64,000 bases of DNA from Algoriphagus sp. CAU 1675 (lineage in GTDB: Bacteria; Bacteroidota; Bacteroidia; Cytophagales; Cyclobacteriaceae). Position numbers and translations under genes: made by a program. Where the stretch lies: the NCBI RefSeq assembly GCF_029222925.1, contig NZ_JARHUI010000006.1:186001-250000 (forward strand). Reading direction: 5' to 3'. The notes below the pieces were generated by a model. That model worked only from the letters and a program-made list of their open reading frames with translations. It did not search any database and was not told the DNA's origin. Shown piece after piece: positions 1 to 64,000 of the stretch; within the stretch, counting starts at the first letter, position 1, and each line of letters opens with the position of its first letter.

Positions 1-1914
1 TTCCGAGCCAATACCTGAAAAATACATTTGGGACAAAGTCCTTAGGGAATAGACCGAGCCATTTTCAGCGGCTTTTTCAAACCACTTTTTGGACTCGGTA
101 TAGTTTTTTTGAAGATAGTGGATGTATCCAATGGCCTCCATGTCTATGTTCATGAAAAGCCCCTTGTTAAAATTCCCACCATTCTGCTTGAGACCTTCCT
201 TGTAGATCTTGAGTGCTTCGGGATAGTTTTTTTGGTTGAAAAGCGTGGCGGCCTTTGCAAATAGTTGGTTAATGGGTTTCACTGCCTCGTTCCCCCCATA
301 AACCACATTGGCGTTTTCCCCTAGATAATATAGCGATTTTGTATTGAGGTCAAGGGCATTTAATTTGTTCTTGAACGCTGTGTAAGCTGAAAGGGCCTCG
401 GATTCGGATTGGAAATAGCCCACGATGTCATGATAAACATTGGTGTAATTTTTTGGGTCAATGGAGACTTTATAAATGTCTTCCATGATTTCCTTGCTAT
501 CGGGCCAACTGCCATCGGGGTATTGGCCAATGGCAAAAACATTGGATACGTGGATGTTTTCCAAATCCCTGAACCCCCCGGTGTAGTGATAGAAGAAATA
601 ATAAAGCTTGTTATAGCTTGAATTGATCCCATTATAGGGCAACTCCTCGCTGGGCAGGGAATGAAAATACGCTGCCCTTTGTTTGGCAAGCGCATCTTGT
701 CTGGCATTCTCTTCTTGTTGCCTTTTCCTTGCCAAGCGTTGCCTCCTTTGCCTTTCGCGCCATTCCCGATCTAACTGTTCCTCGGTTTTTCGATCACGCT
801 GTTCAATTTGGTCTATCAGTTTATTGAAAGTGTCCCATGCACCGCTTTTTTCCAAATAGTATGCGCCCGGATTTGTGGCATATTTTAGTTTTTCACGCTG
901 TTGCCTTATGTATGCCTCCCTTTCATATTCCATTTGCCTTAAGGTTTTGCCAGCCTCTTCGGCCTTTTTGTAAACATCCTTCGAAGCACTGTTGGATTTT
1001 GAATAACTTTGGGATGAAGGGGTACTCTTTCTTTGGGAAGTAGCGGTTTTGGCTGTTGTGGTGGACGTTGAGGTCAAAACCGGACCGATGGAAGATGAAC
1101 TTGGGGAAGCACTACTGGTCGAATTTTGGTTTGCTGCGGCTTCTTTTTGCAATCGCTCTTGTTCTGCTCTATGGGTAATGGCCTTATCGGTATCTTCAAT
1201 CAGTTTTAAGGTATTGGTGTTTTGGGTGAGGGCATAGGCTTTTTGGTAGTGTTCCTTTGCCTTTTTGAAGTTGCCGATTCCATATTCCACATGCCCTTGG
1301 CGCAAATGGGAGTCTGCTTTGGCAGTGTCCTCCTTTTTCTTTTTATCGGCCTTTAGGGCAGAGGCAACTTTAAGGCTTCTGTCGCCAGTGGCGTCTCCCC
1401 TCAAAACCATTACATTGGTTAGCCGAAAATTGTTGACATTATTTTTGTACTCTTCTTTTTTGGGATCCTTCCCCACCTGTTTCAGGACATCAAAGGTTTC
1501 CCCGAAACAGCCTCCAAAATTCCCTACGATGTAATTGAGGTTGACTTTTCCAAAGAAAGTACTCCCATAATAGAGGTCGGCCTGCACTTCATCTATACTG
1601 ACATTGGATGCAGAAGGCCAAATACCTGGAGCTATTTCATCAACTGTGCCTTTGTAGTAGCGTTGGCCATCCATCATGAAGGCCGTGAAATTGGCATTTT
1701 TTGTATAGCCTATGCCCAGTTGCACATCGCCGCCACAGTTCACGAACTGGTACCGGAATTCCACACCGGAAAACTCAAATCCGGTTGCAGGACCCTTGTA
1801 GTTCAATGACCCCCTGTTGAGGTCCAAAGTCAGGCTTTTGACATCCCCTTTCTGGGAAAAGGTTTTTGTTCCTATCAGGACAAGGAACAGAAATGGTAAC
1901 ATTTTTAATTTCAT
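1..1914 (-). CDS. Secreted TPR/Sel1-repeat protein (C-terminus off the window)
   Basis: An open frame of 638 codons starts at ATG 1914 and runs without a stop through the left edge, so the C-terminus is missing. Residues 1-21 form a signal peptide (MKLKMLPFLFLVLIGTKTFS, then Q). Residues about 25-180 look like a beta-rich domain. A TPR-like segment near residues 205-245 (HLRQGHVEYGIGNFKKAKEH) is followed by a Ser/Thr-rich linker and a strongly charged, Arg/Lys/Glu/Gln-rich stretch that may be helical. The last 80 visible residues carry further TPR/Sel1-like units (NYPEALKIYKEGLKQNGGNF; AENGSVYSLRTLSQMYFSGI). Such repeats usually hold protein partners at the cell envelope, but the partner is unknown. 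The gene lies 18 nt downstream of the FISUMP gene and may share its transcript. All other frames here are shadows. Confidence 0.8.
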   Translation of the reverse strand, partial: MKLKMLPFLFLVLIGTKTFSQKGDVKSLTLDLNRGSLNYKGPATGFEFSGVEFRYQFVNCGGDVQLGIGYTKNANFTAFMMDGQRYYKGTVDEIAPGIWPSASNVSIDEVQADLYYGSTFFGKVNLNYIVGNFGGCFGETFDVLKQVGKDPKKEEYKNNVNNFRLTNVMVLRGDATGDRSLKVASALKADKKKKEDTAKADSHLRQGHVEYGIGNFKKAKEHYQKAYALTQNTNTLKLIEDTDKAITHRAEQERLQKEAAANQNSTSSASPSSSSIGPVLTSTSTTTAKTATSQRKSTPSSQSYSKSNSASKDVYKKAEEAGKTLRQMEYEREAYIRQQREKLKYATNPGAYYLEKSGAWDTFNKLIDQIEQRDRKTEEQLDREWRERQRRQRLARKRQQEENARQDALAKQRAAYFHSLPSEELPYNGINSSYNKLYYFFYHYTGGFRDLENIHVSNVFAIGQYPDGSWPDSKEIMEDIYKVSIDPKNYTNVYHDIVGYFQSESEALSAYTAFKNKLNALDLNTKSLYYLGENANVVYGGNEAVKPINQLFAKAATLFNQKNYPEALKIYKEGLKQNGGNFNKGLFMNIDMEAIGYIHYLQKNYTESKKWFEKAAENGSVYSLRTLSQMYFSGIGSE

Positions 1915-1932
1915 GATGCTGATGATACTGGT

Positions 1933-2541
1933 TTATTCCTTAATGCACCTACAATTCAACCCTCCCTTTGTTCCCGAAGGGACGAGGGCCAGTTTGGAGG
2001 CATGCCAGGCAATGGGCACGGAATACAGTCCGTAAGCGGCATCGGGATGTGCTGTTGAGGACCAGAAATAAGCGGTCTTTTTGTATTCGTTGAACCCGCC
2101 GTAGCCACTTTTTACACCGCCGGGCAATGCATTGAAACCCGAACTGTTGGTGCTGCTCCCATCACTCCAGCCCTCTAGGCTCTTCAATGCCTTAGGGTCG
2201 TTGGCCACATGGGAGAAAAGGGCTTCCCAATCATCTTTGGTGGGCACCCGAAAGCCTTGGGGGCAGGGATTGCCCTTGGTCATGGAGTGTATGTTGTACA
2301 GGTGGCCATATTGCCTTCCGGTGGTTTCGTCATAGTACCAACACCAAGCAGGTTGACCGTTTTCGGTGGCCTGCTGCCAGGCTTCCAAGCTTTGGGCATG
2401 TGTGATTGCGGTGTTGTTTTGAAAACTTGAAGATTCCAGGTTTTTAACCATCCAGACTTGGGTGCCAATGGTCACTGTTTGGGTCTGCGCATTTCCTTGG
2501 ATGGAAAACAATAGGAAAAGAATAAAAACAGCTTGTCTCAT
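1933..2541 (-). CDS. FISUMP-domain secreted protein
   Basis: The 202-residue product has a signal peptide (MRQAVFILFLLFSIQGNAQ). It is followed by a single Fibrobacter succinogenes major paralogous (FISUMP) domain. Visible signatures are IGTQVWMVKNL near the start, YGHLYNIHS, CPQGFRVPTKDDWEAL, the SGFNALPGG motif, YFWSSTAH and the terminal LNCRCIKE. These Cys- and Trp-rich domains are common in secreted Bacteroidota proteins, have a C-type-lectin-like flavour, and have no assigned biochemical role. The gene is immediately upstream of the TPR gene on the same strand, suggesting a two-gene unit. Function beyond an extracytoplasmic structural or binding role is not inferable. Confidence 0.85.
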   Translation of the reverse strand: MRQAVFILFLLFSIQGNAQTQTVTIGTQVWMVKNLESSSFQNNTAITHAQSLEAWQQATENGQPAWCWYYDETTGRQYGHLYNIHSMTKGNPCPQGFRVPTKDDWEALFSHVANDPKALKSLEGWSDGSSTNSSGFNALPGGVKSGYGGFNEYKKTAYFWSSTAHPDAAYGLYSVPIAWHASKLALVPSGTKGGLNCRCIKE

Positions 2542-2605
2542 GATCGGTCTTTTATGGTAATGATTTAGGTTTCTTTCAAATTAAGGTGGGGCCTGGCTTG
2601 TCCAC

Positions 2606-2625
2606 AATACCCAATATTGGGTATT
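2606..2625. promoter_or_regulatory. Perfect 20-bp palindrome upstream of the FISUMP gene
   Basis: AATACCCAATATTGGGTATT reads identically on both strands. It lies about 65 bp upstream of the FISUMP start and is followed on the plus strand by a short T-run. It could be an operator for a dimeric regulator or a small terminator for plus-strand transcription. The sequence alone does not decide. Confidence 0.3.
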
Positions 2626-2725
2626 TTTTGCCATGATGGACCCAGAGGTGGATGAGCCGAATGGTTGAGACCACCAAAACCGGAAAATGTGAGCCACCTA
2701 ATTTTTGGATTTAGTGATTTTAAAA

Positions 2726-2962
2726 TCAGTCTTTTGCGTTAATCTTGAGGGTGCTCAATTTTATCCGGCTAAGGTGGTATACTATGTCCGGCGTTTCCAC
2801 ATAAGCCTCATAATACATTTTTGATAATTCAATAATCTGAGTTCTCAATTTCTAATACTCTTTAGTATGATAAAAGTCGGGATCTAAATATTTTCCAGAA
2901 AAATCCTGAGTATTGATTGTAATAGATATTAGAATAGCAAAAATTGAGAAACATGTTTTCAT
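2726..2962 (-). pseudogene. Remnant of a small secreted protein gene with an internal stop
   Basis: From ATG 2962 the minus strand encodes a signal-peptide-like start (MKTCFSIFAILISITINTQ), then 17 more residues to a TAG at 2854-2852. The same frame stays open for another 41 codons to a TGA at 2728-2726. The hydrophobic leader and the continuing frame suggest a small secreted protein gene broken by a nonsense mutation. It could also be a genuine 36-residue peptide. No family is recognised, and it sits in a gene-poor stretch next to an intron relic. Confidence 0.35.
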
Positions 2963-3211
2963 CATTTTATTTCATGTTAATTGGTTATTTATCTTTATCT
3001 GAAATGCATTACCGGTTCTCAGCTATACGCAGGCAGGGATTTTCACCACTGAACTTCCTACGAAGAACTGAACTTAAAATTTAGCACTTTTCTGTCCTAC
3101 GAAGCACGAAACCCCTGCTTGCATATAGGTGATGTGTGTGCCTTGAATGGTGAATATAGGTCAAAACGATGACCGTTCCAACGGGTGAAAGTCCCTTAAG
3201 CGCGGGGGTAA

Positions 3212-3237
3212 TCCCGATTCTCGGGACAGGCTGTCCC
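3212..3237. repeat. Short palindromic repeat in intron domain I region
   Basis: TCCCGATTCTCGGGA (3212-3226) overlaps a second palindrome, GGGACAGGCTGTCCC (3223-3237). The core TCCCGA...TCGGGA is the same unit that interrupts domain V about 270 bp downstream, so this looks like one copy of a REP-like palindromic element. Confidence 0.5.
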
Positions 3238-3484
3238 GAAGCCAAGCAAGTGGCAAGCTGGTTTGCCGTGAGAGGACTGAGCGTCAAGAAAACTTCCTGT
3301 GGGAGTTTTTAGCTGAGGGCCAGACTGTAGGGGAGGTGAAAAAGGAGGATGGGCTATTGCCCAGAGTCCAATTTTAAGCACTACGATCACCTTGTCAAGA
3401 CTGAGAAAGAAGGGCTATGAATCCATGCTTTCCTATTACCTCAAATCGCAACCAATAATCCAGTGAACCGCCGTATACAGCCTG

Positions 3485-3555
3485 TCCCGATTTATCGGGA
3501 AGACCCGTACCGACTGTCCCGAAAATTGGGATACGGTGGCCCCGATTTTCGGGAT
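3485..3555. repeat. Three REP-like palindromes interrupting intron domain V
   Basis: TCCCGATTTATCGGGA (3485-3500), TCCCGAAAATTGGGA (3517-3531) and CCCCGATTTTCGGGAT (3540-3555) separate consecutive pieces of the group II intron domain V. Each forms a small hairpin. Removing the three units brings the domain V stem segments together. A related CCCGAAATCGGG lies at 8189-8200 beside the integrase gene. Confidence 0.55.
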
Positions 3556-3723
3556 AAATAGTGAGAGGTGCACCTCGCTAACTTAACGGTTGGTGAGGCC
3601 GTCTACTCGATTATTCGTCTTTAATCTGTAATGTTTGAAGTTCTTCATAGAAAGGAAGGAACTCAGACCGGCTTGGCTAACTCACTTTGAACAGAGAAGA
3701 TTATTAGAATTGATAAAAAGTAA

Positions 3724-5382
3724 TTATTGAGATGGAGGAGGAGGGGGTGGCGGAGTTGCTTCTCCTTCCAAATCTACAGCAATATTATTTTTCAATTTAT
3801 TCAGATTCTCTTCAATATAGGCCAGATTTTCATAGCCTGTCTTTTTAGCAAGTTCATAAGCTCTAGTATAAACTTCCAATGCTTCATCTGTTCGACCCTC
3901 AACAATCAAAGCCTCTGCATAACTGTCATAAGCATTGACTGACATGGGATAGTAAACCATAGCCAATTCAAAAGCGTTGAGGGCATCATTCACTTTATCA
4001 TCTCTCAGAAAATTGTATCCCACGGCATTCAAATAAAATTCTTCTGGCTTGTATGTTTCACCAATCAGTTCGCTGTATTGTTCGTAATGTTTTAAGGCAG
4101 CTTTTACATAACCCTCTTTTACAATGTTAGATTGGAAGGATTCCATCAGCAACTCTATTTCTGAAAGATCAATTTCGTTAAGAGAAGATTCTTTTGAAAA
4201 ATATAAATGCTTATACATCTGTAAATTACCTGAGGATTCTAATATCCCCTCCATATTACCTCCGCTTTTTGAAATTCGTACTTCAGAGTTTATGGCTCTT
4301 AAAGAGTCATAAAGGGTCAAAATCAATTGATCCTCCTTAATAACAGCATTATCTACTCGAATTTGATCTTGTACATGAGGTGAGTAAAATGAAAGGCTCG
4401 CTTCAGGTTTACCATCAACATCTTTAATCTCCATTATTTGGCCAAGATAGTCAGACCCATAAGTGCTGGTTCCATACCATTTTCCGATAATGTTTTTTAG
4501 CTCAAGGGGTTCACCTTTGCTCAAGACAGGAATGGAATAACTTGGTTCTGGCTGTACGATATCAGGGTAATCATTTGACTCTTGTAGGGCTTTGACCACT
4601 TTCCAGCTTGCTTCTTGTATCAATTGAGCTTCCTCATTAGAAAGATCAATTAGTAATTCATGGTCTATTGAAGGCTCACCACTACTCGATAGACGATAGC
4701 CTGAGAGAGCACTCGGAAGTCCTAGTGGATCATCAGCCATCAAAGTTGCGTAAAGTGTAACAGCTGATAAATAGGAGCCCATTGGTGATGGGTGTCCTCC
4801 ATCATCGGCATATAATTCAATCTTCGGATTTGCACGCAGTTCATCCCATACCAAACCAACAGGGGCCAGAATGGCCTTTAGTTCTTTGGCAATGGCTGTG
4901 TAAGCATGTGTCAATATGGCTTGTTCTTTTGGTTTATCCCTAACTGACCAAGTCATCAGGAACACTGTCTTAGCATCCGCTTTTTTAATTTCAGTATCGA
5001 ATTTTCTGGCATGTTCATAAAATCGCTCTGTTTGTCCAAAAAATATGTCGTTATCGATCATCACACCCATACCCAGCTTACTTTGCTCTTGGAGTACCAC
5101 ATAATCCCAATCACCGGTTCTTATGGTTTGAATTGTACCTTCATTTTGCCAATGATCGGCAAGGGTCATACCACCACCACTTATCAACTGAGTTTCTACT
5201 ACCTGATCCGGAAATTTCTCGTGTATTAATGCCTTTAGTAACTCCGGGCTGCTGTTATAGTAGGTATAACTATTTCCGATAAACAAAATCTTAATCTTAT
5301 CATCTTCTTCTTTAGGCTGTGAACAGGAGAGAACTACTATTAACAACGATAAAAGACTAAAAGATCTTTTTATATATATCAT
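3724..5382 (-). CDS. SGNH/GDSL-type hydrolase lipoprotein with TPR tail
   Basis: The 552-residue protein has a lipoprotein signal (LLSLLIVVLSC, Cys20). An SGNH hydrolase domain covers about 30-255. Block I is ILFIGNSYTYYN with the nucleophile Ser in GNS, the oxyanion region is near LISGGGMTLADHW, and a late DDGGHPSPMGSYLSA block carries the catalytic Asp/His. A beta-rich segment (about 290-400) and two TPR units (about 440-530) follow. The tail ends in seven consecutive prolines plus SQ. The family hydrolyses esters of small molecules or glycans at the cell surface; the substrate here is unknown. It lies directly beyond the last attC-like site of the cassette array but lacks the matching terminal repeat, so I do not count it as a cassette. 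Confidence 0.8.
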   Translation of the reverse strand: MIYIKRSFSLLSLLIVVLSCSQPKEEDDKIKILFIGNSYTYYNSSPELLKALIHEKFPDQVVETQLISGGGMTLADHWQNEGTIQTIRTGDWDYVVLQEQSKLGMGVMIDNDIFFGQTERFYEHARKFDTEIKKADAKTVFLMTWSVRDKPKEQAILTHAYTAIAKELKAILAPVGLVWDELRANPKIELYADDGGHPSPMGSYLSAVTLYATLMADDPLGLPSALSGYRLSSSGEPSIDHELLIDLSNEEAQLIQEASWKVVKALQESNDYPDIVQPEPSYSIPVLSKGEPLELKNIIGKWYGTSTYGSDYLGQIMEIKDVDGKPEASLSFYSPHVQDQIRVDNAVIKEDQLILTLYDSLRAINSEVRISKSGGNMEGILESSGNLQMYKHLYFSKESSLNEIDLSEIELLMESFQSNIVKEGYVKAALKHYEQYSELIGETYKPEEFYLNAVGYNFLRDDKVNDALNAFELAMVYYPMSVNAYDSYAEALIVEGRTDEALEVYTRAYELAKKTGYENLAYIEENLNKLKNNIAVDLEGEATPPPPPPPSQ

Positions 5383-5432
5383 TCTATTGGAATTGATTCC
5401 TACAATTATTTAATCAAAGCACTAATTATGAA

Positions 5433-5569
5433 GCATAACGGGCCCCGTGCTGGCGCCGGGCGATTTTGACTCGGTTCGCTAGTTTGGAAACAGAGTTCTT
5501 TTTAGGTAAAAGACTTGAGTTTGAAAACGCAAAGAGAGCCTGGCTCTAGCACGGTGTTGGTGTGCGTGA
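5433..5569 (-). repeat. attC-like site A, end of the cassette array
   Basis: Between GCATAAC (5433-5439) and GTTGGTGTGCGTGA (5556-5569) lie imperfect arms CCCGTGCTGGCGCCGGGC (5444-5461) and GCCTGGCTCTAGCACGGT (5538-5555). Fourteen of 18 positions pair, and the three G/A differences still allow G-T pairing on one strand. The AAC...GTT outer bases and mismatched arms are what integron attC sites look like. On the minus strand it follows the toxin-antitoxin cassette. Confidence 0.6.
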
Positions 5570-5851
5570 TTATAGACTTGGCTTCAAATGAAAGTTCTCA
5601 CCAATAGCTCTTAAGACTTTGAGAATAGTGTCAAATTGTGGTTTGGCATTTTCAGAAAGTGCTTTGTATAAACTTGGTCTGCTCAATCCGGTTTGTTCGG
5701 CTATTTTGGACATACCAATAGCCTTAGCAACATGACCGAGTGCAGCAACGATTTCATTTGCATTTCCTTCTTCTAGAACATGGTTGAGATATTCTTGAAC
5801 CATTTCTTCATTGTCAAGGTATTCAGCTATATCGAATTTTGAAGCTTTCAT
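5570..5851 (-). CDS. Antitoxin, HTH addiction-module family (HigA-like)
   Basis: The 93-residue protein contains a helix-turn-helix (GMSKIAEQTGLSRPSLYKAL, about 49-68) followed by ENAKPQFDTILKVLRAIGEN, the signature of the putative addiction-module antidote family. Such proteins bind and neutralise the partner RelE/HigB-type toxin and repress the operon. The start overlaps the toxin stop by 4 nt (5848-5851), so translation is coupled, with the toxin gene first, as usual for higBA. The stop codon lies next to the left terminal repeat of the cassette. Toxin-antitoxin pairs are frequent stabilising cargo in integron arrays. Confidence 0.9.
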   Translation of the reverse strand: MKASKFDIAEYLDNEEMVQEYLNHVLEEGNANEIVAALGHVAKAIGMSKIAEQTGLSRPSLYKALSENAKPQFDTILKVLRAIGENFHLKPSL

Positions 5852-6147
5852 GATGCTTTATATTTATCCCAAAGTTTTTTTGCCTTTTTTATGTCTTCTT
5901 CTTGAGAGCTTTTGTCTCCTCCTATTAGAAGTAAGATGAGTTGAGTTTGATGTCTTTTGAAGTAGATCCTGTAACCAGGACCAAAATGAATTCTCATTTC
6001 CTCAATGCCTTCGCCAACAGATGAAATGTCACCTAAATTTCCATCTTCGACGCGTTGAAGTCGCAATAAGATTCTCGCTTTGGCTTTGAAGTCTTTGAGT
6101 TTTCGAAACCACTTATCAAACTCGTCTGTTTTCTCAATTAGAAACAT
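5848..6147 (-). CDS. Toxin, RelE/ParE-HigB (Gp49-like) family
   Basis: I chose ATG 6147 (MFLIEKTDEFDKWF...). An upstream TTG at 6153 would add two residues. The 99-residue product fits the addiction-module killer family. Its signature is FDKWFRKLKDFKAKARILLR at the start, GDISSVGEGIEEMRIHFGPG in the middle and YRIYF...LLLIGGDKSSQEEDI toward the end. These are small ribosome-dependent mRNA interferases or related growth inhibitors; activity here is inferred from family. It is upstream of and overlapping the HTH antitoxin, and both share one cassette bounded by GTTGGTGTGCGTGA and TCATGCACACAAC. Confidence 0.9.
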   Translation of the reverse strand: MFLIEKTDEFDKWFRKLKDFKAKARILLRLQRVEDGNLGDISSVGEGIEEMRIHFGPGYRIYFKRHQTQLILLLIGGDKSSQEEDIKKAKKLWDKYKAS

Positions 6148-6200
6148 CTTCAAATGTAGTCACTTGGATACACTTTTGCAAATTGTTTTCTTCGGGGAAT

Positions 6201-6340
6201 TCATGCACACAACGGTCTCGGCTATGAGTAGTTGCGTGGGTTAGCACTTAACTTTGCAAGTACACACCGAACTGAAAATCCGCAAGGATTTTCAGAAGTA
6301 GGCGAGAACAAGCAATTACTTATAGCCATTGTTAGCGGTA
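6201..6340 (-). repeat. attC-like site B
   Basis: The site lies between TCATGCACACAAC (6201-6213) and GTTAGCGGTA (6331-6340). Arms GGCTATGAGTAGTTGC (6220-6235) and GCAATTACTTATAGCC (6312-6327) pair at 14 of 16 positions, with both differences being G/A (wobble on one strand). The interior has a perfect 10-bp hairpin, CTGAAAATCC/GGATTTTCAG (6272-6281/6286-6295). The AAC and GTT ends belong to the two neighbouring cassettes, as in integrons. Confidence 0.65.
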
Positions 6341-7168
6341 GTTTTTATTATTTCGTATTCTGTATGTTCTTATTATATTTTCTAATTCTCTGTGTGTTAC
6401 ATTCAGAGAGTCAATTTCTATTTTTTCAAACTCGTCTTCATCGTAGAAATAAGTCAGATAGGATTTAGCTGATTTGCCATAACCTTCCTGAACTACTTCC
6501 TCACTTTCTATATTCGACCAATTTTTAAATTCCACATTTTTAGTTTGGATTCCTTTCGAGTCAATTATTATTTTTGGTTTTTTATCAAGTGCTTTTCGAG
6601 ATTCCTTTATAGTGCTGTAAAGTCCAATTCCAGTCATTATTGCACCCAAAATATATTGTTTGGTTTCTCCTTTAGTGAAAAAATAGATTCCAACTCCAAT
6701 TATTAAAATCGAAACTCCGAGTTCAAAATAGTTATAAGCTTTCGAATAGTGAATTTCCATTTTTGGTGGAAGAGAATAATCTTCTCTATATTCATCATCT
6801 TGCTCAAATTTCTTTTCAAGTTTTTTAAGTTTACTCTTATCCTCGTTATTTCTGATTTCAGTTTTTTCGAAAATATTTCCGTCATTCCAAATCAATTTTT
6901 CTTGGATGGCTCTTTTCTTTAATTCGTGTACGTTTCTCACATTCTCAAATGCCCAAATTCTCCACTTGGTAATCATAAAACTCCAAATTAACCAAGCTAA
7001 AACAAACCCTATTAAAAAAGCTATTCCAATTCCCCAACCAGGAATTAAATTCTGTTTTGATAAGTATATAGCTAACGCTGGACAGCCAATAATTGCGATA
7101 AATACAGGAACATTCACTATTAAATGACCTCGTTTTATGGCTTTATCAACTGTTATTTGTTCTCTCAT
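6332..7168 (-). CDS. Cassette-borne membrane protein of unknown function
   Basis: The 278-residue protein has four predicted membrane segments in two hairpins. These are VNVPVFIAIIGCPALAIYLS and the following GIGIAFLIGFVLAWLIWSFM, then LGVSILIIGVGIYFF and YILGAIMTGIGLYS. Between them lies a charged cytoplasmic loop (about 85-140, Lys/Glu-rich). The C-terminal 75 residues (PKIIIDSKGIQTKNVEFKNW...) resemble a small PH-like module, by fold pattern only. It is AT-rich compared with its chromosomal surroundings. The TAA stop (6334-6332) lies inside the left cassette repeat GTTAGCGGTA, whose partner TACCGCTAAC is at 7187-7196, so gene and repeat form one unit. No family is recognised. Confidence 0.75.
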   Translation of the reverse strand: MREQITVDKAIKRGHLIVNVPVFIAIIGCPALAIYLSKQNLIPGWGIGIAFLIGFVLAWLIWSFMITKWRIWAFENVRNVHELKKRAIQEKLIWNDGNIFEKTEIRNNEDKSKLKKLEKKFEQDDEYREDYSLPPKMEIHYSKAYNYFELGVSILIIGVGIYFFTKGETKQYILGAIMTGIGLYSTIKESRKALDKKPKIIIDSKGIQTKNVEFKNWSNIESEEVVQEGYGKSAKSYLTYFYDEDEFEKIEIDSLNVTHRELENIIRTYRIRNNKNYR

Positions 7169-7186
7169 TCTGTTTTGGGTTCAAAT

Positions 7187-7328
7187 TACCGCTAACGTTT
7201 GGCGGTATGGTTAGTTGCCGATTTCGAAGCACTTTCCTATCAAGTTACAACTACTTTTGATACGAGCTGTGCCGCTCGAATACGCACTGCACCGGCAATT
7301 AACTATACCGCGTGTTGTAGCCAGTTTT
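7187..7328 (-). repeat. attC-like site C
   Basis: The site lies between TACCGCTAAC (7187-7196) and GTTGTAGCCAGTTTT (7314-7328). The 19-nt arms GCGGTATGGTTAGTTGCCG (7202-7220) and CGGCAATTAACTATACCGC (7293-7311) pair at 17 of 19 positions, with two G/A wobble differences. About 72 nt of interior sequence would form the variable terminal loop. This is the best-formed of the attC-like sites. Confidence 0.7.
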
Positions 7329-7343
7329 TAATTTTTTAATCAT

Positions 7344-8123
7344 CTATTTATCTTCCCAATCTGGTGATTTACAACTACCACCAATTATTTTCCAAGTCTT
7401 AGTTTGTTTGTCATAAACAAATCTATAATCAGGTATGTATCCATTTGTCCCTCCACAAGCAATAGTATAATTTGCTTCTCTAAAATGTAATCCACCTTTA
7501 AAGAAAATTCCTTTTTTTACTTCTAATGCCAAATCTCCGAAGTTTATGTCAATCGTATCTTTTGAAATCTGTTTATGCGTAACTCTATATAACTTTAAAG
7601 TCTTGCCGTGCTTATAGGCATAATCAAATAATTCATCTGCTGAAAGGAATTTATAAACGCTATTTTTGTCAAATTTATTCTTAATCCTTTCAGTCTGCTC
7701 GTTTGGCTCAATGAATTTCCATCCACTTGATAATTGTAAGTCAATCCTACTGTTTAGGGCTTTTAAATAAATACTATCCAATGTCGGTTTGTCAATTGGC
7801 TCTTGATTCTTTGGAGTTGTTTTAAGCAAAAAGCTAATTTGTTCGAAATATTTTTTCTTGGGGTAAATTAAAACCACTCCATTATCATTTCCATAAATGT
7901 ATTTTTGCTTCTCACTTTTTAAAACTTCAATTTTTTCAATCCAGCTTGGATTTATTGTATCTGGAATAGTATCTAAAAAATATTCAGTCTCATTCAACTT
8001 GATTACAAACTTAGGTAACGAATCAAGTGGCTCACTATTTATCCGAACAGAAATATCATTTAAATTCTGTCCGTAAGTAAAAAATGAAATTGAAAAAATC
8101 AATATTGTAAATATGTGTCTCAT
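7344..8123 (-). CDS. Cassette-borne secreted protein with TonB-plug-like segment
   Basis: The 259-residue protein starts with a signal peptide (MRHIFTILIFSISFFTYGQ). Residues about 60-93 (INPSWIEKIEVLKSEKQKYI, then YGNDNGVVLIYPKK) mimic the plug-domain motif of SusC/TonB receptors, where I..IEVLK.....YG..NGV..I is typical, but there is no barrel. The C-terminal 60 residues (FGDLALEVKKGIFFKGG..., ending with a Cys pair ACGG and GSCKS) look like a small beta domain. Function is unknown. The gene is AT-rich and bounded by GTTGTAGCCAGTTTT and AAAATTGGCTACAAC. It is the first cassette after the attI-like site, the position where integrons insert new genes. Confidence 0.75.
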   Translation of the reverse strand: MRHIFTILIFSISFFTYGQNLNDISVRINSEPLDSLPKFVIKLNETEYFLDTIPDTINPSWIEKIEVLKSEKQKYIYGNDNGVVLIYPKKKYFEQISFLLKTTPKNQEPIDKPTLDSIYLKALNSRIDLQLSSGWKFIEPNEQTERIKNKFDKNSVYKFLSADELFDYAYKHGKTLKLYRVTHKQISKDTIDINFGDLALEVKKGIFFKGGLHFREANYTIACGGTNGYIPDYRFVYDKQTKTWKIIGGSCKSPDWEDK

Positions 8124-8140
8124 ATGCAGTTCGGTTTCCT

Positions 8141-8220
8141 AAAATTGGCTACAACTTGTTTATTTATACGGGTTTTCCGTACATATTTCCCGAAATCGGG
8201 TGGATAAGTACGGGTTTTTG
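8141..8220 (-). other. attI-like site beside the integrase gene
   Basis: AAAATTGGCTACAAC (8141-8155) ends the first cassette. Overlapping it, AACTTGTTTATTTA (8153-8166; minus strand TAAATAAACAAGTT) is repeated exactly at 27251-27264, upstream of a solitary cassette. Two direct repeats of TACGGGTTTT (8167-8176, 8209-8218) and the hairpin CCCGAAATCGGG (8189-8200) lie between it and the integrase stop. Integron attI sites also combine a G/TT crossover with flanking direct repeats. The assignment is inferred from position and the duplication. Confidence 0.55.
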
Positions 8221-8232
8221 TTGTTTTATTTT

Positions 8233-9339
8233 TCACAAATCATCAAAAGGACTCCTTATCCGCTGAAGGCTGTTTTGACTGACGTGAGTATATATTTCCG
8301 TGGTTTTACTAGAGTTATGCCCTAACAGCTCCTGAATATACCTCAGGTCCGTTCCGCTTTCCAAGAGGTGAGTGGCATAGGAATGTCTTAGCCAGTGAAG
8401 TGTGACAGGCTTTTTGATTCTTGCTTTATGGACAGCAGCTTTTAATACTTCCTGCAGACTGTTCGGACTATACTTTTGTCCTTTGGTCATTCCTTCAAAC
8501 AGGTACTCTTTTGGCTTTTCCACCAGGTAATACTCCCTCAACATTTCCACTGTCTTTCCGCTGATGGGAACCATCCGGTCTTTTGCACCCTTGCCCTGAT
8601 TGATACGTAGAAGACCCCGCTTTGAGTCCACATCGATGAGTTTCAGTCCCAGCAGCTCTCCCCTTCTCAGCCCACAGGCATAGATCAGACTGAGCATCGT
8701 CCGGTGTTTGATGTTTTTAGGAGCTTGGAGTATGGCTTTCACTTCTTCTTTGCTGAGTACATGGGGTAATAGTCTCGGTTTCTTAGGTCGCTCGATTTCC
8801 ATTGGTTCAAGCTTCCGCTTCAGTTTGTTTGAAAAATACAGCTTTACCGCACTGATTACCTGGGATTGAAAGGCTACTGAATATTTTCTCCTAAGGATAT
8901 AATTTTGATGGAAGTTTTCCAAATCTTCACTGCTTATTTCTTCCGGATTTTTGTTGTTCATGAATCGGAAAAATAGACTCAGGCTTTGGCTGTAGGTTTT
9001 GATGGTGGATTCAGCATAGCGCCGGTTTTGCATCCATTCAGCAAATTTCCGGATCTCTTGGTTCAGACCTTTGCTTAATTCAGGAAGTTCGGCAGGAAGT
9101 TGTTCGGGCTGTATTTTTTTAAATTCCGAGTAGTCCAGCCAGGCTTTGCTTTTAAAAAGCGCGAGAAGTTGCTCCAGAATCGTTTCCTGATACGGAAGAA
9201 TCCAGGCCTTTCTTTTTCCGTTCCAAACAGCTCCCGATAGGGTTTTGACTAGTTCTTTCAGCTCTTCATCGTATGCAAATTCCAACAGGACCAAGCCCTT
9301 ATTCTTCCAAATGCCGCTTTTGACAAAAATGGTCTTCAT
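8233..9339 (-). CDS. Tyrosine recombinase, integron-integrase-like
   Basis: The 368-residue protein has an unusual N-terminal extension (1-95) with a WNGKRKAWILPY motif that recalls HARP-type modules. A SAM-like core-binding domain (about 95-185) and a catalytic domain (about 195-368) follow. Catalytic residues are Arg in ACGLRRGEL, His315-x-x-Arg318 in HWLRHSYATHLL, His341 in LGH and Tyr350 in TEIYTHVS. The last residues, RIRSPFDDL, resemble the RSPLD ending of integron integrases. The insertion that marks canonical IntI between the first Arg box and the HxxR box is absent. The gene reads toward the adjacent cassette array, an orientation described for the Treponema denticola integron. It presumably excises and inserts the cassettes. 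Confidence 0.85.
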   Translation of the reverse strand: MKTIFVKSGIWKNKGLVLLEFAYDEELKELVKTLSGAVWNGKRKAWILPYQETILEQLLALFKSKAWLDYSEFKKIQPEQLPAELPELSKGLNQEIRKFAEWMQNRRYAESTIKTYSQSLSLFFRFMNNKNPEEISSEDLENFHQNYILRRKYSVAFQSQVISAVKLYFSNKLKRKLEPMEIERPKKPRLLPHVLSKEEVKAILQAPKNIKHRTMLSLIYACGLRRGELLGLKLIDVDSKRGLLRINQGKGAKDRMVPISGKTVEMLREYYLVEKPKEYLFEGMTKGQKYSPNSLQEVLKAAVHKARIKKPVTLHWLRHSYATHLLESGTDLRYIQELLGHNSSKTTEIYTHVSQNSLQRIRSPFDDL

Positions 9340-9389
9340 CTTATTGAAAAATCAGATTGAAAACCAAAAAATAAGTAATTTTTGTTGCT

Positions 9390-9932
9390 TTAGTTTCTTT
9401 TCCGTACAAAATGGTTTTGTACCACTTTTTCAAAAAAGAGGTTGGTGTTTTTGCATTCAAAAATCAAGGACTGCGTCAATTCTGAAAAAAGCGGAGTTCC
9501 TCCTCCCAGCAGCACCGGAATTATGGTCAGGATCAGTTCATCGATCAGATCTTCCTTCAAAAAGCTTTGGATGGTCTTGCCTCCATCTATATAGAGCCGG
9601 AAAAATCCTCTATTATGGATGTATTCCAAGATTTCGCTCAGGCTTCCCTTTACCAGTTCGGCCTTGTCCTGGTACTTTTCGGGCAGGGAGGTCAAGGTAG
9701 TGCTGAGCACAAAAACGGGCTTCTGATAGGGCCAGTCCATATCAAATCCACAGACAGTTTCAAAGGTGGATCTTCCCATCACCAAGGCATCAATATCCGC
9801 TGTGAAAGACGCATAGCCAGTGTCCACCTGGTTGATCTCCGGAAAGGTGTCCAGCCAATCAATTCCCCCTTTGGAGTCTGCGATATACCCATCCAGACTG
9901 GTGGCAATAAAGACTTTGTTGCTTTTTTCCAT
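9390..9932 (-). CDS. Dihydrofolate reductase-like (RibD C-terminal domain) protein
   Basis: The 180-residue single-domain protein matches the RibD-C/YyaP group of NAD(P)H reductases. It has KVFIATSLDGYIADSKGGIDW at the start, ALVMGRSTFETVCGF, PVFVLSTTL, the nucleotide-site RLYIDGGKTIQSFL and a terminal LTIIPVLLGGGTPLF. Family members resemble dihydrofolate reductase in fold, but their natural substrate is usually unknown, and they are distinct from true FolA. It ends 50 nt upstream of the integrase start and begins 14 nt after the purN stop on the same strand, so it may be cotranscribed with purN. Confidence 0.88.
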   Translation of the reverse strand: MEKSNKVFIATSLDGYIADSKGGIDWLDTFPEINQVDTGYASFTADIDALVMGRSTFETVCGFDMDWPYQKPVFVLSTTLTSLPEKYQDKAELVKGSLSEILEYIHNRGFFRLYIDGGKTIQSFLKEDLIDELILTIIPVLLGGGTPLFSELTQSLIFECKNTNLFFEKVVQNHFVRKRN

Positions 9933-9946
9933 GAGCCTAAAGGGTT

Positions 9947-10504
9947 TTACAACAAACTTTCAATCACTTCCGGGAAGTGACGATGCTCCAGTGCATGCAC
10001 CTTTTGGGCGATGTCCTCCGGGCTGTCTTCGGGACTCAGGGGAGTGGAGGCCTGAAAAATGATCTTTCCCTCATCGTAATTTTCATTGACCAGGTGAATG
10101 GTGATGCCGGTTTCTTTTTCTCCGGCAGCTTTGACGGCTTCATGTACATGATGTCCGTACATGCCTTTTCCTCCGTATTTGGGAAGCAGGGCAGGGTGTA
10201 TATTAACCATATGGTCCGGAAAGGCCCGGATCAGCTCCTCGGGGATTTTCAGTAAAAAGCCCGCCAAAACCACCCAGTTGATTTGTTCTTTCTGAAGTTT
10301 CTCCAAAAGAACCCCGGCATCCATCTCTTTTTTGGTAAAGGTAAATGTAGGTACCTTGAATTTCTCGGCACGCTGAAGTACAAAGGCATCGGCCTTGTTG
10401 GAAGCTACCAAAGCAATTTGGGCTTTGGTGGAATTTTGGAAGTGTTCCATGATTTTTTCGGCATTGCTGCCGCTTCCGGATGCGAGTATGGCTATGCGTT
10501 TCAA
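9947..10504 (-). CDS. purN: Phosphoribosylglycinamide formyltransferase (GART)
   Basis: The 185-residue enzyme transfers a formyl group from 10-formyltetrahydrofolate to GAR in purine synthesis. Visible motifs are IAILASGSGSNAEKI (phosphate/substrate loop), FLLKIPEELIRAFPDHMVNIH leading to NIHPALLPKYGGKGMYG (catalytic Asn and His), and the folate-side EKETGITIHLVNENYDEGKI. Length fits the family. No ATG is available upstream or near the family start, so the gene uses TTG (10504). It is followed after 14 nt by the DHFR-like gene. Confidence 0.95.
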   Translation of the reverse strand: MKRIAILASGSGSNAEKIMEHFQNSTKAQIALVASNKADAFVLQRAEKFKVPTFTFTKKEMDAGVLLEKLQKEQINWVVLAGFLLKIPEELIRAFPDHMVNIHPALLPKYGGKGMYGHHVHEAVKAAGEKETGITIHLVNENYDEGKIIFQASTPLSPEDSPEDIAQKVHALEHRHFPEVIESLL

Positions 10505-10594
10505 GGCTTGGGGGATTGGTTTGAGGTAGTAAAATTAAGGAATTATCTCAGCTTCACTAGAGCTCAGAATCCCTAAACTTCCGCCAGTCCATGC

Positions 10595-11836
10595 TCAGCT
10601 TCTGATCTGTCCGCTGCCGCGGATCACCCATTTGTAAGAAGTCAGTTCGCGGAGAGCCATGGGGCCCCGGGCATGGAGTTTTTGAGTGCTGATGCCGATT
10701 TCCGCTCCCAATCCAAACTGGGCCCCATCGGTAAAGGCAGTGGAGGCATTGGCATAGACTGCTGCAGCATCCACTTCCAGGAGGAAGCGGTCGATATGGG
10801 TCTGGTTTTCCGAAACGATGGCTTCGGAATGTTTGGAAGAATAGCGGGCGATATGCTCCAGCGCCTCATCCAGATTTTTCACGGTTTTGATCGCCATTTT
10901 CAAACTGAGAAACTCTGTTCCGAAATGGCTTTCTTCTGCTTTTGCAATCTGAGAATGTGGGCTCAGTGACCCAAAGGAGGCTGCATCGGCAAAAAGCTGA
11001 ACTCCGCTTTCCAACAGTGGGGAGATCAACTCATTGAGCTCTGGAAGTCTACTTTCGTGAATGATCAGACAGTCCAGGGAGTTGCAGACACTGGGTCTGC
11101 GCGTTTTGGAATTGAGGATAATGGCTTTTGCCTTTTCCAGGTCGGCACTTTCATCCACATAGGTATGGACGATTCCGGCGCCAGTCTCGATTACGGGAAC
11201 CTTGGCGTTTTGGCGCACAAAGTTGATCAGGCCCTGAGAGCCCCGGGGAATGAGCACATCCACATAGCCAACTGCTTCCAGTAAGGCCTTGGTGGCCGCC
11301 CGGTCCGCAGGTAAAAGCTGAAAAGCCTCGGTAGGCAATCCACGTTTTTCCAATACCCGGTGAATGAGTTGAAGAATGGCCCGGTTGGAGAAATCCGCAT
11401 CCGAACCGCCCTTCAAGACCAGTCCGTTTCCGGATTTGAGAGCCAGGGAAAATACATCAAAAGTCACATTGGGGCGGGCTTCGTAAATGATACCCACCAC
11501 TCCCAGAGGTACGGTGATTTTTTCCAGGGAAAGTCCGTTGGGAAGTGTTTTATGTTCCAGTTGGATTTGCAGGGGAGAAGGCAAAGTGATGACCTGCCTT
11601 ATTTCTCCTGCGATTCCCTTGATGCGCTCTTCATTGAGCAAAAGCCGGTCATACATGGGATTGTTTTTCTCCATGCGTTCCAGGTCCTGTTGATTTGCTT
11701 CCAGCAAAAAAGGAATTTCCCGTTCGGCAAGATCCGCCAAATCCCCCAAGACCTCATTGACCTCTTCGGGACTGAGTCCAATGAGCTTTCGGCTACTGGC
11801 TTGGACGGATTCAAATACTTGGGAATACTCAGTCAT
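10595..11836 (-). CDS. proA: Gamma-glutamyl phosphate reductase
   Basis: The 413-residue enzyme reduces gamma-glutamyl phosphate with NADPH to glutamate semialdehyde, the second step of proline synthesis. Diagnostic motifs are [50 protein letters not shown], the catalytic Cys in [16 protein letters not shown] and [20 protein letters not shown] near the end. I chose ATG 11836 over TTG 11842. The start overlaps the end of proB (11829) by 8 nt, so the pair is translationally coupled. Confidence 0.97.
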
Positions 11837-12929
11837 GGTCAAATAGGTAGAGGTAATCGTAATGGATCAATGCTTTTTGGTTTTTTTGTCCCAGTCGCTC
11901 TTGGGCGAGTTTGGAGGAATATTCAGCCCTTCCCAAGCCGATTTTTTCCCCGGTTTCATCTTTGATCAGCAGAATGTCTCCCTTGGAAAACTCCCCGTTA
12001 ATCTCCGTGATTCCCACGGGTAGGAGGCTTCTGATAATTGCCGAAGTCAGGGAAGCTTTGGCTCCGGCATTGATGGTCAGTTCTCCCTTGTAATATTGAC
12101 TGCCATGGGCCAGCCATTTTTTTGGAGCCTGCTTGACTTTCTTAGGCTCAAACCAAGTGCATCGGAGGCTTTTCTCAGCGAATGCTTCCAATACATGGGG
12201 GCGCTTGCCATTGGCTATGATCACCTGAATGCCCAAGTCAGCTGATTTTTTGGCCATGGCATACTTGGTGAGCATTCCTCCCCGGCCAAAGGAAGACTTG
12301 GTTGCTGAGATATAGCTGGCAACCTCCGGCATGGAGGCTTCGACTTTTTCTATGAGTTTGGATTCGGGATCGGATGGGTTTCCGGTGAAAATCCCGTCCA
12401 CATTGGTCAAGAGGAGGAGAGTGTCTGCATTGATCATGGCAGCCGCCAAACTTGCCAGTTCATCGTTGTCGGTAAACATCAGTTCCGTGATGGTCACCGT
12501 GTCGTTTTCATTGATGATGGGCAAAATCCCCTGTTGCAACAAAGCCTCAATGCAGTTTTTCATGTTGAGGAAGTGCTTTCGGTCCCGAAAGTCCTCTTTT
12601 GTCACCAGGATCTGCGCGATGGGCAGTTTCTGGAAATGAAAAAACTGCTGGTATTGATTGATCAGCCGGATCTGTCCTGTGGAGGCCCAGATCTGTTTTT
12701 TCGTCACTGGATTGAGTTTCTCAGGAAGGGAGACGGTCTGTCTTCCAAATGCAACAGCACCCGAACTGACCAGCACGACTTTCTTTCCGGAGGAGCTGAG
12801 CTTGCTGATCTGACTGACCAAATGCTCCATCCTCTCCAGATCAGGCAGGCCGTTGGACTGGGTCAGGACGTTGGATCCTATTTTGATAACGATGACTTTG
12901 CTGTCTTGCATGGATTGAGAAATTCGCAT
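11829..12929 (-). CDS. proB: Glutamate 5-kinase
   Basis: The 366-residue protein phosphorylates glutamate in the first, feedback-controlled step of proline synthesis. The amino-acid-kinase domain (about 10-260) has [56 protein letters not shown] and [19 protein letters not shown]. The C-terminal 90 residues form a PUA domain ([20 protein letters not shown]), as in the long E. coli-type enzyme. An internal ATG (12911) giving [10 protein letters not shown] is an equally good start. The overlap with proA shows one operon. Confidence 0.96.
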
Positions 12930-13064
12930 GAAATTACAGCGAATGTTGGTGAATTGCTAAGAAACCATGGGTTTTATGGTAAAATTCAAAATTTCTATCT
13001 GCTGATTCGGATCTTTGGCAAATAGGTGAAGATTGCTTTTTGAAGTGGTGTATATCTTCTTTTT

Positions 13065-13937
13065 TTAAATCAGGCCCATGCTCAAGGTGCCGACCAGCAT
13101 CAGGATTTTGGAAATGGAACTCAATTTGGTAAAGTGTTCTTTTCGGTCTGCCTGATAGGTTTTCCACATAAACCAGCCGAAGGCCAATCCCAAAATTCCG
13201 AAGTAAATAAAGAGATGGAAATTCTGGATTTTGAAAGTCACAAAGAGGATGGAGGCGACAAAGCCCAGTGCAATTATAAAAATCACCTGCTTGGTTTTAC
13301 GGAATCCCAGGACAATGGGTAGAGTGCGGCATCCGTGTTTACGGTCCCCGTCCCGGTCTTCAATGTCCTTGATGATTTCACGGATGAGGTTGAGAAAAAA
13401 AGCGAAAATAGCATAGGTAAGTACCAGCAACACGGATTTTTGATAGAAAAAAGCAGGAAGATAAATGGCCAGACCAGTCAGGAAAGCGACGGTTAAGTTT
13501 CCAATGAAGGGCATTCTTTTAAGCTGGTTGCTGTATAGCCAAAGTAAAAAAGCTGCTCCGAAATTGACCAGGGCTATTTTGGGAGAAACCAGGTATCCCA
13601 GCCCAATGGCGGTGAAATTGATCAGGGAGTGGAGAAAAATCACCACGCGTCGCTTGATGGTTTTCCCGACCACCACTTCTTGGGGCCGGTTGATGTAATC
13701 GATTTTCACATCGTAATAGTCATTGATCATGTAACCGGCGGCGGTAATCATCAAGGTAGATAGAATCAGACCGTAAAGCTTAAGGTCTTCAAGAACAGGC
13801 ATTCCTGCTTGGGTGTTTTTTACCAAAAAATAGGAGGCCATGATTTGGGCAAATGCGACCATGAGCAGATTGATGGGTCTGCTGATCCGGAAAAGTCCGG
13901 AAATAGAAACGGATTGGGTCGCCTGGCTGATCTCCAT
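13065..13937 (-). CDS. UbiA-family prenyltransferase (GGGP synthase-like group)
   Basis: The 290-residue integral membrane protein has about eight or nine hydrophobic segments. It carries the two Asp-rich motifs of the family, NDYYDVKIDYINRP (about 72-85) and DIEDRDGDRKHGCRTLPI (about 191-208), which bind Mg-diphosphate. The wording of both motifs resembles the geranylgeranylglycerol-phosphate geranylgeranyltransferase-like group seen in Bacteroidota, rather than menaquinone MenA. The exact acceptor is unknown. It is upstream of proBA on the same strand after a 135-nt gap, with no obvious metabolic link. Confidence 0.85.
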   Translation of the reverse strand: MEISQATQSVSISGLFRISRPINLLMVAFAQIMASYFLVKNTQAGMPVLEDLKLYGLILSTLMITAAGYMINDYYDVKIDYINRPQEVVVGKTIKRRVVIFLHSLINFTAIGLGYLVSPKIALVNFGAAFLLWLYSNQLKRMPFIGNLTVAFLTGLAIYLPAFFYQKSVLLVLTYAIFAFFLNLIREIIKDIEDRDGDRKHGCRTLPIVLGFRKTKQVIFIIALGFVASILFVTFKIQNFHLFIYFGILGLAFGWFMWKTYQADRKEHFTKLSSISKILMLVGTLSMGLI

Positions 13938-14079
13938 GGTCCAAAAATAGAGGAATTCAAGACTTTTTCGTTGTCCCTTCCCTTTTATCAGGCAGAAAAA
14001 ACGATTCCGTAAATTTTCAGAGGGATGATTGGGCTTTTCATTATCTTACTACCTATCAATCTTTTAAACCCACTTAACC

Positions 14080-15450
14080 ATGATCAGTAAAACATCCCAA
14101 TCGAGGAGAGACTTTATTGCAAAATCCGGCAGTCTTTTGGCCGGTAGTTTTTTGATTCATCCGGTATCGGAGGCTTTGACCTTGTTTGACAGGCCCGGAG
14201 AAAAAATGAGAATAGCTCTCGTAGGGACCGGAGTGAGAGGATGCTCCATGTTTGGTAGGGATGTGGTCCGAACGTATGGGGATCTGGTGGAGTTTGTAGG
14301 GCTTAGTGACAAAAACGAGGGGCGCCTGAAGTACGCCAAAGAATTTATAGGAGTAGACTGTCCTCTTTATCTGGATTTTGATCAGATGCTTTCGGAAGCC
14401 AAGCCGGATGTTTTGATCGTGACGACAATGGACAGCACCCATCATCAATTTATCATCAAGGGCCTGAATTCAGGGATCAATGTGATCTCCGAAAAGCCCA
14501 TGACCACGGATGAATTCAAGTGTCAATCCATATTGGATGCGGAGCGAAAATCCGGCAAGAAACTGATCGTAACCTTTAATTATCGCTACTCCCCGCATCG
14601 TCAAAAGCTCTACGAATTGCTCAGGGCAGGGGAAATCGGAGACCTGACCTCTGTGGATTTTCACTGGTATCTGGACATTCATCATGGGGCAGATTATTTC
14701 CGAAGATGGCATAGAAGAAAGGAATTTGGGGGATCACTTTTGGTACATAAGTCCACCCACCATTTTGATTTGTTGAACTGGTGGATCAATTCTGATCCTG
14801 AGGAGGTTTTTGCCTATGGCTCTTTGGAGTTTTATGGAAAGAAAGGTCCGTTCCGTCACAGCACCTGTAGAGGTTGTCCCCATGCTTCCAACTGTGATTT
14901 CTTTTGGGATATCACCAAGAATGAGCATTTGGTCAAACTGTATACTGAAAATGAGCAATACGACGGGTACCACAGAGATGGCTGTGTTTTCCGGGATGAC
15001 GTGGATATTTATGACAAGATGGCTGTTCAGATCAAATACAAAAACGCAGTACAGGTCAGCTATTCCCTTACGACTTATTCCCCCTATGAAGGCTACCGAA
15101 TTGCCTTCAATGGCACCAAGGGAAGATTGGAAGCCTGGATCAAGGAGCGTCAGCCTTGGGACGAAAAAGCCGAGGACGAAATCCACTTGACCAAAAATTT
15201 TGGAGAGCGGGAAATCATCACTATCCCTCATGGGGGAGGAGGCCATGGGGGTGGAGATACCCGACTGAAGGATAAGCTCTTTAAAGACCCGAATATGGCA
15301 GATCCTTGGAGACAATCTGCAGGAAGCCGGGATGGTGCCATGTCGATTTTGGTGGGGATCGCTGCACGAAACAGCATAGAACAGAAAAAGCCAATCCGAA
15401 TCGAAGATCTGACGGATATTGAATTAAAGGAAAGCGGGAGAGGGGCTTAA
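14080..15450 (+). CDS. Gfo/Idh/MocA-family oxidoreductase with Tat signal
   Basis: The 456-residue protein begins with a twin-arginine-type leader (SRRDFIAKSGSLLAGSFLIH), so it is probably exported folded. The Rossmann domain starts at MRIALVGTGVRGCSMFGRDV and continues to VISEKPMTTDEFK, the conserved EKP. The C-terminal substrate domain includes VDFHWYLDIHHGADYFRRWH and HKSTHHFDLLNWW. A Cys cluster (CRGCPHASNC) is unusual for the family and might bind metal. A GGGGHGGGDTRL loop follows. The substrate is unknown; exported Gfo/Idh enzymes act on sugars or cyclitols. It is monocistronic, with a terminator just downstream. Confidence 0.88.
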   Translation: MISKTSQSRRDFIAKSGSLLAGSFLIHPVSEALTLFDRPGEKMRIALVGTGVRGCSMFGRDVVRTYGDLVEFVGLSDKNEGRLKYAKEFIGVDCPLYLDFDQMLSEAKPDVLIVTTMDSTHHQFIIKGLNSGINVISEKPMTTDEFKCQSILDAERKSGKKLIVTFNYRYSPHRQKLYELLRAGEIGDLTSVDFHWYLDIHHGADYFRRWHRRKEFGGSLLVHKSTHHFDLLNWWINSDPEEVFAYGSLEFYGKKGPFRHSTCRGCPHASNCDFFWDITKNEHLVKLYTENEQYDGYHRDGCVFRDDVDIYDKMAVQIKYKNAVQVSYSLTTYSPYEGYRIAFNGTKGRLEAWIKERQPWDEKAEDEIHLTKNFGEREIITIPHGGGGHGGGDTRLKDKLFKDPNMADPWRQSAGSRDGAMSILVGIAARNSIEQKKPIRIEDLTDIELKESGRGA

Positions 15451-15484
15451 CCAGATCCGGACTTAAACAGTGAAGTATTAAGCG

Positions 15485-15520
15485 AAAAAACACCTAGAGC
15501 ATAGGGCCTAGGTGTTTTTT
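15485..15520. terminator. Bidirectional intrinsic terminator
   Basis: Arms AAAAAACACCTAG (15485-15497) and CTAGGTGTTTTTT (15508-15520) form a perfect 13-bp stem with an A-run before and T-run after. It serves the convergent oxidoreductase (plus) and nitrilase (minus) genes. Confidence 0.88.
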
Positions 15521-15554
15521 ATTGTGGATAGCTTTTCGATTATAGCTTTGTTTC

Positions 15555-16508
15555 TCAGTCAAAGCGTACCGATTCTTGTCTTTCCCTATTTACTTTCAAT
15601 TGAAGCACATCCGGTCTGGAATAATGTCCCACGGCATCGAAGTTCTGTCTTTCTTCCAAAACGCGGTTGAAATCCAAGGTTTGATAGATTAGACCTTCTT
15701 CATGGGCAACAGGTTCCAAAATCCATTTTCCATCCGGTCCGGCAATGCAACTTCCTCCATCTGCGAGTACGTCGGGACAGTTTTTCAAAATGATATCCAG
15801 ATGTGGGGTATGGGCCGGGAAATCACTTTTTCTCATCAAACTGGAAACTGAAATCACAAAAGACCGGGCTTCCTGGGCGATCATTCGGGTGATATTTTCC
15901 GTGTTTCGTACCGCTCCCGGCCAAACGGCAATGTGGAGATCTTCACCCAAACCATATAAAGCTGTTCTTGCCAGAGGCATCCAGTTTTCCCAGCAGTTGA
16001 GTCCTCCTACCGTAAACTCCTTGAGGGGATGGACCTGAAGTCCCTTGCCGTCTCCAGGGGACCAAGTCAGTCTTTCGTCATAAGTGGGTTGGAGCTTGCG
16101 GTGTACCGATCGGATTTCCCCTGTCCGATCTATGTAAACCAAGGAGCAATAAAGACTATGCCCTCCGCGGTCCTGTGCTCGTTCGATGATACCCAGATAA
16201 ACCGCTATGGAATGGGTTTTGGCCAAAGCCTGAATGGATTCCAAATCTCCTTTTTCGATTTGCACCGAATTGCGCACATAGTGGGCGTGGATCTCCTTTT
16301 GGATTTTATTGTCCCAGGCAGAGGCGTGGGTGATGGAAAGCCACCAAGGATATCCTGGTAAAAGTCCTTCTCCAAATACGATCAGTTCGCTCTCGTGAGA
16401 TGCGGCTTCTTTGATGGAATCCTCTATTTTTTTGAGGGTGGCTGCCTTATCCAACCATACGGGTGCAATTTGGGCTAAGGCTACTTTGAGCAGGTTTGGA
16501 GCTTCCAT
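15555..16508 (-). CDS. Nitrilase-family carbon-nitrogen hydrolase
   Basis: From ATG 16508 the product has 317 residues. The catalytic triad is complete: Glu in LIVFGEGLLPGYPWW, Lys in RSVHRKLQPTYDERL and the Cys nucleophile in VGGLNCWENWMPLART. The GYPWW and NCWENWMPL wording is typical of true nitrilases (R-CN to carboxylate) rather than amidases, though specificity cannot be read off. I prefer ATG 16508 (MEAPNLLKVALAQ). A longer reading from TTG 16574 would extend to the edge of the terminator at 16582-16609 and adds residues not typical of the family. Confidence 0.9.
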   Translation of the reverse strand: MEAPNLLKVALAQIAPVWLDKAATLKKIEDSIKEAASHESELIVFGEGLLPGYPWWLSITHASAWDNKIQKEIHAHYVRNSVQIEKGDLESIQALAKTHSIAVYLGIIERAQDRGGHSLYCSLVYIDRTGEIRSVHRKLQPTYDERLTWSPGDGKGLQVHPLKEFTVGGLNCWENWMPLARTALYGLGEDLHIAVWPGAVRNTENITRMIAQEARSFVISVSSLMRKSDFPAHTPHLDIILKNCPDVLADGGSCIAGPDGKWILEPVAHEEGLIYQTLDFNRVLEERQNFDAVGHYSRPDVLQLKVNRERQESVRFD

Positions 16509-16581
16509 ATTCAGGTTATTTTTCAATTGCAAGTTAATCCAATCAGGTACAATGTCCAGAAGGCGTTCTGTCAAAAAAAAA

Positions 16582-16609
16582 ACGACTCCAAAAAAGGAGT
16601 CGTCTTTTT
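16582..16609 (-). terminator. Terminator downstream of the ROK kinase gene
   Basis: ACGACTCC (16582-16589) pairs with GGAGTCGT (16596-16603). On the minus strand the stem is followed by a long T-run (plus-strand A-run at 16573-16581). It ends the nagB-ROK transcription unit before the nitrilase gene. Confidence 0.8.
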
Positions 16610-16631
16610 CATTTACTAAACCAACTTTTTC

Positions 16632-17492
16632 TTAATTATTTACAGTCTCGGTTTCAATATCTACTAAGGCCACAGCTCCATGGATAGCTGTTTCGTCCAG
16701 TTCTGAAAGAAGGATATGCAGGTTTTCCAGGACGGTTGGGTAGTTGAAAGTAGACAGTGTTTCGTGTAATGACTTCTTGAATAGAGGATAGGTTTTACGG
16801 ATGGATCCGCCCAAAACAATTGCCTCAGGAGCCAAGGCATAGAGAATATGTTTGAAAAGCTCTCCCAGATGATGTCCGTATTCCTCAAAGGCTTTAAGTG
16901 CTACAGGGTCTCCTGCCAAAGCTTGTTTTGCCAGCGCCTTTGGCTTGCTGTGGTAATAATTGGCGAAAAATTTTCCACTGCAATAATGCTCGAAATTATG
17001 TTCCAGATAGGAGGCACTGCACCATTCTCCGGCAGCTGAATTGACTCCGGAATACAAGTGTCCGTTGATCACGATTCCTCCTCCAAGACCTGTTCCCAGG
17101 GTGATTCCGACCAAATTTTGGAATTTTTTACCTACACCGAATTTATGCACGCCCAAAGCAAAACAATTGGCGTCGTTGTTGATGAAAACGGGTTTCCCGA
17201 AACGTTCGGTTAGAAATTTTTTAAGCTCCACATGCTGAAAGGCAGGGATATTGGCAAGTCCCAATACTATTCCTTCCTTAACATTGACCAGGCCGGGGAT
17301 TCCTATCCCTATTCCCGCTATATCATGGTGCAGATAAGATTCAATGAATAAGGCAATGGTTTCCAGAATGAATTCCTGATCCTCATGGGCTGGAGTGGGG
17401 ATATTTCGAATATCTTCCAAATGCCCATTGACCAGTACCCCGCCTTTAATGCCGGTTCCTCCGATATCTAATCCCAAAATGGCCTTCTCCAT
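16632..17492 (-). CDS. ROK-family sugar kinase (glucokinase-like)
   Basis: The 286-residue protein has the ATP-binding start ILGLDIGGTGIKGGV, the catalytic INNDANCFALG, GITLGTGLGGGIVINGHLYSG and the late PEAIVLGGSIRK. The usual ROK zinc motif (CxCGxxGCxE) is replaced by LEHNFEHYCSGKFF, a variant I recall from Bacteroidota glucokinases. Probable substrates are glucose, GlcNAc or related hexoses. It sits 89 nt downstream of the NagB-LmbE gene on the same strand, so a role in amino-sugar use or peptidoglycan recycling is plausible. Confidence 0.88.
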   Translation of the reverse strand: MEKAILGLDIGGTGIKGGVLVNGHLEDIRNIPTPAHEDQEFILETIALFIESYLHHDIAGIGIGIPGLVNVKEGIVLGLANIPAFQHVELKKFLTERFGKPVFINNDANCFALGVHKFGVGKKFQNLVGITLGTGLGGGIVINGHLYSGVNSAAGEWCSASYLEHNFEHYCSGKFFANYYHSKPKALAKQALAGDPVALKAFEEYGHHLGELFKHILYALAPEAIVLGGSIRKTYPLFKKSLHETLSTFNYPTVLENLHILLSELDETAIHGAVALVDIETETVNN

Positions 17493-17581
17493 TCCTTGTT
17501 GATTGATTAATTTGGTTTAAGGTTAATCGGAGAGCTGACTTGCGCCAGCTCTCCACTAGATAGGTTGGGTAATTGAAATTC

Positions 17582-19909
17582 TTAAAGCATTCCCTCGATG
17601 GATTTTTCCAATTCCCTGGCTGTAGCAAGGAACTCTTCTACATTCATGTCGCGGAAGAAAATCAGGCCGTGGCTGGATCTTACTTTTGCACGCTCATGGA
17701 GATAGAAGTAGTTTTTACCCAACAATAGCTGAATGTCATCGAGTTGACTCACCCATGTTCTTTTCGCTACTGTACTGAATTTTCCATTATGGGAATAACT
17801 CGGGAATGATGCATTTACCTGGCTAAGGTAGCAGTTGGAGAAGGAATCCTCCATGACGGACATGTCTCCAAGAGATACTGGAACAATTACATTGGCCTCG
17901 TGCGGCTCGAATTTAAACCAGACATTTCGGTAGCCTATTATTCTTAAGTTGCTCAGATCTTTTTCCTCTGACCACTGACGTACTGCCTCTGCGGTAGCCT
18001 GCAAAACCTTGTAGTGGGTATCAGGTCCGGAACCTTCGGGATCGAGGGTCAAGCTGATTTTTGTTGGATTGATTTTTCTGAACATATCCAAAATGGGCTC
18101 CACATCCCGTTTTTTGTCGGGCTGTTCGGTGAAAATATCCCCGGTGTAGAAGCCCAGTCTCAGGTGGTGTACATTTTTTACCTGCACCCCAAAGTGTGCC
18201 CAAACGAGTTCCTCTTCAAACTCCCGGATCATACCCTTTAGCTTTTGGATTTTAGCCGGATTCTTTTCTCCGTCATAGCTCTTTCTCAGGATGCTGATCA
18301 CATCGTTGATGGTTTCCCGGAGTTGGGTTTTGTTTTTGATAGCGTAGATAATTACCAATGCTCTTACTACCCGATGGCTCAGGCCACGCTTTCTGGCCTC
18401 AGCATTTTCTGAAGCCACATTGGTCAGGTAGTGATAGACGTCTTTGTCGGTTTTGAGGCTGTAGCCCACTTCGAAAAAGTCATCATAATTGACCATTTGG
18501 ATCTTATCCTCATCCAACAATTTCTTGGTGTATTGGAGTGTTTCGATGACAAAGGTGTTGGTAACTGCCGTAAAACCAGAAGTCAGTACGGAGAAGTGCG
18601 CTTCATTACTAGGCTCATGGAGCTGATTGGTGATATGCGGCAAAATCCCCAGGGAAATATCATCGTGGTGCGGGCCTGTATGAAGTAAAACTTCATTTTT
18701 TTCCTGCTCCAGACCTTTTGCAAGCTTGTTTTCGATACTCTTCATCACCTGATTTACCGTATCCTCAGAAAGGTCCGGAATCAGTTTGGTGTATTTGTCG
18801 GCCTTCAGGTGTTCCATTTTGATTCTGTGGCCGTAGCGGTTGAGTTTTTTACAAAGCTCAATGACTGATCTTTCGGTCTTTTCCCAGGTCCATTCGCCTT
18901 TTTCATAATAGGCATCCATGGAATCCGTCAATTTCACGGCAGCTCCCTTAGTCAGGTAGAAACGTCCGCTTTTTAGTTTCTGAAGTACTGTAGCCGGGTA
19001 AATATTGTTGAGTTCGGTCTCAAGAGAATCCTTGACGATTCCGGCTTTGGCCTCTCCTGCTGCAATGATGATGGCAACAGCATCTGGGTTGTAGACGATG
19101 GTGTCCAGACCGATGGTGATTACCAGTCTGTTTGCAGAAACTTCAATACCTCCCAAATCCCCTGCTGCTACCGCCTGGGTTTCGAAGTTGGTTTCGGTCA
19201 ATCGGGTAACGGAGTAAATATGTGATCCCCGTGTGTTGAATGCGATGTGTCCATCAGGTCCAATTCCTCCCAGAAAGAAACCAATGCCTCCCAAATCCCG
19301 GATTCTCTGCTCATATTCTCCACACCACTGATCAATCATGTAGATGGATTTCTGCTGCAGTTTTTCCAGATCATTTTGAGGGTCCCGGAATCTCAGGGAA
19401 AGGTCTACTTTCATGTCCGGGAATACCTCGGAGTAATGCATGCCGTTGGCAAGAGGGATTTCATCAGAATTGATCAGGATGGCTTTTTCCTTGGAAAGGC
19501 CGAATCCCTGAATGTAGAATTTGTTGACGTAGTCGTAGAAGCTGTTGTGCTGGGAGGAAGAGATCGGGTAAAATTCATCGATCTGTACAAAAGTCAGGTC
19601 TTTCAATACTGGCTTTTTGGTATTCCCAAGCCCATATTTTTCCCGGATTTCCTTGCCTTTTTTACTTTCCCAGTTTTCCAGTAAATACTGTGTCCATTTG
19701 ATGAAAAACTCCGGGGTTTTTCCCGTTGGCAAACTGATCACCCCATTGGGGTTCGCGGCTGCCCATTCCAGAAAGCGGCAAGCCGTCAAAAGTCCCATTT
19801 TTGGGAAATTGTCAACAGTGAGGTAAGGAATCTTGGTGGTGATTTTTTCTACACCGGATTCCTGAAGAAAAGCTTTTTCAACTTCTGAAAGTGGATACTT
19901 ACTGAGCAT
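17582..19909 (-). CDS. nagB: Glucosamine-6-phosphate deaminase fused to LmbE/PIG-L-like domain
   Basis: The 775-residue fusion starts with a NagB domain (about 25-320): VISLPTGKTPEFFIKW, FVQIDEFYPISSSQ and GGIGFFLGGIGPDGHIAFN, with the catalytic Asp/His block. From about residue 390 an LmbE-like domain follows (EVLLHTGPHHDDISLGILPH), where the usual HPDDE zinc motif reads HHDDI. The family is annotated as glucosamine-6-phosphate deaminase in Bacteroidota. It would convert GlcN-6-P to fructose-6-P plus ammonia, and the C-terminal domain could deacetylate GlcNAc-6-P, which I infer. The 237-nt AT-rich region upstream probably holds its promoter. Confidence 0.9.
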   Translation of the reverse strand: MLSKYPLSEVEKAFLQESGVEKITTKIPYLTVDNFPKMGLLTACRFLEWAAANPNGVISLPTGKTPEFFIKWTQYLLENWESKKGKEIREKYGLGNTKKPVLKDLTFVQIDEFYPISSSQHNSFYDYVNKFYIQGFGLSKEKAILINSDEIPLANGMHYSEVFPDMKVDLSLRFRDPQNDLEKLQQKSIYMIDQWCGEYEQRIRDLGGIGFFLGGIGPDGHIAFNTRGSHIYSVTRLTETNFETQAVAAGDLGGIEVSANRLVITIGLDTIVYNPDAVAIIIAAGEAKAGIVKDSLETELNNIYPATVLQKLKSGRFYLTKGAAVKLTDSMDAYYEKGEWTWEKTERSVIELCKKLNRYGHRIKMEHLKADKYTKLIPDLSEDTVNQVMKSIENKLAKGLEQEKNEVLLHTGPHHDDISLGILPHITNQLHEPSNEAHFSVLTSGFTAVTNTFVIETLQYTKKLLDEDKIQMVNYDDFFEVGYSLKTDKDVYHYLTNVASENAEARKRGLSHRVVRALVIIYAIKNKTQLRETINDVISILRKSYDGEKNPAKIQKLKGMIREFEEELVWAHFGVQVKNVHHLRLGFYTGDIFTEQPDKKRDVEPILDMFRKINPTKISLTLDPEGSGPDTHYKVLQATAEAVRQWSEEKDLSNLRIIGYRNVWFKFEPHEANVIVPVSLGDMSVMEDSFSNCYLSQVNASFPSYSHNGKFSTVAKRTWVSQLDDIQLLLGKNYFYLHERAKVRSSHGLIFFRDMNVEEFLATARELEKSIEGML

Positions 19910-20146
19910 ACTGAAGGAACAGTTTAGGTTAGGTAAGATTTGGATTTAGATGTGTTGGCAAACAATTAGTATTGATTCTAAGCGCTTTCCAAAAATATAA
20001 TCCGTGAAATGAAATATTTCAGAATCATATTTCGGTTCAAACTTTACTCAATTCTAAAATAATTGTTTTAACAAAATTAAAAAACTTTGGATAATAAAAA
20101 ATGACTTTTATAAAAAATTTAAAAAAGTATCTGCTTTCTGGAAATT

Positions 20147-21601
20147 TTATAGAGTTCCGGTAAAGGCGATTCGGATCTTTAATTGAAAATCCCGGATCAC
20201 TTTAAAAATTTCGATTAGGGTAACGGATTGGACTTTGGTGAGAGAGTCTATGTTCAGGTAGTTTTTTGGCTTTGCATGTTGATGAAGAATGAGTTCGGCC
20301 TGATTTTCCAGTCTCATGGACATCAGGTAGTTGAATGCATGGATCAGTTCCTGGGTTTCTGCAGGCGAAAAGACGCCCTTCTTTCCGAGCAACTCAATTC
20401 TCTGGACGGTATTGGTTTCGAAAATTCTATGCTTCAAAGCATAAACCCGTGCAAGGTCGACCATGGGTCGCATCGTCTGTTTGAGATTGAGCTGTTTTTT
20501 TCCTTCGATTTCTTCGGTTTTTATTTTTTTGAAGAAGGTAAGCGGAGCTTCGTATTGAAGTGCATTGTAGCCTAAGTTGATGAAGAAACGTTCCGGGGCT
20601 TTTTCCAGTAAGTTTCCCATGTGATTCTTGAGTTCCTCGAGCAGGCTTTCTTTTCCGTAAATAGCCCTACAGTCAAAAAAGGTCGCATAATTCATCGCGG
20701 TTTCCTGGGAGGCATCCGAGATCCATTGTTCGTAATTCCGTTTCCAATGAGATAGGGAATGGGTCCACTTGGGATTCATGGCCATGAGCTCACCTTCACA
20801 GAAATCTATTCCTATCTGATCCAGGGCAGTGGAAACACGTGTGGCAAAATCCAGAAAATATGCCCGGACTTCTTCCCGATGCTCGTTGGCTTTGTCCTCG
20901 TAGATAATCGCGTTGTCCTGATCGGTTTTCAGCGTCAGTTCACCCCGGCCCTCGCTACCTAAAACAAAAAAGACAAATTGGGCCGGAGCCGGACCGATTT
21001 CCTTGATCACCCGTTCGATGACACGTTGGGTGATGGTGTCGGCAACCGTGGTAATGATCTGATTGACCAGCCCCGCCTTCATGCCTCTGGAAAGAAGCAA
21101 ATGGATGATTTCCGGCATTCTTCCCCATTTTTCTCTTAGTTCTGGGATTTGTCGTGCTTCCTTTACGGATTGGATAAACATAAATGGTCCCTGACTTTGT
21201 TCGGTAAGGATTTTGGTTCGGCTGATCCAACCAATGAATTCTTGGTTTTCCCGAACAAGGAGGTAGCGGGATTTGGTTTGGAACATCAAAAGGAGGGCTT
21301 CGACCAAACTCGAGTCAGGATGTATGGATACCATGGATTTTTCCATGATTTCTGAAACAGGAGTATCTAACTGTAGTCCCTTTGCCAAGGCTTTATCTCG
21401 TAAGGTGATGTCCGTGATAAACCCCTGAATGTCCTGCGGGGAGTTTCCTATAAAAAGACAGCTGACTTGCTCCCTGGCCATTTGGGCAGCACAGGACTGA
21501 ATGTCGCTTTCTGGCTTGGCCATGCGAAGGTGTCGAAAATGAAGTTCACGAACCCGTTTAGAATAAAATTGGTCTGAAATAATGTTTTCCTTGGCATTCA
21601 T
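20147..21601 (-). CDS. CBS-domain/DUF294 putative nucleotidyltransferase
   Basis: From ATG 21601 the product has 484 residues. Order: a tandem CBS pair (about 20-140; VSEIMEKSMVSIHPDSSLVE), a DUF294 nucleotidyltransferase-like core (about 215-250; VLGSEGRGELTLKTDQDNAI with the GSxxR...DxD pattern) and a DUF294 C-terminal substrate-binding helical domain. CBS pairs sense adenine nucleotides, so this is probably a signalling or protein-modifying nucleotidyltransferase like the GlnD-related group. The target is unknown. An upstream TTG (21619) would add six residues. The gene is divergent from gntK-gnd. Confidence 0.85.
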   Translation of the reverse strand: MNAKENIISDQFYSKRVRELHFRHLRMAKPESDIQSCAAQMAREQVSCLFIGNSPQDIQGFITDITLRDKALAKGLQLDTPVSEIMEKSMVSIHPDSSLVEALLLMFQTKSRYLLVRENQEFIGWISRTKILTEQSQGPFMFIQSVKEARQIPELREKWGRMPEIIHLLLSRGMKAGLVNQIITTVADTITQRVIERVIKEIGPAPAQFVFFVLGSEGRGELTLKTDQDNAIIYEDKANEHREEVRAYFLDFATRVSTALDQIGIDFCEGELMAMNPKWTHSLSHWKRNYEQWISDASQETAMNYATFFDCRAIYGKESLLEELKNHMGNLLEKAPERFFINLGYNALQYEAPLTFFKKIKTEEIEGKKQLNLKQTMRPMVDLARVYALKHRIFETNTVQRIELLGKKGVFSPAETQELIHAFNYLMSMRLENQAELILHQHAKPKNYLNIDSLTKVQSVTLIEIFKVIRDFQLKIRIAFTGTL

Positions 21602-21712
21602 TTGTCTCAAATTAGACAAAGTTTGTTCTCAATTCTGCATTTATTTTCTCTGATCTAAAAATTGAGTCCTAAGATCAGGATTGCCTAGCCTCTAATTTCT
21701 TAATTTCGCTTC

Positions 21713-23608
21713 ATGTTAATTATTGTCACAGGGGTATCCGGTACCGGAAAGACTACATTGGGAACAGCGCTTTCCGAGCGCTTGCATTTGCCATTTTTTG
21801 ATGCGGATCATTTCCATCCCAAGGAGAATATTGATAAAATGAGCCAGGGCTTTCCTCTTAATGATGAGGATAGACAACCTTGGCTAAAAGCACTGGCAGC
21901 CCAACTTCGGGAATCTGAACTTTCAGGAGGGGCCGTATTGGCTTGCAGTTCCCTTAAAGAATCTTACCGTAAGGAATTGTCTGTAGATGATAATCTCCGG
22001 TGGATTCATCTGAAGGGCGATCGGGATTTGATCTGGGCCAGAATGCAGGCCCGGCAAAACCACTACATGAAGGCTGGGATGCTGGATTCTCAAATAGCCA
22101 CCTGGGAAGAACCAAGCTATGGATATCACTTGAGTATTGACCAAAGTCCTGAGGAGATGCTGGATGAGGCTTTGGATTATCTAAAAAAGGAAAGCATGAA
22201 AATGAAAATGGGCGTGATCGGCATGGGCGTGATGGGGAAAAGCCTTGCCTTAAACCTAGCCGAGAAAGGTGTGCCTGTTTCCCTGTACAACCGCTTTGTA
22301 AAAGGACAAGAAGAAGGAGTTGCTCAACAAGTTCTGGATGAAAACCCGGACTTTGCCAATATGCAGGCTTTTGAAGACTTGAAGCTTTTTTTGGACTCCC
22401 TTGAAAAACCCAGAAAAATCCTGATGATGATCCCGGCAGGTGAGGCAATTGACGCGCAACTGGACAGCCTGATCCCGCTATTGGATGCAGGAGATTTGGT
22501 TATAGATGGGGGAAATTCCTTCTACAAGGATTCCGAGAGAAGGGTAGCGCGCATGGATCAATTAAATCTTCGCTTTCTTCCCATGGGAGTTTCCGGCGGA
22601 GAAGAAGGGGCCAGAAAAGGGCCTTCCATCATGCCCGGTGGAAATGCGGAAGGTTATGAAATGGTGGCTGATTTTCTGGGCAGGATCTCTGCGAAAGACA
22701 AAGAAGGCAGACCTTGCGTCACCTATGTAGGTCCGGGAGGATCTGGGCATTTTATCAAGATGGTCCATAATTCCATTGAATATGGAGAAATGCAGGTGTT
22801 GGCAGAATTGGTCCATTTGCTTCGCTTCGGTTTTGGCTGTTCCCCTGAGCAGGTTTCGGGAATTTTTTCGGATTGGGGGAAAGGGGAGTTAAAGTCTTAT
22901 TTGCTGGAAATCACGACCGACATTCTTCTGTTTAAGGAAGATGGAGAGTTGCTGCTGGACAAAATTCTGGATCAGGCGGGGCAGAAAGGAACAGGGGCCT
23001 GGTCCCTGACCACAGCACTGGAATATGGGGTTCCCTACAGCCCGCTTGCTGAAGCGGTCAATGCCCGTGGAGTTTCAGGGGGAAAGGAGTTAAGAAGAGC
23101 TTTTTCAAAAACATTCGAGCATTCTTTTATCCCAGTGCAGGCTTCCCTGGAATCCTGGCTTCCCAAACTCAAATCCGCCTATGCCTTAGCCCGGGTGATT
23201 AACCATGAGGTGGGATTTGGGCTGATGAAGACTGTTTCCGATTCAAAAAACTGGAACCTCAACTTCAATGAAATCGCACGCATCTGGACCAATGGTTGTA
23301 TCATCCGTTCCGGATTGATGGAAAATATTTCAGTTCATTATTCCCCTTCCCTTGAGTTTTTTGAAATGCCGGGAGTGAAAGAGCAGGTGATTTCCGGAAG
23401 AAAGGATTTGGCAGAATTGGTGGGGTTGGGAATTGCCCATGGATTTGCCATGCCGGTGATGAGTGCCGGAATCAATTATCTTCTCGGAAGGATCACAGCC
23501 GAGTCCAGTGCCTCGGTTATTCAGGCTCAACGGGACTACTTCGGAGCGCATACCTATCAGAGAAAGGATGATCCCAGCGGAAAGTTTTACCATACCAAGT
23601 GGACTTAA
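21713..23608 (+). CDS. Fused gluconokinase-6-phosphogluconate dehydrogenase
   Basis: A single 631-residue frame joins two enzymes. Residues 1-162 are a GntK-type gluconokinase with P-loop GVSGTGKTTLGTALSERL, FDADHFHPKENIDKMSQGFP and LNDEDRQPWL. From Met163 (MKMGVIGMGVMGKSLALNLA) the protein is a complete decarboxylating 6-phosphogluconate dehydrogenase. It has FLPMGVSGGEEGARKGPSIM, the catalytic FIKMVHNSIEYGEMQ, QKGTGAW and the C-terminal IIRSGLM region. The fusion would take gluconate via 6-phosphogluconate to ribulose-5-phosphate and CO2 in one polypeptide. No frameshift is needed. A terminator follows directly. Confidence 0.94.
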   Translation: MLIIVTGVSGTGKTTLGTALSERLHLPFFDADHFHPKENIDKMSQGFPLNDEDRQPWLKALAAQLRESELSGGAVLACSSLKESYRKELSVDDNLRWIHLKGDRDLIWARMQARQNHYMKAGMLDSQIATWEEPSYGYHLSIDQSPEEMLDEALDYLKKESMKMKMGVIGMGVMGKSLALNLAEKGVPVSLYNRFVKGQEEGVAQQVLDENPDFANMQAFEDLKLFLDSLEKPRKILMMIPAGEAIDAQLDSLIPLLDAGDLVIDGGNSFYKDSERRVARMDQLNLRFLPMGVSGGEEGARKGPSIMPGGNAEGYEMVADFLGRISAKDKEGRPCVTYVGPGGSGHFIKMVHNSIEYGEMQVLAELVHLLRFGFGCSPEQVSGIFSDWGKGELKSYLLEITTDILLFKEDGELLLDKILDQAGQKGTGAWSLTTALEYGVPYSPLAEAVNARGVSGGKELRRAFSKTFEHSFIPVQASLESWLPKLKSAYALARVINHEVGFGLMKTVSDSKNWNLNFNEIARIWTNGCIIRSGLMENISVHYSPSLEFFEMPGVKEQVISGRKDLAELVGLGIAHGFAMPVMSAGINYLLGRITAESSASVIQAQRDYFGAHTYQRKDDPSGKFYHTKWT

Positions 23609-23612
23609 TATC

Positions 23613-23649
23613 CAAGAGGGGATGAAGGGATTCATTCCCTCTTGTTTTT
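23613..23649 (+). terminator. Terminator after gntK-gnd
   Basis: CAAGAGGG (23613-23620) pairs with CCCTCTTG (23637-23644), followed by TTTTT. It lies 5 nt after the fusion gene's stop codon. Confidence 0.8.
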
Positions 23650-23752
23650 GGAATATTACTTCTCCGGTTATTGAAGCCAATATTTTCCACCACTGGATTG
23701 TTTTCCAGTCCTTAATGGCCGAAATTCCGAATTCAATCAATTGTCATCCCTT

Positions 23753-25123
23753 ATGAAAACTCCTTTAATGGGTTTCTTCTTCGTCTTGTTAGTTGCGCTG
23801 AATCCGGTGCTAGCCCAAGATATGTTGGTCACCAATGTGAATGTGGTCAGTATGGAAAATGACCAGATCTTGGAAAATCAGGCCATCTATGTGGTTGATG
23901 GAAAGATCAAAGACATCATTCCGCTGACTGCCCAAACTCCCAGAATGTACAGTGAAATCATCATTGACGGAAAAGGGGCTTATGTTTTCCCGGGTTTGTC
24001 TGAGTTTCATGCGCATCTTCCAGTTGCCAGTGATGGCAGTACTCAGTTGCAGGAAGAATCCATGTGGCTTTATCTAGCCAATGGAGTTCTGAGAATCCGA
24101 AGCATGTTGGGAAATCCAACGCACATTGCTTTGAGGGATAAAGTCAATGCAGGGGAAATTCCCGGTCCACGAGTTTTTATTTCAGGACCTTCTTTCAATG
24201 CAAATTCCGTGACCAGCCCGGAGCAGGCTGCTCAAATGGTAAAGGATCAAAAAGAAGCGCGATATGACCATCTGAAAATCCATCCCGGTGTTGAGCTGAA
24301 TGAAATGTGGGCTATTTCCAAAACCGCACAGGAAGTGGGGATTCCTTTTGGAGGCCATGTTCCTTTAGCTGTAGGACTGAAAAATGCCCTTAATAGTGGT
24401 TACAAGTCTGTCGAACATATGGATGGATATCTGGAAACTCTGCTTCCGGATGATTTGGTCATAGATCCAACTACTTCGGGCCCTTTCAACCTGAAACTCG
24501 TAGGGCAGGTTCAGATGGATAAATTACCCGGTTTGATTCAGTTGACTTTGGATAAGGGAACCTGGGTAGCACCTACTTTGACTTTGTTTGACCGATATTT
24601 TGGATACATCCCTGCGGATGAATTCAGAAAAGCTCCCGAGATGAAATATCTTCCCGGCTTATTGATCCAGCAGTGGGTCAACACCAAAAAGCAGTTGGAG
24701 AGAACCGGAGTTTTGGACAAGGAAAATGTGGCCCCTTATCTGGCTTTCCGTAGAAAGCTATTTATGGAGCTCCACAATTCAGGAGTTCCCATGATTTTGA
24801 GCTCTGACTCCCCACAGGTTTTCAATGTCCCTGGATTTTCCATTCATCATGAAATCGCTCTGATGTCTGAGGCAGGAATGTCCAATTATGAAATCCTGAA
24901 AACCGGATCCGTAGAGCCGGCAAAATACATGGGACAAGAAGCCGAATGGGGAATGATCAAAAAAGGAATGGCTGCGGATTTTGTGATGGTGGAGAAGAAT
25001 CCCTTGGAGGATTTGAAAACCATGCAGAAGCCAATGGGTGTGGTAATTAGAGGGAAGTGGATTGGACAGGAGGAACTTCAGGCTCAATTGGACCAGATCG
25101 AACAAAATCATCTCAGAAAATAA
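23753..25123 (+). CDS. Secreted metal-dependent amidohydrolase
   Basis: From ATG 23753 (a TTG at 23741 would add four residues) the 456-residue protein has a signal peptide ending near NPVLAQ. An amidohydrolase barrel follows with the full metal set: HAH in FPGLSEFHAHLP, Lys in DHLKIHPGVE, His in IPFGGHVPLA, His in SVEHMDGY and Asp in LSSDSPQVF. The beta-sandwich at both ends (MLVTNVNVVSMEN; DFVMVEKNPLEDL) is typical. Prolidase- or imidazolonepropionase-related exported amidohydrolases cleave small amides or cyclic compounds; the substrate is unknown. The galM start is only 28 nt downstream. Confidence 0.9.
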   Translation: MKTPLMGFFFVLLVALNPVLAQDMLVTNVNVVSMENDQILENQAIYVVDGKIKDIIPLTAQTPRMYSEIIIDGKGAYVFPGLSEFHAHLPVASDGSTQLQEESMWLYLANGVLRIRSMLGNPTHIALRDKVNAGEIPGPRVFISGPSFNANSVTSPEQAAQMVKDQKEARYDHLKIHPGVELNEMWAISKTAQEVGIPFGGHVPLAVGLKNALNSGYKSVEHMDGYLETLLPDDLVIDPTTSGPFNLKLVGQVQMDKLPGLIQLTLDKGTWVAPTLTLFDRYFGYIPADEFRKAPEMKYLPGLLIQQWVNTKKQLERTGVLDKENVAPYLAFRRKLFMELHNSGVPMILSSDSPQVFNVPGFSIHHEIALMSEAGMSNYEILKTGSVEPAKYMGQEAEWGMIKKGMAADFVMVEKNPLEDLKTMQKPMGVVIRGKWIGQEELQAQLDQIEQNHLRK

Positions 25124-25151
25124 ATCTCTTGGCTTTCAACCCCTTTTTTCC

Positions 25152-26288
25152 ATGAAAATACTATCCAAAATAACCTTTGCGGCTTTATTGATTACTGGAG
25201 TCGCATGCTCTCAAAAACCTACCCAAGAACCAGAAAAAGTAGAAATAAATCTCATGATCAAAAGTGAAAAAGTCGGTGAATATGCCGGCAAGGACGTGTT
25301 TAAATACACCCTGAACAACGGAACCATGCAAGTGGAGCTTTCCAATTTTGGAGGGCTGATTTCACGAATCGAAGCACCTGACAAAAACGGAAACCTGGAA
25401 AATGTAACCCTGACCATGGATTCTGTGGAGGAATATTTGACCAGACAGAATCCTTTCTTTGGTGCTACGGCTGGGAGAGTAGCCAATCGAATCGCCAATG
25501 CGGAATTTACCCTGGATGGGACAAAATATACCTTGGCAAAAACCAACGGGGACAATCACCTGCATGGGGGAGTGGAAGGATTTAACAAGAAAGTCTGGAC
25601 AGGTGAACCCTATTCCAATGATTCCACCATTGGGGTAAAGATGACCTATTTGAGTCCGGATGGGGAAGAAGGCTATCCCGGTAATTTGGAAACAACCCTT
25701 TGGATGGAACTGACTACAGACAATACACTTCGAATTCGCTTTGAGGCCACAACCGATAAGAAGACCATTGTCAATCTGACCAATCACACCTACTTCAACC
25801 TCTCTGGGGTAAAAGGAGATGTCAAAGACCATGAATTCCAGTTTTGGGCAGACTATTACACCCCAGTGGATGAGGAGTTGATCCCAACTGGAGAGGTGAA
25901 GGATGTGACCGGAACTCCTTTTGATTTTCGAACTCCAAAGATCCTGGGCGATCAGATGGAGGCCAATGGAGAGGGCTTTGATCACAACATGGTGATGAAA
26001 CTGGAAAAGTCTCCGGACATGAAGCACTTTGTCAGAGTCAAACATCCTGTGTCAGGACGTGTGATGGATATGTATTCCGACAATAATGGAGTGCAGTTTT
26101 ACACGGCAAACTTCCTGAGCGATTTTGCAGGTGCTGACGGAATCACCTATGGGCAGCATTGGGGTTTCTGCCTGGAATCTCAAAACTGGCCTGATGCCAT
26201 CAACCATGACAACTTCCCAAGCCCGGTTTTGAATCCAGGTGAAAAGTATGAGCATACCATTGAATATAAATTTTCAGTGGAGCAATAA
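25152..26288 (+). CDS. galM: Aldose 1-epimerase (mutarotase), lipoprotein
   Basis: ATG 25152 gives a 378-residue lipoprotein precursor (MKILSKITFAALLITGVACS, lipid Cys at position 19). A longer reading from 25062 would overlap the amidohydrolase and is unlikely. Mutarotase motifs are NPFFGATAGRVANRIANAEF, NGDNHLHGGVEGFNKKVW (catalytic His), VNLTNHTYFNLSG (second His) and the late CLESQNWPDAINHDNFPSP with PVLNPGEKYEHTIEYKF. It interconverts alpha and beta anomers of galactose or glucose in the periplasm. Confidence 0.95.
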   Translation: MKILSKITFAALLITGVACSQKPTQEPEKVEINLMIKSEKVGEYAGKDVFKYTLNNGTMQVELSNFGGLISRIEAPDKNGNLENVTLTMDSVEEYLTRQNPFFGATAGRVANRIANAEFTLDGTKYTLAKTNGDNHLHGGVEGFNKKVWTGEPYSNDSTIGVKMTYLSPDGEEGYPGNLETTLWMELTTDNTLRIRFEATTDKKTIVNLTNHTYFNLSGVKGDVKDHEFQFWADYYTPVDEELIPTGEVKDVTGTPFDFRTPKILGDQMEANGEGFDHNMVMKLEKSPDMKHFVRVKHPVSGRVMDMYSDNNGVQFYTANFLSDFAGADGITYGQHWGFCLESQNWPDAINHDNFPSPVLNPGEKYEHTIEYKFSVEQ

Positions 26289-26312
26289 CCTTTCACGGTA
26301 TCTATATTAGCA

Positions 26313-26352
26313 AACACCCCAAGGTGAATGAACATCCTGGGGAGTTTTTTTT
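26313..26352 (+). terminator. Terminator after galM
   Basis: An imperfect stem (CCCCAAGG... with ...CCTGGGG) ends in a run of nine or more T near 26345-26353, shortly after the galM stop. Confidence 0.75.
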
Positions 26353-26410
26353 TAGGCTTAATAAGTTCACCGTTGTCAAATGTTGTTCGGTTTTTTGTCA
26401 AATGGTTGGA

Positions 26411-26545
26411 AACGGGATTCAGCTTGGAGACGGCGGGCATTAAAACCCGATTCACTGTCAGCAACGGTTATAGTTTATTAAATGTAATCACTTTCAAATT
26501 AGCACTTTCCGCCCGCTTGCTCTTAGCCAATGTTACCGCCATTTG
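26411..26545 (-). repeat. attC-like site of the solitary cassette
   Basis: The site runs between AAC (26411-26413) and GTTACCGCCATTTG (26532-26545). Arms AGCTTGGAGACGGCGGGC (26421-26438) and GCCCGCTTGCTCTTAGCC (26511-26528) pair over GCGGGC, GAG and GCT with internal mismatches. It is in the same relation to the gene, just past its stop codon on the minus strand, as in the main array. Confidence 0.55.
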
Positions 26546-26546
26546 T

Positions 26547-27221
26547 TCATTTCTTCTTTTTTGAATTTATGGTTTGTTGAACCAAGACGACTCTTAATTC
26601 TTTTTCCCAAAAGTCGATATTAAGTATGTTTTCCCTTAAGAATTGTTCGGTTTTTAATGGTTCTGTATGTTCCCATGAATTTAGAAATCGGACTATTTTC
26701 TCTTCAATCTTTCTTTGAATCTCTTCGGGTTGTTTGTCTGCCCAAATTGATTCTGGAAAACCAAACTTGTATTTAGCTTCAAGAGAAATTTTCAAAGAAT
26801 CATTCACTTGTTCACTGGTTTGTAAAAGTTGTTCTTGGTCACATGCAATTATTTCACTTTTTAAGTCCTTACCTGCCAAATCAATAGCGGATAGGATATT
26901 AAAATCAACATTCCTATTTCTACTTTTGAGTTCTTTAATTCCTTCTAGAATGTTGGATAGGTTTCCGTTTGCTAAAAAATGATTAGCCAGTTTTTCGATT
27001 GGTATTTTATGTTGCTCCCTAATTCCTTTAACACCTTCAAAAAATTCTTTTTTTATACAGAAATTTTTTTGAGCAATCTTGGCTTCTTCGATGGTCAAAT
27101 CTAGTCCAAATGTCTTTGCTCTATACTTTGCAAAATAAACTGGTGCTTTCTTTACAAAGAGGATTAACCCTACAAAAAAGCAGATTAGTATTATTAGAAA
27201 AATTATTAAGTCCCAATTCAT
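26547..27221 (-). CDS. Cassette-borne FloA-like membrane protein lacking the SPFH domain
   Basis: The 224-residue protein starts with one membrane segment (LIIFLIILICFFVGLILFV). Residues about 80-130 (LANHFLANGNLSNILEGIKE; VDFNILSAIDLAGKDLKSEI) closely echo the N-terminal part of flotillin-like FloA (pattern LEAHYLAGGNV...; ...AAAIDLAGRDV). The SPFH domain that should follow is missing. Instead there is a charged helical tail (FPESIWADKQPEEIQRKIEE) ending in SKKKK. I infer a miniature FloA relative, perhaps acting on membrane microdomains or on FloA itself. It is AT-rich, sits alone between galM and nagZ, and is bounded by GTTACCGCCATTTG/CAATTGGCGGTAAC. Confidence 0.7.
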   Translation of the reverse strand: MNWDLIIFLIILICFFVGLILFVKKAPVYFAKYRAKTFGLDLTIEEAKIAQKNFCIKKEFFEGVKGIREQHKIPIEKLANHFLANGNLSNILEGIKELKSRNRNVDFNILSAIDLAGKDLKSEIIACDQEQLLQTSEQVNDSLKISLEAKYKFGFPESIWADKQPEEIQRKIEEKIVRFLNSWEHTEPLKTEQFLRENILNIDFWEKELRVVLVQQTINSKKKK

Positions 27222-27239
27222 GTTGCTATCTGTCTTTTA

Positions 27240-27264
27240 CAATTGGCGGTAACTTGTTTATTTA
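27240..27264 (-). other. Orphan attI-like insertion site
   Basis: CAATTGGCGGTAAC (27240-27253) is the upstream terminal repeat of the solitary cassette. AACTTGTTTATTTA (27251-27264) matches 14 of 14 bases at 8153-8166 beside the integrase gene. No integrase gene is nearby, so this looks like a secondary insertion site used by the same recombinase. Confidence 0.55.
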
Positions 27265-27378
27265 CGCCATAAAGGTTCGATTATCCCTCTATTTTGGACG
27301 GCTAAGCGCCATAAATTCAATTATTTAATAGCGTTTATTTTAAGTAAAATAGCTTCTTTTCCCGAATTCCCCTGCTTC

Positions 27379-28893
27379 TCAAACTAAAAGTTTTACTGCA
27401 ACCTTTTGCACTTCCCCAAATCCCTGATAGGCACAGATCACTGCCTCGAAATCCTTCAGATTCCCCAGATGCTTTAAGGCCAATGGGTTTCCGAAATGGA
27501 TAAGGATGCTGGTCTTGCTCTGTGCAATTGCTTTGATTTCTTCTAAGATTTCCGAATCCATCCCAAATTGATTGAGGGGTTTATGGGTGGGAACAAAGAC
27601 TGCGATCAAGGCCTTTTCCGCTTGATCCATGGATACGAAGGGCAAATCCAGCAATTCAGAAAAACGGCTCTTTCCCGGACTGAAAAACTCCTTGTATCCC
27701 AATTTTCCAGCTTGGGCAAATTCTTGAAGTTGGGTTTTGTTTATGCTTCCTGAGATTACGGAGACATAGTTGTTTGCCAGGTCTTTTTGAAGTTGGGAAT
27801 GGCTTGTCCAATCAAACTCAGGAACCTCCAGAGCTTGAAAATCAAAAACTCCCAGTTTCTGTTTCAAATCCATGATTTTCCCGAAAACTGTTTCAATATC
27901 TTCCTCAGCTGCATTTTCTGCGATCTTTTCAATTCCTTCTTTGACATGGTCGGAAAAACAAAGAATGTCGTTTCCTGCATAAAATGCTTCCCATTCCAAC
28001 TGGCCTGGTTCCGGAAAATACTTGGCGACCGCTTTCATATTCAGGGCATCGGAAATGACCAAGCCTTCAAATCCCATTTCCTTTTTCAATAAATCGGTGA
28101 TTAGCTCACGGCTAATGCTGGCGGGAATATCCCTTCCGCCTGTCAATGCAGGCACGGCCAAATGTCCTACCATGATCATTTCCACTCCATGCTCAATCCC
28201 ATATTGAAAAGGTAATAGCTCCTCTTTTTCCAGTTCTTCCTTGGTTTTATGAAGGATAGGCAAGCCCAAATGAGAGTCCACTTCGGTATCCCCATGTCCT
28301 GGAAAATGCTTGAGGCAGGCACCGATTCCTGCTTTTTTCATTCCCTGATAGGCCGCAAGTGAAAGCTTGGCAACCTTTTCTGCCTGATCTCCAAAGGAGC
28401 GATAGCCGATGACGGGATTGTTGGGATTGGTGTTTACATCCGCGCAAGGGGCCAAGTTCAAGTGGATCCCAGAGCGCTTCATGTCTCTTCCCATTCGGAA
28501 ACCAACTTCCTTTACCCATTTTTCCGCGTCCTTTTGAATGGATCCCAAGGTAATGTTGAAGGGATATTGGGGAGTGTTTTCTACCCGCATTGCCAGTCCA
28601 TATTCCCCGTCAATACTGATCAAAAGTGGAATTTTGGCTAGTTTTTGGTAGCGGTTGATCAATTGGATCAATTTTTCAAAGGTTCCACTTTCGTCCAGGA
28701 CTTCAGCTCTTTTTTCAAAATTGGCCGCTGCGGAGTGTCGACTGTGGAAGAAGGTCAATCCGCCGATTTCCTCCTCCAGGATCATGCGTTCAATTTCCCG
28801 GTAGTTTTCCTCCGTGTCATGGATGAAAGCAGCCGGGGAAAAGGCCTGTGCGATTTTTTGTTTTTTATTCAGGGTTGTGAGTGCAGTATTCAA
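27379..28893 (-). CDS. nagZ: Glycoside hydrolase family 3, beta-N-acetylglucosaminidase
   Basis: The 504-residue GH3 enzyme carries FNITLGSIQKDAEKW, GIHLNLAPCADVNTNPNNPV, the NagZ loop KHFPGHGDTEVDSHLGLP (catalytic His/Asp pair) and the nucleophile region FEGLVISDALNMKAV. Residues beyond about 350 form a C-terminal domain, making it longer than the about 340-residue E. coli NagZ. It removes GlcNAc from anhydro-muropeptides. The first codon appears to be TTG (28893), as no ATG lies nearby. It is the last gene of a five-gene peptidoglycan-recycling operon, 41 nt after the permease. Confidence 0.92.
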   Translation of the reverse strand: MNTALTTLNKKQKIAQAFSPAAFIHDTEENYREIERMILEEEIGGLTFFHSRHSAAANFEKRAEVLDESGTFEKLIQLINRYQKLAKIPLLISIDGEYGLAMRVENTPQYPFNITLGSIQKDAEKWVKEVGFRMGRDMKRSGIHLNLAPCADVNTNPNNPVIGYRSFGDQAEKVAKLSLAAYQGMKKAGIGACLKHFPGHGDTEVDSHLGLPILHKTKEELEKEELLPFQYGIEHGVEMIMVGHLAVPALTGGRDIPASISRELITDLLKKEMGFEGLVISDALNMKAVAKYFPEPGQLEWEAFYAGNDILCFSDHVKEGIEKIAENAAEEDIETVFGKIMDLKQKLGVFDFQALEVPEFDWTSHSQLQKDLANNYVSVISGSINKTQLQEFAQAGKLGYKEFFSPGKSRFSELLDLPFVSMDQAEKALIAVFVPTHKPLNQFGMDSEILEEIKAIAQSKTSILIHFGNPLALKHLGNLKDFEAVICAYQGFGEVQKVAVKLLV

Positions 28894-28934
28894 GGGAATT
28901 CAGTTTTGAAATTAATAGAAGTTTATCTGTCAGT

Positions 28935-30197
28935 TTAGGCTGCTTTTTTTCCGAAATCTCTGGGGTATTTAGCAGCAAAGGCAACCAGAAAACCCGGAAT
29001 GGTAGCCAATACAACCCATATAAAGAATCCCGGATAACCCAGCCATTCCTGCATATATCCGGAAAGCATACCCGGAAACATCATTCCCATGGCCATGAAA
29101 CCCGTAGCCAGTGCATAGTGGGCGGTCTTGAAGGCCCCTTCTGCAAGGAAAATCAGAAAGACCATGTAGGCAGCAAATCCAAATCCGTAGCCTAATTGCT
29201 CGAGTACCACTACCACTGCAGGCAAGGTGATGCTGTCAGGTTGTTGCCAGGAAAGGAGGATATAGCCAATATTGGGAGCATTGATGGCAAATGCCATAGG
29301 CATCATCCATTTGCCCAATCCATCTCTGGAAATGAGTATTCCACCTAGAATTCCCCCTGCCAAAAGAGAGATGACCCCAAGTGTACCGTAGAGAAAACCG
29401 ACCTCCGTTACACTCAGCCCCAGTCCACCTTGGCTTCTCTCGTCAAGAAAGAAGGGGGAAGCCATTTTGACCAATTGGGACTCGCCAAGTCTATACAGCA
29501 ATACAAAGGCAAGGGAGAGTCCGATGTTTTTCTTGGTGAAGAAGGTCTGAAAAACCTTTCCTATACTGGGTTGTTCCGTTTTTTCGGAACGCTCTTCCAG
29601 CACCTTGGGAGTGGTGATGAGATTGAGTAGGGTAAGAACCAGCATCAATACCGAAACGATGATCATGGTCCAGGACCAGGCTTTGGTTGGATCACCCAAA
29701 CTGCTCTCCAAATTCCCTGCGATGATGACAATCAGGCCTTGCCCGGTGATCATCCCGACACGATAAAAGGTACTTCGCATACCCACAAAAAAACTTTGTT
29801 GATCGGGCTTGAGGGCAATCAGATATAGGCCATCGGAGGCAATGTCATTGGTAGCTGAAGCAAAGGCTCCCATCCAGAAAAAAGCCAAAGTGATGATGAA
29901 AAACTGGTCAAGTCCTGTGGTCAATCCAACACCTAAAAAGACTAGGGATAGAATCAATTGCATGCTCAAAAACCATTTTTTCTTATTTCCGAAAAGTTCC
30001 AAAATGGGGCTCCAGATGGGTTTGATCACCCAGGGCAGGTAGAGAAAGGAAGTATACAATCCAATGTCTGCATTGGAGATTCCCAGGCTTTTGTACATCA
30101 CTACCGATACCGTGATGATGATGACATAAGGAATGGATTCTGTCAGGTAAAGGGAGGGAACCCATAGCCAGGGGTTTTTGGAATTATTTTGGGTCAT
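28935..30197 (-). CDS. AmpG-like MFS permease (muropeptide importer)
   Basis: The 420-residue protein has about 12 membrane segments. The N-terminus YLTESIPYVIIITVSVVMY with SNADIGLYTSFLYLPWVIKP is typical of the AmpG/PAT family, which imports GlcNAc-anhydroMurNAc peptides. Other motifs are ASATNDIASDGLYLIALKPD and GIGQGLIV-type repeats in the central loops. The start overlaps the GNAT gene end by 14 nt. With NagZ, an amidase and GHL10 around it, recycling of wall fragments is the most economical role. Confidence 0.88.
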   Translation of the reverse strand: MTQNNSKNPWLWVPSLYLTESIPYVIIITVSVVMYKSLGISNADIGLYTSFLYLPWVIKPIWSPILELFGNKKKWFLSMQLILSLVFLGVGLTTGLDQFFIITLAFFWMGAFASATNDIASDGLYLIALKPDQQSFFVGMRSTFYRVGMITGQGLIVIIAGNLESSLGDPTKAWSWTMIIVSVLMLVLTLLNLITTPKVLEERSEKTEQPSIGKVFQTFFTKKNIGLSLAFVLLYRLGESQLVKMASPFFLDERSQGGLGLSVTEVGFLYGTLGVISLLAGGILGGILISRDGLGKWMMPMAFAINAPNIGYILLSWQQPDSITLPAVVVVLEQLGYGFGFAAYMVFLIFLAEGAFKTAHYALATGFMAMGMMFPGMLSGYMQEWLGYPGFFIWVVLATIPGFLVAFAAKYPRDFGKKAA

Positions 30198-30672
30198 TTT
30201 TTCGAAGTAAATGCTGGTATATGCTGGTTTCGGATCCGCTTATGGTAGTGGCTCCGACTGTTTTTTCATAGAATTCCGCAGGACCAACCCCACCGATGAT
30301 GGCATAGGCATAGCCCATCTCTCGTAGAGATTCCAGAGCCTTGACCAAAAGGATTTTTCCGATTCCTTTTCCTCTTTCGGATTCTTTGGTGCCTGTTGGG
30401 CCGAAAAAATTACGGGCGGTACTCTCATAGCAGGCAAAGCCCAAAATTTCATTTCCTCTTTGGGCAAGCCAACAGGATACGGGCTGTCTGCTAAAGGAAA
30501 CTTCCACTTCGGAGTGCCAATAGGCTCCGAAGTTTTCCAAAACCCATTCGCTCACCAGGTGCTTTTCAGGAGCAATTGCTCTTCGAAATATGATTTTTTC
30601 CCGGTCGAAAAGTCGTTTTTCGGTTTCTGCCAAGTCCGGCAATGCAAGCAGTCGGACGAGCATGTCTTTCAT
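30184..30672 (-). CDS. GNAT-family N-acetyltransferase in the recycling operon
   Basis: ATG 30672 (MKDMLVRLLALPDL) overlaps the GHL10 stop as ATGA, which fixes the start. Upstream extension would run into that gene. The 162-residue protein has a GNAT core: EILGFACYESTARNFF, then TKESERGKGIGKILLVKALE (the R/QxxGxG/A acetyl-CoA loop) and YAYAIIGGVGPAEFYEK. Family members acetylate amines of sugars, amino acids or proteins. Its coupling to GHL10 and AmpG suggests a cell-wall sugar or peptide acceptor, but that is inference. Confidence 0.85.
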   Translation of the reverse strand: MKDMLVRLLALPDLAETEKRLFDREKIIFRRAIAPEKHLVSEWVLENFGAYWHSEVEVSFSRQPVSCWLAQRGNEILGFACYESTARNFFGPTGTKESERGKGIGKILLVKALESLREMGYAYAIIGGVGPAEFYEKTVGATTISGSETSIYQHLLRKNDPK

Positions 30673-32312
30673 GGGCGTGATTTTTTCGGGGTTTGGAAAA
30701 CCTGTGTGCTCACAATCCTGCCAAAATGATCCACCCAACGGATGGCTAAATAAGCTGTATTGAGGCTGCTGACTTCTAGGTTTCGGATACTGCTTCCCGC
30801 CACCCAAACAGTGTGGATATGGGAGTTGGATAATTGGCCCAAGTCATCTGAGCCCTGAATCATGGCGTATCGAATAGCCGGATCCAAAGGTCTTTCAAGT
30901 TGTACTTTGGTGAAATCCGGATTGCTGTCAACGACCAGTACTCTAGGATGCTCTATTCTGCTGGTTTTGGTGGGTTGATAAGCCGGAGGCAGGGTGGGAA
31001 GGTTGTACAGTTCCTCCTTGAGTAGCCCAGCTACATCCTGATTTTTGGAAAAGAGACTTTTTGCTGAGAAAAAGGCATTCCCCTGGATCTGAGGCAAAGT
31101 CCTGCTGTAATGGATCTGGTTGTTGATTTCTTGTGGGTTGTTCCAGGCTACATCGGCATTGTCCCGGATTTTATAAGGTCCATTGCCGATATAGATATTC
31201 GTGCCGTGGCTCTGGTTTGACCACCAGTCGTTGAGTTTTCTGTAGCTGGCCAGTTCATAGTCCATGCTCCAATAAAGTTGAGGAATGAGATAGTCTATCC
31301 ATCCTTCTTTCATCCAGGTGAGCGGGTCAGCATACAAGTCATCATAATTCGTCTGTCCTGCGCGGGTAGCTGAACCATTTGGGTCCTTGTCCTGATTTCT
31401 CCATACTCCGAAAGGAGAGATGCCGAACTGTACCCAGGGTTTACTGGATTTGATGGTGTGATGAGCTGCCTCGACTAGGTCGTTTACATTTGCCCTTCTC
31501 CAATCCTCTATCGATTGTCCTGCTTTTTTATACTGCTCATAAGTTTTTTTGTCCGGGAAAATCTCGGTTCCGACTTTGTATGGGTAAAAATAATCATCGA
31601 AATGGATGGCGTCTATTTGGTAATTGTCCACGATTTCCTTGATGATTGCAGTCAGATGGGATTTTACTTCCGGTAAACCCGGGTTGTAATAGTATTTGCT
31701 GCCATATTTCAGCATCCAATCCCGGTGTTTGTTGAAATCATGGTCTGGGCTCAATGACTCGGTCTTTAAATCGAATGTCGCCCTATAGGGATTGAGCCAG
31801 GCATGAAATTCCAATCCGCGCTTGTGTGCTTCCTGAATCATCCAGGTTAAAGGATTTTCCCGGGTGGCAGGAGCTTGCCCCTCCTTTCCAGTCAGGTATC
31901 GAGACCAAGGAGCTAGGCTACTTGGGTAAAATGCATCTCCTGCGGCTCGGATCTGAACGATAACGGTATTAAAATTCAGGTCTTTATAATAATCTAAGAG
32001 GGTCTTAAAATCCTTTTTCTGCTTTTCCCAGGAATCCGTTCCTCTTTCGGGCCAGTCAATATTCATCACTGTGGCAATCCAGACCCCCCTGAATTCGCGG
32101 GGTATTTCAGGCAAATCCACATTCAGAGGCTGGAGGGCAATTGCAGCCGATGGAATTGGTTTTGAAGGAAGCTGTTGCTCAGGTTTTGCAGGAATAGTGC
32201 TTTCAATTCCCGTTTTGCCCAACGTTCGGTGACTGTTTTGTTGGGTTTTACAGGATAGAAGTAAAACGGTAGAGAAAAGGATTATGCCAAAAAATCTGCT
32301 TAAGGTTCTCAT
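30669..32312 (-). CDS. GHL10 glycosyl-hydrolase-like lipoprotein
   Basis: The 547-residue protein has a lipoprotein signal (FFGIILFSTVLLLSC). A GHL10 (DUF187) TIM barrel follows from about residue 75: REFRGVWIATVMNIDWPERG, NFNTVIVQIRAAGDAFYPSS, GLEFHAWLNPYRA and the barrel-core IDAIHFDDYFYPY with candidate acidic residues. The C-terminal about 100 residues look like a fibronectin-type domain. GHL10 proteins accompany MurNAc and peptidoglycan-recycling genes in Bacteroidota (for example Tannerella). It starts 3 nt after the amidase stop and ends overlapping the GNAT start. Confidence 0.9.
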   Translation of the reverse strand: MRTLSRFFGIILFSTVLLLSCKTQQNSHRTLGKTGIESTIPAKPEQQLPSKPIPSAAIALQPLNVDLPEIPREFRGVWIATVMNIDWPERGTDSWEKQKKDFKTLLDYYKDLNFNTVIVQIRAAGDAFYPSSLAPWSRYLTGKEGQAPATRENPLTWMIQEAHKRGLEFHAWLNPYRATFDLKTESLSPDHDFNKHRDWMLKYGSKYYYNPGLPEVKSHLTAIIKEIVDNYQIDAIHFDDYFYPYKVGTEIFPDKKTYEQYKKAGQSIEDWRRANVNDLVEAAHHTIKSSKPWVQFGISPFGVWRNQDKDPNGSATRAGQTNYDDLYADPLTWMKEGWIDYLIPQLYWSMDYELASYRKLNDWWSNQSHGTNIYIGNGPYKIRDNADVAWNNPQEINNQIHYSRTLPQIQGNAFFSAKSLFSKNQDVAGLLKEELYNLPTLPPAYQPTKTSRIEHPRVLVVDSNPDFTKVQLERPLDPAIRYAMIQGSDDLGQLSNSHIHTVWVAGSSIRNLEVSSLNTAYLAIRWVDHFGRIVSTQVFQTPKKSRP

Positions 32313-32315
32313 GGA

Positions 32316-32987
32316 TTAGAGTTTGGGCATGGGTTTCAAATTCAGATCTTCAAGGTTTTTGCGCAGCTTTTCCATGAATTCATCCCCTGGGTCTGTTTTT
32401 ACGGTTCTGTAGTCTGGATCAGCCTCTTTCCAGAGATCTGTAGACTGAAAGAGTTGGTATTCGTGATGCCCGATCACATAGTCAATGGGATATTTGTTTT
32501 TTAAGTATCGGATGAGTTCTTCGTTTGCCTTGAGTTGCTCTTTGGTGAGTGGAGCTTCAGGTCCCCCTACATTTTCAATCCCGATGGCGCAGTAGTTCAA
32601 TCCTATGGTATGCCTTGCAAAGGTGGTGTCCGGTAAAAGTCTGAAAATCGTGCCGTCCCGGTCAATCAAAAACTGGCTGGAAACATTCAGGTTGCTGGCC
32701 CCGGTCAACTCAGGTCTTCCTCCCAAAGTTGGAGCGTCAAAAACATCAAAAGTTACTTCCGCGGAGTTGATTGCGGTCCAATGCACCACCACCATTTGAG
32801 GTTCAATGCTAGCGTTGCTTTTTTCAATCCCATGGCGATCTTTTAGGTATTGAATGGAAAGCTGCTCCCGCTCGGAATTCCAGGTAATCGGCTTTTCGAA
32901 AATTCGGAAAGTGGACTTGGAACTGCAGGCCAATTGGGACATAGTCAGTAGGAGAGGCAGATAGAGACTGTATTTCTTGAGATTCAT
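32316..32987 (-). CDS. N-acetylmuramoyl-L-alanine amidase (Amidase_2/PGRP), lipoprotein
   Basis: The 223-residue protein has a lipoprotein signal (YLPLLLTMSQLAC, Cys21) and an Amidase_2 domain with zinc ligands. The visible pieces are VVHWTAI, FARHTIGLNYCAIGIENVG and the late YVIGHHEYQ. It cleaves the bond between MurNAc and the stem peptide at the outer membrane or periplasm. It is the first gene of the recycling operon (amidase, GHL10, GNAT, permease, NagZ). The 296 bp upstream hold the nucleotidase terminator and no gene. Confidence 0.92.
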   Translation of the reverse strand: MNLKKYSLYLPLLLTMSQLACSSKSTFRIFEKPITWNSEREQLSIQYLKDRHGIEKSNASIEPQMVVVHWTAINSAEVTFDVFDAPTLGGRPELTGASNLNVSSQFLIDRDGTIFRLLPDTTFARHTIGLNYCAIGIENVGGPEAPLTKEQLKANEELIRYLKNKYPIDYVIGHHEYQLFQSTDLWKEADPDYRTVKTDPGDEFMEKLRKNLEDLNLKPMPKL

Positions 32988-33212
32988 TTTTTACGGGGAT
33001 CAGCACTTTTCACAGCTAAACTACCCAGAAAAATGCAGGATTGGGAATGAATTTCCGCTATTTTTTGCAGTACCCAATACAAAGTACATGCTGAAAGAAA
33101 AGAGGCGAAAATATATTTTGGTCAAGTGCATTTGGATCGGGGAAGTTTTAAATGAGCATGATTCTAATGTGGGTGCTTCCCTAGAGACCATTTGGGAATC
33201 CATAATAGCAAA

Positions 33213-33240
33213 AAAAAACCGGCTTTTGGGCCGGTTTTTT
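33213..33240. terminator. Bidirectional terminator below the nucleotidase gene
   Basis: AAAAAACCGGC (33213-33223) pairs with GCCGGTTTTTT (33230-33240; loop TTTTGG region), with A-run and T-run on either side. It ends the nucleotidase transcript on the minus strand. Confidence 0.85.
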
Positions 33241-33283
33241 GGGGTGATTAAACACTTTTCTCGTCCTTTTTCGAAATGTGTTT

Positions 33284-34960
33284 TTATCTGAACTCATAGT
33301 CCACTCCATAAACCTGAGTCAGAAGGTTTTCCGGTGCATCAAGGGCAACGGCTGATTTTGGAGGGATTGGGGTAACTGGGGAATTAGCTCCCAGATAATT
33401 CTTCATTGCCTGATGCAGGGTGAAAGGAGTGTTTTTGGTATCCATTACACCTCTGAATCTACAAAGCATGTCGTCTGGATCACCGTCTCTTTCACAGGCA
33501 CAAATACTGTATACTCTCTCTGCTTCAAGTGGTTTTCCATGAACCATTACAGACTGCACTCGCTTTCCTTCGTCTCCAAAGGCATTGAATTTCACTTCCA
33601 TACCTCTGAACTTGATTACCCAGCCACCAAATCTCTTGGAAGCTTCCTTAGCAAACACGTTGTTCAGTTCCTTTTCCAACCAGGCCGAGATCTGCTTTCC
33701 CTTTACCTTTCCGGTACGGATCTGGCTGTCCACAGGAAGCATGTCAAAGATGAAACCATGTGTGATTGGGATATTTCCAGTATGATCAGGGGTGGTTCTA
33801 GGAGGACAGAATCTAAATCCATTGGAAAGTACAATGTCAACCTCAGGTACCTGCCAGCTCACCGCATCCAAAATCATGGTGTCGATGGGGTTTTCTATGA
33901 CAAAATACCTGTAAAGCGGAACGGTACTGTATCCTGCTATTTGGTAAATGTCTTCCTGGAAAGGCTCTTCGTTTTGAGCAATGATTTTATCAACTTTCGG
34001 ATCAGGCTTGTTTTCTGTTGCACTTACTTCAAGGAGTTCGTAGGTGTCTTCTACCACTTTTCCGTCCTCGATCTTCAGTTCAAGTTTTCCAACGAAAGAA
34101 CCAAAGGCTCCTGGTTCAACTACCTTGGAATATTTTGCAACGATTGGTTTACGAACTCGCTCATGGGTATCACCACCCAAAATGTAATCCACACCCTCAC
34201 ATTCAGGAAGGTTGGCCAGATTGATTTGCTGGGAAAGACCAAGGTGCGCAATGATTGCCACGAAGGCACATTTTTCCTGGTTTCTCAATACATCTACATA
34301 GTGTTCCAGATTTTCTTCTGGTTTGGTGTATACAATTCCTCTACTATAGTTGGGAGACTGACGTAAAGGAACCAGGTGGTCTGTATATCCCAGGAATCCG
34401 ATTTTCACTCCATTCACTGTCCAGATATGATAAGGAGGAAAGATTAACTCTCCTCTTTTTCCATCACCAAGGTCATGGTACATATTAGCACAGATCTTTG
34501 GTGCATGCAGGGATCCAAGAAGGTGCTGCATGGCTTTTTTATAATATACTACTTCCCAGTTTCCTGGAAGGTAAAGATCATATCCAATTTCATTCAGGAT
34601 TGGAACCATGGCTTCGCCGGTAGATTTAACCGAAAGCTCCGATCCTTGGAACATATCCCCTGTATCAATTGTAAAGCTGTGTTCTGCTTTTGCTTTTTCC
34701 TTATCAAGGAAAGTTTTTAGATGGGAGTATCCTCCGGTTTGACGGTAAACGGCCTTTCCATTTTCCCAGAATAATTCATCATGGGGATGGATTTGACAGT
34801 GAACGTCTGTAGTCTGAAGGATAGTTAATGTAAAGGATTTTGGGTTTGATTTTTTGTTTTTGGTTTCAGCTTTAGCAGCTTCAGGGGCAAGACTGAGTAT
34901 GCCGGTCCCCGCTCCCAAGGCACCCAGCTGGGCCATAAACTTTCTTCTAGAGGATTTCAT
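33284..34960 (-). CDS. 5'-nucleotidase/metallophosphatase, SoxB-like, Tat-exported
   Basis: The 558-residue protein has a Tat leader (SSRRKFMAQLGALGAGTGIL). A calcineurin-like metallophosphatase domain follows: ILQTTDVHCQIHPHD, SFTIDTGDMFQGSE, LYLPGNWEVVYY, VAIIAHLGLSQQ and YILGGDTHERV. From about 370 comes the 5'-nucleotidase C-terminal substrate domain (DIVLSNGFRFCPPRT; IRTGKVKGKQISAWLEKELN). The metal box GNWE has Trp where most 5'-nucleotidases have His (GNHE). SoxB proteins have GHWE, so the assignment lies between nucleotidase and SoxB. It is downstream of a dihaem cytochrome c but separated by a terminator. Confidence 0.88.
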   Translation of the reverse strand: MKSSRRKFMAQLGALGAGTGILSLAPEAAKAETKNKKSNPKSFTLTILQTTDVHCQIHPHDELFWENGKAVYRQTGGYSHLKTFLDKEKAKAEHSFTIDTGDMFQGSELSVKSTGEAMVPILNEIGYDLYLPGNWEVVYYKKAMQHLLGSLHAPKICANMYHDLGDGKRGELIFPPYHIWTVNGVKIGFLGYTDHLVPLRQSPNYSRGIVYTKPEENLEHYVDVLRNQEKCAFVAIIAHLGLSQQINLANLPECEGVDYILGGDTHERVRKPIVAKYSKVVEPGAFGSFVGKLELKIEDGKVVEDTYELLEVSATENKPDPKVDKIIAQNEEPFQEDIYQIAGYSTVPLYRYFVIENPIDTMILDAVSWQVPEVDIVLSNGFRFCPPRTTPDHTGNIPITHGFIFDMLPVDSQIRTGKVKGKQISAWLEKELNNVFAKEASKRFGGWVIKFRGMEVKFNAFGDEGKRVQSVMVHGKPLEAERVYSICACERDGDPDDMLCRFRGVMDTKNTPFTLHQAMKNYLGANSPVTPIPPKSAVALDAPENLLTQVYGVDYEFR

Positions 34961-35110
34961 CTATTGTTAAATTGATTATTTGTAATGGTAAAATCTTGGT
35001 GTTTATTGGAGCAATTTTGAGAGGGTGATATTGATCCAAGCTCGCTCTAAAAGTAGGGTTTCAATTTCAATCAATTTGGTGACTTTGGTTACATATATCA
35101 AAAAAAGAAA

Positions 35111-35137
35111 GCCCGGACCACACCAAGGTCCGGGCTT
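35111..35137 (-). terminator. Terminator after the dihaem cytochrome c gene
   Basis: AGCCCGGACC (35111-35120) pairs perfectly with GGTCCGGGCT (35128-35137), loop ACACCAA. The plus-strand A-run at 35099-35107 gives the minus-strand T-run. Confidence 0.88.
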
Positions 35138-35158
35138 AACTAGTTTGTTTTAAAGGAT

Positions 35159-36142
35159 TTACTCGGCGGCAGTGGTGAATCTAACCACCTCGTTTTTGAT
35201 GGGCTTGACGGTCTTTAAGTAGGCATAAATGGCCTTAAGATCATCCTCTTTCATACCGGCATACATGATCCATGGCATGATGGAATTGAATTCACCCGGA
35301 GCCACTTTTGGAGCTACGTATCCTGAATCCACATATTGTTTAAACCGTGCTACAAAGGCAGCCTCATTCCAGTTTCCGATTCCGGTTTCGGGGTCAGGGG
35401 TGATATTGGAAGAGTTAACTGTTCCACCCGGCATTTGGAAACTTCTTCCTCCTGACAAAGCCAATTCAGGAATAATCATTCCTTGTGGGTCAGCCTGCGT
35501 ATGGCACTCCATACAACCTGCGGCATTGAGAAGATATCCTCCATATGCGACCTGATCGGAAGGATCTGGTCTTTTGGAGGGCTGAGCATCGTGTGGGATG
35601 GTCTTCAGAATGATGTTTACAGGAAAATCTGCTTCAGAATCAGGAATGTCACTTTCTATGGAAGGAAGACTTCTGATATAGGCGATGATATCAAAAATGT
35701 CCTCCGGGTCCATTCTTCCATAATACGTATAAGGCATAAGTGGGAACATAGCTCTGCCATCATTGGTCACTCCTGTGGTGATTAGCCTGTAAAGTTCTCC
35801 GTCGGTATAGTCAGAAATCCCAAAAGGAGTTATGTTTTTCGCGTAGAAAACTCCTGGGAAGCCCATACTGTGGTCAAAACGGTCACCGCCTTTTCCTAAA
35901 GTGCTTGGAATGGGAGGGCCGGAAAAGACAGAAAAGTCCCGGGTAGAATGGCAGTCCATGCAGACCGTTACATGGTTTGCCAGATAAGCGCCACGTTCGA
36001 TTCGCTCAGGGCTGTATTCAATGGAAACTTCCTCAGCTGCGGAAACATTAGGGAAAGCTAATTGAACGTAAGCAATGGATGCCACAAAAAGAATCACTAC
36101 TGCACCCAAAATCCAAGCAATGATTTTAAACAGTTTCTTCAT
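35159..36142 (-). CDS. Membrane-anchored dihaem cytochrome c
   Basis: The 327-residue protein has one N-terminal membrane segment (IIAWILGAVVILFVASIAYV). Two class I cytochrome c domains follow, with haem motifs CMDCH (in HVTVCMDCHSTRDFSVFSGP) and CMECH (in LLNAAGCMECHTQADPQGM). Candidate distal methionines are in MFPLMPYTYYGRM and SIMPWIMYAGM. Proteins of this layout carry electrons from periplasmic dehydrogenases to the terminal oxidase. No partner dehydrogenase is adjacent; the GMC enzyme at 59852 is one possible donor. Confidence 0.92.
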   Translation of the reverse strand: MKKLFKIIAWILGAVVILFVASIAYVQLAFPNVSAAEEVSIEYSPERIERGAYLANHVTVCMDCHSTRDFSVFSGPPIPSTLGKGGDRFDHSMGFPGVFYAKNITPFGISDYTDGELYRLITTGVTNDGRAMFPLMPYTYYGRMDPEDIFDIIAYIRSLPSIESDIPDSEADFPVNIILKTIPHDAQPSKRPDPSDQVAYGGYLLNAAGCMECHTQADPQGMIIPELALSGGRSFQMPGGTVNSSNITPDPETGIGNWNEAAFVARFKQYVDSGYVAPKVAPGEFNSIMPWIMYAGMKEDDLKAIYAYLKTVKPIKNEVVRFTTAAE

Positions 36143-36411
36143 AATGCGTAATGGTTAGATAGTAATGTTCAAAAATTACAATAAAATATATGTTTTTGAA
36201 AACTTGCAGTCTGAAAAGTAAATGTATTTATTAAAAAGTCAAAGAAGAATAGGATTTTGAGAAGTTGAGAGAGACTCTTTGTTGTAGCCTGAAAGCCGGA
36301 TTACCTTTAAAATTGGATTTTATGGGAAAGATGAAGTATTGGGGGTAATCTGTGTAATTTTATTCTGTTCCAAATCAAAGTATTAGTATTTTAACCGCAA
36401 ATATTTAGCAT

Positions 36412-37839
36412 ATGAGAAAATTATTCACCCTAATTGCATTCCTTCTACCTATTGCAGGCATCCTTGCTCAAGGAGAGGATGTTATCAAAAAGCTGGATGA
36501 AAAATCCGACTTTTATGGATCTATTGCAAAGCAAATCTGGTCCAATCCTGAACTGGGATATTTAGAGACAGAAAGCTCTGTCCTTCTTCAAAAGACTCTA
36601 ACTGATGCCGGTTTTAAAGTAACTGCTGGAGTGGCAGATATTCCCACTGCCTTTGTTGCTGAATTTGGTTCGGGTGCTCCCGTGATTGGAATCATGGCAG
36701 AATTTGATGCCTTGCCTGGTGTCTCTCAGGACGCAGTTCCATTTAGATCAGCTGTTGTTGAGGGTGGATCAGGTCATGCATGTGGGCATCACTTGTTTGG
36801 TACGGCTTCTGTTGCAGCGGGGATCACGGTTAAAGAATGGATGCAGTCCAACGGTGTCAAAGGGACGATTCGCGTATATGGAACTCCTGCTGAAGAAGGT
36901 GGTGGAGGAAAGGTCTACATGGCAAGAGCTGGCTTAATGGATGATGTGGACGCCATGCTACACTGGCATCCAGGTTCCAGAAACAATGCCGGAGCAAATT
37001 CTTCCTTGGCAAATATCTCAACCAAATTCCGCTTCTATGGAGAAGCCTCTCATGCAGCGGCGGCCCCAGATCGTGGAAAATCAGCTTTGGATGGCGTAGA
37101 GGCGATGAACTTTATGGTGAACTTGCTTCGTGAGCACGTGCCACAGGAAACCAGAATGCACTATGTCATTACCCGGGGCGGAGAAGCTCCAAACGTGGTT
37201 CCTGCCTTTGCCGAATCTTACCACTATGTACGTCATCCGGATGCGATGGTAGTTAAGGAGATCTTCAAAAAATTGGTAGATGCTGCTGAAGGTGCGGCAC
37301 AAGGAACGCAAACCCGCATGGAATATGAGGTGATCAATGGCGTTTACAATCTATTGCCAAACGAGACTCTGGCCAGAGTAATGCAAAAAAACCTGGAAAA
37401 AGTAGGTGGCGTGGTATATGATGATGAAGAAAGAAAATTCGCTGAGGAGATTTTCAAAACATTCCCTGCTGGGGTAAAGGCCTCTCCTGAAGACGCTGCC
37501 AAAATCGATCCGTTTATGGTCAACGAAAAAGGCAGCGGAGGTTCTACTGACGTTGGAGATGTGAGCTGGCTGGTGCCCACTGCAGGCTTGGGTACTGCTA
37601 CTTGGGTACCGGGTACATCTGCACATACTTGGCAGGCTGTAGCGGCTGGTGGTACTTCTATAGGACAAAAGGGAATGATGGTGGCTGCAAAGACATTGAC
37701 CCTGACGGCTATGGATATTTTCCAAGCACCAGAAATTGCCCAGAAAGCAAAAGAGGAGCTGAGCAAAAGACAAGGTGAAGGTTTTGAGTATGAAGCATTG
37801 GTTGGAGATAGAAAAGCTCCTTTGGATTACAGAAAATAA
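36412..37839 (+). CDS. Secreted M20 amidohydrolase (AbgB-like)
   Basis: The 475-residue protein has a signal peptide (MRKLFTLIAFLLPIAGILAQ) and an M20 peptidase fold. Metal-binding text includes VIGIMAEFDALPGVSQ, SGHACGHHLFGTASVAAG and the Glu pair TPAEEGGGGKVYM. MLHWHPGSRNNAG and GTSAHTWQAVAAGGTSIGQKG follow. The GHACGHHLFG and HW/PG wording matches the p-aminobenzoyl-glutamate hydrolase B (AbgB) group, which removes glutamate or acyl groups from amino acids. It is monocistronic, with a 268-bp AT-rich upstream region and its own terminator. Confidence 0.9.
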   Translation: MRKLFTLIAFLLPIAGILAQGEDVIKKLDEKSDFYGSIAKQIWSNPELGYLETESSVLLQKTLTDAGFKVTAGVADIPTAFVAEFGSGAPVIGIMAEFDALPGVSQDAVPFRSAVVEGGSGHACGHHLFGTASVAAGITVKEWMQSNGVKGTIRVYGTPAEEGGGGKVYMARAGLMDDVDAMLHWHPGSRNNAGANSSLANISTKFRFYGEASHAAAAPDRGKSALDGVEAMNFMVNLLREHVPQETRMHYVITRGGEAPNVVPAFAESYHYVRHPDAMVVKEIFKKLVDAAEGAAQGTQTRMEYEVINGVYNLLPNETLARVMQKNLEKVGGVVYDDEERKFAEEIFKTFPAGVKASPEDAAKIDPFMVNEKGSGGSTDVGDVSWLVPTAGLGTATWVPGTSAHTWQAVAAGGTSIGQKGMMVAAKTLTLTAMDIFQAPEIAQKAKEELSKRQGEGFEYEALVGDRKAPLDYRK

Positions 37840-37858
37840 GAGGAATAATCGGAATCGG

Positions 37859-37885
37859 AAAGGCAGCATTTTAGCTGCCTTTTTT
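37859..37885 (+). terminator. Terminator after the M20 gene
   Basis: AAAGGCAGC (37859-37867) pairs with GCTGCCTTT (37874-37882), followed by T's. Confidence 0.85.
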
Positions 37886-38108
37886 ATTGCTGTCTATTTT
37901 ACAATCTACGGGATGATCCCCTGATTTTGGTGCTGGAATTTCAGTTTCAAATCAGTCTTGTCAGAAAAAGAGTTGGAATGATTTCCGGTGGATCATTCAG
38001 GTTTAGTTTTTTATCAACCATTAAAATCTATCTTTTTCCTTTAAAGGATTGCTGTGGTTGAAATATCTGGAAAAACTTATATTGAAATCTTAATTGACCG
38101 ATAAACCC

Positions 38109-38636
38109 ATGGATCGTAGAAAATCTCTAAAAATTCTTGGTGCTGCTGGGGTTGGAATCGCAGGATTGGTTTTGGCTGACTGGAAGTGGCAAATAGTGGA
38201 TCATCTGACCCATAATGGTTTCTTTTCATTTAAAGAGGAACAGTTAATTGCAGCTATAGCGGATACTTTTATTCCTGAGGGATTACCTCCCAAAACTCCA
38301 TCCCCGGAAGCCCGACCCATTGGAGCTTTGAGTACTGGTACCGATAAGTTTCTGATCAAGCTTTTTGAGAAATGCTACGAGAAAGAAGATCAGGAATTGA
38401 TCAAATCCCAATTGGCTTTACTGGATGGCAAAGGTTTCCTGAGTGTCGATCAGAAAGAAAGAGAGAAAATCCTGCTTGATTTGGGGAGGTCCGACAAGGA
38501 GGAGGAAAAGAAATTCTTCAATTTGATGAGGTCTCAGACCATTTTTGGTTTTACGACTGTCAAGGAAGTTATGGCGGACTATAGAGGATATAAAGTTGCT
38601 CCTGGTTATTATCACGGTTGTGTGGATGTAGCCTGA
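38109..38636 (+). CDS. Gluconate 2-dehydrogenase subunit 3-like protein, Tat leader
   Basis: ATG 38109 gives a 175-residue protein starting MDRRKSLKILGAAGVGIAGL, a twin-arginine-like leader. The body has FFSFKEEQLIAAIADTFIPE, the signature of gluconate 2-dehydrogenase subunit 3, and ends GYYHGCVDVA. These small subunits chaperone or anchor GMC/FAD dehydrogenases in the periplasm. The usual GMC partner is not next to it; a GMC oxidoreductase lies 21 kb away at 59852. It is followed by a TMEM220 gene after 39 nt. Confidence 0.82.
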   Translation: MDRRKSLKILGAAGVGIAGLVLADWKWQIVDHLTHNGFFSFKEEQLIAAIADTFIPEGLPPKTPSPEARPIGALSTGTDKFLIKLFEKCYEKEDQELIKSQLALLDGKGFLSVDQKEREKILLDLGRSDKEEEKKFFNLMRSQTIFGFTTVKEVMADYRGYKVAPGYYHGCVDVA

Positions 38637-38675
38637 TCCATTTCTTTGACTAACAATATTTAATTCCCCTGACCT

Positions 38676-39038
38676 ATGAAATTCAATAAACTATTCTACG
38701 GACTTTGGATCCTGTTTTTTGTTCTATTTGCTTATTGGCAGTTCAACGATCCCGACCCTGAAGTTTGGGTAAGCATCTACGCCGTTGCAATCATATTTTG
38801 TCTATTAGGTATTCGTGGGATTTTTCCTAAAATCCCTCTGACCATTCTGGTCGTAGCCTGTTTGATTGGAGCGGTCTATTATTGGCCGGACTCCGTGACT
38901 GGATGGGTTTCCAAAGAATTGGAACAGAAAAATCTAGCCATGAAAACCCCTCAGATGGAAGAGGCCAGGGAGACCTTTGGCTTGATGATCATTGCTTTGG
39001 TGATGTTGCCGGGGCTGATCAAATCCTGGAGAAAATAA
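38676..39038 (+). CDS. TMEM220-family membrane protein
   Basis: The 120-residue protein has about four membrane segments. Its start, LFYGLWILFFVLFAYWQFND, with PDPEVWVSIYAVAI, is the hallmark of the transmembrane 220 family, whose function is unknown. WPDSVTGWVSKELEQKN forms a loop before the last helix (FGLMIIALVMLPGLI). It is probably cotranscribed with the subunit-3-like gene and convergent with the CHAD gene. Confidence 0.85.
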   Translation: MKFNKLFYGLWILFFVLFAYWQFNDPDPEVWVSIYAVAIIFCLLGIRGIFPKIPLTILVVACLIGAVYYWPDSVTGWVSKELEQKNLAMKTPQMEEARETFGLMIIALVMLPGLIKSWRK

Positions 39039-39056
39039 AGCATAATCAGCCCGGAA

Positions 39057-39788
39057 TCAGTCGGCGAAAAACTTCTCAAATTGCTTTTGCTCCTTGATTT
39101 TGAGATGTGCCATAATTCCAGGGTTGCTATTCTTGAAATTTAATTCAGTGAGAAATTCAATAGCTGCAAAAGTGTCATGCCATTTCCCCAGACGCTTTTG
39201 CAGCTTGTTTATTTTTTCAGGCTGGATGTTCAGTTCTTTTTGAATTTTGGAAGGGAGGAATTCATAGACATACATCATTTTCTTGATTTGGATCCTGTAT
39301 CCATGAAGCTTTTCCCTATCCTTTTGGATTAATAATTCCTCGGCCTTTTTTTCTTTTTTCTTAAAGTAATCCTGAATATGGTACAACTCTGGTAAATGGG
39401 GAGGAAGTTGAAGTTTTTGCTTGAAATTATGAAGATTAGCCACATATCTAGGGGCAGCCTTTAAAAATTGATTTCGAAGGGTGTTTTCTCTTTGGGTCAG
39501 TTGGTTAAAAAGTCGGCTGGTTTCCCCTCCGATTTTCTCTAGAAGCTGCTTGTTGATTTGGATTTCCCGGATTTTTCCCGCCTTATCAAAAAGATACTTG
39601 AGTTTGAAGCAGCTATAGTTTTTCTCAAATACCTCTTTGGCAAAGCCCAGCACAGCTTTGATTTTTTTGATCTCAACCCTGAGTTGGTGGAGGGCTTCTT
39701 CCTGATCATTTTCCACATATTCCTGAAGATAGACTTCAAGTCTGTCTAGACTTTCGGATAGATGACCGTTCAGAATATCTGTTTTCAT
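39057..39788 (-). CDS. CHAD-domain protein
   Basis: The 243-residue helical protein has the conserved CHAD start EALHQLRVEIKKIKAVLGFA and the second-half mirror REKLHGYRIQIKKMMYVYEF, with KLQKRLGKWHDTFAAIEFL. The basic faces of CHAD domains bind polyphosphate, so localisation to polyphosphate granules or a role in phosphate homeostasis is likely. No polyphosphate enzyme is nearby. Confidence 0.88.
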   Translation of the reverse strand: MKTDILNGHLSESLDRLEVYLQEYVENDQEEALHQLRVEIKKIKAVLGFAKEVFEKNYSCFKLKYLFDKAGKIREIQINKQLLEKIGGETSRLFNQLTQRENTLRNQFLKAAPRYVANLHNFKQKLQLPPHLPELYHIQDYFKKKEKKAEELLIQKDREKLHGYRIQIKKMMYVYEFLPSKIQKELNIQPEKINKLQKRLGKWHDTFAAIEFLTELNFKNSNPGIMAHLKIKEQKQFEKFFAD

Positions 39789-39973
39789 ATTGGGAGGATG
39801 GATAATTCAGGATCCAGGCCTTGGGACTAGTTTTAATAATTTAGCCCTAATTTTCTTTTTATCTCAGAAAATTAGGGTGTTACATCAGAAAATCACTTGA
39901 CAGAGTGATTTTAATCATTCGGTTTTTTTCCTGAAAAGCTGTCATTTGATGGATAACAAAAAAACAAAAAGCC

Positions 39974-40609
39974 ATGACTGCGATATCTCCATTTGAAACC
40001 CATGTTGAGGAATATGAAGCTTGGTTTGAAAAGTACCCCTATGCCTATCAAACTGAGATAAATGCTATTCGCTCACAGATGCAAGAATTACCCGAGGACC
40101 TGATCGGAATTGAAGTAGGATTAGGTACGGGAAGGTATGCCATGGAATTAGGCATTAAGGAAGGAGTAGAGCCTTCGGAGAATATGAGAATAGTAGCCCT
40201 TGATAGAGGGATTGAAGTGATGGATGCAAAGGCAGAGAGTCTTCCCTACAAGGATATTTCCTTTGATTTTGTCCTGTTTGTGACAATTTGCCATTTGGAT
40301 GATATACACAGGGCCTTGAAGGAAGCCTATAGGGTTTTGAAGCCTGGAGGGTCTCTGATAATTGGGTTTATAGACCGACATAGCCAAGTTGGTCAGCTCT
40401 ATGAAAAAAACAAAAAACGAAGCACCTTTTATCGACAGGCACATTTTTATTCTGTGGAAGATGTGAAAGAGCTGTTGAAGGAAGCCCGATTCAAGGAACC
40501 GGTTTTTACGCAGACGATTTTTGGGGAAATTGAAAACATCAAGATGGTTCAAATCCCTCGGGAAGGTTTTGGAGAAGGGTCCTTTGTAGTGGTCCGTGCC
40601 TGCAAATAG
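39974..40609 (+). CDS. Class I SAM-dependent methyltransferase
   Basis: The 211-residue protein has the Rossmann methyltransferase motifs IGIEVGLGTGRYAMELGI (motif I), VMDAKAESLPYKDISFDFVL (motif II) and ALKEAYRVLKPGGSLIIGF (post-II). The wording fits the UbiE/COQ5-like Methyltransf_11 group. The substrate is unknown. The last third (HFYSVEDVKELLKEARFKEP) is typical of small-molecule methyltransferases. It stands alone. Confidence 0.88.
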   Translation: MTAISPFETHVEEYEAWFEKYPYAYQTEINAIRSQMQELPEDLIGIEVGLGTGRYAMELGIKEGVEPSENMRIVALDRGIEVMDAKAESLPYKDISFDFVLFVTICHLDDIHRALKEAYRVLKPGGSLIIGFIDRHSQVGQLYEKNKKRSTFYRQAHFYSVEDVKELLKEARFKEPVFTQTIFGEIENIKMVQIPREGFGEGSFVVVRACK

Positions 40610-40875
40610 TTAGACGGAAATTAGAAGTAAATGATGGTTGATTGGTTGAAATAACTGTTCATTTGAGTTCAGTTATGGTTTTGAATTTTTTGGCGTTTGG
40701 AATAAGAGAAGGATTTTTTGGAAAGAAAGTGGAGGATGCATTGTGTCCTCCATTTTTCGTTTTTTAGGGTTTTATGGGGAAGGGATTCATGCTCCCTTAC
40801 TGAGGAATTCCCCAAAATTTTTTCCATTTTGTAGGAGTGTTCTCCTGAATCAATATTTACTTCTAATCCCCTTTC

Positions 40876-41226
40876 ATGACTCTAGATGCTTTTCGCAATC
40901 ACTGCATGACCAAGCCCGGGTTTTCCGAGGATACACCTTTTGATGCAAAGACGCTTTGTTTCCGGGTGGGAGGGAAGATTTTTGCCATTCTGGACCTGGA
41001 GGTTTTTGATTTTGTCAATTTGAAATGCGATCCAGAGCGCTCAGAAGAATTGAGGGAACGGTATGAAGGGATTACGCCCGGTTACCATATGAATAAAAAA
41101 TGGTGGAATTCGGTTTCAGTATTGGGAAATGTACCTGATAAATTGATTCTGGATTTGGCAGATCATTCCTACGAGTTGATCTTTGCCTCATTGCCCCAAA
41201 AAGTACAATTAGAAATCTGTCCATGA
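40876..41226 (+). CDS. MmcQ/YjbR-family protein
   Basis: The 116-residue protein shows the full YjbR signature: FRNHCMTKPGFSEDTPFDAK, TLCFRVGGKIFAILDLEV, VNLKCDPERSEELRERYEGI, TPGYHMNKKWWNSV and a late LADHSYELIFASLPQK. The fold resembles a CyaY-like DNA-binding module, but the role is unknown. Its stop overlaps the start of the ABC ATPase by 4 nt. Confidence 0.9.
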   Translation: MTLDAFRNHCMTKPGFSEDTPFDAKTLCFRVGGKIFAILDLEVFDFVNLKCDPERSEELRERYEGITPGYHMNKKWWNSVSVLGNVPDKLILDLADHSYELIFASLPQKVQLEICP

Positions 41227-42182
41227 GTAACTTTGTCGCCCAAAATCTGTCCAAATCCTACAATCAGCAGACAGCACTTCAGAATTTTTCAATTTCCTTG
41301 AAAAAAGGGGAGTTTGTCTCAATTGTTGGGGAAAGCGGTTCTGGGAAAAGTACCCTGCTGAGAATTATGGCCGGTTTGGAGGAACAGGACAGTGGTGAGG
41401 TTTTTTTGGATGGTCAGCAAATTCTTGGGCCCAAAAAGAAGTTGGTCGCGGGATATGATGAAATCAAATTGATCCATCAGGACTATCACTTGTACCCCAA
41501 TAGCAGTGTGGCAGAAAATATCGCCCGGCCTTTACTCCATTATGATAAGGCCTATACTCAAAGTAGGGTGGAATCTCTTTTAAGGCAGTTGGGTTTGGAA
41601 GCTTTTAAGGAACGTCTTCCAAGGCAGCTTTCCGGTGGTCAGCAGCAAAAGGTGGCCATTGCCACAGCCCTCGCCATAGAGCCAGAGGTGCTTTTGTTGG
41701 ATGAGCCCTTTTCTTCCTTGGATACTATCCAAAAACACCAGTTGATTGCTGAATTGAAGGACTTGTTTACAGAACTGGAGACCACGGTAATTTTTGTAAC
41801 CCACGATCTGGATGATGCGCTGCGGCTTACAGACAACTTGATTATTCTTCAAAAAGGTGAAATGGTACAGGAGGGAAATTCTCAGGATTTGTGTCAAGGA
41901 CCCCAAACCCGCTATGTAGCCAGTCTTTTTTCACCGATCAATTTGATTCCCGACCGTTTTGATTCCTTTGTCCGTCCATGTGATGTGAGGTTGCGTACCA
42001 AAGGGTCGGTTTTGGGACATGTGGTGGATTCCAGATTTTTAGTTCATTACAACTCACTGCAGATTCGTCTGAAAAACGGAGGGGATATCTGGGAAGTGGA
42101 TGATCCTTTCAGAAAGTATAAAAAAGGAGACAGGGTGTACCTCCATTGGGATGAGGAAAGTGTATTGGTTTTAGCTAGATAA
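41223..42182 (+). CDS. ABC transporter ATP-binding protein (CysA/PotA-like), no permease adjacent
   Basis: The 319-residue ATPase has Walker A GESGSGKSTLL, Q-loop KLIHQDYHLYPNSSVAENI, signature LSGGQQQKVAIATALA, Walker B VLLLDEPFSSLD and the switch His in VIFVTHDLDD. Residues about 235-319 form a TOBE/OB-like C-terminal domain (PDRFDSFVRPCDVRLRTKGS), as in importers of the CysA/PotA/MalK type. No permease or binding protein is nearby. It is translationally coupled to the MmcQ/YjbR gene. Confidence 0.9.
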   Translation: MSNFVAQNLSKSYNQQTALQNFSISLKKGEFVSIVGESGSGKSTLLRIMAGLEEQDSGEVFLDGQQILGPKKKLVAGYDEIKLIHQDYHLYPNSSVAENIARPLLHYDKAYTQSRVESLLRQLGLEAFKERLPRQLSGGQQQKVAIATALAIEPEVLLLDEPFSSLDTIQKHQLIAELKDLFTELETTVIFVTHDLDDALRLTDNLIILQKGEMVQEGNSQDLCQGPQTRYVASLFSPINLIPDRFDSFVRPCDVRLRTKGSVLGHVVDSRFLVHYNSLQIRLKNGGDIWEVDDPFRKYKKGDRVYLHWDEESVLVLAR

Positions 42183-42214
42183 AATCCCTGACCGAGGAGA
42201 AGAAGGGCTGGGAA

Positions 42215-42298
42215 ATGCTCAAACAGGATGTGGACTTTGAATTTATTCCTTATCTTAAGGAAGCTGGAATCCGAGGAGTTGTGTGGTTCCGGTTTTAG
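42215..42298 (+). pseudogene. Possible gene fragment after the ABC ATPase
   Basis: A frame ending at TAG 42298 reads MLKQDVDFEFIPYLKEAGIR, then GVVWFRF, from ATG 42215. The frame is open a further 11 codons upstream to a stop. It looks like the C-terminal end of a longer protein rather than random sequence, but no family is recognised. It could also be a short real peptide or chance. Confidence 0.25.
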
Positions 42299-42333
42299 GG
42301 TAAATTACCTAATTTGAACCTTATCACCCTATT

Positions 42334-43374
42334 ATGAACTCCAGAAGAAAATTTATCCAAACCTCCTCTCTTTTTGGTTTAGCAATGAGCATTAATCCTG
42401 ATTTATCCCTTTTGGCCCGCCAAGAAACCATTCTTGGTCACGGCGATTTCAAATACAAACTGGATCCCACTTGGGGCAATCTAGACCCTAGTAAAGTGCC
42501 GGTTAACAACTGTCACGAAATGGTGATGGACCGGAAAGGGAGGATGATTCTGCTTACAGATGAGTCCAAAAACAATGTCATTATTTATGACCAATCAGGA
42601 AAGCTCCTGGATACTTGGACACTTAATTTGTCAGCTGCCCATGGACTCACTTTAGTCGATGAAGGGGATGCCGAGTATCTCTGGGTAGTGGACAATGGTG
42701 GGAAGGTATTAAAAACCACTTTGGACGGAAAAGTTGTAAGCGAGATTTCCCATCCAGTAAGTGAAGGGATTTATTCAGAAAAAATGCGCTATACGCCAAC
42801 GGAAACTGCTGTGGCACCCAACGGTGATTTATATATAGCTGATGGGTATGGTTCCCAGTTTTTTTTGCAATACGATAAAAATGGGAATTTCATTCGGAAG
42901 TTTGGAGGAGATGGACATGGAGATGCCCAGTTTAAAACAGCCCACGGGATTACGATAGATAGCCGTGGAGGCAAAGAGCCAACTTTGCTTTGTACTTCGA
43001 GAGGACACAATTCCTTCAAGCAATTTACCCTGGATGGAGAATATTTAGAGACGATTTTTCTACCGGGTGCCTTTGTGTGCAGACCAGTCATCCACGGAGA
43101 AAATCTCTATGCCGGGGTCTGCTGGTCCAGACTCAAATATTTAGAGCAAATGGATAATTCGGGTTTTGTGACCATACTGGACAGGGATAGCCGGGTGGTA
43201 TCCAATCCGGGAGGTACTGAGCCTTCCTATTTGAATGGCGAGTTACAACTGATGGTGCAAAAAGAACCTGTTTTTAAACATTGTCATGATGTCTGTATAG
43301 ACCAAGATGAAAATATTTATGTGTGTCAGTGGAATGCAGGCAAAACTTACCCAATTAAACTGACCCGCGTATAA
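42334..43374 (+). CDS. Tat-exported NHL/six-bladed beta-propeller protein
   Basis: The 346-residue protein begins NSRRKFIQTSSLFGLAMSIN, a Tat leader. The rest is NHL-type beta-propeller repeats: NCHEMVMDRKGRMILLTDES, AVAPNGDLYIADGYGSQFFL, HGDAQFKTAHGITIDSRGGK and KHCHDVCIDQDENIYVCQWN. Closest in style to peptidylglycine lyase-like or 6-bladed propeller proteins of Bacteroidota; enzymatic activity is not evident. It stands alone. Confidence 0.82.
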   Translation: MNSRRKFIQTSSLFGLAMSINPDLSLLARQETILGHGDFKYKLDPTWGNLDPSKVPVNNCHEMVMDRKGRMILLTDESKNNVIIYDQSGKLLDTWTLNLSAAHGLTLVDEGDAEYLWVVDNGGKVLKTTLDGKVVSEISHPVSEGIYSEKMRYTPTETAVAPNGDLYIADGYGSQFFLQYDKNGNFIRKFGGDGHGDAQFKTAHGITIDSRGGKEPTLLCTSRGHNSFKQFTLDGEYLETIFLPGAFVCRPVIHGENLYAGVCWSRLKYLEQMDNSGFVTILDRDSRVVSNPGGTEPSYLNGELQLMVQKEPVFKHCHDVCIDQDENIYVCQWNAGKTYPIKLTRV

Positions 43375-43434
43375 TCGATTTTTTTCAAGGGGAAAACCAG
43401 AGTTTGCTGAAATAAAACCAAAACCAATTTGAAT

Positions 43435-43815
43435 ATGAAATCAGTCACTCTAGCTTATTTTGAAATCCCTGTCAGGGACATGGATAGGGCCATTTCTTTT
43501 TACCAAAAAGTATTTGATTGCCATCTGAACAAACAGGTTTTGGGAGACTTTCAGATGGCTATGTTTCCAATGGACTCCTCCGCAAAAGGAGCGGGTGGAA
43601 GTCTGGTTTATCAAAAGGAGTTTTATGAACCCAGCCCAAAAGCAGGAACTCTGGTTTATTTTTCTTCCGAGGATTGCGATGTCGAACTGGGACGTGTAGA
43701 GGAAGCTGGAGGAAAATTGCTTTATCCAAAGCGGATGATCTCTCCTGAAGTTGGCTATATGGGTGTGTTCTTTGATACTGAAGGGAACCGGGTCGCTGTC
43801 TTTTCCCAAAAATAA
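43435..43815 (+). CDS. VOC-family (glyoxalase-like) protein
   Basis: ATG 43435 gives 126 residues in two beta-alpha-beta-beta-beta modules: YFEIPVRDMDRAISFYQKVF, then GTLVYFSSEDCDVELGRVEE and MGVFFDTEGNRVAVFSQK. Metal ligands are only partly evident, so it could be a lyase, a dioxygenase-like enzyme or a binding protein. It ends 1 nt before lutC on the opposite strand. Confidence 0.88.
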   Translation: MKSVTLAYFEIPVRDMDRAISFYQKVFDCHLNKQVLGDFQMAMFPMDSSAKGAGGSLVYQKEFYEPSPKAGTLVYFSSEDCDVELGRVEEAGGKLLYPKRMISPEVGYMGVFFDTEGNRVAVFSQK

Positions 43816-43816
43816 A

Positions 43817-44377
43817 TTAGAGTAACACTACCCTTAGACTTTTTGCACCATGGGCACCAATAACCAGTGATTGCTCAATATCCGCAGTCTTGGAAGGCCC
43901 TGCAATGAAAAGGCCAAAGCCTGAATGTTTTGAGCCGATTGATTCATAGGCCTGATGCATGGAAGGAACCAGTTTTTGAGAATCCAAGACAATCACCAAA
44001 TGCTCGGTGATAAAAGGTAAGGCTCGGAGTTTGAGGTTTTCCTCTTCTAACCAAATGGCTCCGTTTTCCGATACTCCAAATTGTCCGTCAATGATTGCCA
44101 GGTTCAGGTCATTCAGTTGATGGGGATCAGAGGGGAGCTTGATAGTTGATAGGTTTGGAAATCTGCTTGAGACGCTGATTATTTTTTGGTCACCTAAAGA
44201 TGCAATCCATTCTTCAAATTCAATAGCAGATAAAACTTCTCCCTTGTTGCCCTGAATGGAGTCCTTAAAAACCTTTTGGAGATTCTCAGTTTGGGGAAAT
44301 TCAGGAATATCAGGAAGCTGCTTTGATTCCCTTTCAATCCCTTTGATGGCTGATAATATTTGTTCACGGCTGCTCAT
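43817..44377 (-). CDS. lutC: Lactate utilisation protein C (LUD domain)
   Basis: The 186-residue LutC/YkgG protein contains the LUD-domain blocks IIDGQFGVSENGAIWLEE, LPFITEHLVIVLDSQKLVPS and the C-terminal FGLFIAGPSKTADIEQSLVIGAHGA. The last block is GPSKTADIE, the phosphate-binding signature. With LutA and LutB it forms the L-lactate dehydrogenase complex yielding pyruvate. Its start overlaps the lutB stop by 4 nt. It is the last gene of the minus-strand rhamnose operon. Confidence 0.93.
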   Translation of the reverse strand: MSSREQILSAIKGIERESKQLPDIPEFPQTENLQKVFKDSIQGNKGEVLSAIEFEEWIASLGDQKIISVSSRFPNLSTIKLPSDPHQLNDLNLAIIDGQFGVSENGAIWLEEENLKLRALPFITEHLVIVLDSQKLVPSMHQAYESIGSKHSGFGLFIAGPSKTADIEQSLVIGAHGAKSLRVVLL

Positions 44378-45732
44378 GATCGGTTTTTATGATACCATTC
44401 TTTGAAGGTCTCTTTGGGTGTTTCGGGAAGGTTTCTGCCTTTTCCCCAAGAATTGATCGGATGATAGATCAGGCTGTTTGGGAGGTTTTTGAGAGCGATT
44501 CGCATCAGCTTACCTGAAATTCTATAGGCAAGTGGACTCCTGAATATCCCGTTTGCCAGTTTCATGCTCAGGCTTTTGCCATTCGTTCCCTGAGCCTTGG
44601 TGATTTCCTGTCTCCATTCATAAAGCTGCTCGTGGATATTGATTTTCACAGGACATACATCCGAGCAGCTTCCACAGAGTGTGGAGGCAAAGGGCAAACT
44701 GCTGTATTTGTTTAGATCTATCCCTGGAGATAAAATGGAGCCGATTGGTCCCGGAACAGTACTGCCATAGCTATATCCTCCGCTTCTTCTATAAATCGGA
44801 CACGTATTCATGCAGGCCCCGCAACGGATACATTTGAGTGAGTTTCTGAATTTTTCACGGGCAAGTTGAGCGGTCCTCCCATTGTCCACTAAGACCAAAT
44901 GAATCTCTTTTCCGGTAGCGGGGCTTCTGAAATGGGAATTATAATTGGTAATGGGTTGGCCAGTAGCCGACCTTGCCAAAAGTCGTAAAAATACCCCAAG
45001 GTCTTTTCTCCGAGGAATAATTTTTTCAATCCCCATGCAGGCAATATGGGTTTCCGCCAAATGAACACCCATGTCTGCATTGCCTTCGTTGGTGCAAACT
45101 ACGAATTCACCGGTCTCTGCCACTCCGAAATTTACACCAGTGATCGCGACTTTTGCTCCCAAAAATTTTTCCCGTAAATGTGTCCTTGCAGCATGCGTAA
45201 GGTACTCAGGGTCTTCATTGCCTTTCTCCGTTTGTAATTTTTCGTGGAAAAGCTCAGAGATTTCTCCTTTTTTCAGGTGAATAGCTGGCAGGACAATATG
45301 ACTTGGGGGTTGATTGAGAAACTGTACGATTCTTTCCCCAAGATCCGTATCGACGACTTCGATTCCATTTTTTTCCAAATAAGGATTGAGATGGCACTCT
45401 TCGGTCAGGATGGATTTGCTTTTGACAATTGCAGGGCAGTTTTTTTCTTTTAGGATTTTCAGAACGATGGCATTGTGTTCTTCTGCATCTTTTGCCCAAT
45501 GGACCTGGATTCCGTTTTTTAATGCGTTTTTTTCAAATTCTTCAAGATAGTTGTCCAGGTTGGAAAGGACATTGTCTTTGATCTGGGAAGCTAGGTTTCG
45601 AAGGGATTCCCATTCAGGTACAGTTTTGCTGATCCGGTCGCGTTTGTCCCGTACAAACCAAAGTGTCTCATCGTGCCATTTTGCTTTGGATTGATCTTTT
45701 AAAAAGGCGCTGGCATTTTCGGGATGACTCAT
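44374..45732 (-). CDS. lutB: Lactate utilisation iron-sulfur protein B
   Basis: The 452-residue protein has an N-terminal LUD domain (KVAITGVNFGVAETGEFVVC; NEGNADMG) and two [4Fe-4S] motifs, CIRCGACMNTCPIYRRSGG and CGSCSDVCPVKINIHEQLYE. This is the standard LutB/YkgF layout, and the length fits. It relays electrons during L-lactate oxidation. It overlaps lutC and lutA by 4 nt each. Confidence 0.95.
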   Translation of the reverse strand: MSHPENASAFLKDQSKAKWHDETLWFVRDKRDRISKTVPEWESLRNLASQIKDNVLSNLDNYLEEFEKNALKNGIQVHWAKDAEEHNAIVLKILKEKNCPAIVKSKSILTEECHLNPYLEKNGIEVVDTDLGERIVQFLNQPPSHIVLPAIHLKKGEISELFHEKLQTEKGNEDPEYLTHAARTHLREKFLGAKVAITGVNFGVAETGEFVVCTNEGNADMGVHLAETHIACMGIEKIIPRRKDLGVFLRLLARSATGQPITNYNSHFRSPATGKEIHLVLVDNGRTAQLAREKFRNSLKCIRCGACMNTCPIYRRSGGYSYGSTVPGPIGSILSPGIDLNKYSSLPFASTLCGSCSDVCPVKINIHEQLYEWRQEITKAQGTNGKSLSMKLANGIFRSPLAYRISGKLMRIALKNLPNSLIYHPINSWGKGRNLPETPKETFKEWYHKNRS

Positions 45733-46487
45733 GAGATCGCTTCGTTTAGGATTTCGGCGATATGCTTAAACTTGATATTTTCTCTATTTCGACTGGCAAT
45801 TCCCTGCAGGTGCATGATGCAGGACATGTCTCCACCGGTGAGAATCTCAACCTGGTGGCTCAGGTGGTCTTCCAGACGATCCTTGCCCATTTGTATGGAT
45901 AAAGCCTCCTCTGTAACGGCGAATGTCCCTCCAAAGCCACAGCATTCGTCTTTTCGGCTGAGCTCCACCCACTCCAGCCCCTTCAGGTTTTTCAGAAGGT
46001 GATGTGCTTTGTTGTACGGAGCTTCCTGCAACTCTGAACTGGAGGCTAAGCGCAGTCCCCTTTGTCCATGGCAGGATGCATGATAGCCCACCCGATGCGG
46101 ATAGCTTCCCTGAAGATTTTCAACTTTGAGAACATCGGTTAAAAACTCTGTGAGTTCGAAGATTTTGTCCTGGATTCCTTTCTGTTCTTTTTCCATTCCC
46201 GCAATCTTTGGAGAATGTTCTTTGACATGAAGGACACAACTTCCTGAAGGAGCAACGATGTAATCAAAACCCTTGAATATTTCTGTAAAATGCCTTGCTG
46301 TCCCTGCAGTGTCTCTTTCGTAGCCGGAATTTGCCATAGGCTGCCCACAGCAGGTTTGACCAATGGGGTAGGTTACGCTACACCCTAGTTTTTCCAAAAG
46401 TTCTAGAGAGGCAATTCCCACATTTGGGAAAAACTGGTCCACGTAGCAGGGTATAAATAGGGCTATGTTCGGGGAGATGGAATTCAT
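45729..46487 (-). CDS. lutA: Lactate utilisation Fe-S oxidoreductase A
   Basis: The 252-residue protein has two cysteine-rich (CCG) domains, visible as PIGQTCCGQPMANSGYERDT and RKDECCGFGGTFAV, with HASCHGQRGLRL between them. The layout matches LutA/YkgE. It starts IALFIPCYVDQFFPNVG, typical of the family. It is 20 nt downstream of the sugar kinase, linking lactate oxidation to rhamnose degradation. Confidence 0.95.
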   Translation of the reverse strand: MNSISPNIALFIPCYVDQFFPNVGIASLELLEKLGCSVTYPIGQTCCGQPMANSGYERDTAGTARHFTEIFKGFDYIVAPSGSCVLHVKEHSPKIAGMEKEQKGIQDKIFELTEFLTDVLKVENLQGSYPHRVGYHASCHGQRGLRLASSSELQEAPYNKAHHLLKNLKGLEWVELSRKDECCGFGGTFAVTEEALSIQMGKDRLEDHLSHQVEILTGGDMSCIMHLQGIASRNRENIKFKHIAEILNEAIS

Positions 46488-46507
46488 GGAAAGTGAATTT
46501 AAGCCTT

Positions 46508-47833
46508 CTAGGTCATTGTAACCAGCATTGCGGCACCTAATGCGGAACCGTTGGGAAAATCACTGGGGATGATTTCCAAAGCGGGAAGCTTTTTGCGCAG
46601 CATTCCGAGAAATACCTCATTGGCATTGAAGCCTCCATCCACAAAGAGTCGCTTCACTCCGGTGTCATCCAAGACCAATTCCAAAGAGGCTACCTGGATT
46701 TCGGTCAGTTCATGAAGGAAAGTATAATAGGCTTCTTCAAAATCCGAGAAACTGTTCCAGTCCGTTTTTTCGGCCTGTTCCAAATCAAAATCCTCAGGCT
46801 TGAGGTAATGAAAATGGATTTTTTTCTGTCCGATATTCCGAACTTTTTCAAACAGGGATTCATCGAATTGTAATTTTTTATAGGTGCCTAGCGGAAGGTC
46901 CCAATGGGAATACATTTCATCTACCTGGAATTTGTGTTCCTCGCCGATAAAGAGGCGGGAAATCTTGATAGGTTGTCCACTGATACTGAGAAACTGCAGG
47001 CAATCTCGTTTCAGTTCTTTCTTTTTGAGTTTAGATTTATTGAATGGGTTAATGCTGATGGCCCAAGTTCCTGTTGAGAGCAGGGCAAAAGGTTCGGTTT
47101 CTTGTCGGAGATAAGGCAAAAGTGCACCTGAAGAGTCATGAACTCCTATTCCACAGGGTATTTCTCCAAATTCCTTTGTGGTTTTGAGCACAGTGTTTCC
47201 GGGGACTATAGGAGGCAACAAAGCCTCAATGCCCTCTCTTTTGACCCATTCATGGTAATCATCAGCCTCAAAATCCCAAAGCCCGGTATGGCAGCCTATG
47301 CTGGTATAGTCTGAAACCATAGTTCCTGTAAAAAGGAAGCTCAGGTATTGGGGTAAATGGAGGCTGTGCTTGATTTTTTTGAATAAATCCGGTTTGGCAT
47401 ATTTGATGAAATAGATCTGTAGACCGGAGTTGAGCATGGCTAATGGAGGAGAGGAAGTCGCCCTGCAAAAGGACATTTTTCCTCCGTTTTCCTCATAAAA
47501 CCGATCCAGTAGTTCGCTTGGGAAAGGTTTCAGGTAGTCATAGAGCGGAGTGGCAGGATTGCCGTATTCATCCACATGTACAAAAGAAGCTCCGTGTCCC
47601 GAAAAATTCAGCCTTTTGATTTCATATTGAGGAAACTCCAGCGCCTCTTTGAATGTCTGCCGCATCCAATCCTTCAGTGGCCCAACAGGTTCGCTTGGGA
47701 AGCCATCTTCGTCCGGAATGGGATGCAGTCTTGTATAAGTGTGGTAGACCTCATCCAGATTTTCATCAAACAGAAAGAATTTTTTATTCGTTTTCCCAAT
47801 GTCAAAAATGGCGGTAACCGGGATTTTACTCAT
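46508..47833 (-). CDS. FGGY-family carbohydrate kinase, probable rhamnulokinase
   Basis: The 441-residue kinase has VTAIFDIGKTNKKFFLFDEN (phosphate 1), RLNFSGHGASFVHVDEYGNP, CGIGVHDSSGALLPYL, FALLSTGTWAIS and KRLFVDGGFNANEVFLGMLR (adenosine motif). FGGY kinases phosphorylate ketoses or polyols. Between rhaEW and lutABC, the likely reaction is L-rhamnulose to L-rhamnulose-1-phosphate. L-fuculose is a structural alternative. Confidence 0.88.
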   Translation of the reverse strand: MSKIPVTAIFDIGKTNKKFFLFDENLDEVYHTYTRLHPIPDEDGFPSEPVGPLKDWMRQTFKEALEFPQYEIKRLNFSGHGASFVHVDEYGNPATPLYDYLKPFPSELLDRFYEENGGKMSFCRATSSPPLAMLNSGLQIYFIKYAKPDLFKKIKHSLHLPQYLSFLFTGTMVSDYTSIGCHTGLWDFEADDYHEWVKREGIEALLPPIVPGNTVLKTTKEFGEIPCGIGVHDSSGALLPYLRQETEPFALLSTGTWAISINPFNKSKLKKKELKRDCLQFLSISGQPIKISRLFIGEEHKFQVDEMYSHWDLPLGTYKKLQFDESLFEKVRNIGQKKIHFHYLKPEDFDLEQAEKTDWNSFSDFEEAYYTFLHELTEIQVASLELVLDDTGVKRLFVDGGFNANEVFLGMLRKKLPALEIIPSDFPNGSALGAAMLVTMT

Positions 47834-47854
47834 AATGCAAAGGCTTCGGTTGAA

Positions 47855-48889
47855 TCAAAGGGACTTTCTGATGGTCATTCTAAATGGGTTTTTCAAAGGA
47901 ATTTTGTCCTCATGTCCCAAAATTTGATTGGCTATGAGTTTGCCCATATGTTGAAAATCCGTGGAAATTGTGGTGATACCGTCGGCGAGAATTTCCTTGA
48001 GAGGAGTGTCGTTATAGGAGATCAAACCGATGTCCAGTCCAAGTCGCAAGGATTGCTCTCTTGATTTTTTCACAATATTCACCAAATCGGATTCCGACAG
48101 AACGATATAGCAATCCTCTTCCACCAGAGGCTCATCATCATCTATACCATCCACTATGAGGTTTTTGAAATCATGGAAGAAACAAAAACGCTTGAAGCCA
48201 TCCATGATTTCTACAGGATAAAGATCACCTTTTGGGAACACCAAAATCAGACGGTTGTATTTTCTCAAGTGTATAATACCAGACTCCAAAGCCTCGAAAA
48301 TATCCTTGGCAAAATCCTGATATACTCCGGCGAATGAGTTTTCAAAGCCTTTTACTGCCCGGTCTATGATGAGCAATTTGTCATTGGGTATTCTTTTGAG
48401 GAGGTCACAGGCTGTTTCAGGATGTGATTCAGTATCAAAGAAATGAGGAGCGATCACATAATAGTGATACTTCCCCAAATGTTGCTCCAATAGCTCCTCC
48501 AGTACATTTTTGTTGTAGTGGTGCACGTGCAGGTCCACGCATGCCTGGCTTCCCAGAGTATCTATGATGGAATAATAAATGATCTTTTTATAAGAGCTCA
48601 ACTTGTTGAAAAGCAACAATACCTTGAGCTTGTTGGACATATTGGTAGAGCAGATGTAAAAGCCCTTACCTCTTACTGAAGTGATGATTCCCCGGTCCTT
48701 CAGTTCGTTGTAGGCTTTTTCTACCGTATCCCTGGATAATAGTAGGTCAAAGCTGGTTTCGTTGATGGAGGGGATTCTGTCACCGATCTTGAGTTTTCCC
48801 GTATCGATTTCCTCCAGAATCAAATTCACAACCTGAAGGTATTTCGGTGTTCGGGAATCGTTGATTTTTTCAGACTTGTCCAAAAGCAT
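47855..48889 (-). CDS. GntR-family regulator with periplasmic-binding-like effector domain
   Basis: The 344-residue regulator has a GntR winged helix (about 15-85; RTPKYLQVVNLILEEIDTGK, then GDRIPSINETSFDLLLSRDT). It is fused to a LacI-type sugar-binding domain (about 90-344; LLIIDRAVKGFENSFAGVYQ, LGLDIGLISYNDTPLKEILA, FQHMGKLIANQILGH). Its position between rhaEW and the kinase suggests that it controls the locus, with rhamnose or rhamnulose-related sugar as effector. Confidence 0.9.
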   Translation of the reverse strand: MLLDKSEKINDSRTPKYLQVVNLILEEIDTGKLKIGDRIPSINETSFDLLLSRDTVEKAYNELKDRGIITSVRGKGFYICSTNMSNKLKVLLLFNKLSSYKKIIYYSIIDTLGSQACVDLHVHHYNKNVLEELLEQHLGKYHYYVIAPHFFDTESHPETACDLLKRIPNDKLLIIDRAVKGFENSFAGVYQDFAKDIFEALESGIIHLRKYNRLILVFPKGDLYPVEIMDGFKRFCFFHDFKNLIVDGIDDDEPLVEEDCYIVLSESDLVNIVKKSREQSLRLGLDIGLISYNDTPLKEILADGITTISTDFQHMGKLIANQILGHEDKIPLKNPFRMTIRKSL

Positions 48890-48918
48890 AGGTTCGTGGG
48901 TTTATTGGGTGGTTTTGC

Positions 48919-51039
48919 TTATCGAGGGAATGCTGCCGCAAGTCCCCCGTCGACATTGAGCATGTTTCCGGTGGATTTGTCCAAAAGCCCGCTGACGAAA
49001 GCAAAAGTGGCATTGGCAATATCGCTGACCTTGACACTTTCTTTTAGCAAGGTTCGGTTTGCATAGTATTGCGGAAGGTCTTTTACCTCTATTCCATAGG
49101 CTTTGGCGCGGTTTTCAGCCCATCCGCCTTCCCAGATATTGGAATTTTCAATTACAGCGTCTGGGTTTACAACATTCACTTTGATTTTGTCCTCTGCGAG
49201 TTCGGCGGCCATCAGACGGGACATGTGTAGCTGGGCGGCCTTGGCGGTGCCATAGGCTACGTTCTTAGGTCCTGCTACCAGGGCATTTTTGCTTACAATA
49301 TTGACAATGTCTCCACCTAATCCCTGTTCCTTGAGAATTTCCACTCCAGCCTTTGATACATGGTATTGTCCCATTACCAAGATGTTGTTTAACTTTTCCC
49401 AATCCTGGTCACTATGTTCTTCAAAAGTGCGGCTGATGGAAATTCCGGCATTGTTTACGATGATATCCAACCCTCCAAATTTGAGACAGGAAGCAGCTAT
49501 TGCCTCTTCAAGGCTTTGTTTATTGGTGACATCAAGTCGGACTGCGAGGAATGCGTCTTTCCCATATTTTTTTTCAAACTCCTGTTCAGTGGTATGGAGT
49601 CGTTCGGAATCTATATCTGTGATGACTACGCAGGCACCTTCCTGAATGAATTTTTCAGCGATTCCCTTACCTATTCCTCCTGCACTTCCAGTAATCAGCG
49701 CGATTTTTCTGGAAAGTGGTTTTTCTTTTGGCATGCGCTGAAGCTTGGCCTCTTCCAATAGCCAGTATTCTATATCAAAGGCTTCCTGCAAAGGGAGTGA
49801 TACGTATTGAGAAACAGCTTCAGCTCCTCTCATTACATTGATGGCATTGATATAAAACTCACTTGCTACCCTGGAGGTCTGTTTATCTTTAGCATAGCTG
49901 AACATCCCCACTCCCGGCCATAAAATGACCACCGGGTTAGGGTCTCGCATGGCTGGACTGTTGGGATGCTTGTGCTTTTCGTAATAGTCCGCGTACATTT
50001 CCCGGTAGGCCTGAAAGGCCTCCCCGATTTTTTTCTTCAGTGCATCTGTGTCGACAAAGCCTGTGTCGGCAGGTAGATCCAAAACCAATGGGCTGATTTT
50101 AGTTCTGAGGAAATGGTCTGGACAAGAAGTGCCCATTGGGGCAAGTTTTTCCAGATCATGGCTGTTGATAAATTGAAGCACCTCTGGTGCATCAGTAAAG
50201 GTCCCGACCATCCTTTTTTCTGAGGAAGCTAAGCCTCTGAGGATTGGGGCGATTTCAGCCGCCTGTCTTTTTCGTGCATCCGGATCCAGCGACTCAACTT
50301 TTTGTCCTCCAAAAACAGGCCTGCTGACTCCATAATTTTCAGCAAGGTAGGAAGAGGCTTTTTCAATTACTTCCAAGCTGTTGATATAGCATTCATAGGC
50401 AGTATTCCCCCAGGTAAACAATCCGTGTCCACCCAGCATGATTCCTCTGATTCCGGGATTGTCATCCAGAGCCTGCTTTAGTTTTAGTCCCAAATCAAAT
50501 CCAGGTCTCTGCCAAGGCACCCAGGCGATTTCGCCTTTCCAAAGCTCTTTGGTGATTTTCTCTCCATCCTTGGAAGCGGCTATAGCAATTGCTGCGTCTG
50601 GATGCAGATGGTCTATGTGTCTATAAGGAAGAAAAGCATGTAAGGGGGTGTCAATAGATGGAGCTTTTGATTTCAAATCATAAATACAATGATTGAAAAG
50701 CTCTACCATCTCATCTTCAAATTCAAGTCCTCGGTAGATGCCTTTTAAGGATCTTAGTTTATCCACATACAAACCAGCAAGCCCGGATTTGGTAAGGGTT
50801 CCGATATCACCCCCCGAGCCCTTAACCCACATCACTTCCACGGATTCTCCAGTCAATGGATCAGGCTCCATGGTTTTACAGCTGGTATTACCCCCTCCAT
50901 AATTGGTGATTCTCAGGTCTGCTCCCAAAATATTGGAGCGGTAGATGAGGAGATCAACTTCATTTCCTTCCAAAGCCGCTGCTTTGGCTTCGTCCCATAA
51001 GTAACTGACGTGGTTGAATTTTCTAGAACTTGTATTCAT
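48919..51039 (-). CDS. rhaEW: Bifunctional rhamnulose-1-phosphate aldolase/lactaldehyde dehydrogenase (RhaEW)
   Basis: The 706-residue fusion has an N-terminal class II aldolase/adducin domain (about 20-430; TNYGGGNTSCKTMEPDPLTG, HLHPDAAIAIAASKDG with the metal His, and MLGGHGLFTWGNTA). A C-terminal short-chain dehydrogenase follows (about 445-706; ALITGSAGGIGKGIAEKFIQ, NNAGISI, and AYGTAKAAQ with the YxxxK pair). It splits L-rhamnulose-1-phosphate into DHAP and L-lactaldehyde and oxidises the latter to L-lactate, which lutABC can use. It is the first gene of the minus-strand operon. Confidence 0.93.
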   Translation of the reverse strand: MNTSSRKFNHVSYLWDEAKAAALEGNEVDLLIYRSNILGADLRITNYGGGNTSCKTMEPDPLTGESVEVMWVKGSGGDIGTLTKSGLAGLYVDKLRSLKGIYRGLEFEDEMVELFNHCIYDLKSKAPSIDTPLHAFLPYRHIDHLHPDAAIAIAASKDGEKITKELWKGEIAWVPWQRPGFDLGLKLKQALDDNPGIRGIMLGGHGLFTWGNTAYECYINSLEVIEKASSYLAENYGVSRPVFGGQKVESLDPDARKRQAAEIAPILRGLASSEKRMVGTFTDAPEVLQFINSHDLEKLAPMGTSCPDHFLRTKISPLVLDLPADTGFVDTDALKKKIGEAFQAYREMYADYYEKHKHPNSPAMRDPNPVVILWPGVGMFSYAKDKQTSRVASEFYINAINVMRGAEAVSQYVSLPLQEAFDIEYWLLEEAKLQRMPKEKPLSRKIALITGSAGGIGKGIAEKFIQEGACVVITDIDSERLHTTEQEFEKKYGKDAFLAVRLDVTNKQSLEEAIAASCLKFGGLDIIVNNAGISISRTFEEHSDQDWEKLNNILVMGQYHVSKAGVEILKEQGLGGDIVNIVSKNALVAGPKNVAYGTAKAAQLHMSRLMAAELAEDKIKVNVVNPDAVIENSNIWEGGWAENRAKAYGIEVKDLPQYYANRTLLKESVKVSDIANATFAFVSGLLDKSTGNMLNVDGGLAAAFPR

Positions 51040-51082
51040 CGTTAATGGCTAACTGGTTTGGATTGTGAAGTTGAATCAAAAC

Positions 51083-51125
51083 AAAAATTCATGCATCCTG
51101 TGCTGTCGTGAGTAAATGAATTTTT
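51083..51125. promoter_or_regulatory. Inverted repeat between the divergent rhamnose operons
   Basis: AAAAATTCAT (51083-51092) and ATGAATTTTT (51116-51125) are perfect inverted repeats separated by 23 nt. They lie in the 267-bp space between the rhaEW and permease starts, where the GntR regulator would be expected to bind. It is a candidate operator only; no half-site consensus was checked. Confidence 0.4.
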
Positions 51126-51306
51126 ATTGGTGTTTGTACTTTGATTTCGATTTTTTTCTCTGAAATATGGCTTTATTCCATAATCTAAGGTACTATGAGT
51201 TTTTGGCAAAATATTTTTCGGTTATTTGGTTAATATGGGTTTTAAGGATAGTGCAGGATAGGGAAATTACTTCAATTCTGGTTTTTTAAAATGAAATTAA
51301 GAAAAG

Positions 51307-52710
51307 ATGCAGAAATCTATCATACAAAAAATCGTAGCTGAGACCAATGAATACGAACGGGAGCCTGTACCGGAAAACAAGCTGAAAGGAAGCAGGAGTT
51401 TTCTGGGAATGTATGCCGGTGAGCATACAGCCGGAACCGAATTTGTGATTGGCCCTTTGTTCGTTGCCCATGGAGTAAGTGCAGGGGATTTGATCTTTGG
51501 TTTGTTGATCGGGAATTTACTGGCAGTACTCAGTTGGGGGCTAATTACAGGGCCTATTGCCACCAAAAAAAGAATGACACTTTACTATCAATTGGAGCGG
51601 ATTTCAGGCAAGCAGGTGGTCAGATGGTACAATCTGGTCAATGCCCTGATGTTTTGTTTTTTGGCCGGCTCCATGATCGCAGTTTCTGCAACCGCCGTAG
51701 GGATTCCCTTTGATTTGGAAATGCCTACTTTACAGGATTGGATGCCTCGGACTTCCGGTTGGGTATTGACTGTTTTGTTGATGGGAGGGATTATTACGCT
51801 GGTGGCAATTCAGGGATACAATCAGGTAGCCCGATTTGCAAATGTTATGTCTCCCTGGATGATTTTGATTTTTTTGGCTGCCGGAATTACCGGCCTCAGC
51901 CAATTGGGGGTGACTTCCCTTGATGGCTTTATAGCCACTGCTAAGGAGGTGATCTGGACTGGAATACCTTTGGCCGGAATGTCAAAGTTTACCATCTGGC
52001 ATGTAATATTCTTTGCCTGGTTTTGTAACATGGCCATGCATATTGGGATGTCAGACCTAACCATTCTTCGTTATGCCAAGTCCTGGAAGTATGGGTTTTT
52101 CTCATTTGCCGGGGTTTATTTGGGACATTTCTTTGCTTGGATTGCCTCTGGAATCTTATACGCGGTATTTCTTCAGGCGGATTCTTCTTCTCAGGAATTT
52201 GCGCCCGGTGCCATTGCTTATCAAACCTTGGGAGTGGCAGGAGCGGTTTGTGTAGTGGTGGCTGGCTGGACTACAGCAAATCCTACCATTTACAGGGCTG
52301 GCCTGGCACTACAGGCAATTTTCCCAAAAGTCTCCACTTGGAAAATCACCGCGGTTGTGGGAGGAATTACAAGTTTGGCGGCTTGCTTCCCTGCTTTAGT
52401 TATGAAGCTTTTGGACTTTGTGGCCTTATATGGGCTTCTCTTGATGCCTATGGGTGCCGTGATTTTTGCTGATTTTTATTTTTCCCGGAAAATGGGTTTT
52501 CAAGAGGAACAGGCTCTCAATTCAGGAAGTGGTTTTAGTTTGCCAGCCTTCCTGAGTTGGATTTTGACACTGGGTTTCTGCCTATTTCTGAATTTGTATT
52601 ACGGGGTTGAAATCTTCTTCTTGGGCTTGCCGGGATGGTTTGTCGCCGTATTGATTTTTGTTGTCCTTTCCAGGATTAAATATCCTCTTTCAAAATTCCA
52701 AACTGTATGA
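51307..52710 (+). CDS. NCS1/cytosine-permease-like transporter in the rhamnose locus
   Basis: The 467-residue protein has about 12 membrane segments. Its N-terminus (MYAGEHTAGTEFVIGPLFVA, then GVSAGDLIFGLLIGNLLAVL) and GPIATKKRMTLYYQLERISG resemble NCS1 nucleobase:cation symporters. The central TIWHVIFFAWFCNMAMHIGM and AGWTTANPTIYRAGLALQAI also fit. Classical NCS1 substrates are purines, pyrimidines or hydantoins. It heads the operon encoding rhamnose isomerase and no other sugar transporter is present, so it is a candidate rhamnose importer. That is inference. Confidence 0.85.
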   Translation: MQKSIIQKIVAETNEYEREPVPENKLKGSRSFLGMYAGEHTAGTEFVIGPLFVAHGVSAGDLIFGLLIGNLLAVLSWGLITGPIATKKRMTLYYQLERISGKQVVRWYNLVNALMFCFLAGSMIAVSATAVGIPFDLEMPTLQDWMPRTSGWVLTVLLMGGIITLVAIQGYNQVARFANVMSPWMILIFLAAGITGLSQLGVTSLDGFIATAKEVIWTGIPLAGMSKFTIWHVIFFAWFCNMAMHIGMSDLTILRYAKSWKYGFFSFAGVYLGHFFAWIASGILYAVFLQADSSSQEFAPGAIAYQTLGVAGAVCVVVAGWTTANPTIYRAGLALQAIFPKVSTWKITAVVGGITSLAACFPALVMKLLDFVALYGLLLMPMGAVIFADFYFSRKMGFQEEQALNSGSGFSLPAFLSWILTLGFCLFLNLYYGVEIFFLGLPGWFVAVLIFVVLSRIKYPLSKFQTV

Positions 52711-52886
52711 AAACGCTACTTAAAATTGGCTCTTACCTAGGCTTGGTGCTTACCATTTGTCCTTCCGTCTTTTACTTTTTAGGGAAGATGGAGCTATCCT
52801 CCTGTCATTTGTTTATGGCGATTGGGATGGGCTTATGGTTTGTCACCGCTCCTTTTTGGATCAATTCCAAAACCGAAAAATCTTAA
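52707..52886 (+). CDS. Small two-helix membrane protein in the rhamnose operon
   Basis: The 59-residue frame starts ATG 52707, overlapping the permease stop as ATGA. It ends 10 nt before rhaI. Two hydrophobic segments, IGSYLGLVLTICPSVFYFL and LFMAIGMGLWFVTAPFWI, are joined by a short loop with Cys/His. Perfect coupling on both sides argues that it is real. It may be a subunit or stabiliser of the permease. No family is recognised with certainty. Confidence 0.72.
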   Translation: MKTLLKIGSYLGLVLTICPSVFYFLGKMELSSCHLFMAIGMGLWFVTAPFWINSKTEKS

Positions 52887-52896
52887 ATCTGGAATT

Positions 52897-54174
52897 ATGA
52901 AAATTAGTCAAGCTCAACTTGAGTCTTTTATTACTATAGATCCCCAGCATTCCAAGTCTTGGGACCGGCTTTCAGATCAACTGAATTGGGAAGGGAAAGA
53001 CGTAGAGGTACTGATTGCCAAAATACAGCAATTTCAAATAGCTGTGCCCAGTTGGGCATTGGGTGCTGGAGGTACCCGTTTTGGAAGATTTTCAATTGGT
53101 GGAGAGCCCAGAAATCTGGATGAGAAGCTGGAAGATATCGGATTGTTGGCACAATTGACCAAGAAGACTGATGCGGTATCTCTTCATATCCCTTGGGATA
53201 TTCCTGAGGATCCGAAAGCCATTAAGCAAAAGGCCTCCGAGCTCGGGATTGGTTTCGATGCCATGAACAGCAATACTTTTCAGGATTATGGTCAGGAATT
53301 GAGCTATAAGTTTGGTTCGCTTAGCAATGCTGATCCAAGTGTCCGAAGACAAGCAGTTGAACATAATCTTCATGTAATTGAAATCGGAAAAAGTTTGGGA
53401 AGTAAGGGTTTGACAGTCTGGTTGGCGGATGGAAGTAATTTTCCAGGTCAGGCCAACATCAGAAAGGCCTTGGATTGGACTGGTCAATCCCTCAAGGAAA
53501 TTTATTCCGGGTTGCCAAGTGATTGGAAACTCCTTTTAGAATACAAACCATACGAACCTAACTTTTACCATACAGTGATTCCGGATTGGGGTACTTCAGC
53601 CCTGCTTTGCCGGGAATTGGGAGAGCAGGCAAAAGTATTGGTGGATTTGGGACATCACCTTCCGAATACCAATATTGAGCAAATCGTCGCTACTCTGATG
53701 TATCAAAACATGCTGGCAGGTTTTCACTTCAATGACAGCAAATATGGGGATGATGACCTGAGTACAGGAAGTGTTAAACCTTATCAGCTTTTTCTGATTT
53801 TCAACGAGCTGATTGGAGGAAGTGAAGACGGGGTTCAATCCTGGGAAAGCATCTCCTGGATGATCGATGCAAGCCACAATACCAAAGATCCTCTGGAAGA
53901 TCTGATTCAAGCCTTGGAAGCTATTGCGGTCAGCTATGCAAAGGCATTGCTTATTGACAGAATAAAACTTCATGAATGTCAAATGGGAGGGGATTTGGTC
54001 GGAGCGCAAGAGGTTTTGCAGGAAGCATTTTTAACCGATGTAAGACCCTTGGTAAGAGAAGCTAGGTTAAGATCCGGAGGAGTGTTATCCCCTTTGGAAG
54101 CTTTCCGAAAGCTAAATATCCGTGAAAAACTGGTGTCTGAACGTGGGAGATCAGCCCAAGCTACCGGTTTATAA
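52897..54174 (+). CDS. rhaI: L-rhamnose isomerase (RhaI type)
   Basis: ATG 52897 (MKISQAQLESF) gives 425 residues, close to the Pseudomonas stutzeri-type L-rhamnose isomerases rather than E. coli RhaA. TIM-barrel motifs include WALGAGGTRFGRFSIGGEPR, SLHIPWDIPEDP, IGFDAMNSNTFQ, LLEYKPYEPNFYHTVIPDWG and the metal-site blocks VLVDLGHHLPNTN and GFHFNDSKYGDDD. It converts L-rhamnose to L-rhamnulose. A longer reading from 52822 would overlap the small membrane gene and is rejected. Confidence 0.93.
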   Translation: MKISQAQLESFITIDPQHSKSWDRLSDQLNWEGKDVEVLIAKIQQFQIAVPSWALGAGGTRFGRFSIGGEPRNLDEKLEDIGLLAQLTKKTDAVSLHIPWDIPEDPKAIKQKASELGIGFDAMNSNTFQDYGQELSYKFGSLSNADPSVRRQAVEHNLHVIEIGKSLGSKGLTVWLADGSNFPGQANIRKALDWTGQSLKEIYSGLPSDWKLLLEYKPYEPNFYHTVIPDWGTSALLCRELGEQAKVLVDLGHHLPNTNIEQIVATLMYQNMLAGFHFNDSKYGDDDLSTGSVKPYQLFLIFNELIGGSEDGVQSWESISWMIDASHNTKDPLEDLIQALEAIAVSYAKALLIDRIKLHECQMGGDLVGAQEVLQEAFLTDVRPLVREARLRSGGVLSPLEAFRKLNIREKLVSERGRSAQATGL

Positions 54175-54264
54175 ATTTTGTTTTTCCCAAAAATCAGGGT
54201 CTTGTTTCCTGATTTTGGGGAATTTTATGAAATTGAAGTGATCACCCAATTGACCCAAATCCCC

Positions 54265-55272
54265 ATGAAAAAGAATCTGATATCATTGCTGGCCTTTGGA
54301 ATAGTGGCCTGTTCTTCGCCAAAGGTTAATGAGGAGCTCCCACCCTTTGGCTTTACGGGCTCCATAGAAAGGTTGGATCCCGCTTTGAATAGCCTTATTC
54401 CCGAAGGGTCAAAAATTGAGGTATTGGCTTCCGGTTTTGAGTGGGCTGAAGGACCTCTTTGGTTGGAAGAGGAGCAAGCCTTGCTGTTTACCGATGTACC
54501 TGCAAATAAGGTATGGAAATGGACAGAATCAGATAGTTTGAGTCTTTATCTGGAGCCCTCTGGATATTTGGGAGAAAGAAGCGATAAGCGTGAGCCTGGA
54601 GCTAATGGACTTGCATTGGATTTGAACGGAAACCTAATTCTCTGTCAGCATGGAGAGCGTCAGGTAGCCCGGATGAACTCTTCTTTGCAGAATCCAAAAG
54701 CTGAATTTGAAATCTTGGTTGGGGAATATGAAGGGAAGAAATTCAACAGCCCCAATGATCTTGTTTTCAACACCAAAGGGGAGCTTTATTTCACAGATCC
54801 TCCTTATGGGCTGGATGAGTGGGATGAGAAAGAATTGGATTTTCAGGGAGTTTACAAGATAGGTCTGGACGGGAGTCTGAGCCTTCAGATTGACAGTTTG
54901 AGCAGGCCCAACGGAATAGGGCTCAGCCCGGATGAGCGCACGCTATACATTGGTCAATCCGATCCCGAGAAGGCGAGATACTATGCCTTTGACTTGGACG
55001 ATAATGGGAATGTGATTTCAGGGAGGATACTTCTGGATGTGACAAATTTGGTGGGTGGGGAAAATAAAGGCTTGCCGGATGGTTTAAAGGTGGATCAAGC
55101 GGGTAATTTATTTGCGACAGGACCCGGTGGTGTATTGGTGATCAGTCCAGAGGGAAAACATTTAGGAACTATCAGAACCGGAGAAGGGACCGCAAATTGT
55201 GCCTTCGATAAGGAGGAAAAATATCTCTACATGACGGCTGACATGTATTTGATGCGTTTGGCTCTGAAATAA
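54265..55272 (+). CDS. SMP-30/gluconolactonase-family lipoprotein
   Basis: ATG 54265 gives a 335-residue lipoprotein (KNLISLLAFGIVACS). The SMP-30 propeller has FEWAEGPLWLEEEQALLFTD (metal Glu), REPGANGLALDLNGNLILCQ, NSPNDLVFNTKGELYFTDPP and DGLKVDQAGNLFATGPGGVL. The family hydrolyses aldonolactones in the periplasm. As the last gene of the rhamnose plus-strand operon it might act on a rhamnonolactone or a host-derived lactone, but the main pathway does not need it. Confidence 0.88.
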   Translation: MKKNLISLLAFGIVACSSPKVNEELPPFGFTGSIERLDPALNSLIPEGSKIEVLASGFEWAEGPLWLEEEQALLFTDVPANKVWKWTESDSLSLYLEPSGYLGERSDKREPGANGLALDLNGNLILCQHGERQVARMNSSLQNPKAEFEILVGEYEGKKFNSPNDLVFNTKGELYFTDPPYGLDEWDEKELDFQGVYKIGLDGSLSLQIDSLSRPNGIGLSPDERTLYIGQSDPEKARYYAFDLDDNGNVISGRILLDVTNLVGGENKGLPDGLKVDQAGNLFATGPGGVLVISPEGKHLGTIRTGEGTANCAFDKEEKYLYMTADMYLMRLALK

Positions 55273-55279
55273 AGCGGGA

Positions 55280-55831
55280 TTATCTCCAATCCCAAGCCAC
55301 GATTGCCCAGTTTTCGTATTCATCCTTAAAAGTGTGAATGATTTCGAACCCTACTTTTTCATGGGCTTTTAAGGACCGGGTGTTTGACAGGGAAATTTCC
55401 GTGATGGCAAATTCATATTGATCTTCAAAGGCCTTTCGGTACGCCTGATAGCAGGAATAAAAAAGCCCTTTTCCCCGATGGCTCTTTCCCACACAGACTT
55501 GGCCAACGGTCATGTAATTGAAATCAGAGACTTTTTTGCCTTTATAGGCTACTTGGTCAAACTGCTCAAACATAGGAATTAACATGGGGACATCTTCTTT
55601 GGATTCCTTGGTCATCGCTAATACATAAGCCACCACTTGATCTGCATCCTTTGCAATAATATGGCCTCCCAGGTCATTAAGCTTTTTTAGGATTGCCAGA
55701 TCATGCTCCACCCGGACAAAGCCCTGATCTTTTTGCTCTTCAAGACTGATGTTTTGTAACAGGTTTTTCTGTTGTAAGTCCAGGATTCCTTTCAAATCGG
55801 AAATGCTGCTAGCCTGAATGATTGATGCCAT
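55280..55831 (-). CDS. GNAT-family N-acetyltransferase
   Basis: The 183-residue protein has the GNAT core VAYVLAMTKESKEDVP, the acetyl-CoA loop VGKSHRGKGLFYSCYQAY (R-G-K-G) and a late ITEISLSNTRSLKAHEKVGF with HTFKDEYENWAIVAWDW. The wording resembles the bacterial GNATs that act on amino acids or free amines. The substrate is unknown. It is convergent with the SMP-30 gene and 57 nt downstream of the MscS gene start region. Confidence 0.85.
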   Translation of the reverse strand: MASIIQASSISDLKGILDLQQKNLLQNISLEEQKDQGFVRVEHDLAILKKLNDLGGHIIAKDADQVVAYVLAMTKESKEDVPMLIPMFEQFDQVAYKGKKVSDFNYMTVGQVCVGKSHRGKGLFYSCYQAYRKAFEDQYEFAITEISLSNTRSLKAHEKVGFEIIHTFKDEYENWAIVAWDWR

Positions 55832-55888
55832 TTTTGTGGTTTGGGAGATTAATTTGGCACGGATATATTTTGGGTATTTTGGTAATTA

Positions 55889-57559
55889 TTATCCTTTTGG
55901 AAGGTAGGTGGGAGGAATGGTGATCTGGTTTCCGTCTCTTTCTGCTCGATAGTGGGGAGACATGATTTCCACCCCAGCCTCATTGAATGCATCCTGAATA
56001 GCCGCATGGAGTTCAGAATAAATTAGGGATGCTTTTTCCGGATTTTTGGTATAGGCGTTGATTTGGTAACTGACATAAAAGTCATCCAAACTGGTTTGCA
56101 GTACATAAGGTTTTGGCTCTTTGAGGAGAAGATTGACTTTCGATGCGGCTTTGATCAAAAGCTCGTGCACCTGTCTCCAAGGTATATCGTATCCAATGGT
56201 GACGGTACTATGTAAGATCAGTCCAGGACCATTTGCCTCTACAGAATAATTAATGGTTTTTCCATTTAGAATTGCAGAATTGGGGATGGTGACTTCTTCG
56301 TTTTTGATAGTTCGAACGCGAGTGACCAACATGGTTTTTTCCACTACATCCCCAGTGGTGTCTCCTATGGTTACCCGATCTCCCAGTTTAAAAGCCCTCA
56401 TGTATATTATCACCAATCCAGCAATGATATTACTGATTGCTGAAGAAGAGCCTAGGGAGATCAAAAGCCCCAAGAATACGCTGACTCCCTGAAATGCAGG
56501 GGAGTCAGAGCCGGGCAGGTATGGAAAAATTACGATAAAGGAAAAGGCATAGAGAATTACTTTCAGTAGATTGAAGGTAGGTCTCGCCCAATCCGGATAA
56601 AACCCCGGAATATGGAGGTTTTCCTGTTCGATTTCAACACAAATAAAATTGATGAACTCTCTTACATAATAAGTGATCGTTACCACGATCAAAATCATAA
56701 AAAGCTCTGGGATATATCCGAAGAAGGAATTTAATATGGACTTGACCGGATTGGTTATGTAGCCAAGAAGTGTGTGGGCTATTCCTTTTGTTGAAGGAAA
56801 AATGCTGAACATGATCGGCAATGCAAGATACAGGAGGATGATGATGATCAAGACCTTCACAAAATTGAAAAGGGATTTTAACAGTCTTTCCTCTTTTTCA
56901 GCCGAAAGCAATTCAAAGTTTTTTATACTGATTCCATGGAAAAATCTGTGCCATCTACTTAGGCTGTAATCAATCAATTTGTTGAGTCCATTGTTGATCA
57001 GTCGAACCAGAATAATTACCAAAACAAAAACCCCTATTAGGATTCCTGTCCTTGTCAATTGTTGGGTGAAAGTACGCTGCTCGTTCTTTTGTGCATAGGC
57101 GGATTTAATGGCTTTCAGATATTCTGAGGCTAACTCCAGTTCCCCTTTTTCAGCTGCTATTGCATCCTCAAGGGTCACGCTGCCCAAGGCTAATTCCGAA
57201 TGGAAAATCTCATAGCCATGATCTGATTTTTTTATTTTGAGCGAAGTCGTGTCGAATTCGTTTTTCTCCAGAAGTTGATTGAGTTTTGAACTGAAAATTT
57301 GTGCCCGATCAGCAGGGGAAAATGCTCCTATTTGTTCACTGATCATGAAAAGTGTGTCATTCAAAAATACAACTGGCGATTTTTCAGGAAAAGAAACCCT
57401 ATCTATAGACTGCTCCTGGCCAAAAGTGTTCTGATGGCCCAGAAAACAGAAAAGAACCAAGCTTATTTTCAGAATAAAATTTAACAGTACCCGATAGTGC
57501 TTTTGGGAAAAAGGATTGAAATTTTGAAGAGTTAGAACGGAAATTTCAGAAACAGGCAT
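55889..57559 (-). CDS. MscS-family mechanosensitive channel
   Basis: The 556-residue protein begins with a hydrophobic leader ending near NTFGQEQ. About 120 periplasmic residues follow, then several membrane helices (about 165-390). The conserved channel domain (about 370-540) includes GLLISLGSSSAISNIIAGLV, MRAFKLGDRVTIGDTTGDVV and RTIKNEEVTIPNSAI. It opens on membrane tension to protect against osmotic shock. Its length puts it among the larger MscS relatives with an extra N-terminal membrane block. Confidence 0.92.
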   Translation of the reverse strand: MPVSEISVLTLQNFNPFSQKHYRVLLNFILKISLVLFCFLGHQNTFGQEQSIDRVSFPEKSPVVFLNDTLFMISEQIGAFSPADRAQIFSSKLNQLLEKNEFDTTSLKIKKSDHGYEIFHSELALGSVTLEDAIAAEKGELELASEYLKAIKSAYAQKNEQRTFTQQLTRTGILIGVFVLVIILVRLINNGLNKLIDYSLSRWHRFFHGISIKNFELLSAEKEERLLKSLFNFVKVLIIIILLYLALPIMFSIFPSTKGIAHTLLGYITNPVKSILNSFFGYIPELFMILIVVTITYYVREFINFICVEIEQENLHIPGFYPDWARPTFNLLKVILYAFSFIVIFPYLPGSDSPAFQGVSVFLGLLISLGSSSAISNIIAGLVIIYMRAFKLGDRVTIGDTTGDVVEKTMLVTRVRTIKNEEVTIPNSAILNGKTINYSVEANGPGLILHSTVTIGYDIPWRQVHELLIKAASKVNLLLKEPKPYVLQTSLDDFYVSYQINAYTKNPEKASLIYSELHAAIQDAFNEAGVEIMSPHYRAERDGNQITIPPTYLPKG

Positions 57560-58184
57560 AATTAAGGTTCGGGAACAGAAATTGAAATTACTAAAATTCC
57601 CCAGATCTGATAATTGGGAAAACGATTTTGGGAAGATGGTTATTTCTTAACAAAAGCCTATAATTGTTAGAAGTTCACTGTGTCGGATTTTTTAAAAAGG
57701 ATTTCTTGAATTTTTGTTGATAAAATGTTCACAAACCATTGATTTTTTGTTTATAACCTGTGTTTTTATCAGTCGATTTTGTGGGAAAAAATCAGTAAAA
57801 ATAACCTGCTCAAAATTTGCAAAAAAGCCATGATTTAGCCAACTTTATACATACCAAGTAAGAGATAAAAGGCCGGAAATAAGCTTCCGGACTAAGGTTG
57901 AAAAATTGATGATAAACTATGAAGGGTTCGGCATCTTAGTATGCTTATCTGAGACGGGTTAATCCGCAGAAGTAGTATTTTCTATAGCTCTTAATTGAAA
58001 TATTAAAGAGTGAGATTTTAAGACCTAAGGTTATGATTCCGGGAAACTGGATGATAGTCACAATAACTGTAGCTTGGCATGGTTTGAGGACTACGATTTT
58101 CAAGTCATGAAGAGGGAAAAATTCTAAGGAATTTCTTCCCTCTTTCTGTTTTAGGGCTATCCTGACTGGGATAAATTTTTACAT
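57560..58184. other. 625-bp gene-free region, possible RNA gene
   Basis: No frame longer than about 20 codons looks coding. The region is AT-rich up to about 57850. It then contains a GC-richer hairpin (GGCCGGAAATAAGCTTCCGG at 57871-57890), two copies of CTAAGGTT (57892 and 58025 regions) and a strong plus-strand terminator at 58111-58146. This could be a stable non-coding RNA of about 250-290 nt or the untranslated leader of the following sulfatase. I do not recognise an RNA family. Confidence 0.35.
58111..58146 (+). terminator. Strong hairpin before the sulfatase gene
   Basis: AGAGGGAAAAATTC (58111-58124) pairs with GAATTTCTTCCCTCT (58129-58143) with one bulge, followed by a T-rich TTCTGTTTT. 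It would end a transcript from the gene-free region to its left. Confidence 0.7.
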
Positions 58185-58190
58185 TTGAAT

Positions 58191-59663
58191 ATGAAGCATT
58201 TATCCTTGTTCCCCTTTTTTCTTGTAATCTGCTTTTTGAATCTTCTGGCTTCCTGTTCAACTCCACCCAAGACTGAAGAAGAATTCTCCAATCCGAATAT
58301 TGTATTTATCCTTGCCGATGACTTGGGATATGGCGATTTGGGTTTTCTTGGACAGCAGTATATAGAAACCCCCAACCTTGATCACTTGGCTAAAGAAGGG
58401 ATGTTTTTCAGCAATCATTACGCTGGAGCTCCGGTTTGTGCGCCTTCGAGGTCGGCTTTCATCACCGGGCTCCATACGGGTCATACACCTGTTCGAGGGA
58501 ATTTTGAAGTTCAACCAGAAGGTCAGTATCCTCTACCGGACACTCTTCAAAACCTAAGTAAAATCCTGAAAGATGCAGGCTATGTGACAGGTGCTTTTGG
58601 AAAGTGGGGGCTTGGCTTTGTCGGTACATCAGGTGATCCAATTCGACAAGGATTTGATCAGTTTTTTGGATACAACTGTCAGCGCTATGCACATCGCTAC
58701 TATCCGGCATACCTTTGGGATAATCAGGAAAAAATAAATCTACCGGGAAATGGCTGGACAGAGAAATCAACTTATGCTCCGGACATGATTCAGGAAAAAA
58801 CTCTGGCTTTTATTGAGGAAAACCAAAATGCCCCATTTTTTCTTTTTATGCCCATAGTGATGCCTCATGCAGAATTGGCAGCCCCGGATGATGAGCTGAT
58901 GAAGAAGTATAGGGTAAAATTTGGAGAAGAAATCCCTCATATTGGCGGGAAGGGCTCGGATTATGGGGATGATATGGTGATACCTGCCTATCAGTCCCAA
59001 GCTTATCCACATGCGACATTTGCCGCCATGGTTGAGCGGATTGACCAATATGTTGGAGCTGTAATGGACAAGCTAGAGGAATTAGGTCTTGAGGAAAATA
59101 CCATCGTCATATTTACCTCGGATAATGGAGCACATCAGGAAGGTGGTGCTGACCCGGATTTCTTTGATAGCAATGCTTCTTTCAGAGGATATAAAAGGGA
59201 TTTGTACGAGGGAGGGATCCGAGTGCCTTTGATTGTGAAATGGCCGGGAAAGGTACAGGCAGGGAGTCATTCAGAGCATCCTTCTGCATTCTGGGATTGG
59301 TTGCCAACTTTTGCAGAAATTACAGGATCAGAAGTTCCAGAGGGGATAGATGGGATTTCATTTTTACCCACCCTGCTTGGAAATGAAAATCAATCCAAGC
59401 ACGATTTCCTGTATTGGGAATTTCATGAATTGGGAGGAAGGCAAGCCGTCCTTAAAGATGGATGGAAGTTGGTCAAGCTAAATGTTAAAGACCCGGAGAA
59501 AACTCAAATTGAGTTATTTAATCTAAATGAGGATGTGTCTGAAAGCACGGATCTTTCGGGCAAATTCCCAGAAAGAGTAAAGGAGCTTGAGGCCTTGATA
59601 AATCAGGCTCACCAACCTAACCCCGTCTTCAGGCTCTTTTCATCCGAAGGTTCGGATCAATGA
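58191..59663 (+). CDS. S1-family sulfatase, lipoprotein
   Basis: ATG 58191 (a TTG at 58185 would add two residues) gives 490 residues with a lipobox (FLNLLASC). The formylglycine motif CxPxR is present as VCAPSRSAFITGLHTGH. Metal-site blocks ILADDLGYGDLGFLG and IVIFTSDNGAHQEGGADPDF are complete. GAFGKWGLGFVGTSGDP also fits. It needs maturation by a formylglycine-generating enzyme, absent from this window. The substrate is probably a sulfated polysaccharide. Confidence 0.93.
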   Translation: MKHLSLFPFFLVICFLNLLASCSTPPKTEEEFSNPNIVFILADDLGYGDLGFLGQQYIETPNLDHLAKEGMFFSNHYAGAPVCAPSRSAFITGLHTGHTPVRGNFEVQPEGQYPLPDTLQNLSKILKDAGYVTGAFGKWGLGFVGTSGDPIRQGFDQFFGYNCQRYAHRYYPAYLWDNQEKINLPGNGWTEKSTYAPDMIQEKTLAFIEENQNAPFFLFMPIVMPHAELAAPDDELMKKYRVKFGEEIPHIGGKGSDYGDDMVIPAYQSQAYPHATFAAMVERIDQYVGAVMDKLEELGLEENTIVIFTSDNGAHQEGGADPDFFDSNASFRGYKRDLYEGGIRVPLIVKWPGKVQAGSHSEHPSAFWDWLPTFAEITGSEVPEGIDGISFLPTLLGNENQSKHDFLYWEFHELGGRQAVLKDGWKLVKLNVKDPEKTQIELFNLNEDVSESTDLSGKFPERVKELEALINQAHQPNPVFRLFSSEGSDQ

Positions 59664-59851
59664 AAAGCTGGGTTAGGTTGTTAAATAAGTCTTTAAATCT
59701 GTAAAATCACCTAAGGCATCGAGGTTTTTGGTGAATCCTTTCCATTTGACCAGCTCAAAGCAAATTCCTACCTTTTGTAATTAAAGACTGGTAGAAAGAA
59801 AGGGTTTTTATTTCTTTCTGTCAGATTTCAAAAACTCAAAATCACCACACC

Positions 59852-61558
59852 ATGTCAAATCTTAACCTGAAAGCCAGGCAAGAAACCACTTATGATGCGA
59901 TAGTAATCGGATCGGGAGCCAGTGGAGGCTGGGCAGCCAAAGAACTTTGTGAAAAAGGACTGAAAACCCTGGTTTTGGAAAGGGGAAGAATGGTTCGGCA
60001 TATTGAAGACTATCCAACAGCTTCCAAAGCCCCCTGGGAATTTGAATTTCGTGGTGTGGTCCCCATTGAGAAAAGATCCGGGATCGGTGCTGCCAACTGG
60101 AGAAGAGAGGAAACCATGCATTGGGCTTTGGCAGAAGATGAGCAACCTTATATTGAGGAAAAGCCATTTCGTTGGTTCCGTGGATATCATGTAGGGGGGA
60201 AATCCTTGCTTTGGGCGAGAGGAACCCAGCGTTGGTCTGATTTTGACTTTGAAGGTCCTGCTAGAGATGGGTACGCGGTGGATTGGCCGATCCGATACAA
60301 GGACATGGAGCCTTGGTATAACTATGTTGAGACTTTTGTAGGTTTTGCGGGAAACAGAGATGGCTTGGATGTGCTACCAGATCAGGTGGTTCAGCCAGGA
60401 TTTGAACTGAGTTGTGTTGAGAAATATTACAAGGAAAAGCTCAAAGAACTCTATGGAAATGACCGGCACTTGGTGCAGGGTCGATGTGCTCACCTGACCG
60501 ACCCTCAGCAAATTCACAAGGATCAGGGCAGGAATAAGTGCCAAAACCAAAATATGTGTAACCGAGGATGTGTATTTGGAGGTTATTTTTCGGCGAATGC
60601 TTCCACCTTACCTTGGGCAGAAAAAACAGGAAACTTGACCATAAGGCCTGATTCTGTAGTAGAATCCGTACTATATGACGAACAAAAGGGTAAGGCAATC
60701 GGAGTAAGAGTCATTGATCGGCATACGAAGGAAGCAATAGAGTTTTATGCGAAAGTTATTTTCCTGAATGCTTCCACTCTAAACTCCAATGCCATCTTGT
60801 TGAATTCAAAATCTTCAAGATTTCCAAATGGTCTGGGGAATGACAATGGTCTGATGGGTAAATTCATCACTTGTCATAATTACCGGGGAAGTGGAAATGC
60901 CACTTTCGAAGGTTTTCAGGATAAATTCAATGACGGTAGAAATCCCGGTCATGCTTATGTCCCTAGATTCCGGAATGTTTATCGTCAGGAAACCGATTTC
61001 CTAAGAGGTTATGCCATCGGCATGTCAGCAAGCAGACAATTGGATGGAAATGGAGAATTGATAGGTGATGAATTAAGGGATAATTTGCTCAATCCTAAAT
61101 ATGGTTTATGGAGCATGGCAGCTTGGATGCAGGGAGAGATGGTGCCTGAAGAATCCAACCACATCCGTCTTTCACCAGATGAAAAAGATAAATATGGAAT
61201 CCCAAAACTCATCATGTCGGTGGAGTGGAAAGAGAACGATGATAAGATGACCCAGGATTTTGTAGAGCAGCAAAGCGAAATGTTTGAGCGAATGGGCTTC
61301 AAAAATATAAACGTTATTGATCGTAAATCACCTCCCGGCTCGGATATCCATGAAATGGGTGGAGTCCGGATGGGTAATGATCCCAAAACCTCTTTGCTCA
61401 ATAAATACAACCAACTTCATCATTGTAAAAATGTCTTCGTAACGGATGGTGCGAGCATGACCAGTGCAAGTACCCAGAACCCTACACTGACTTTCATGAC
61501 TTTGACGGCCCGAGCGGCAAATTATGCAGTGGAGGAATTGAAAAAGCAGAATCTTTAA
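59852..61558 (+). CDS. GMC-family FAD oxidoreductase
   Basis: The 568-residue protein has the FAD dinucleotide motif AIVIGSGASGGWAAKELCEK, ERGRMVRHIEDY, the FAD contact block RGYHVGGKSLLWARGTQRWS, and a Cys-rich CQNQNMCNRGCVFGGYFSAN. The C-terminal MGGVRMGNDPKTSLLNKYNQ and VTDGASMTSASTQNPTLTFM carry the catalytic His/Asn region. It lacks a signal peptide. In Bacteroidota such enzymes oxidise sugars with a small subunit-3 partner; none is adjacent here. It is followed after 45 nt by a secreted TIM-barrel isomerase. Confidence 0.92.
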   Translation: MSNLNLKARQETTYDAIVIGSGASGGWAAKELCEKGLKTLVLERGRMVRHIEDYPTASKAPWEFEFRGVVPIEKRSGIGAANWRREETMHWALAEDEQPYIEEKPFRWFRGYHVGGKSLLWARGTQRWSDFDFEGPARDGYAVDWPIRYKDMEPWYNYVETFVGFAGNRDGLDVLPDQVVQPGFELSCVEKYYKEKLKELYGNDRHLVQGRCAHLTDPQQIHKDQGRNKCQNQNMCNRGCVFGGYFSANASTLPWAEKTGNLTIRPDSVVESVLYDEQKGKAIGVRVIDRHTKEAIEFYAKVIFLNASTLNSNAILLNSKSSRFPNGLGNDNGLMGKFITCHNYRGSGNATFEGFQDKFNDGRNPGHAYVPRFRNVYRQETDFLRGYAIGMSASRQLDGNGELIGDELRDNLLNPKYGLWSMAAWMQGEMVPEESNHIRLSPDEKDKYGIPKLIMSVEWKENDDKMTQDFVEQQSEMFERMGFKNINVIDRKSPPGSDIHEMGGVRMGNDPKTSLLNKYNQLHHCKNVFVTDGASMTSASTQNPTLTFMTLTARAANYAVEELKKQNL

Positions 61559-61603
61559 TTGTCAATTGATTATTGAAATATCAATTGACTTAAAATAAAC
61601 CCT

Positions 61604-62470
61604 ATGAAAAAAACCTATTTCCTATTGATCCTGGCCTTGGCTTGGACCCTGTTTCCACAAGAATCTAATGCCCAGAAAAAGGGCGATCCCATGTTTCAAG
61701 TTCCTTTGGGGATTGCATCTTACACTTTCAGGAACCATTGGAAAAATGGAGTAGAACCTACCTTAGATATTATCCAACAAATGGGTTTTACAGAATTTGA
61801 AGGTGGAGCACCTCAAGGCGTAAGTCCAGAGGAGTTTAAGAATATGTTGGCAGATCGGGGGATTTCCATTCCCTCAACCGGGACAGGTTTTGAGCAATTG
61901 GAATCAGACCCACAAGCCGTGGCTGATCGGGCAAAAGCATTGGGAGCCAAGTATGTGATGTGTGCCTGGATTCCTCACAAGCGGGGTCAGTTCTCCAAGG
62001 AGGACGCAGACCGTGCGATCAAGGTATTCAATGAAGGTGGAAAAGTACTGAGGGAGAATGGAATCACCTTCAAATACCATGTCCATGGGTACGAGTTTCA
62101 GCCCTATGGAAACGAGACCCTATTTGACTATTTGGTAAAAAACACGGATCCTAAATATGTATCCCTACAAATGGACGTGATGTGGACGCATTTTGGTGGA
62201 GGAGATCCGGCGGCTCTGTTGAAAAAATACGGCAAACGATGGGTGTCTTTGCATCTCAAAGATTTCAAAAAGGGAGCTCCTAAGGATATGACCGGACTCA
62301 CAGGACCTGAAAACGATGTGCCTTTGGGTGAGGGAGAATTGGATTTTCCGGCCATTCTAAGAGAAGCCAATAAAATCGGCATCAAGCACATGTTTATCGA
62401 AGATGAAAGCGACCACGAACTGGAGGCTTTGCCCAAAAGTATTGCGTATCTAAGAAGTCTAAAGTATTAA
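61604..62470 (+). CDS. Secreted sugar-phosphate isomerase/epimerase-like TIM barrel
   Basis: The 288-residue protein has a signal peptide (TYFLLILALAWTLFPQESNA). An AP-endonuclease-2-type barrel follows: PLGIASYTFRNHWKNGVEPT, MGFTEFEGGAPQGVSPEEF, GITFKYHVHGYEFQPYGNET, VSLQMDVMWTHFGGGDP and IKHMFIEDESDHELEALPKS. The Glu/Asp/His metal set is evident. Secreted members work with GMC or Gfo/Idh enzymes on keto-sugars. It is probably cotranscribed with the GMC gene and the following sulfatase. Confidence 0.88.
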   Translation: MKKTYFLLILALAWTLFPQESNAQKKGDPMFQVPLGIASYTFRNHWKNGVEPTLDIIQQMGFTEFEGGAPQGVSPEEFKNMLADRGISIPSTGTGFEQLESDPQAVADRAKALGAKYVMCAWIPHKRGQFSKEDADRAIKVFNEGGKVLRENGITFKYHVHGYEFQPYGNETLFDYLVKNTDPKYVSLQMDVMWTHFGGGDPAALLKKYGKRWVSLHLKDFKKGAPKDMTGLTGPENDVPLGEGELDFPAILREANKIGIKHMFIEDESDHELEALPKSIAYLRSLKY

Positions 62471-62511
62471 TTTGAAGTCCGGTTTTCCGGACTTTTTCTT
62501 TTATTGTCCCT

Positions 62512-63926
62512 ATGAAATGTTCATTACTATGTTTGGCTTTGGTTTTTCTTGTCAACCAGGCTTTTTCACAGGAAAATAAAAAACTGAATGTACTCCTGAT
62601 CCATGTGGATGATTTGGGGGCTACGGATCTGGGTATTTTTGGAAGTGATTTTTATGAAACACCCAATTTGGATCAATTGGCAAAAGAGGGGATGAGGTTT
62701 ACGCAATCTTATGCGGCAGCCTCGATTTGTTCTCCTTCCAGAGCGGCTTTGATGACCGGGAAATATCCAGCTAGAATCGGGATTACCGATTGGATTCGGG
62801 CAAAATTTCAGGGGTATTCCACTTCTGGATTACCCGGGGAATACGAGGAGTTTAAAGATAAACCGTTGAAGACTCCAAAGATTCAAGGTTTTCTGCCCTT
62901 GGAAGAAAAAACGATTCCTGAACGACTGAAACCTTTGGGATATACCAGTCTTCATGTCGGTAAGTGGCATTTGGGTGAGGAAGGAATCCATCCAGAGGAC
63001 CAGGGTTTTGATGTGAATATTGGAGAAATGATCTGGGGCAACCTCCCAGCTATTTTGATCCTTACATCCCTCAAACCCCACGAGAATTTTACCAAATCAA
63101 AAATTTACCCCCTCGGAAAACCGATGAATTCTTGACCGATCGGGAATCTGACGAAATCATCGGATTTTTGAAGAGCAATTCCAAAAAGCCTTTTTTTGTG
63201 CATTGGGCGCCCTATGCGGTGCATACTCCGATCATGGGGCCTGAGGGATTGGTGGAAAAATACCGTCAAAAAACTCCCGGACAACAAAGAAACCCGGTGT
63301 ACGCAGCTTTGATTGAAAACCTGGATAGTAATGTTGGAAAGCTACTGGATTACCTAAATCAAACAGGATTAAGAGAAAATACCTTGGTGATTTTCACCTC
63401 AGATAATGGGGGGCTTATTGGAAACAAGAACAATCCTGTAACCTGGAATATCGGCTTAAGGGAGTATAAAGGATATCCTTATGAAGGGGGGATTCGCATT
63501 CCGACTATTGTCAGTCTTCCCAATCAAATTCCATCCAATGTTTCCTCCTCAATGCCTACCATCTCCATGGATTGGATCTCCACGATCTTGGATGCCTTGG
63601 GTGAAAATCCAAACCAAGCTGGTTTTGAGGGAAGTAGTCTTTGGCCAATTTTGATCGGGGAAAAAGAGGAGTTGAATCGAGATTTATTCTGGCACTTTCC
63701 ACATTATCGGGAACCGGATGTGACTCCCCACACCATCGTTAGATCTGGAGATTTCAAGATGATTTATTATTTCGAAGGGGAAAAGGTTGAGCTTTTTGAC
63801 TTGAAGAATGACCCGATGGAAGAAAATAATCTCTCTGGAAAAATGCCTGAAATGGTTTCTGGATTAAAAGCAAAGATCGAATCTTGGTGGGAAGAAACTG
63901 GGGCCAGATTGCCGGTAGAAAAGTGA
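62512..63926 (+). pseudogene. Sulfatase gene broken by a one-base frameshift
   Basis: The first part (62512 to a stop at 63135) encodes a signal peptide (CSLLCLALVFLVNQAFS), IHVDDLGATDLGIFG and the CxPxR motif in SICSPSRAALMTGKYPARIG. It then leaves the family after GFDVNIG. Restoring one base near 63022-63026 yields GGNDLGQPPSYFDPYIPQTP, then REFYQIKNLPPRKTDEFLTD, joining exactly to the second part (to 63926), which carries ENTLVIFTSDNGGLIGNKNN and the C-terminal sulfatase domain. Frame arithmetic fits a one-base deletion. It is either an inactivated gene or a sequencing error. Confidence 0.9.
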
Positions 63927-63967
63927 GTTCTAAATTCTAGATCATATTTTATTGATTAATTTTCTCT

Positions 63968-64000
63968 ATGATTAACCAGGATTTGATTCAGTATTTGGAA
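63968..64000 (+). CDS. Possible start of a further gene, cut by the right edge
   Basis: ATG 63968 reads MINQDLIQYLE to the edge. It lies 42 nt past the sulfatase on the same strand. Too little is visible to say more. Confidence 0.3.
   Translation, partial: MINQDLIQYLE

Follow-up and report, generated by a model that had tools for sequence, protein, structure and literature searches.

Integrons are familiar as devices that spread resistance genes. The I2 helix of their integrase, IntI, is credited with enabling single-strand recombination of cassettes, and is described as unique to IntI (PMC7790495). In Bacteroidetes integrons were thought nearly absent, only cassette-free examples being known earlier and one complete integron, in Salinibacter ruber, later (PMC9024848). 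Two further systems are close to the locus described here. The recombinase-associated acquired interbacterial defence (rAID) arrays are carried by gut Bacteroidales; they combine a recombinase, an array and conserved intergenic motifs, their biogenesis is called unresolved in a paper that makes no mention of integrons (PMC12247911). The second is the xerD-tet(X3) module of Acinetobacter plasmids, together with tet(X4)/tet(X5), for which the question of whether 'xerD' mobilises tet(X) has been posed (PMC7473080). No prior description of the system reported below was found in the literature searched, mostly without subscription papers.

The window (the whole 64,000-nucleotide stretch of Algoriphagus sp. 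CAU 1675 DNA that was analysed) contains a recombinase gene and an adjoining attI, followed by arrayed cassettes in which a gene is joined to an attC-like site, an arrangement established in silico. The 368-residue tyrosine recombinase (8233-9339, minus strand), identified by profile matches, alignment and tree, lies upstream of the cassettes and is read in their direction. The attI-like site (8156-8232, minus strand), which aligns with other attI sites, extends from the recombinase stop to cassette 1 and ends ...CCCGTATAAATAAACAA|GTT; the cassette 1 start, predicted from R'' of the first site, sits 80 nt past the stop. Cassette 1 (7314-8155, minus strand, ends GTTGTAGCC / GGCTACAAC) holds a single gene (7344-8123) whose 259-residue product has no family match, and cassette 2 (6331-7196, minus strand, ends GTTAGCGGTA / TACCGCTAAC) a single gene (6332-7168) for a probable membrane protein of 278 residues, for which no significant family match was found. 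Cassette 3 (5556-6213, minus strand) encodes a toxin-antitoxin pair (toxin 5848-6153, TIGR02683; antitoxin 5570-5851, TIGR02684), its ends GTTGTGTGCATGA / TCACGCACACCAAC differing by a 1-nt indel. The attC-like hairpins of this array are 123 nt long, and were scored with a covariance model, R1, built from 22 sites. Those 3' of cassette 1 (7194-7316; 95.9 bits, E 3e-20, supported by its fold) and cassette 2 (6211-6333; 72 bits, E 2e-14) belonged to the training set, and in both the plus strand is the folding, or bottom, strand. The final site is degenerate (5437-5558, plus strand; 29.2 bits, E 4e-4). An additional site at 3011-3135 (plus strand; 70.1 bits, E 6e-14) has its AAC/GTT ends mutated to ACA/GGT and no cassette end matches it. 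A matched cassette between 3135 and 5437, containing a GDSL/TPR gene, was considered and rejected, as no R'' fits GTTATGCTTC, and the array therefore stops at cassette 3.

A solitary attI-cassette-attC island lies 17 kb from the main array in the same window. Its attI-like sequence, the second in the window (27254-27345, minus strand), has no recombinase, can be aligned to attI sequences from relatives (ATGGCGCTTAGCC...TATGGCGTAAATAAACAA|GTT) and is directly upstream of the cassette (26547-27253, minus strand), whose gene (26547-27221) encodes 224 residues with a weak FloA-like N-terminus in Pfam. The R' of the cassette, GTTACCGCCA at 27253, agrees over 10 nt with R'' AATGGCGGTAAC, which precedes the attC-like site (26411-26534, plus strand, also the folding strand; 58 bits, E 5e-11), a site left out of R1 training. 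In genome G058 the same two convergent genes that flank the island end about 40 nt apart.

The original prediction, made without database searches, held for its three cassettes with matching GTT...AAC ends, apart from the indel at 5556-6213, for the intervening imperfect palindromes, in which most differences between the arms are G/A such that the plus strand folds with G-T pairs, and for a recombinase that ends RSPFD and lacks the IntI-specific insertion. Its view that the genes read one way, away from the recombinase, also held, with the addition that the recombinase is upstream and co-directional. Its site list was incomplete, missing 3011-3135 and 26411-26534.

The window recombinase has an N-terminal HARP-like domain of about 90 residues, a SAM-like core-binding domain and a catalytic domain without the I2 insertion, and its C-terminus is IRSPFDDL. 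It matches PF00589 and PF13495, and passes the cut-off of NF040815, 'site-specific tyrosine recombinase/integron integrase' (227 bits, cut-off 220), a product name already borne by a relative on a Chryseobacterium plasmid; that model, however, covers archaeal XerA and numerous simple tyrosine recombinases alike, with no mention of cassettes. Against the integron integrase model TIGR02249 it scores 213 bits, under the cut-off of 265. Alignment gives an insertion region of 26-31 residues in all rows of the new family compared with 68 in IntI, I2 is missing from every member, and in the tree the family forms its own clade, separate from IntI. Recombinases of archaea and Patescibacteria that likewise lack I2 are placed beside IntI in the tree. 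The HARP assignment is less secure. HARP was detected in nine of 19 relatives (best E 8e-4), was searched for and not found in the window recombinase itself, and exceeds the cut-off in a Spirochaetota relative that lies outside the new clade; fold evidence for the link is weak (4o66 at rank 2, E 0.12), and a subgroup of recombinases of about 280 residues has no HARP-like domain.

The system has these features in common with IntI integrons: a recombinase-attI-cassette array layout, cassettes of one or a few genes that share a direction, an attC-like hairpin at the cassette 3' end, R'' and R' complementary within a cassette, AAC/GTT ends followed by a purine, a bottom strand predicted to be the foldable one and a recombinase ending in (R/K)SP.D. 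The defining attI beside the recombinase at the start of the first cassette, and cassettes whose R'' pairs with their own R', are both present; the I2 insertion is not. The new system differs further in the separate clade of its recombinase, which often bears a HARP-like N-terminus, in its mostly co-directional reading with the array, unlike most IntI integrons, and in an R box that varies by cassette in place of GTTRRRY. All common termini are GTT then a purine, the RRY of GTTRRRY not being kept. Nor does the L stem have bulged bases; it is continuous over about 20 bp with an invariant G.T wobble.

The sites covary. Across the 22 sites both partners have changed in 18 of 23 base pairs, pairing holds in 94% of alignment cells, a share that drops to 64% on shuffling and to no more than 47% on sliding, and 15 of 17 predicted pairs show compensatory change, one G.U pair of the L arms being invariant in 22/22. 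This bears on the proposal that a Xer-type enzyme moves double-stranded cassettes between dif-like sites, the palindromes being merely two inverted binding arms. In its favour, XerA is the nearest structure to the window enzyme in a PDB search, the helix has no bulges, and dyad symmetry alone would also yield covariation. Against it, the asymmetry of the sites is constant, as seen in the invariant G.U pair and in position 11 of R', which is A in 151/151 and faces a non-partner in 149; this strand asymmetry resides in wobbles and mismatches. Within any one array all sites occupy a single strand (253 sites in total, none on the opposite strand). Folded in the circle form, the bottom strand reaches -28.5 kcal/mol compared with -25.4 for the top strand and -22.5 for the linear junction, the bottom strand being the more stable in 118/135 and the circle surpassing the linear junction in 130/135. 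R arms vary from one cassette to another, and complementarity is limited to the two arms of the same cassette; a complete palindrome is therefore present in the circle form alone. Finally, two half sites of about 11 bp with a short spacer, acting double-stranded, are not what is seen: the sites are 123 nt long, with a long loop and strand asymmetry. We consider the Xer/dif explanation unlikely.

The cassette rule extends well beyond the window. Start/end complementarity, originally noted for three cassettes, held in most of 173, in which the ends match at 6.66 of 9 positions within a cassette compared with 2.99 when shuffled and 3.32 across a site. The recombinase heads the array, at its 5' end, in 40 of 41 loci and is co-directional in 37; 27 of these loci, those beyond the genus set, were selected because sites were already listed nearby. 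The predicted first-cassette start falls at most 105 nt past the recombinase stop in 31/38 co-directional loci, and the longest cassette ORF is sense rather than antisense by 139 to 11. No single family dominates the varied cassette cargo, which includes defence and metal-resistance genes. In silico, the array is variable and cassettes transfer between distant genomes as units. The related genomes G042 and G009 are 95.75% identical over 3131 nt spanning recombinase and attI, identity stops at the GTT (L039 position 5561), and past it they carry different cassettes. L137 and L145, from different classes, have a cassette plus core in common at 90.8%, from -4 to +18 of the cassette, as do L129 and L148 at 87%. 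Such evidence for movement, from content differences and shared cassettes, is indirect, and excision and integration are inferred.

Two tests had been set that could have refuted the original prediction, and it passed both. Recombinase homologues do lie beside the repeats: 18 genus loci were picked on the recombinase only, and sites are present in each of the 13 whose contig continues for more than 1.3 kb downstream, the other five contigs stopping 14 to about 1200 nt past the gene. The cassettes are not fixed in near relatives, their content being different where recombinase and attI are almost identical. Nor are the repeats independent of the recombinase. R1 finds sites in 39/39 good Algoriphagus genomes and in 131/247 genomes across the phylum Bacteroidota, and their presence follows the new family (odds ratio 15, p=1e-16) and not canonical IntI (odds ratio 0.56); for loci with non-family recombinases the count was 0/40. 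Isolated sites are present in many genomes, and at locus L119 a repeat is inserted beside the sites.

This distribution also bears on the suggestion that the sites are remnants of ordinary IntI integrons, i.e. recombinase-free attC clusters to which the nearby Xer-like recombinase is unrelated. In its support, canonical IntI occurs in 70/247 genomes of the phylum, in classes other than that of the window, and strong sites also occur in 45 of the 165 genomes in which no family recombinase was detected; these 45 may be recombinase-free remnants, or reflect missed divergent recombinases or draft gaps. Against it, the window genome lacks IntI, the window's class has IntI in 1/61 genomes yet sites in 47/61, sites follow the new family, and dozens of loci have attI immediately after the new recombinase. 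Canonical IntI was rejected as partner enzyme on site-recombinase co-occurrence, and the remnant explanation is very improbable. A third possibility, that these are scattered repeats (REP/MITE-like or terminators) near a recombinase by coincidence or through a common insertion hotspot, could draw on the isolated sites and the L119 insertion, but leaves unexplained why cassette ends match, why attI has so exact a boundary, why orientation is confined to a single strand and why a gene is transferred together with its downstream core; it is virtually ruled out.

The evidence supports the original reading, and we conclude that the locus is likely a platform for integron-type gene capture that belongs to a recombinase lineage of its own and is not an IntI integron, its excision, integration and single-strand recombination being inferred. 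In this mechanism a cassette would leave as a circle, restoring R''-core-R' as a single long hairpin; the substrate of the recombinase would be the bottom strand in its folded state, which conserved G.T or T mismatches mark at corresponding positions of the two arms; and the cassette would be inserted at the GTT of attI or attC. Single-strand use remains an inference because the L stem has a G.T wobble and not the bulged extrahelical bases of attC. More weakly, the HARP-like N-terminal domain of many members may help read the folded single strand, a task performed in IntI by the I2 helix, which the new family lacks. In a bolder reading, which we judge as likely to be wrong as right, single-strand cassette recombination would have arisen, or would persist, without the I2 helix in a phylum-wide lineage distinct from IntI that recognises folded hairpins via conserved wobble pairs and, in many members, the HARP-like domain; the integron reaction would then have been solved twice at the molecular level.

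The rAID arrays share with this system co-oriented small genes, intergenic hairpins and an attI-like TTATAAATAA|ATT. The rAID-type recombinase of the L194/L110 subgroup falls inside the new clade in the tree, the rAID enzyme itself being placed by sequence likeness. The short rAID sites (about 55 nt, R' starting ATT) are not detected by R1 and were assessed instead by end matching, in which 14/19 cassettes match their own end at 8 nt or more compared with 5/186 mismatched. A recombinase, a co-oriented array and a conserved intergenic motif are common to both, the window and L246/L251 sharing the cassette rule; cargo is not, rAID arrays carrying orphan T6SS immunity genes and the window a toxin-antitoxin pair, a membrane protein and an unknown protein. 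In the xerD-tet(X3) module the 'xerD/tpnF' gene matches the new family at 45% identity, and an attI-like sequence precedes tet(X3) and tet(X5), both of which start GTTATGTGCC. Empedobacter p1681-tetX carries tet(X) as an intact cassette, with GTTATGTGCC/GGCACATAAC at its ends and a site of 83 bits (E 5e-18) after it. In the Acinetobacter and E. coli copies the 3' site is truncated beside ISCR2/ISVsa3, and these copies therefore now rely on other elements.

The cassette system offers a mechanism both for the assembly of rAID immunity arrays and for any 'xerD' mobilisation of tet(X), a tigecycline-resistance gene. A phylum-wide system without I2 makes the claim for the I2 helix directly testable, and the covariance model can be put to practical use in detecting a large, unseen reservoir of mobile genes, among them defence systems and a gene for resistance to a last-resort antibiotic.

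On the minus strand of this 3.81 Mb Algoriphagus genome, the array runs from the tyrosine recombinase gene (9339-8233) through an attI-like site, cassette 1, a site, cassette 2, a site and cassette 3, a toxin-antitoxin pair, to a degenerate site. The original prediction of three cassettes (5556-6213, 6331-7196 and 7314-8155) bounded by GTT and AAC held, coordinates and termini being correct in the window sequence. A relative, A. ornithinivorans (L164), carries a 72%-identical recombinase. Elsewhere in the window a lone cassette and site (26411-27253) sit behind a second attI lacking a recombinase (27254-27345), between two convergent chromosomal genes that in genome G058 end about 40 nt apart; this unit (26411-27345) is either an orphan remnant or a secondary insertion.

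Across 58 longer loci and the window, 253 sites were found, all of those in a given locus lying on the same strand. The recombinase stands at the 5' head of the array in 40/41 loci; in 37 of these it reads in the cassette direction and in 3 it is divergent, and the longest ORF per cassette is sense in 139 cases and antisense in 11 (median cassette 878 nt, median ORF 246 aa). Cargo (set A9, 139 proteins, 147 Pfam families) includes the Gabija GajB, GmrSD, type II methyltransferase and SspE families, and also MerT/HMA, MFS and glyoxalase genes. In one array (L119, genome G096) GTTGAAGAAGAATTCGCTCCGCTCTTCTTCTTC directly follows GTT in 4/6 sites; it may be either a boundary insertion of a small hairpin repeat or a cassette without a gene.

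When the start of the first cassette was predicted solely from the cassette-end arm (R'') preceding the first site, the exact 9-mer lay no more than 105 nt past the recombinase stop in 31/38 co-directional loci, and the boundary is often conserved as ...ATAAATAA|GTT or ...ACAAAC|GTT. Genomes G042 and G009 share 95.75% identity across 3131 nt ending exactly at the attI GTT, with unlike cassettes beyond it. Genomes of different classes have entire cassettes in common, downstream core included, as in the L137/L145 cassette (90.8% over 1019 nt, spanning -4 to +18 of the cassette) and the L129/L148 stretch (87% over 3614 nt).

A scan of 18 genus loci, fetched for the recombinase only, revealed similar, uniformly oriented hairpins downstream of it. 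For 22 of these aligned on the folding strand from AAC to GTT, RNAalifold predicts a 17-bp stem with compensatory changes in 15 pairs, and one T-A and one G.U pair invariant in 22/22. Pairing in the named 23-pair structure reaches 94.3% of cells, compared with 64.2% when shuffled and at most 47% when slid. Mere dyad symmetry of double-stranded DNA would likewise produce covariation, but no invariant wobble on a single strand. The cassette-start arm (R') has A at position 11 in 151/151, with a non-partner opposite in 149, which together with the invariant G.U of the inner stem (L arm) we read as a conserved T at matching places in the two arms when the bottom strand is folded. Comparing the 9 bases past the starting GTT with the reverse complement of the 9 that precede the terminal AAC gives 6.66/9 matching positions within a cassette (173 cassettes), against 2.99/9 when shuffled and 3.32/9 across a site; an excised circle would need such a match to form one continuous attC. 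Folding stability at the circle junction favours the bottom strand over the top in 118/135 (p=2e-19) and over the linear array junction in 130/135. Excision as a circle would rebuild a single uninterrupted attC hairpin.

A covariance model of the sites (R1) detects them in 53/59 genus genomes, in all 39/39 of good quality (2-29 per genome). The genome of the window has 13, and phylum-wide the model finds sites in 131/247 genomes and 76/121 genera. The recombinase profile A3 (E<=1e-63) marks 82/247 phylum genomes, of which 73 also carry sites (odds ratio 15, p=1.1e-16); the canonical integrase IntI exceeds its cut-off in 70/247 and shows no enrichment with sites among these genomes (odds ratio 0.56). 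Of the 61 genomes in the class to which the window belongs, 47 have sites, 37 the recombinase, 36 of them with sites, and 1 has IntI. Among the named loci, sites occur in 21/80, every one Bacteroidota; the 40 loci L202-L243 except L209 and L213 have none. In a Chryseobacterium sp. SNU WT5 plasmid (L244) the recombinase is plasmid-borne with at least 3 sites, from which we read that the system is also mobile.

By sequence, XerA is the nearest enzyme with a solved structure. The alignment of VchIntIA to the recombinase falls into two stretches flanking the VchIntIA insertion, a region of 26-31 aa in every new-family row versus 68 in IntI. In a careful tree the new family forms one clade (82/84) and IntI another (100/100), beside which sit archaeal, Patescibacteria and proteobacterial enzymes without this insertion (I2); in a quick tree the new family did not come out as a single clade. 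Patescibacteria (L205, L208, L216, L217), archaea (L211, L223) and Spirochaetota (L195) have relatives without I2 that lie close to IntI or to the new family in the tree, and no sites of the R1 type, the only type sought, lie near these seven. For the N-terminal domain, 9/19 members give a Pfam HARP match (best 8e-4), and a Spirochaetota relative scores over the curated cut-off; Foldseek with the domain's structure model (pLDDT 77) places SMARCAL1 HARP second (E 0.12), behind YciH (0.03). HARP binds forked DNA, and we therefore propose, as a hypothesis, that the HARP-like domain would read folded DNA.

We infer in silico, without biochemistry, that the system is integron-like on every anatomical test. 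The recombinase does not meet the I2 criterion of IntI membership, and we regard the system as an integron-type variant apart from IntI, its newness qualified by a literature search in which preprints and subscription papers were sparsely represented.

On plasmids of Parabacteroides and Bacteroides, T6SS immunity genes come after a recombinase relative (36-38%), which is the order of the recombinase-associated acquired interbacterial defence (rAID) arrays. In the P. distasonis (L246) and B. ovatus (L251) plasmids, ends match over at least 8 nt in 14/19 own units, as against 5/186 mismatched pairs, and the attI-like sequence is close to that of Algoriphagus; their hairpins differ in being short (about 55 nt) and are not detected by R1. 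In our judgement rAID is an already described branch of the new system, cassette recombination being inferred without biochemistry.

Four tet(X) plasmids were compared (pHH1107, p1681-tetX, pYPE10-190k-tetX4 and p29FS20-1; L247-L250). In Acinetobacter-type plasmids the tet(X3) or tet(X5) unit, which begins GTTATGTGCC, comes after a recombinase relative and an attI-like inverted repeat, in that order; the recombinase-family gene before tet(X), with the attI-like sequence behind it, is annotated 'xerD/tpnF'. The tet(X) papers in the literature searched remark on the xerD neighbour and mention no integron. In Empedobacter p1681-tetX the tet(X) gene ends GGCACATAAC, behind which lies an R1 site (83 bits, E 5e-18). 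On pYPE10 from E. coli, tet(X4) ends GGCACATAA and is cut off at that point. By their shared start and end, the attI-like sequence and, in Empedobacter, the attC-like site, tet(X3), tet(X4) and tet(X5) are cassettes of the new system, whole or truncated.
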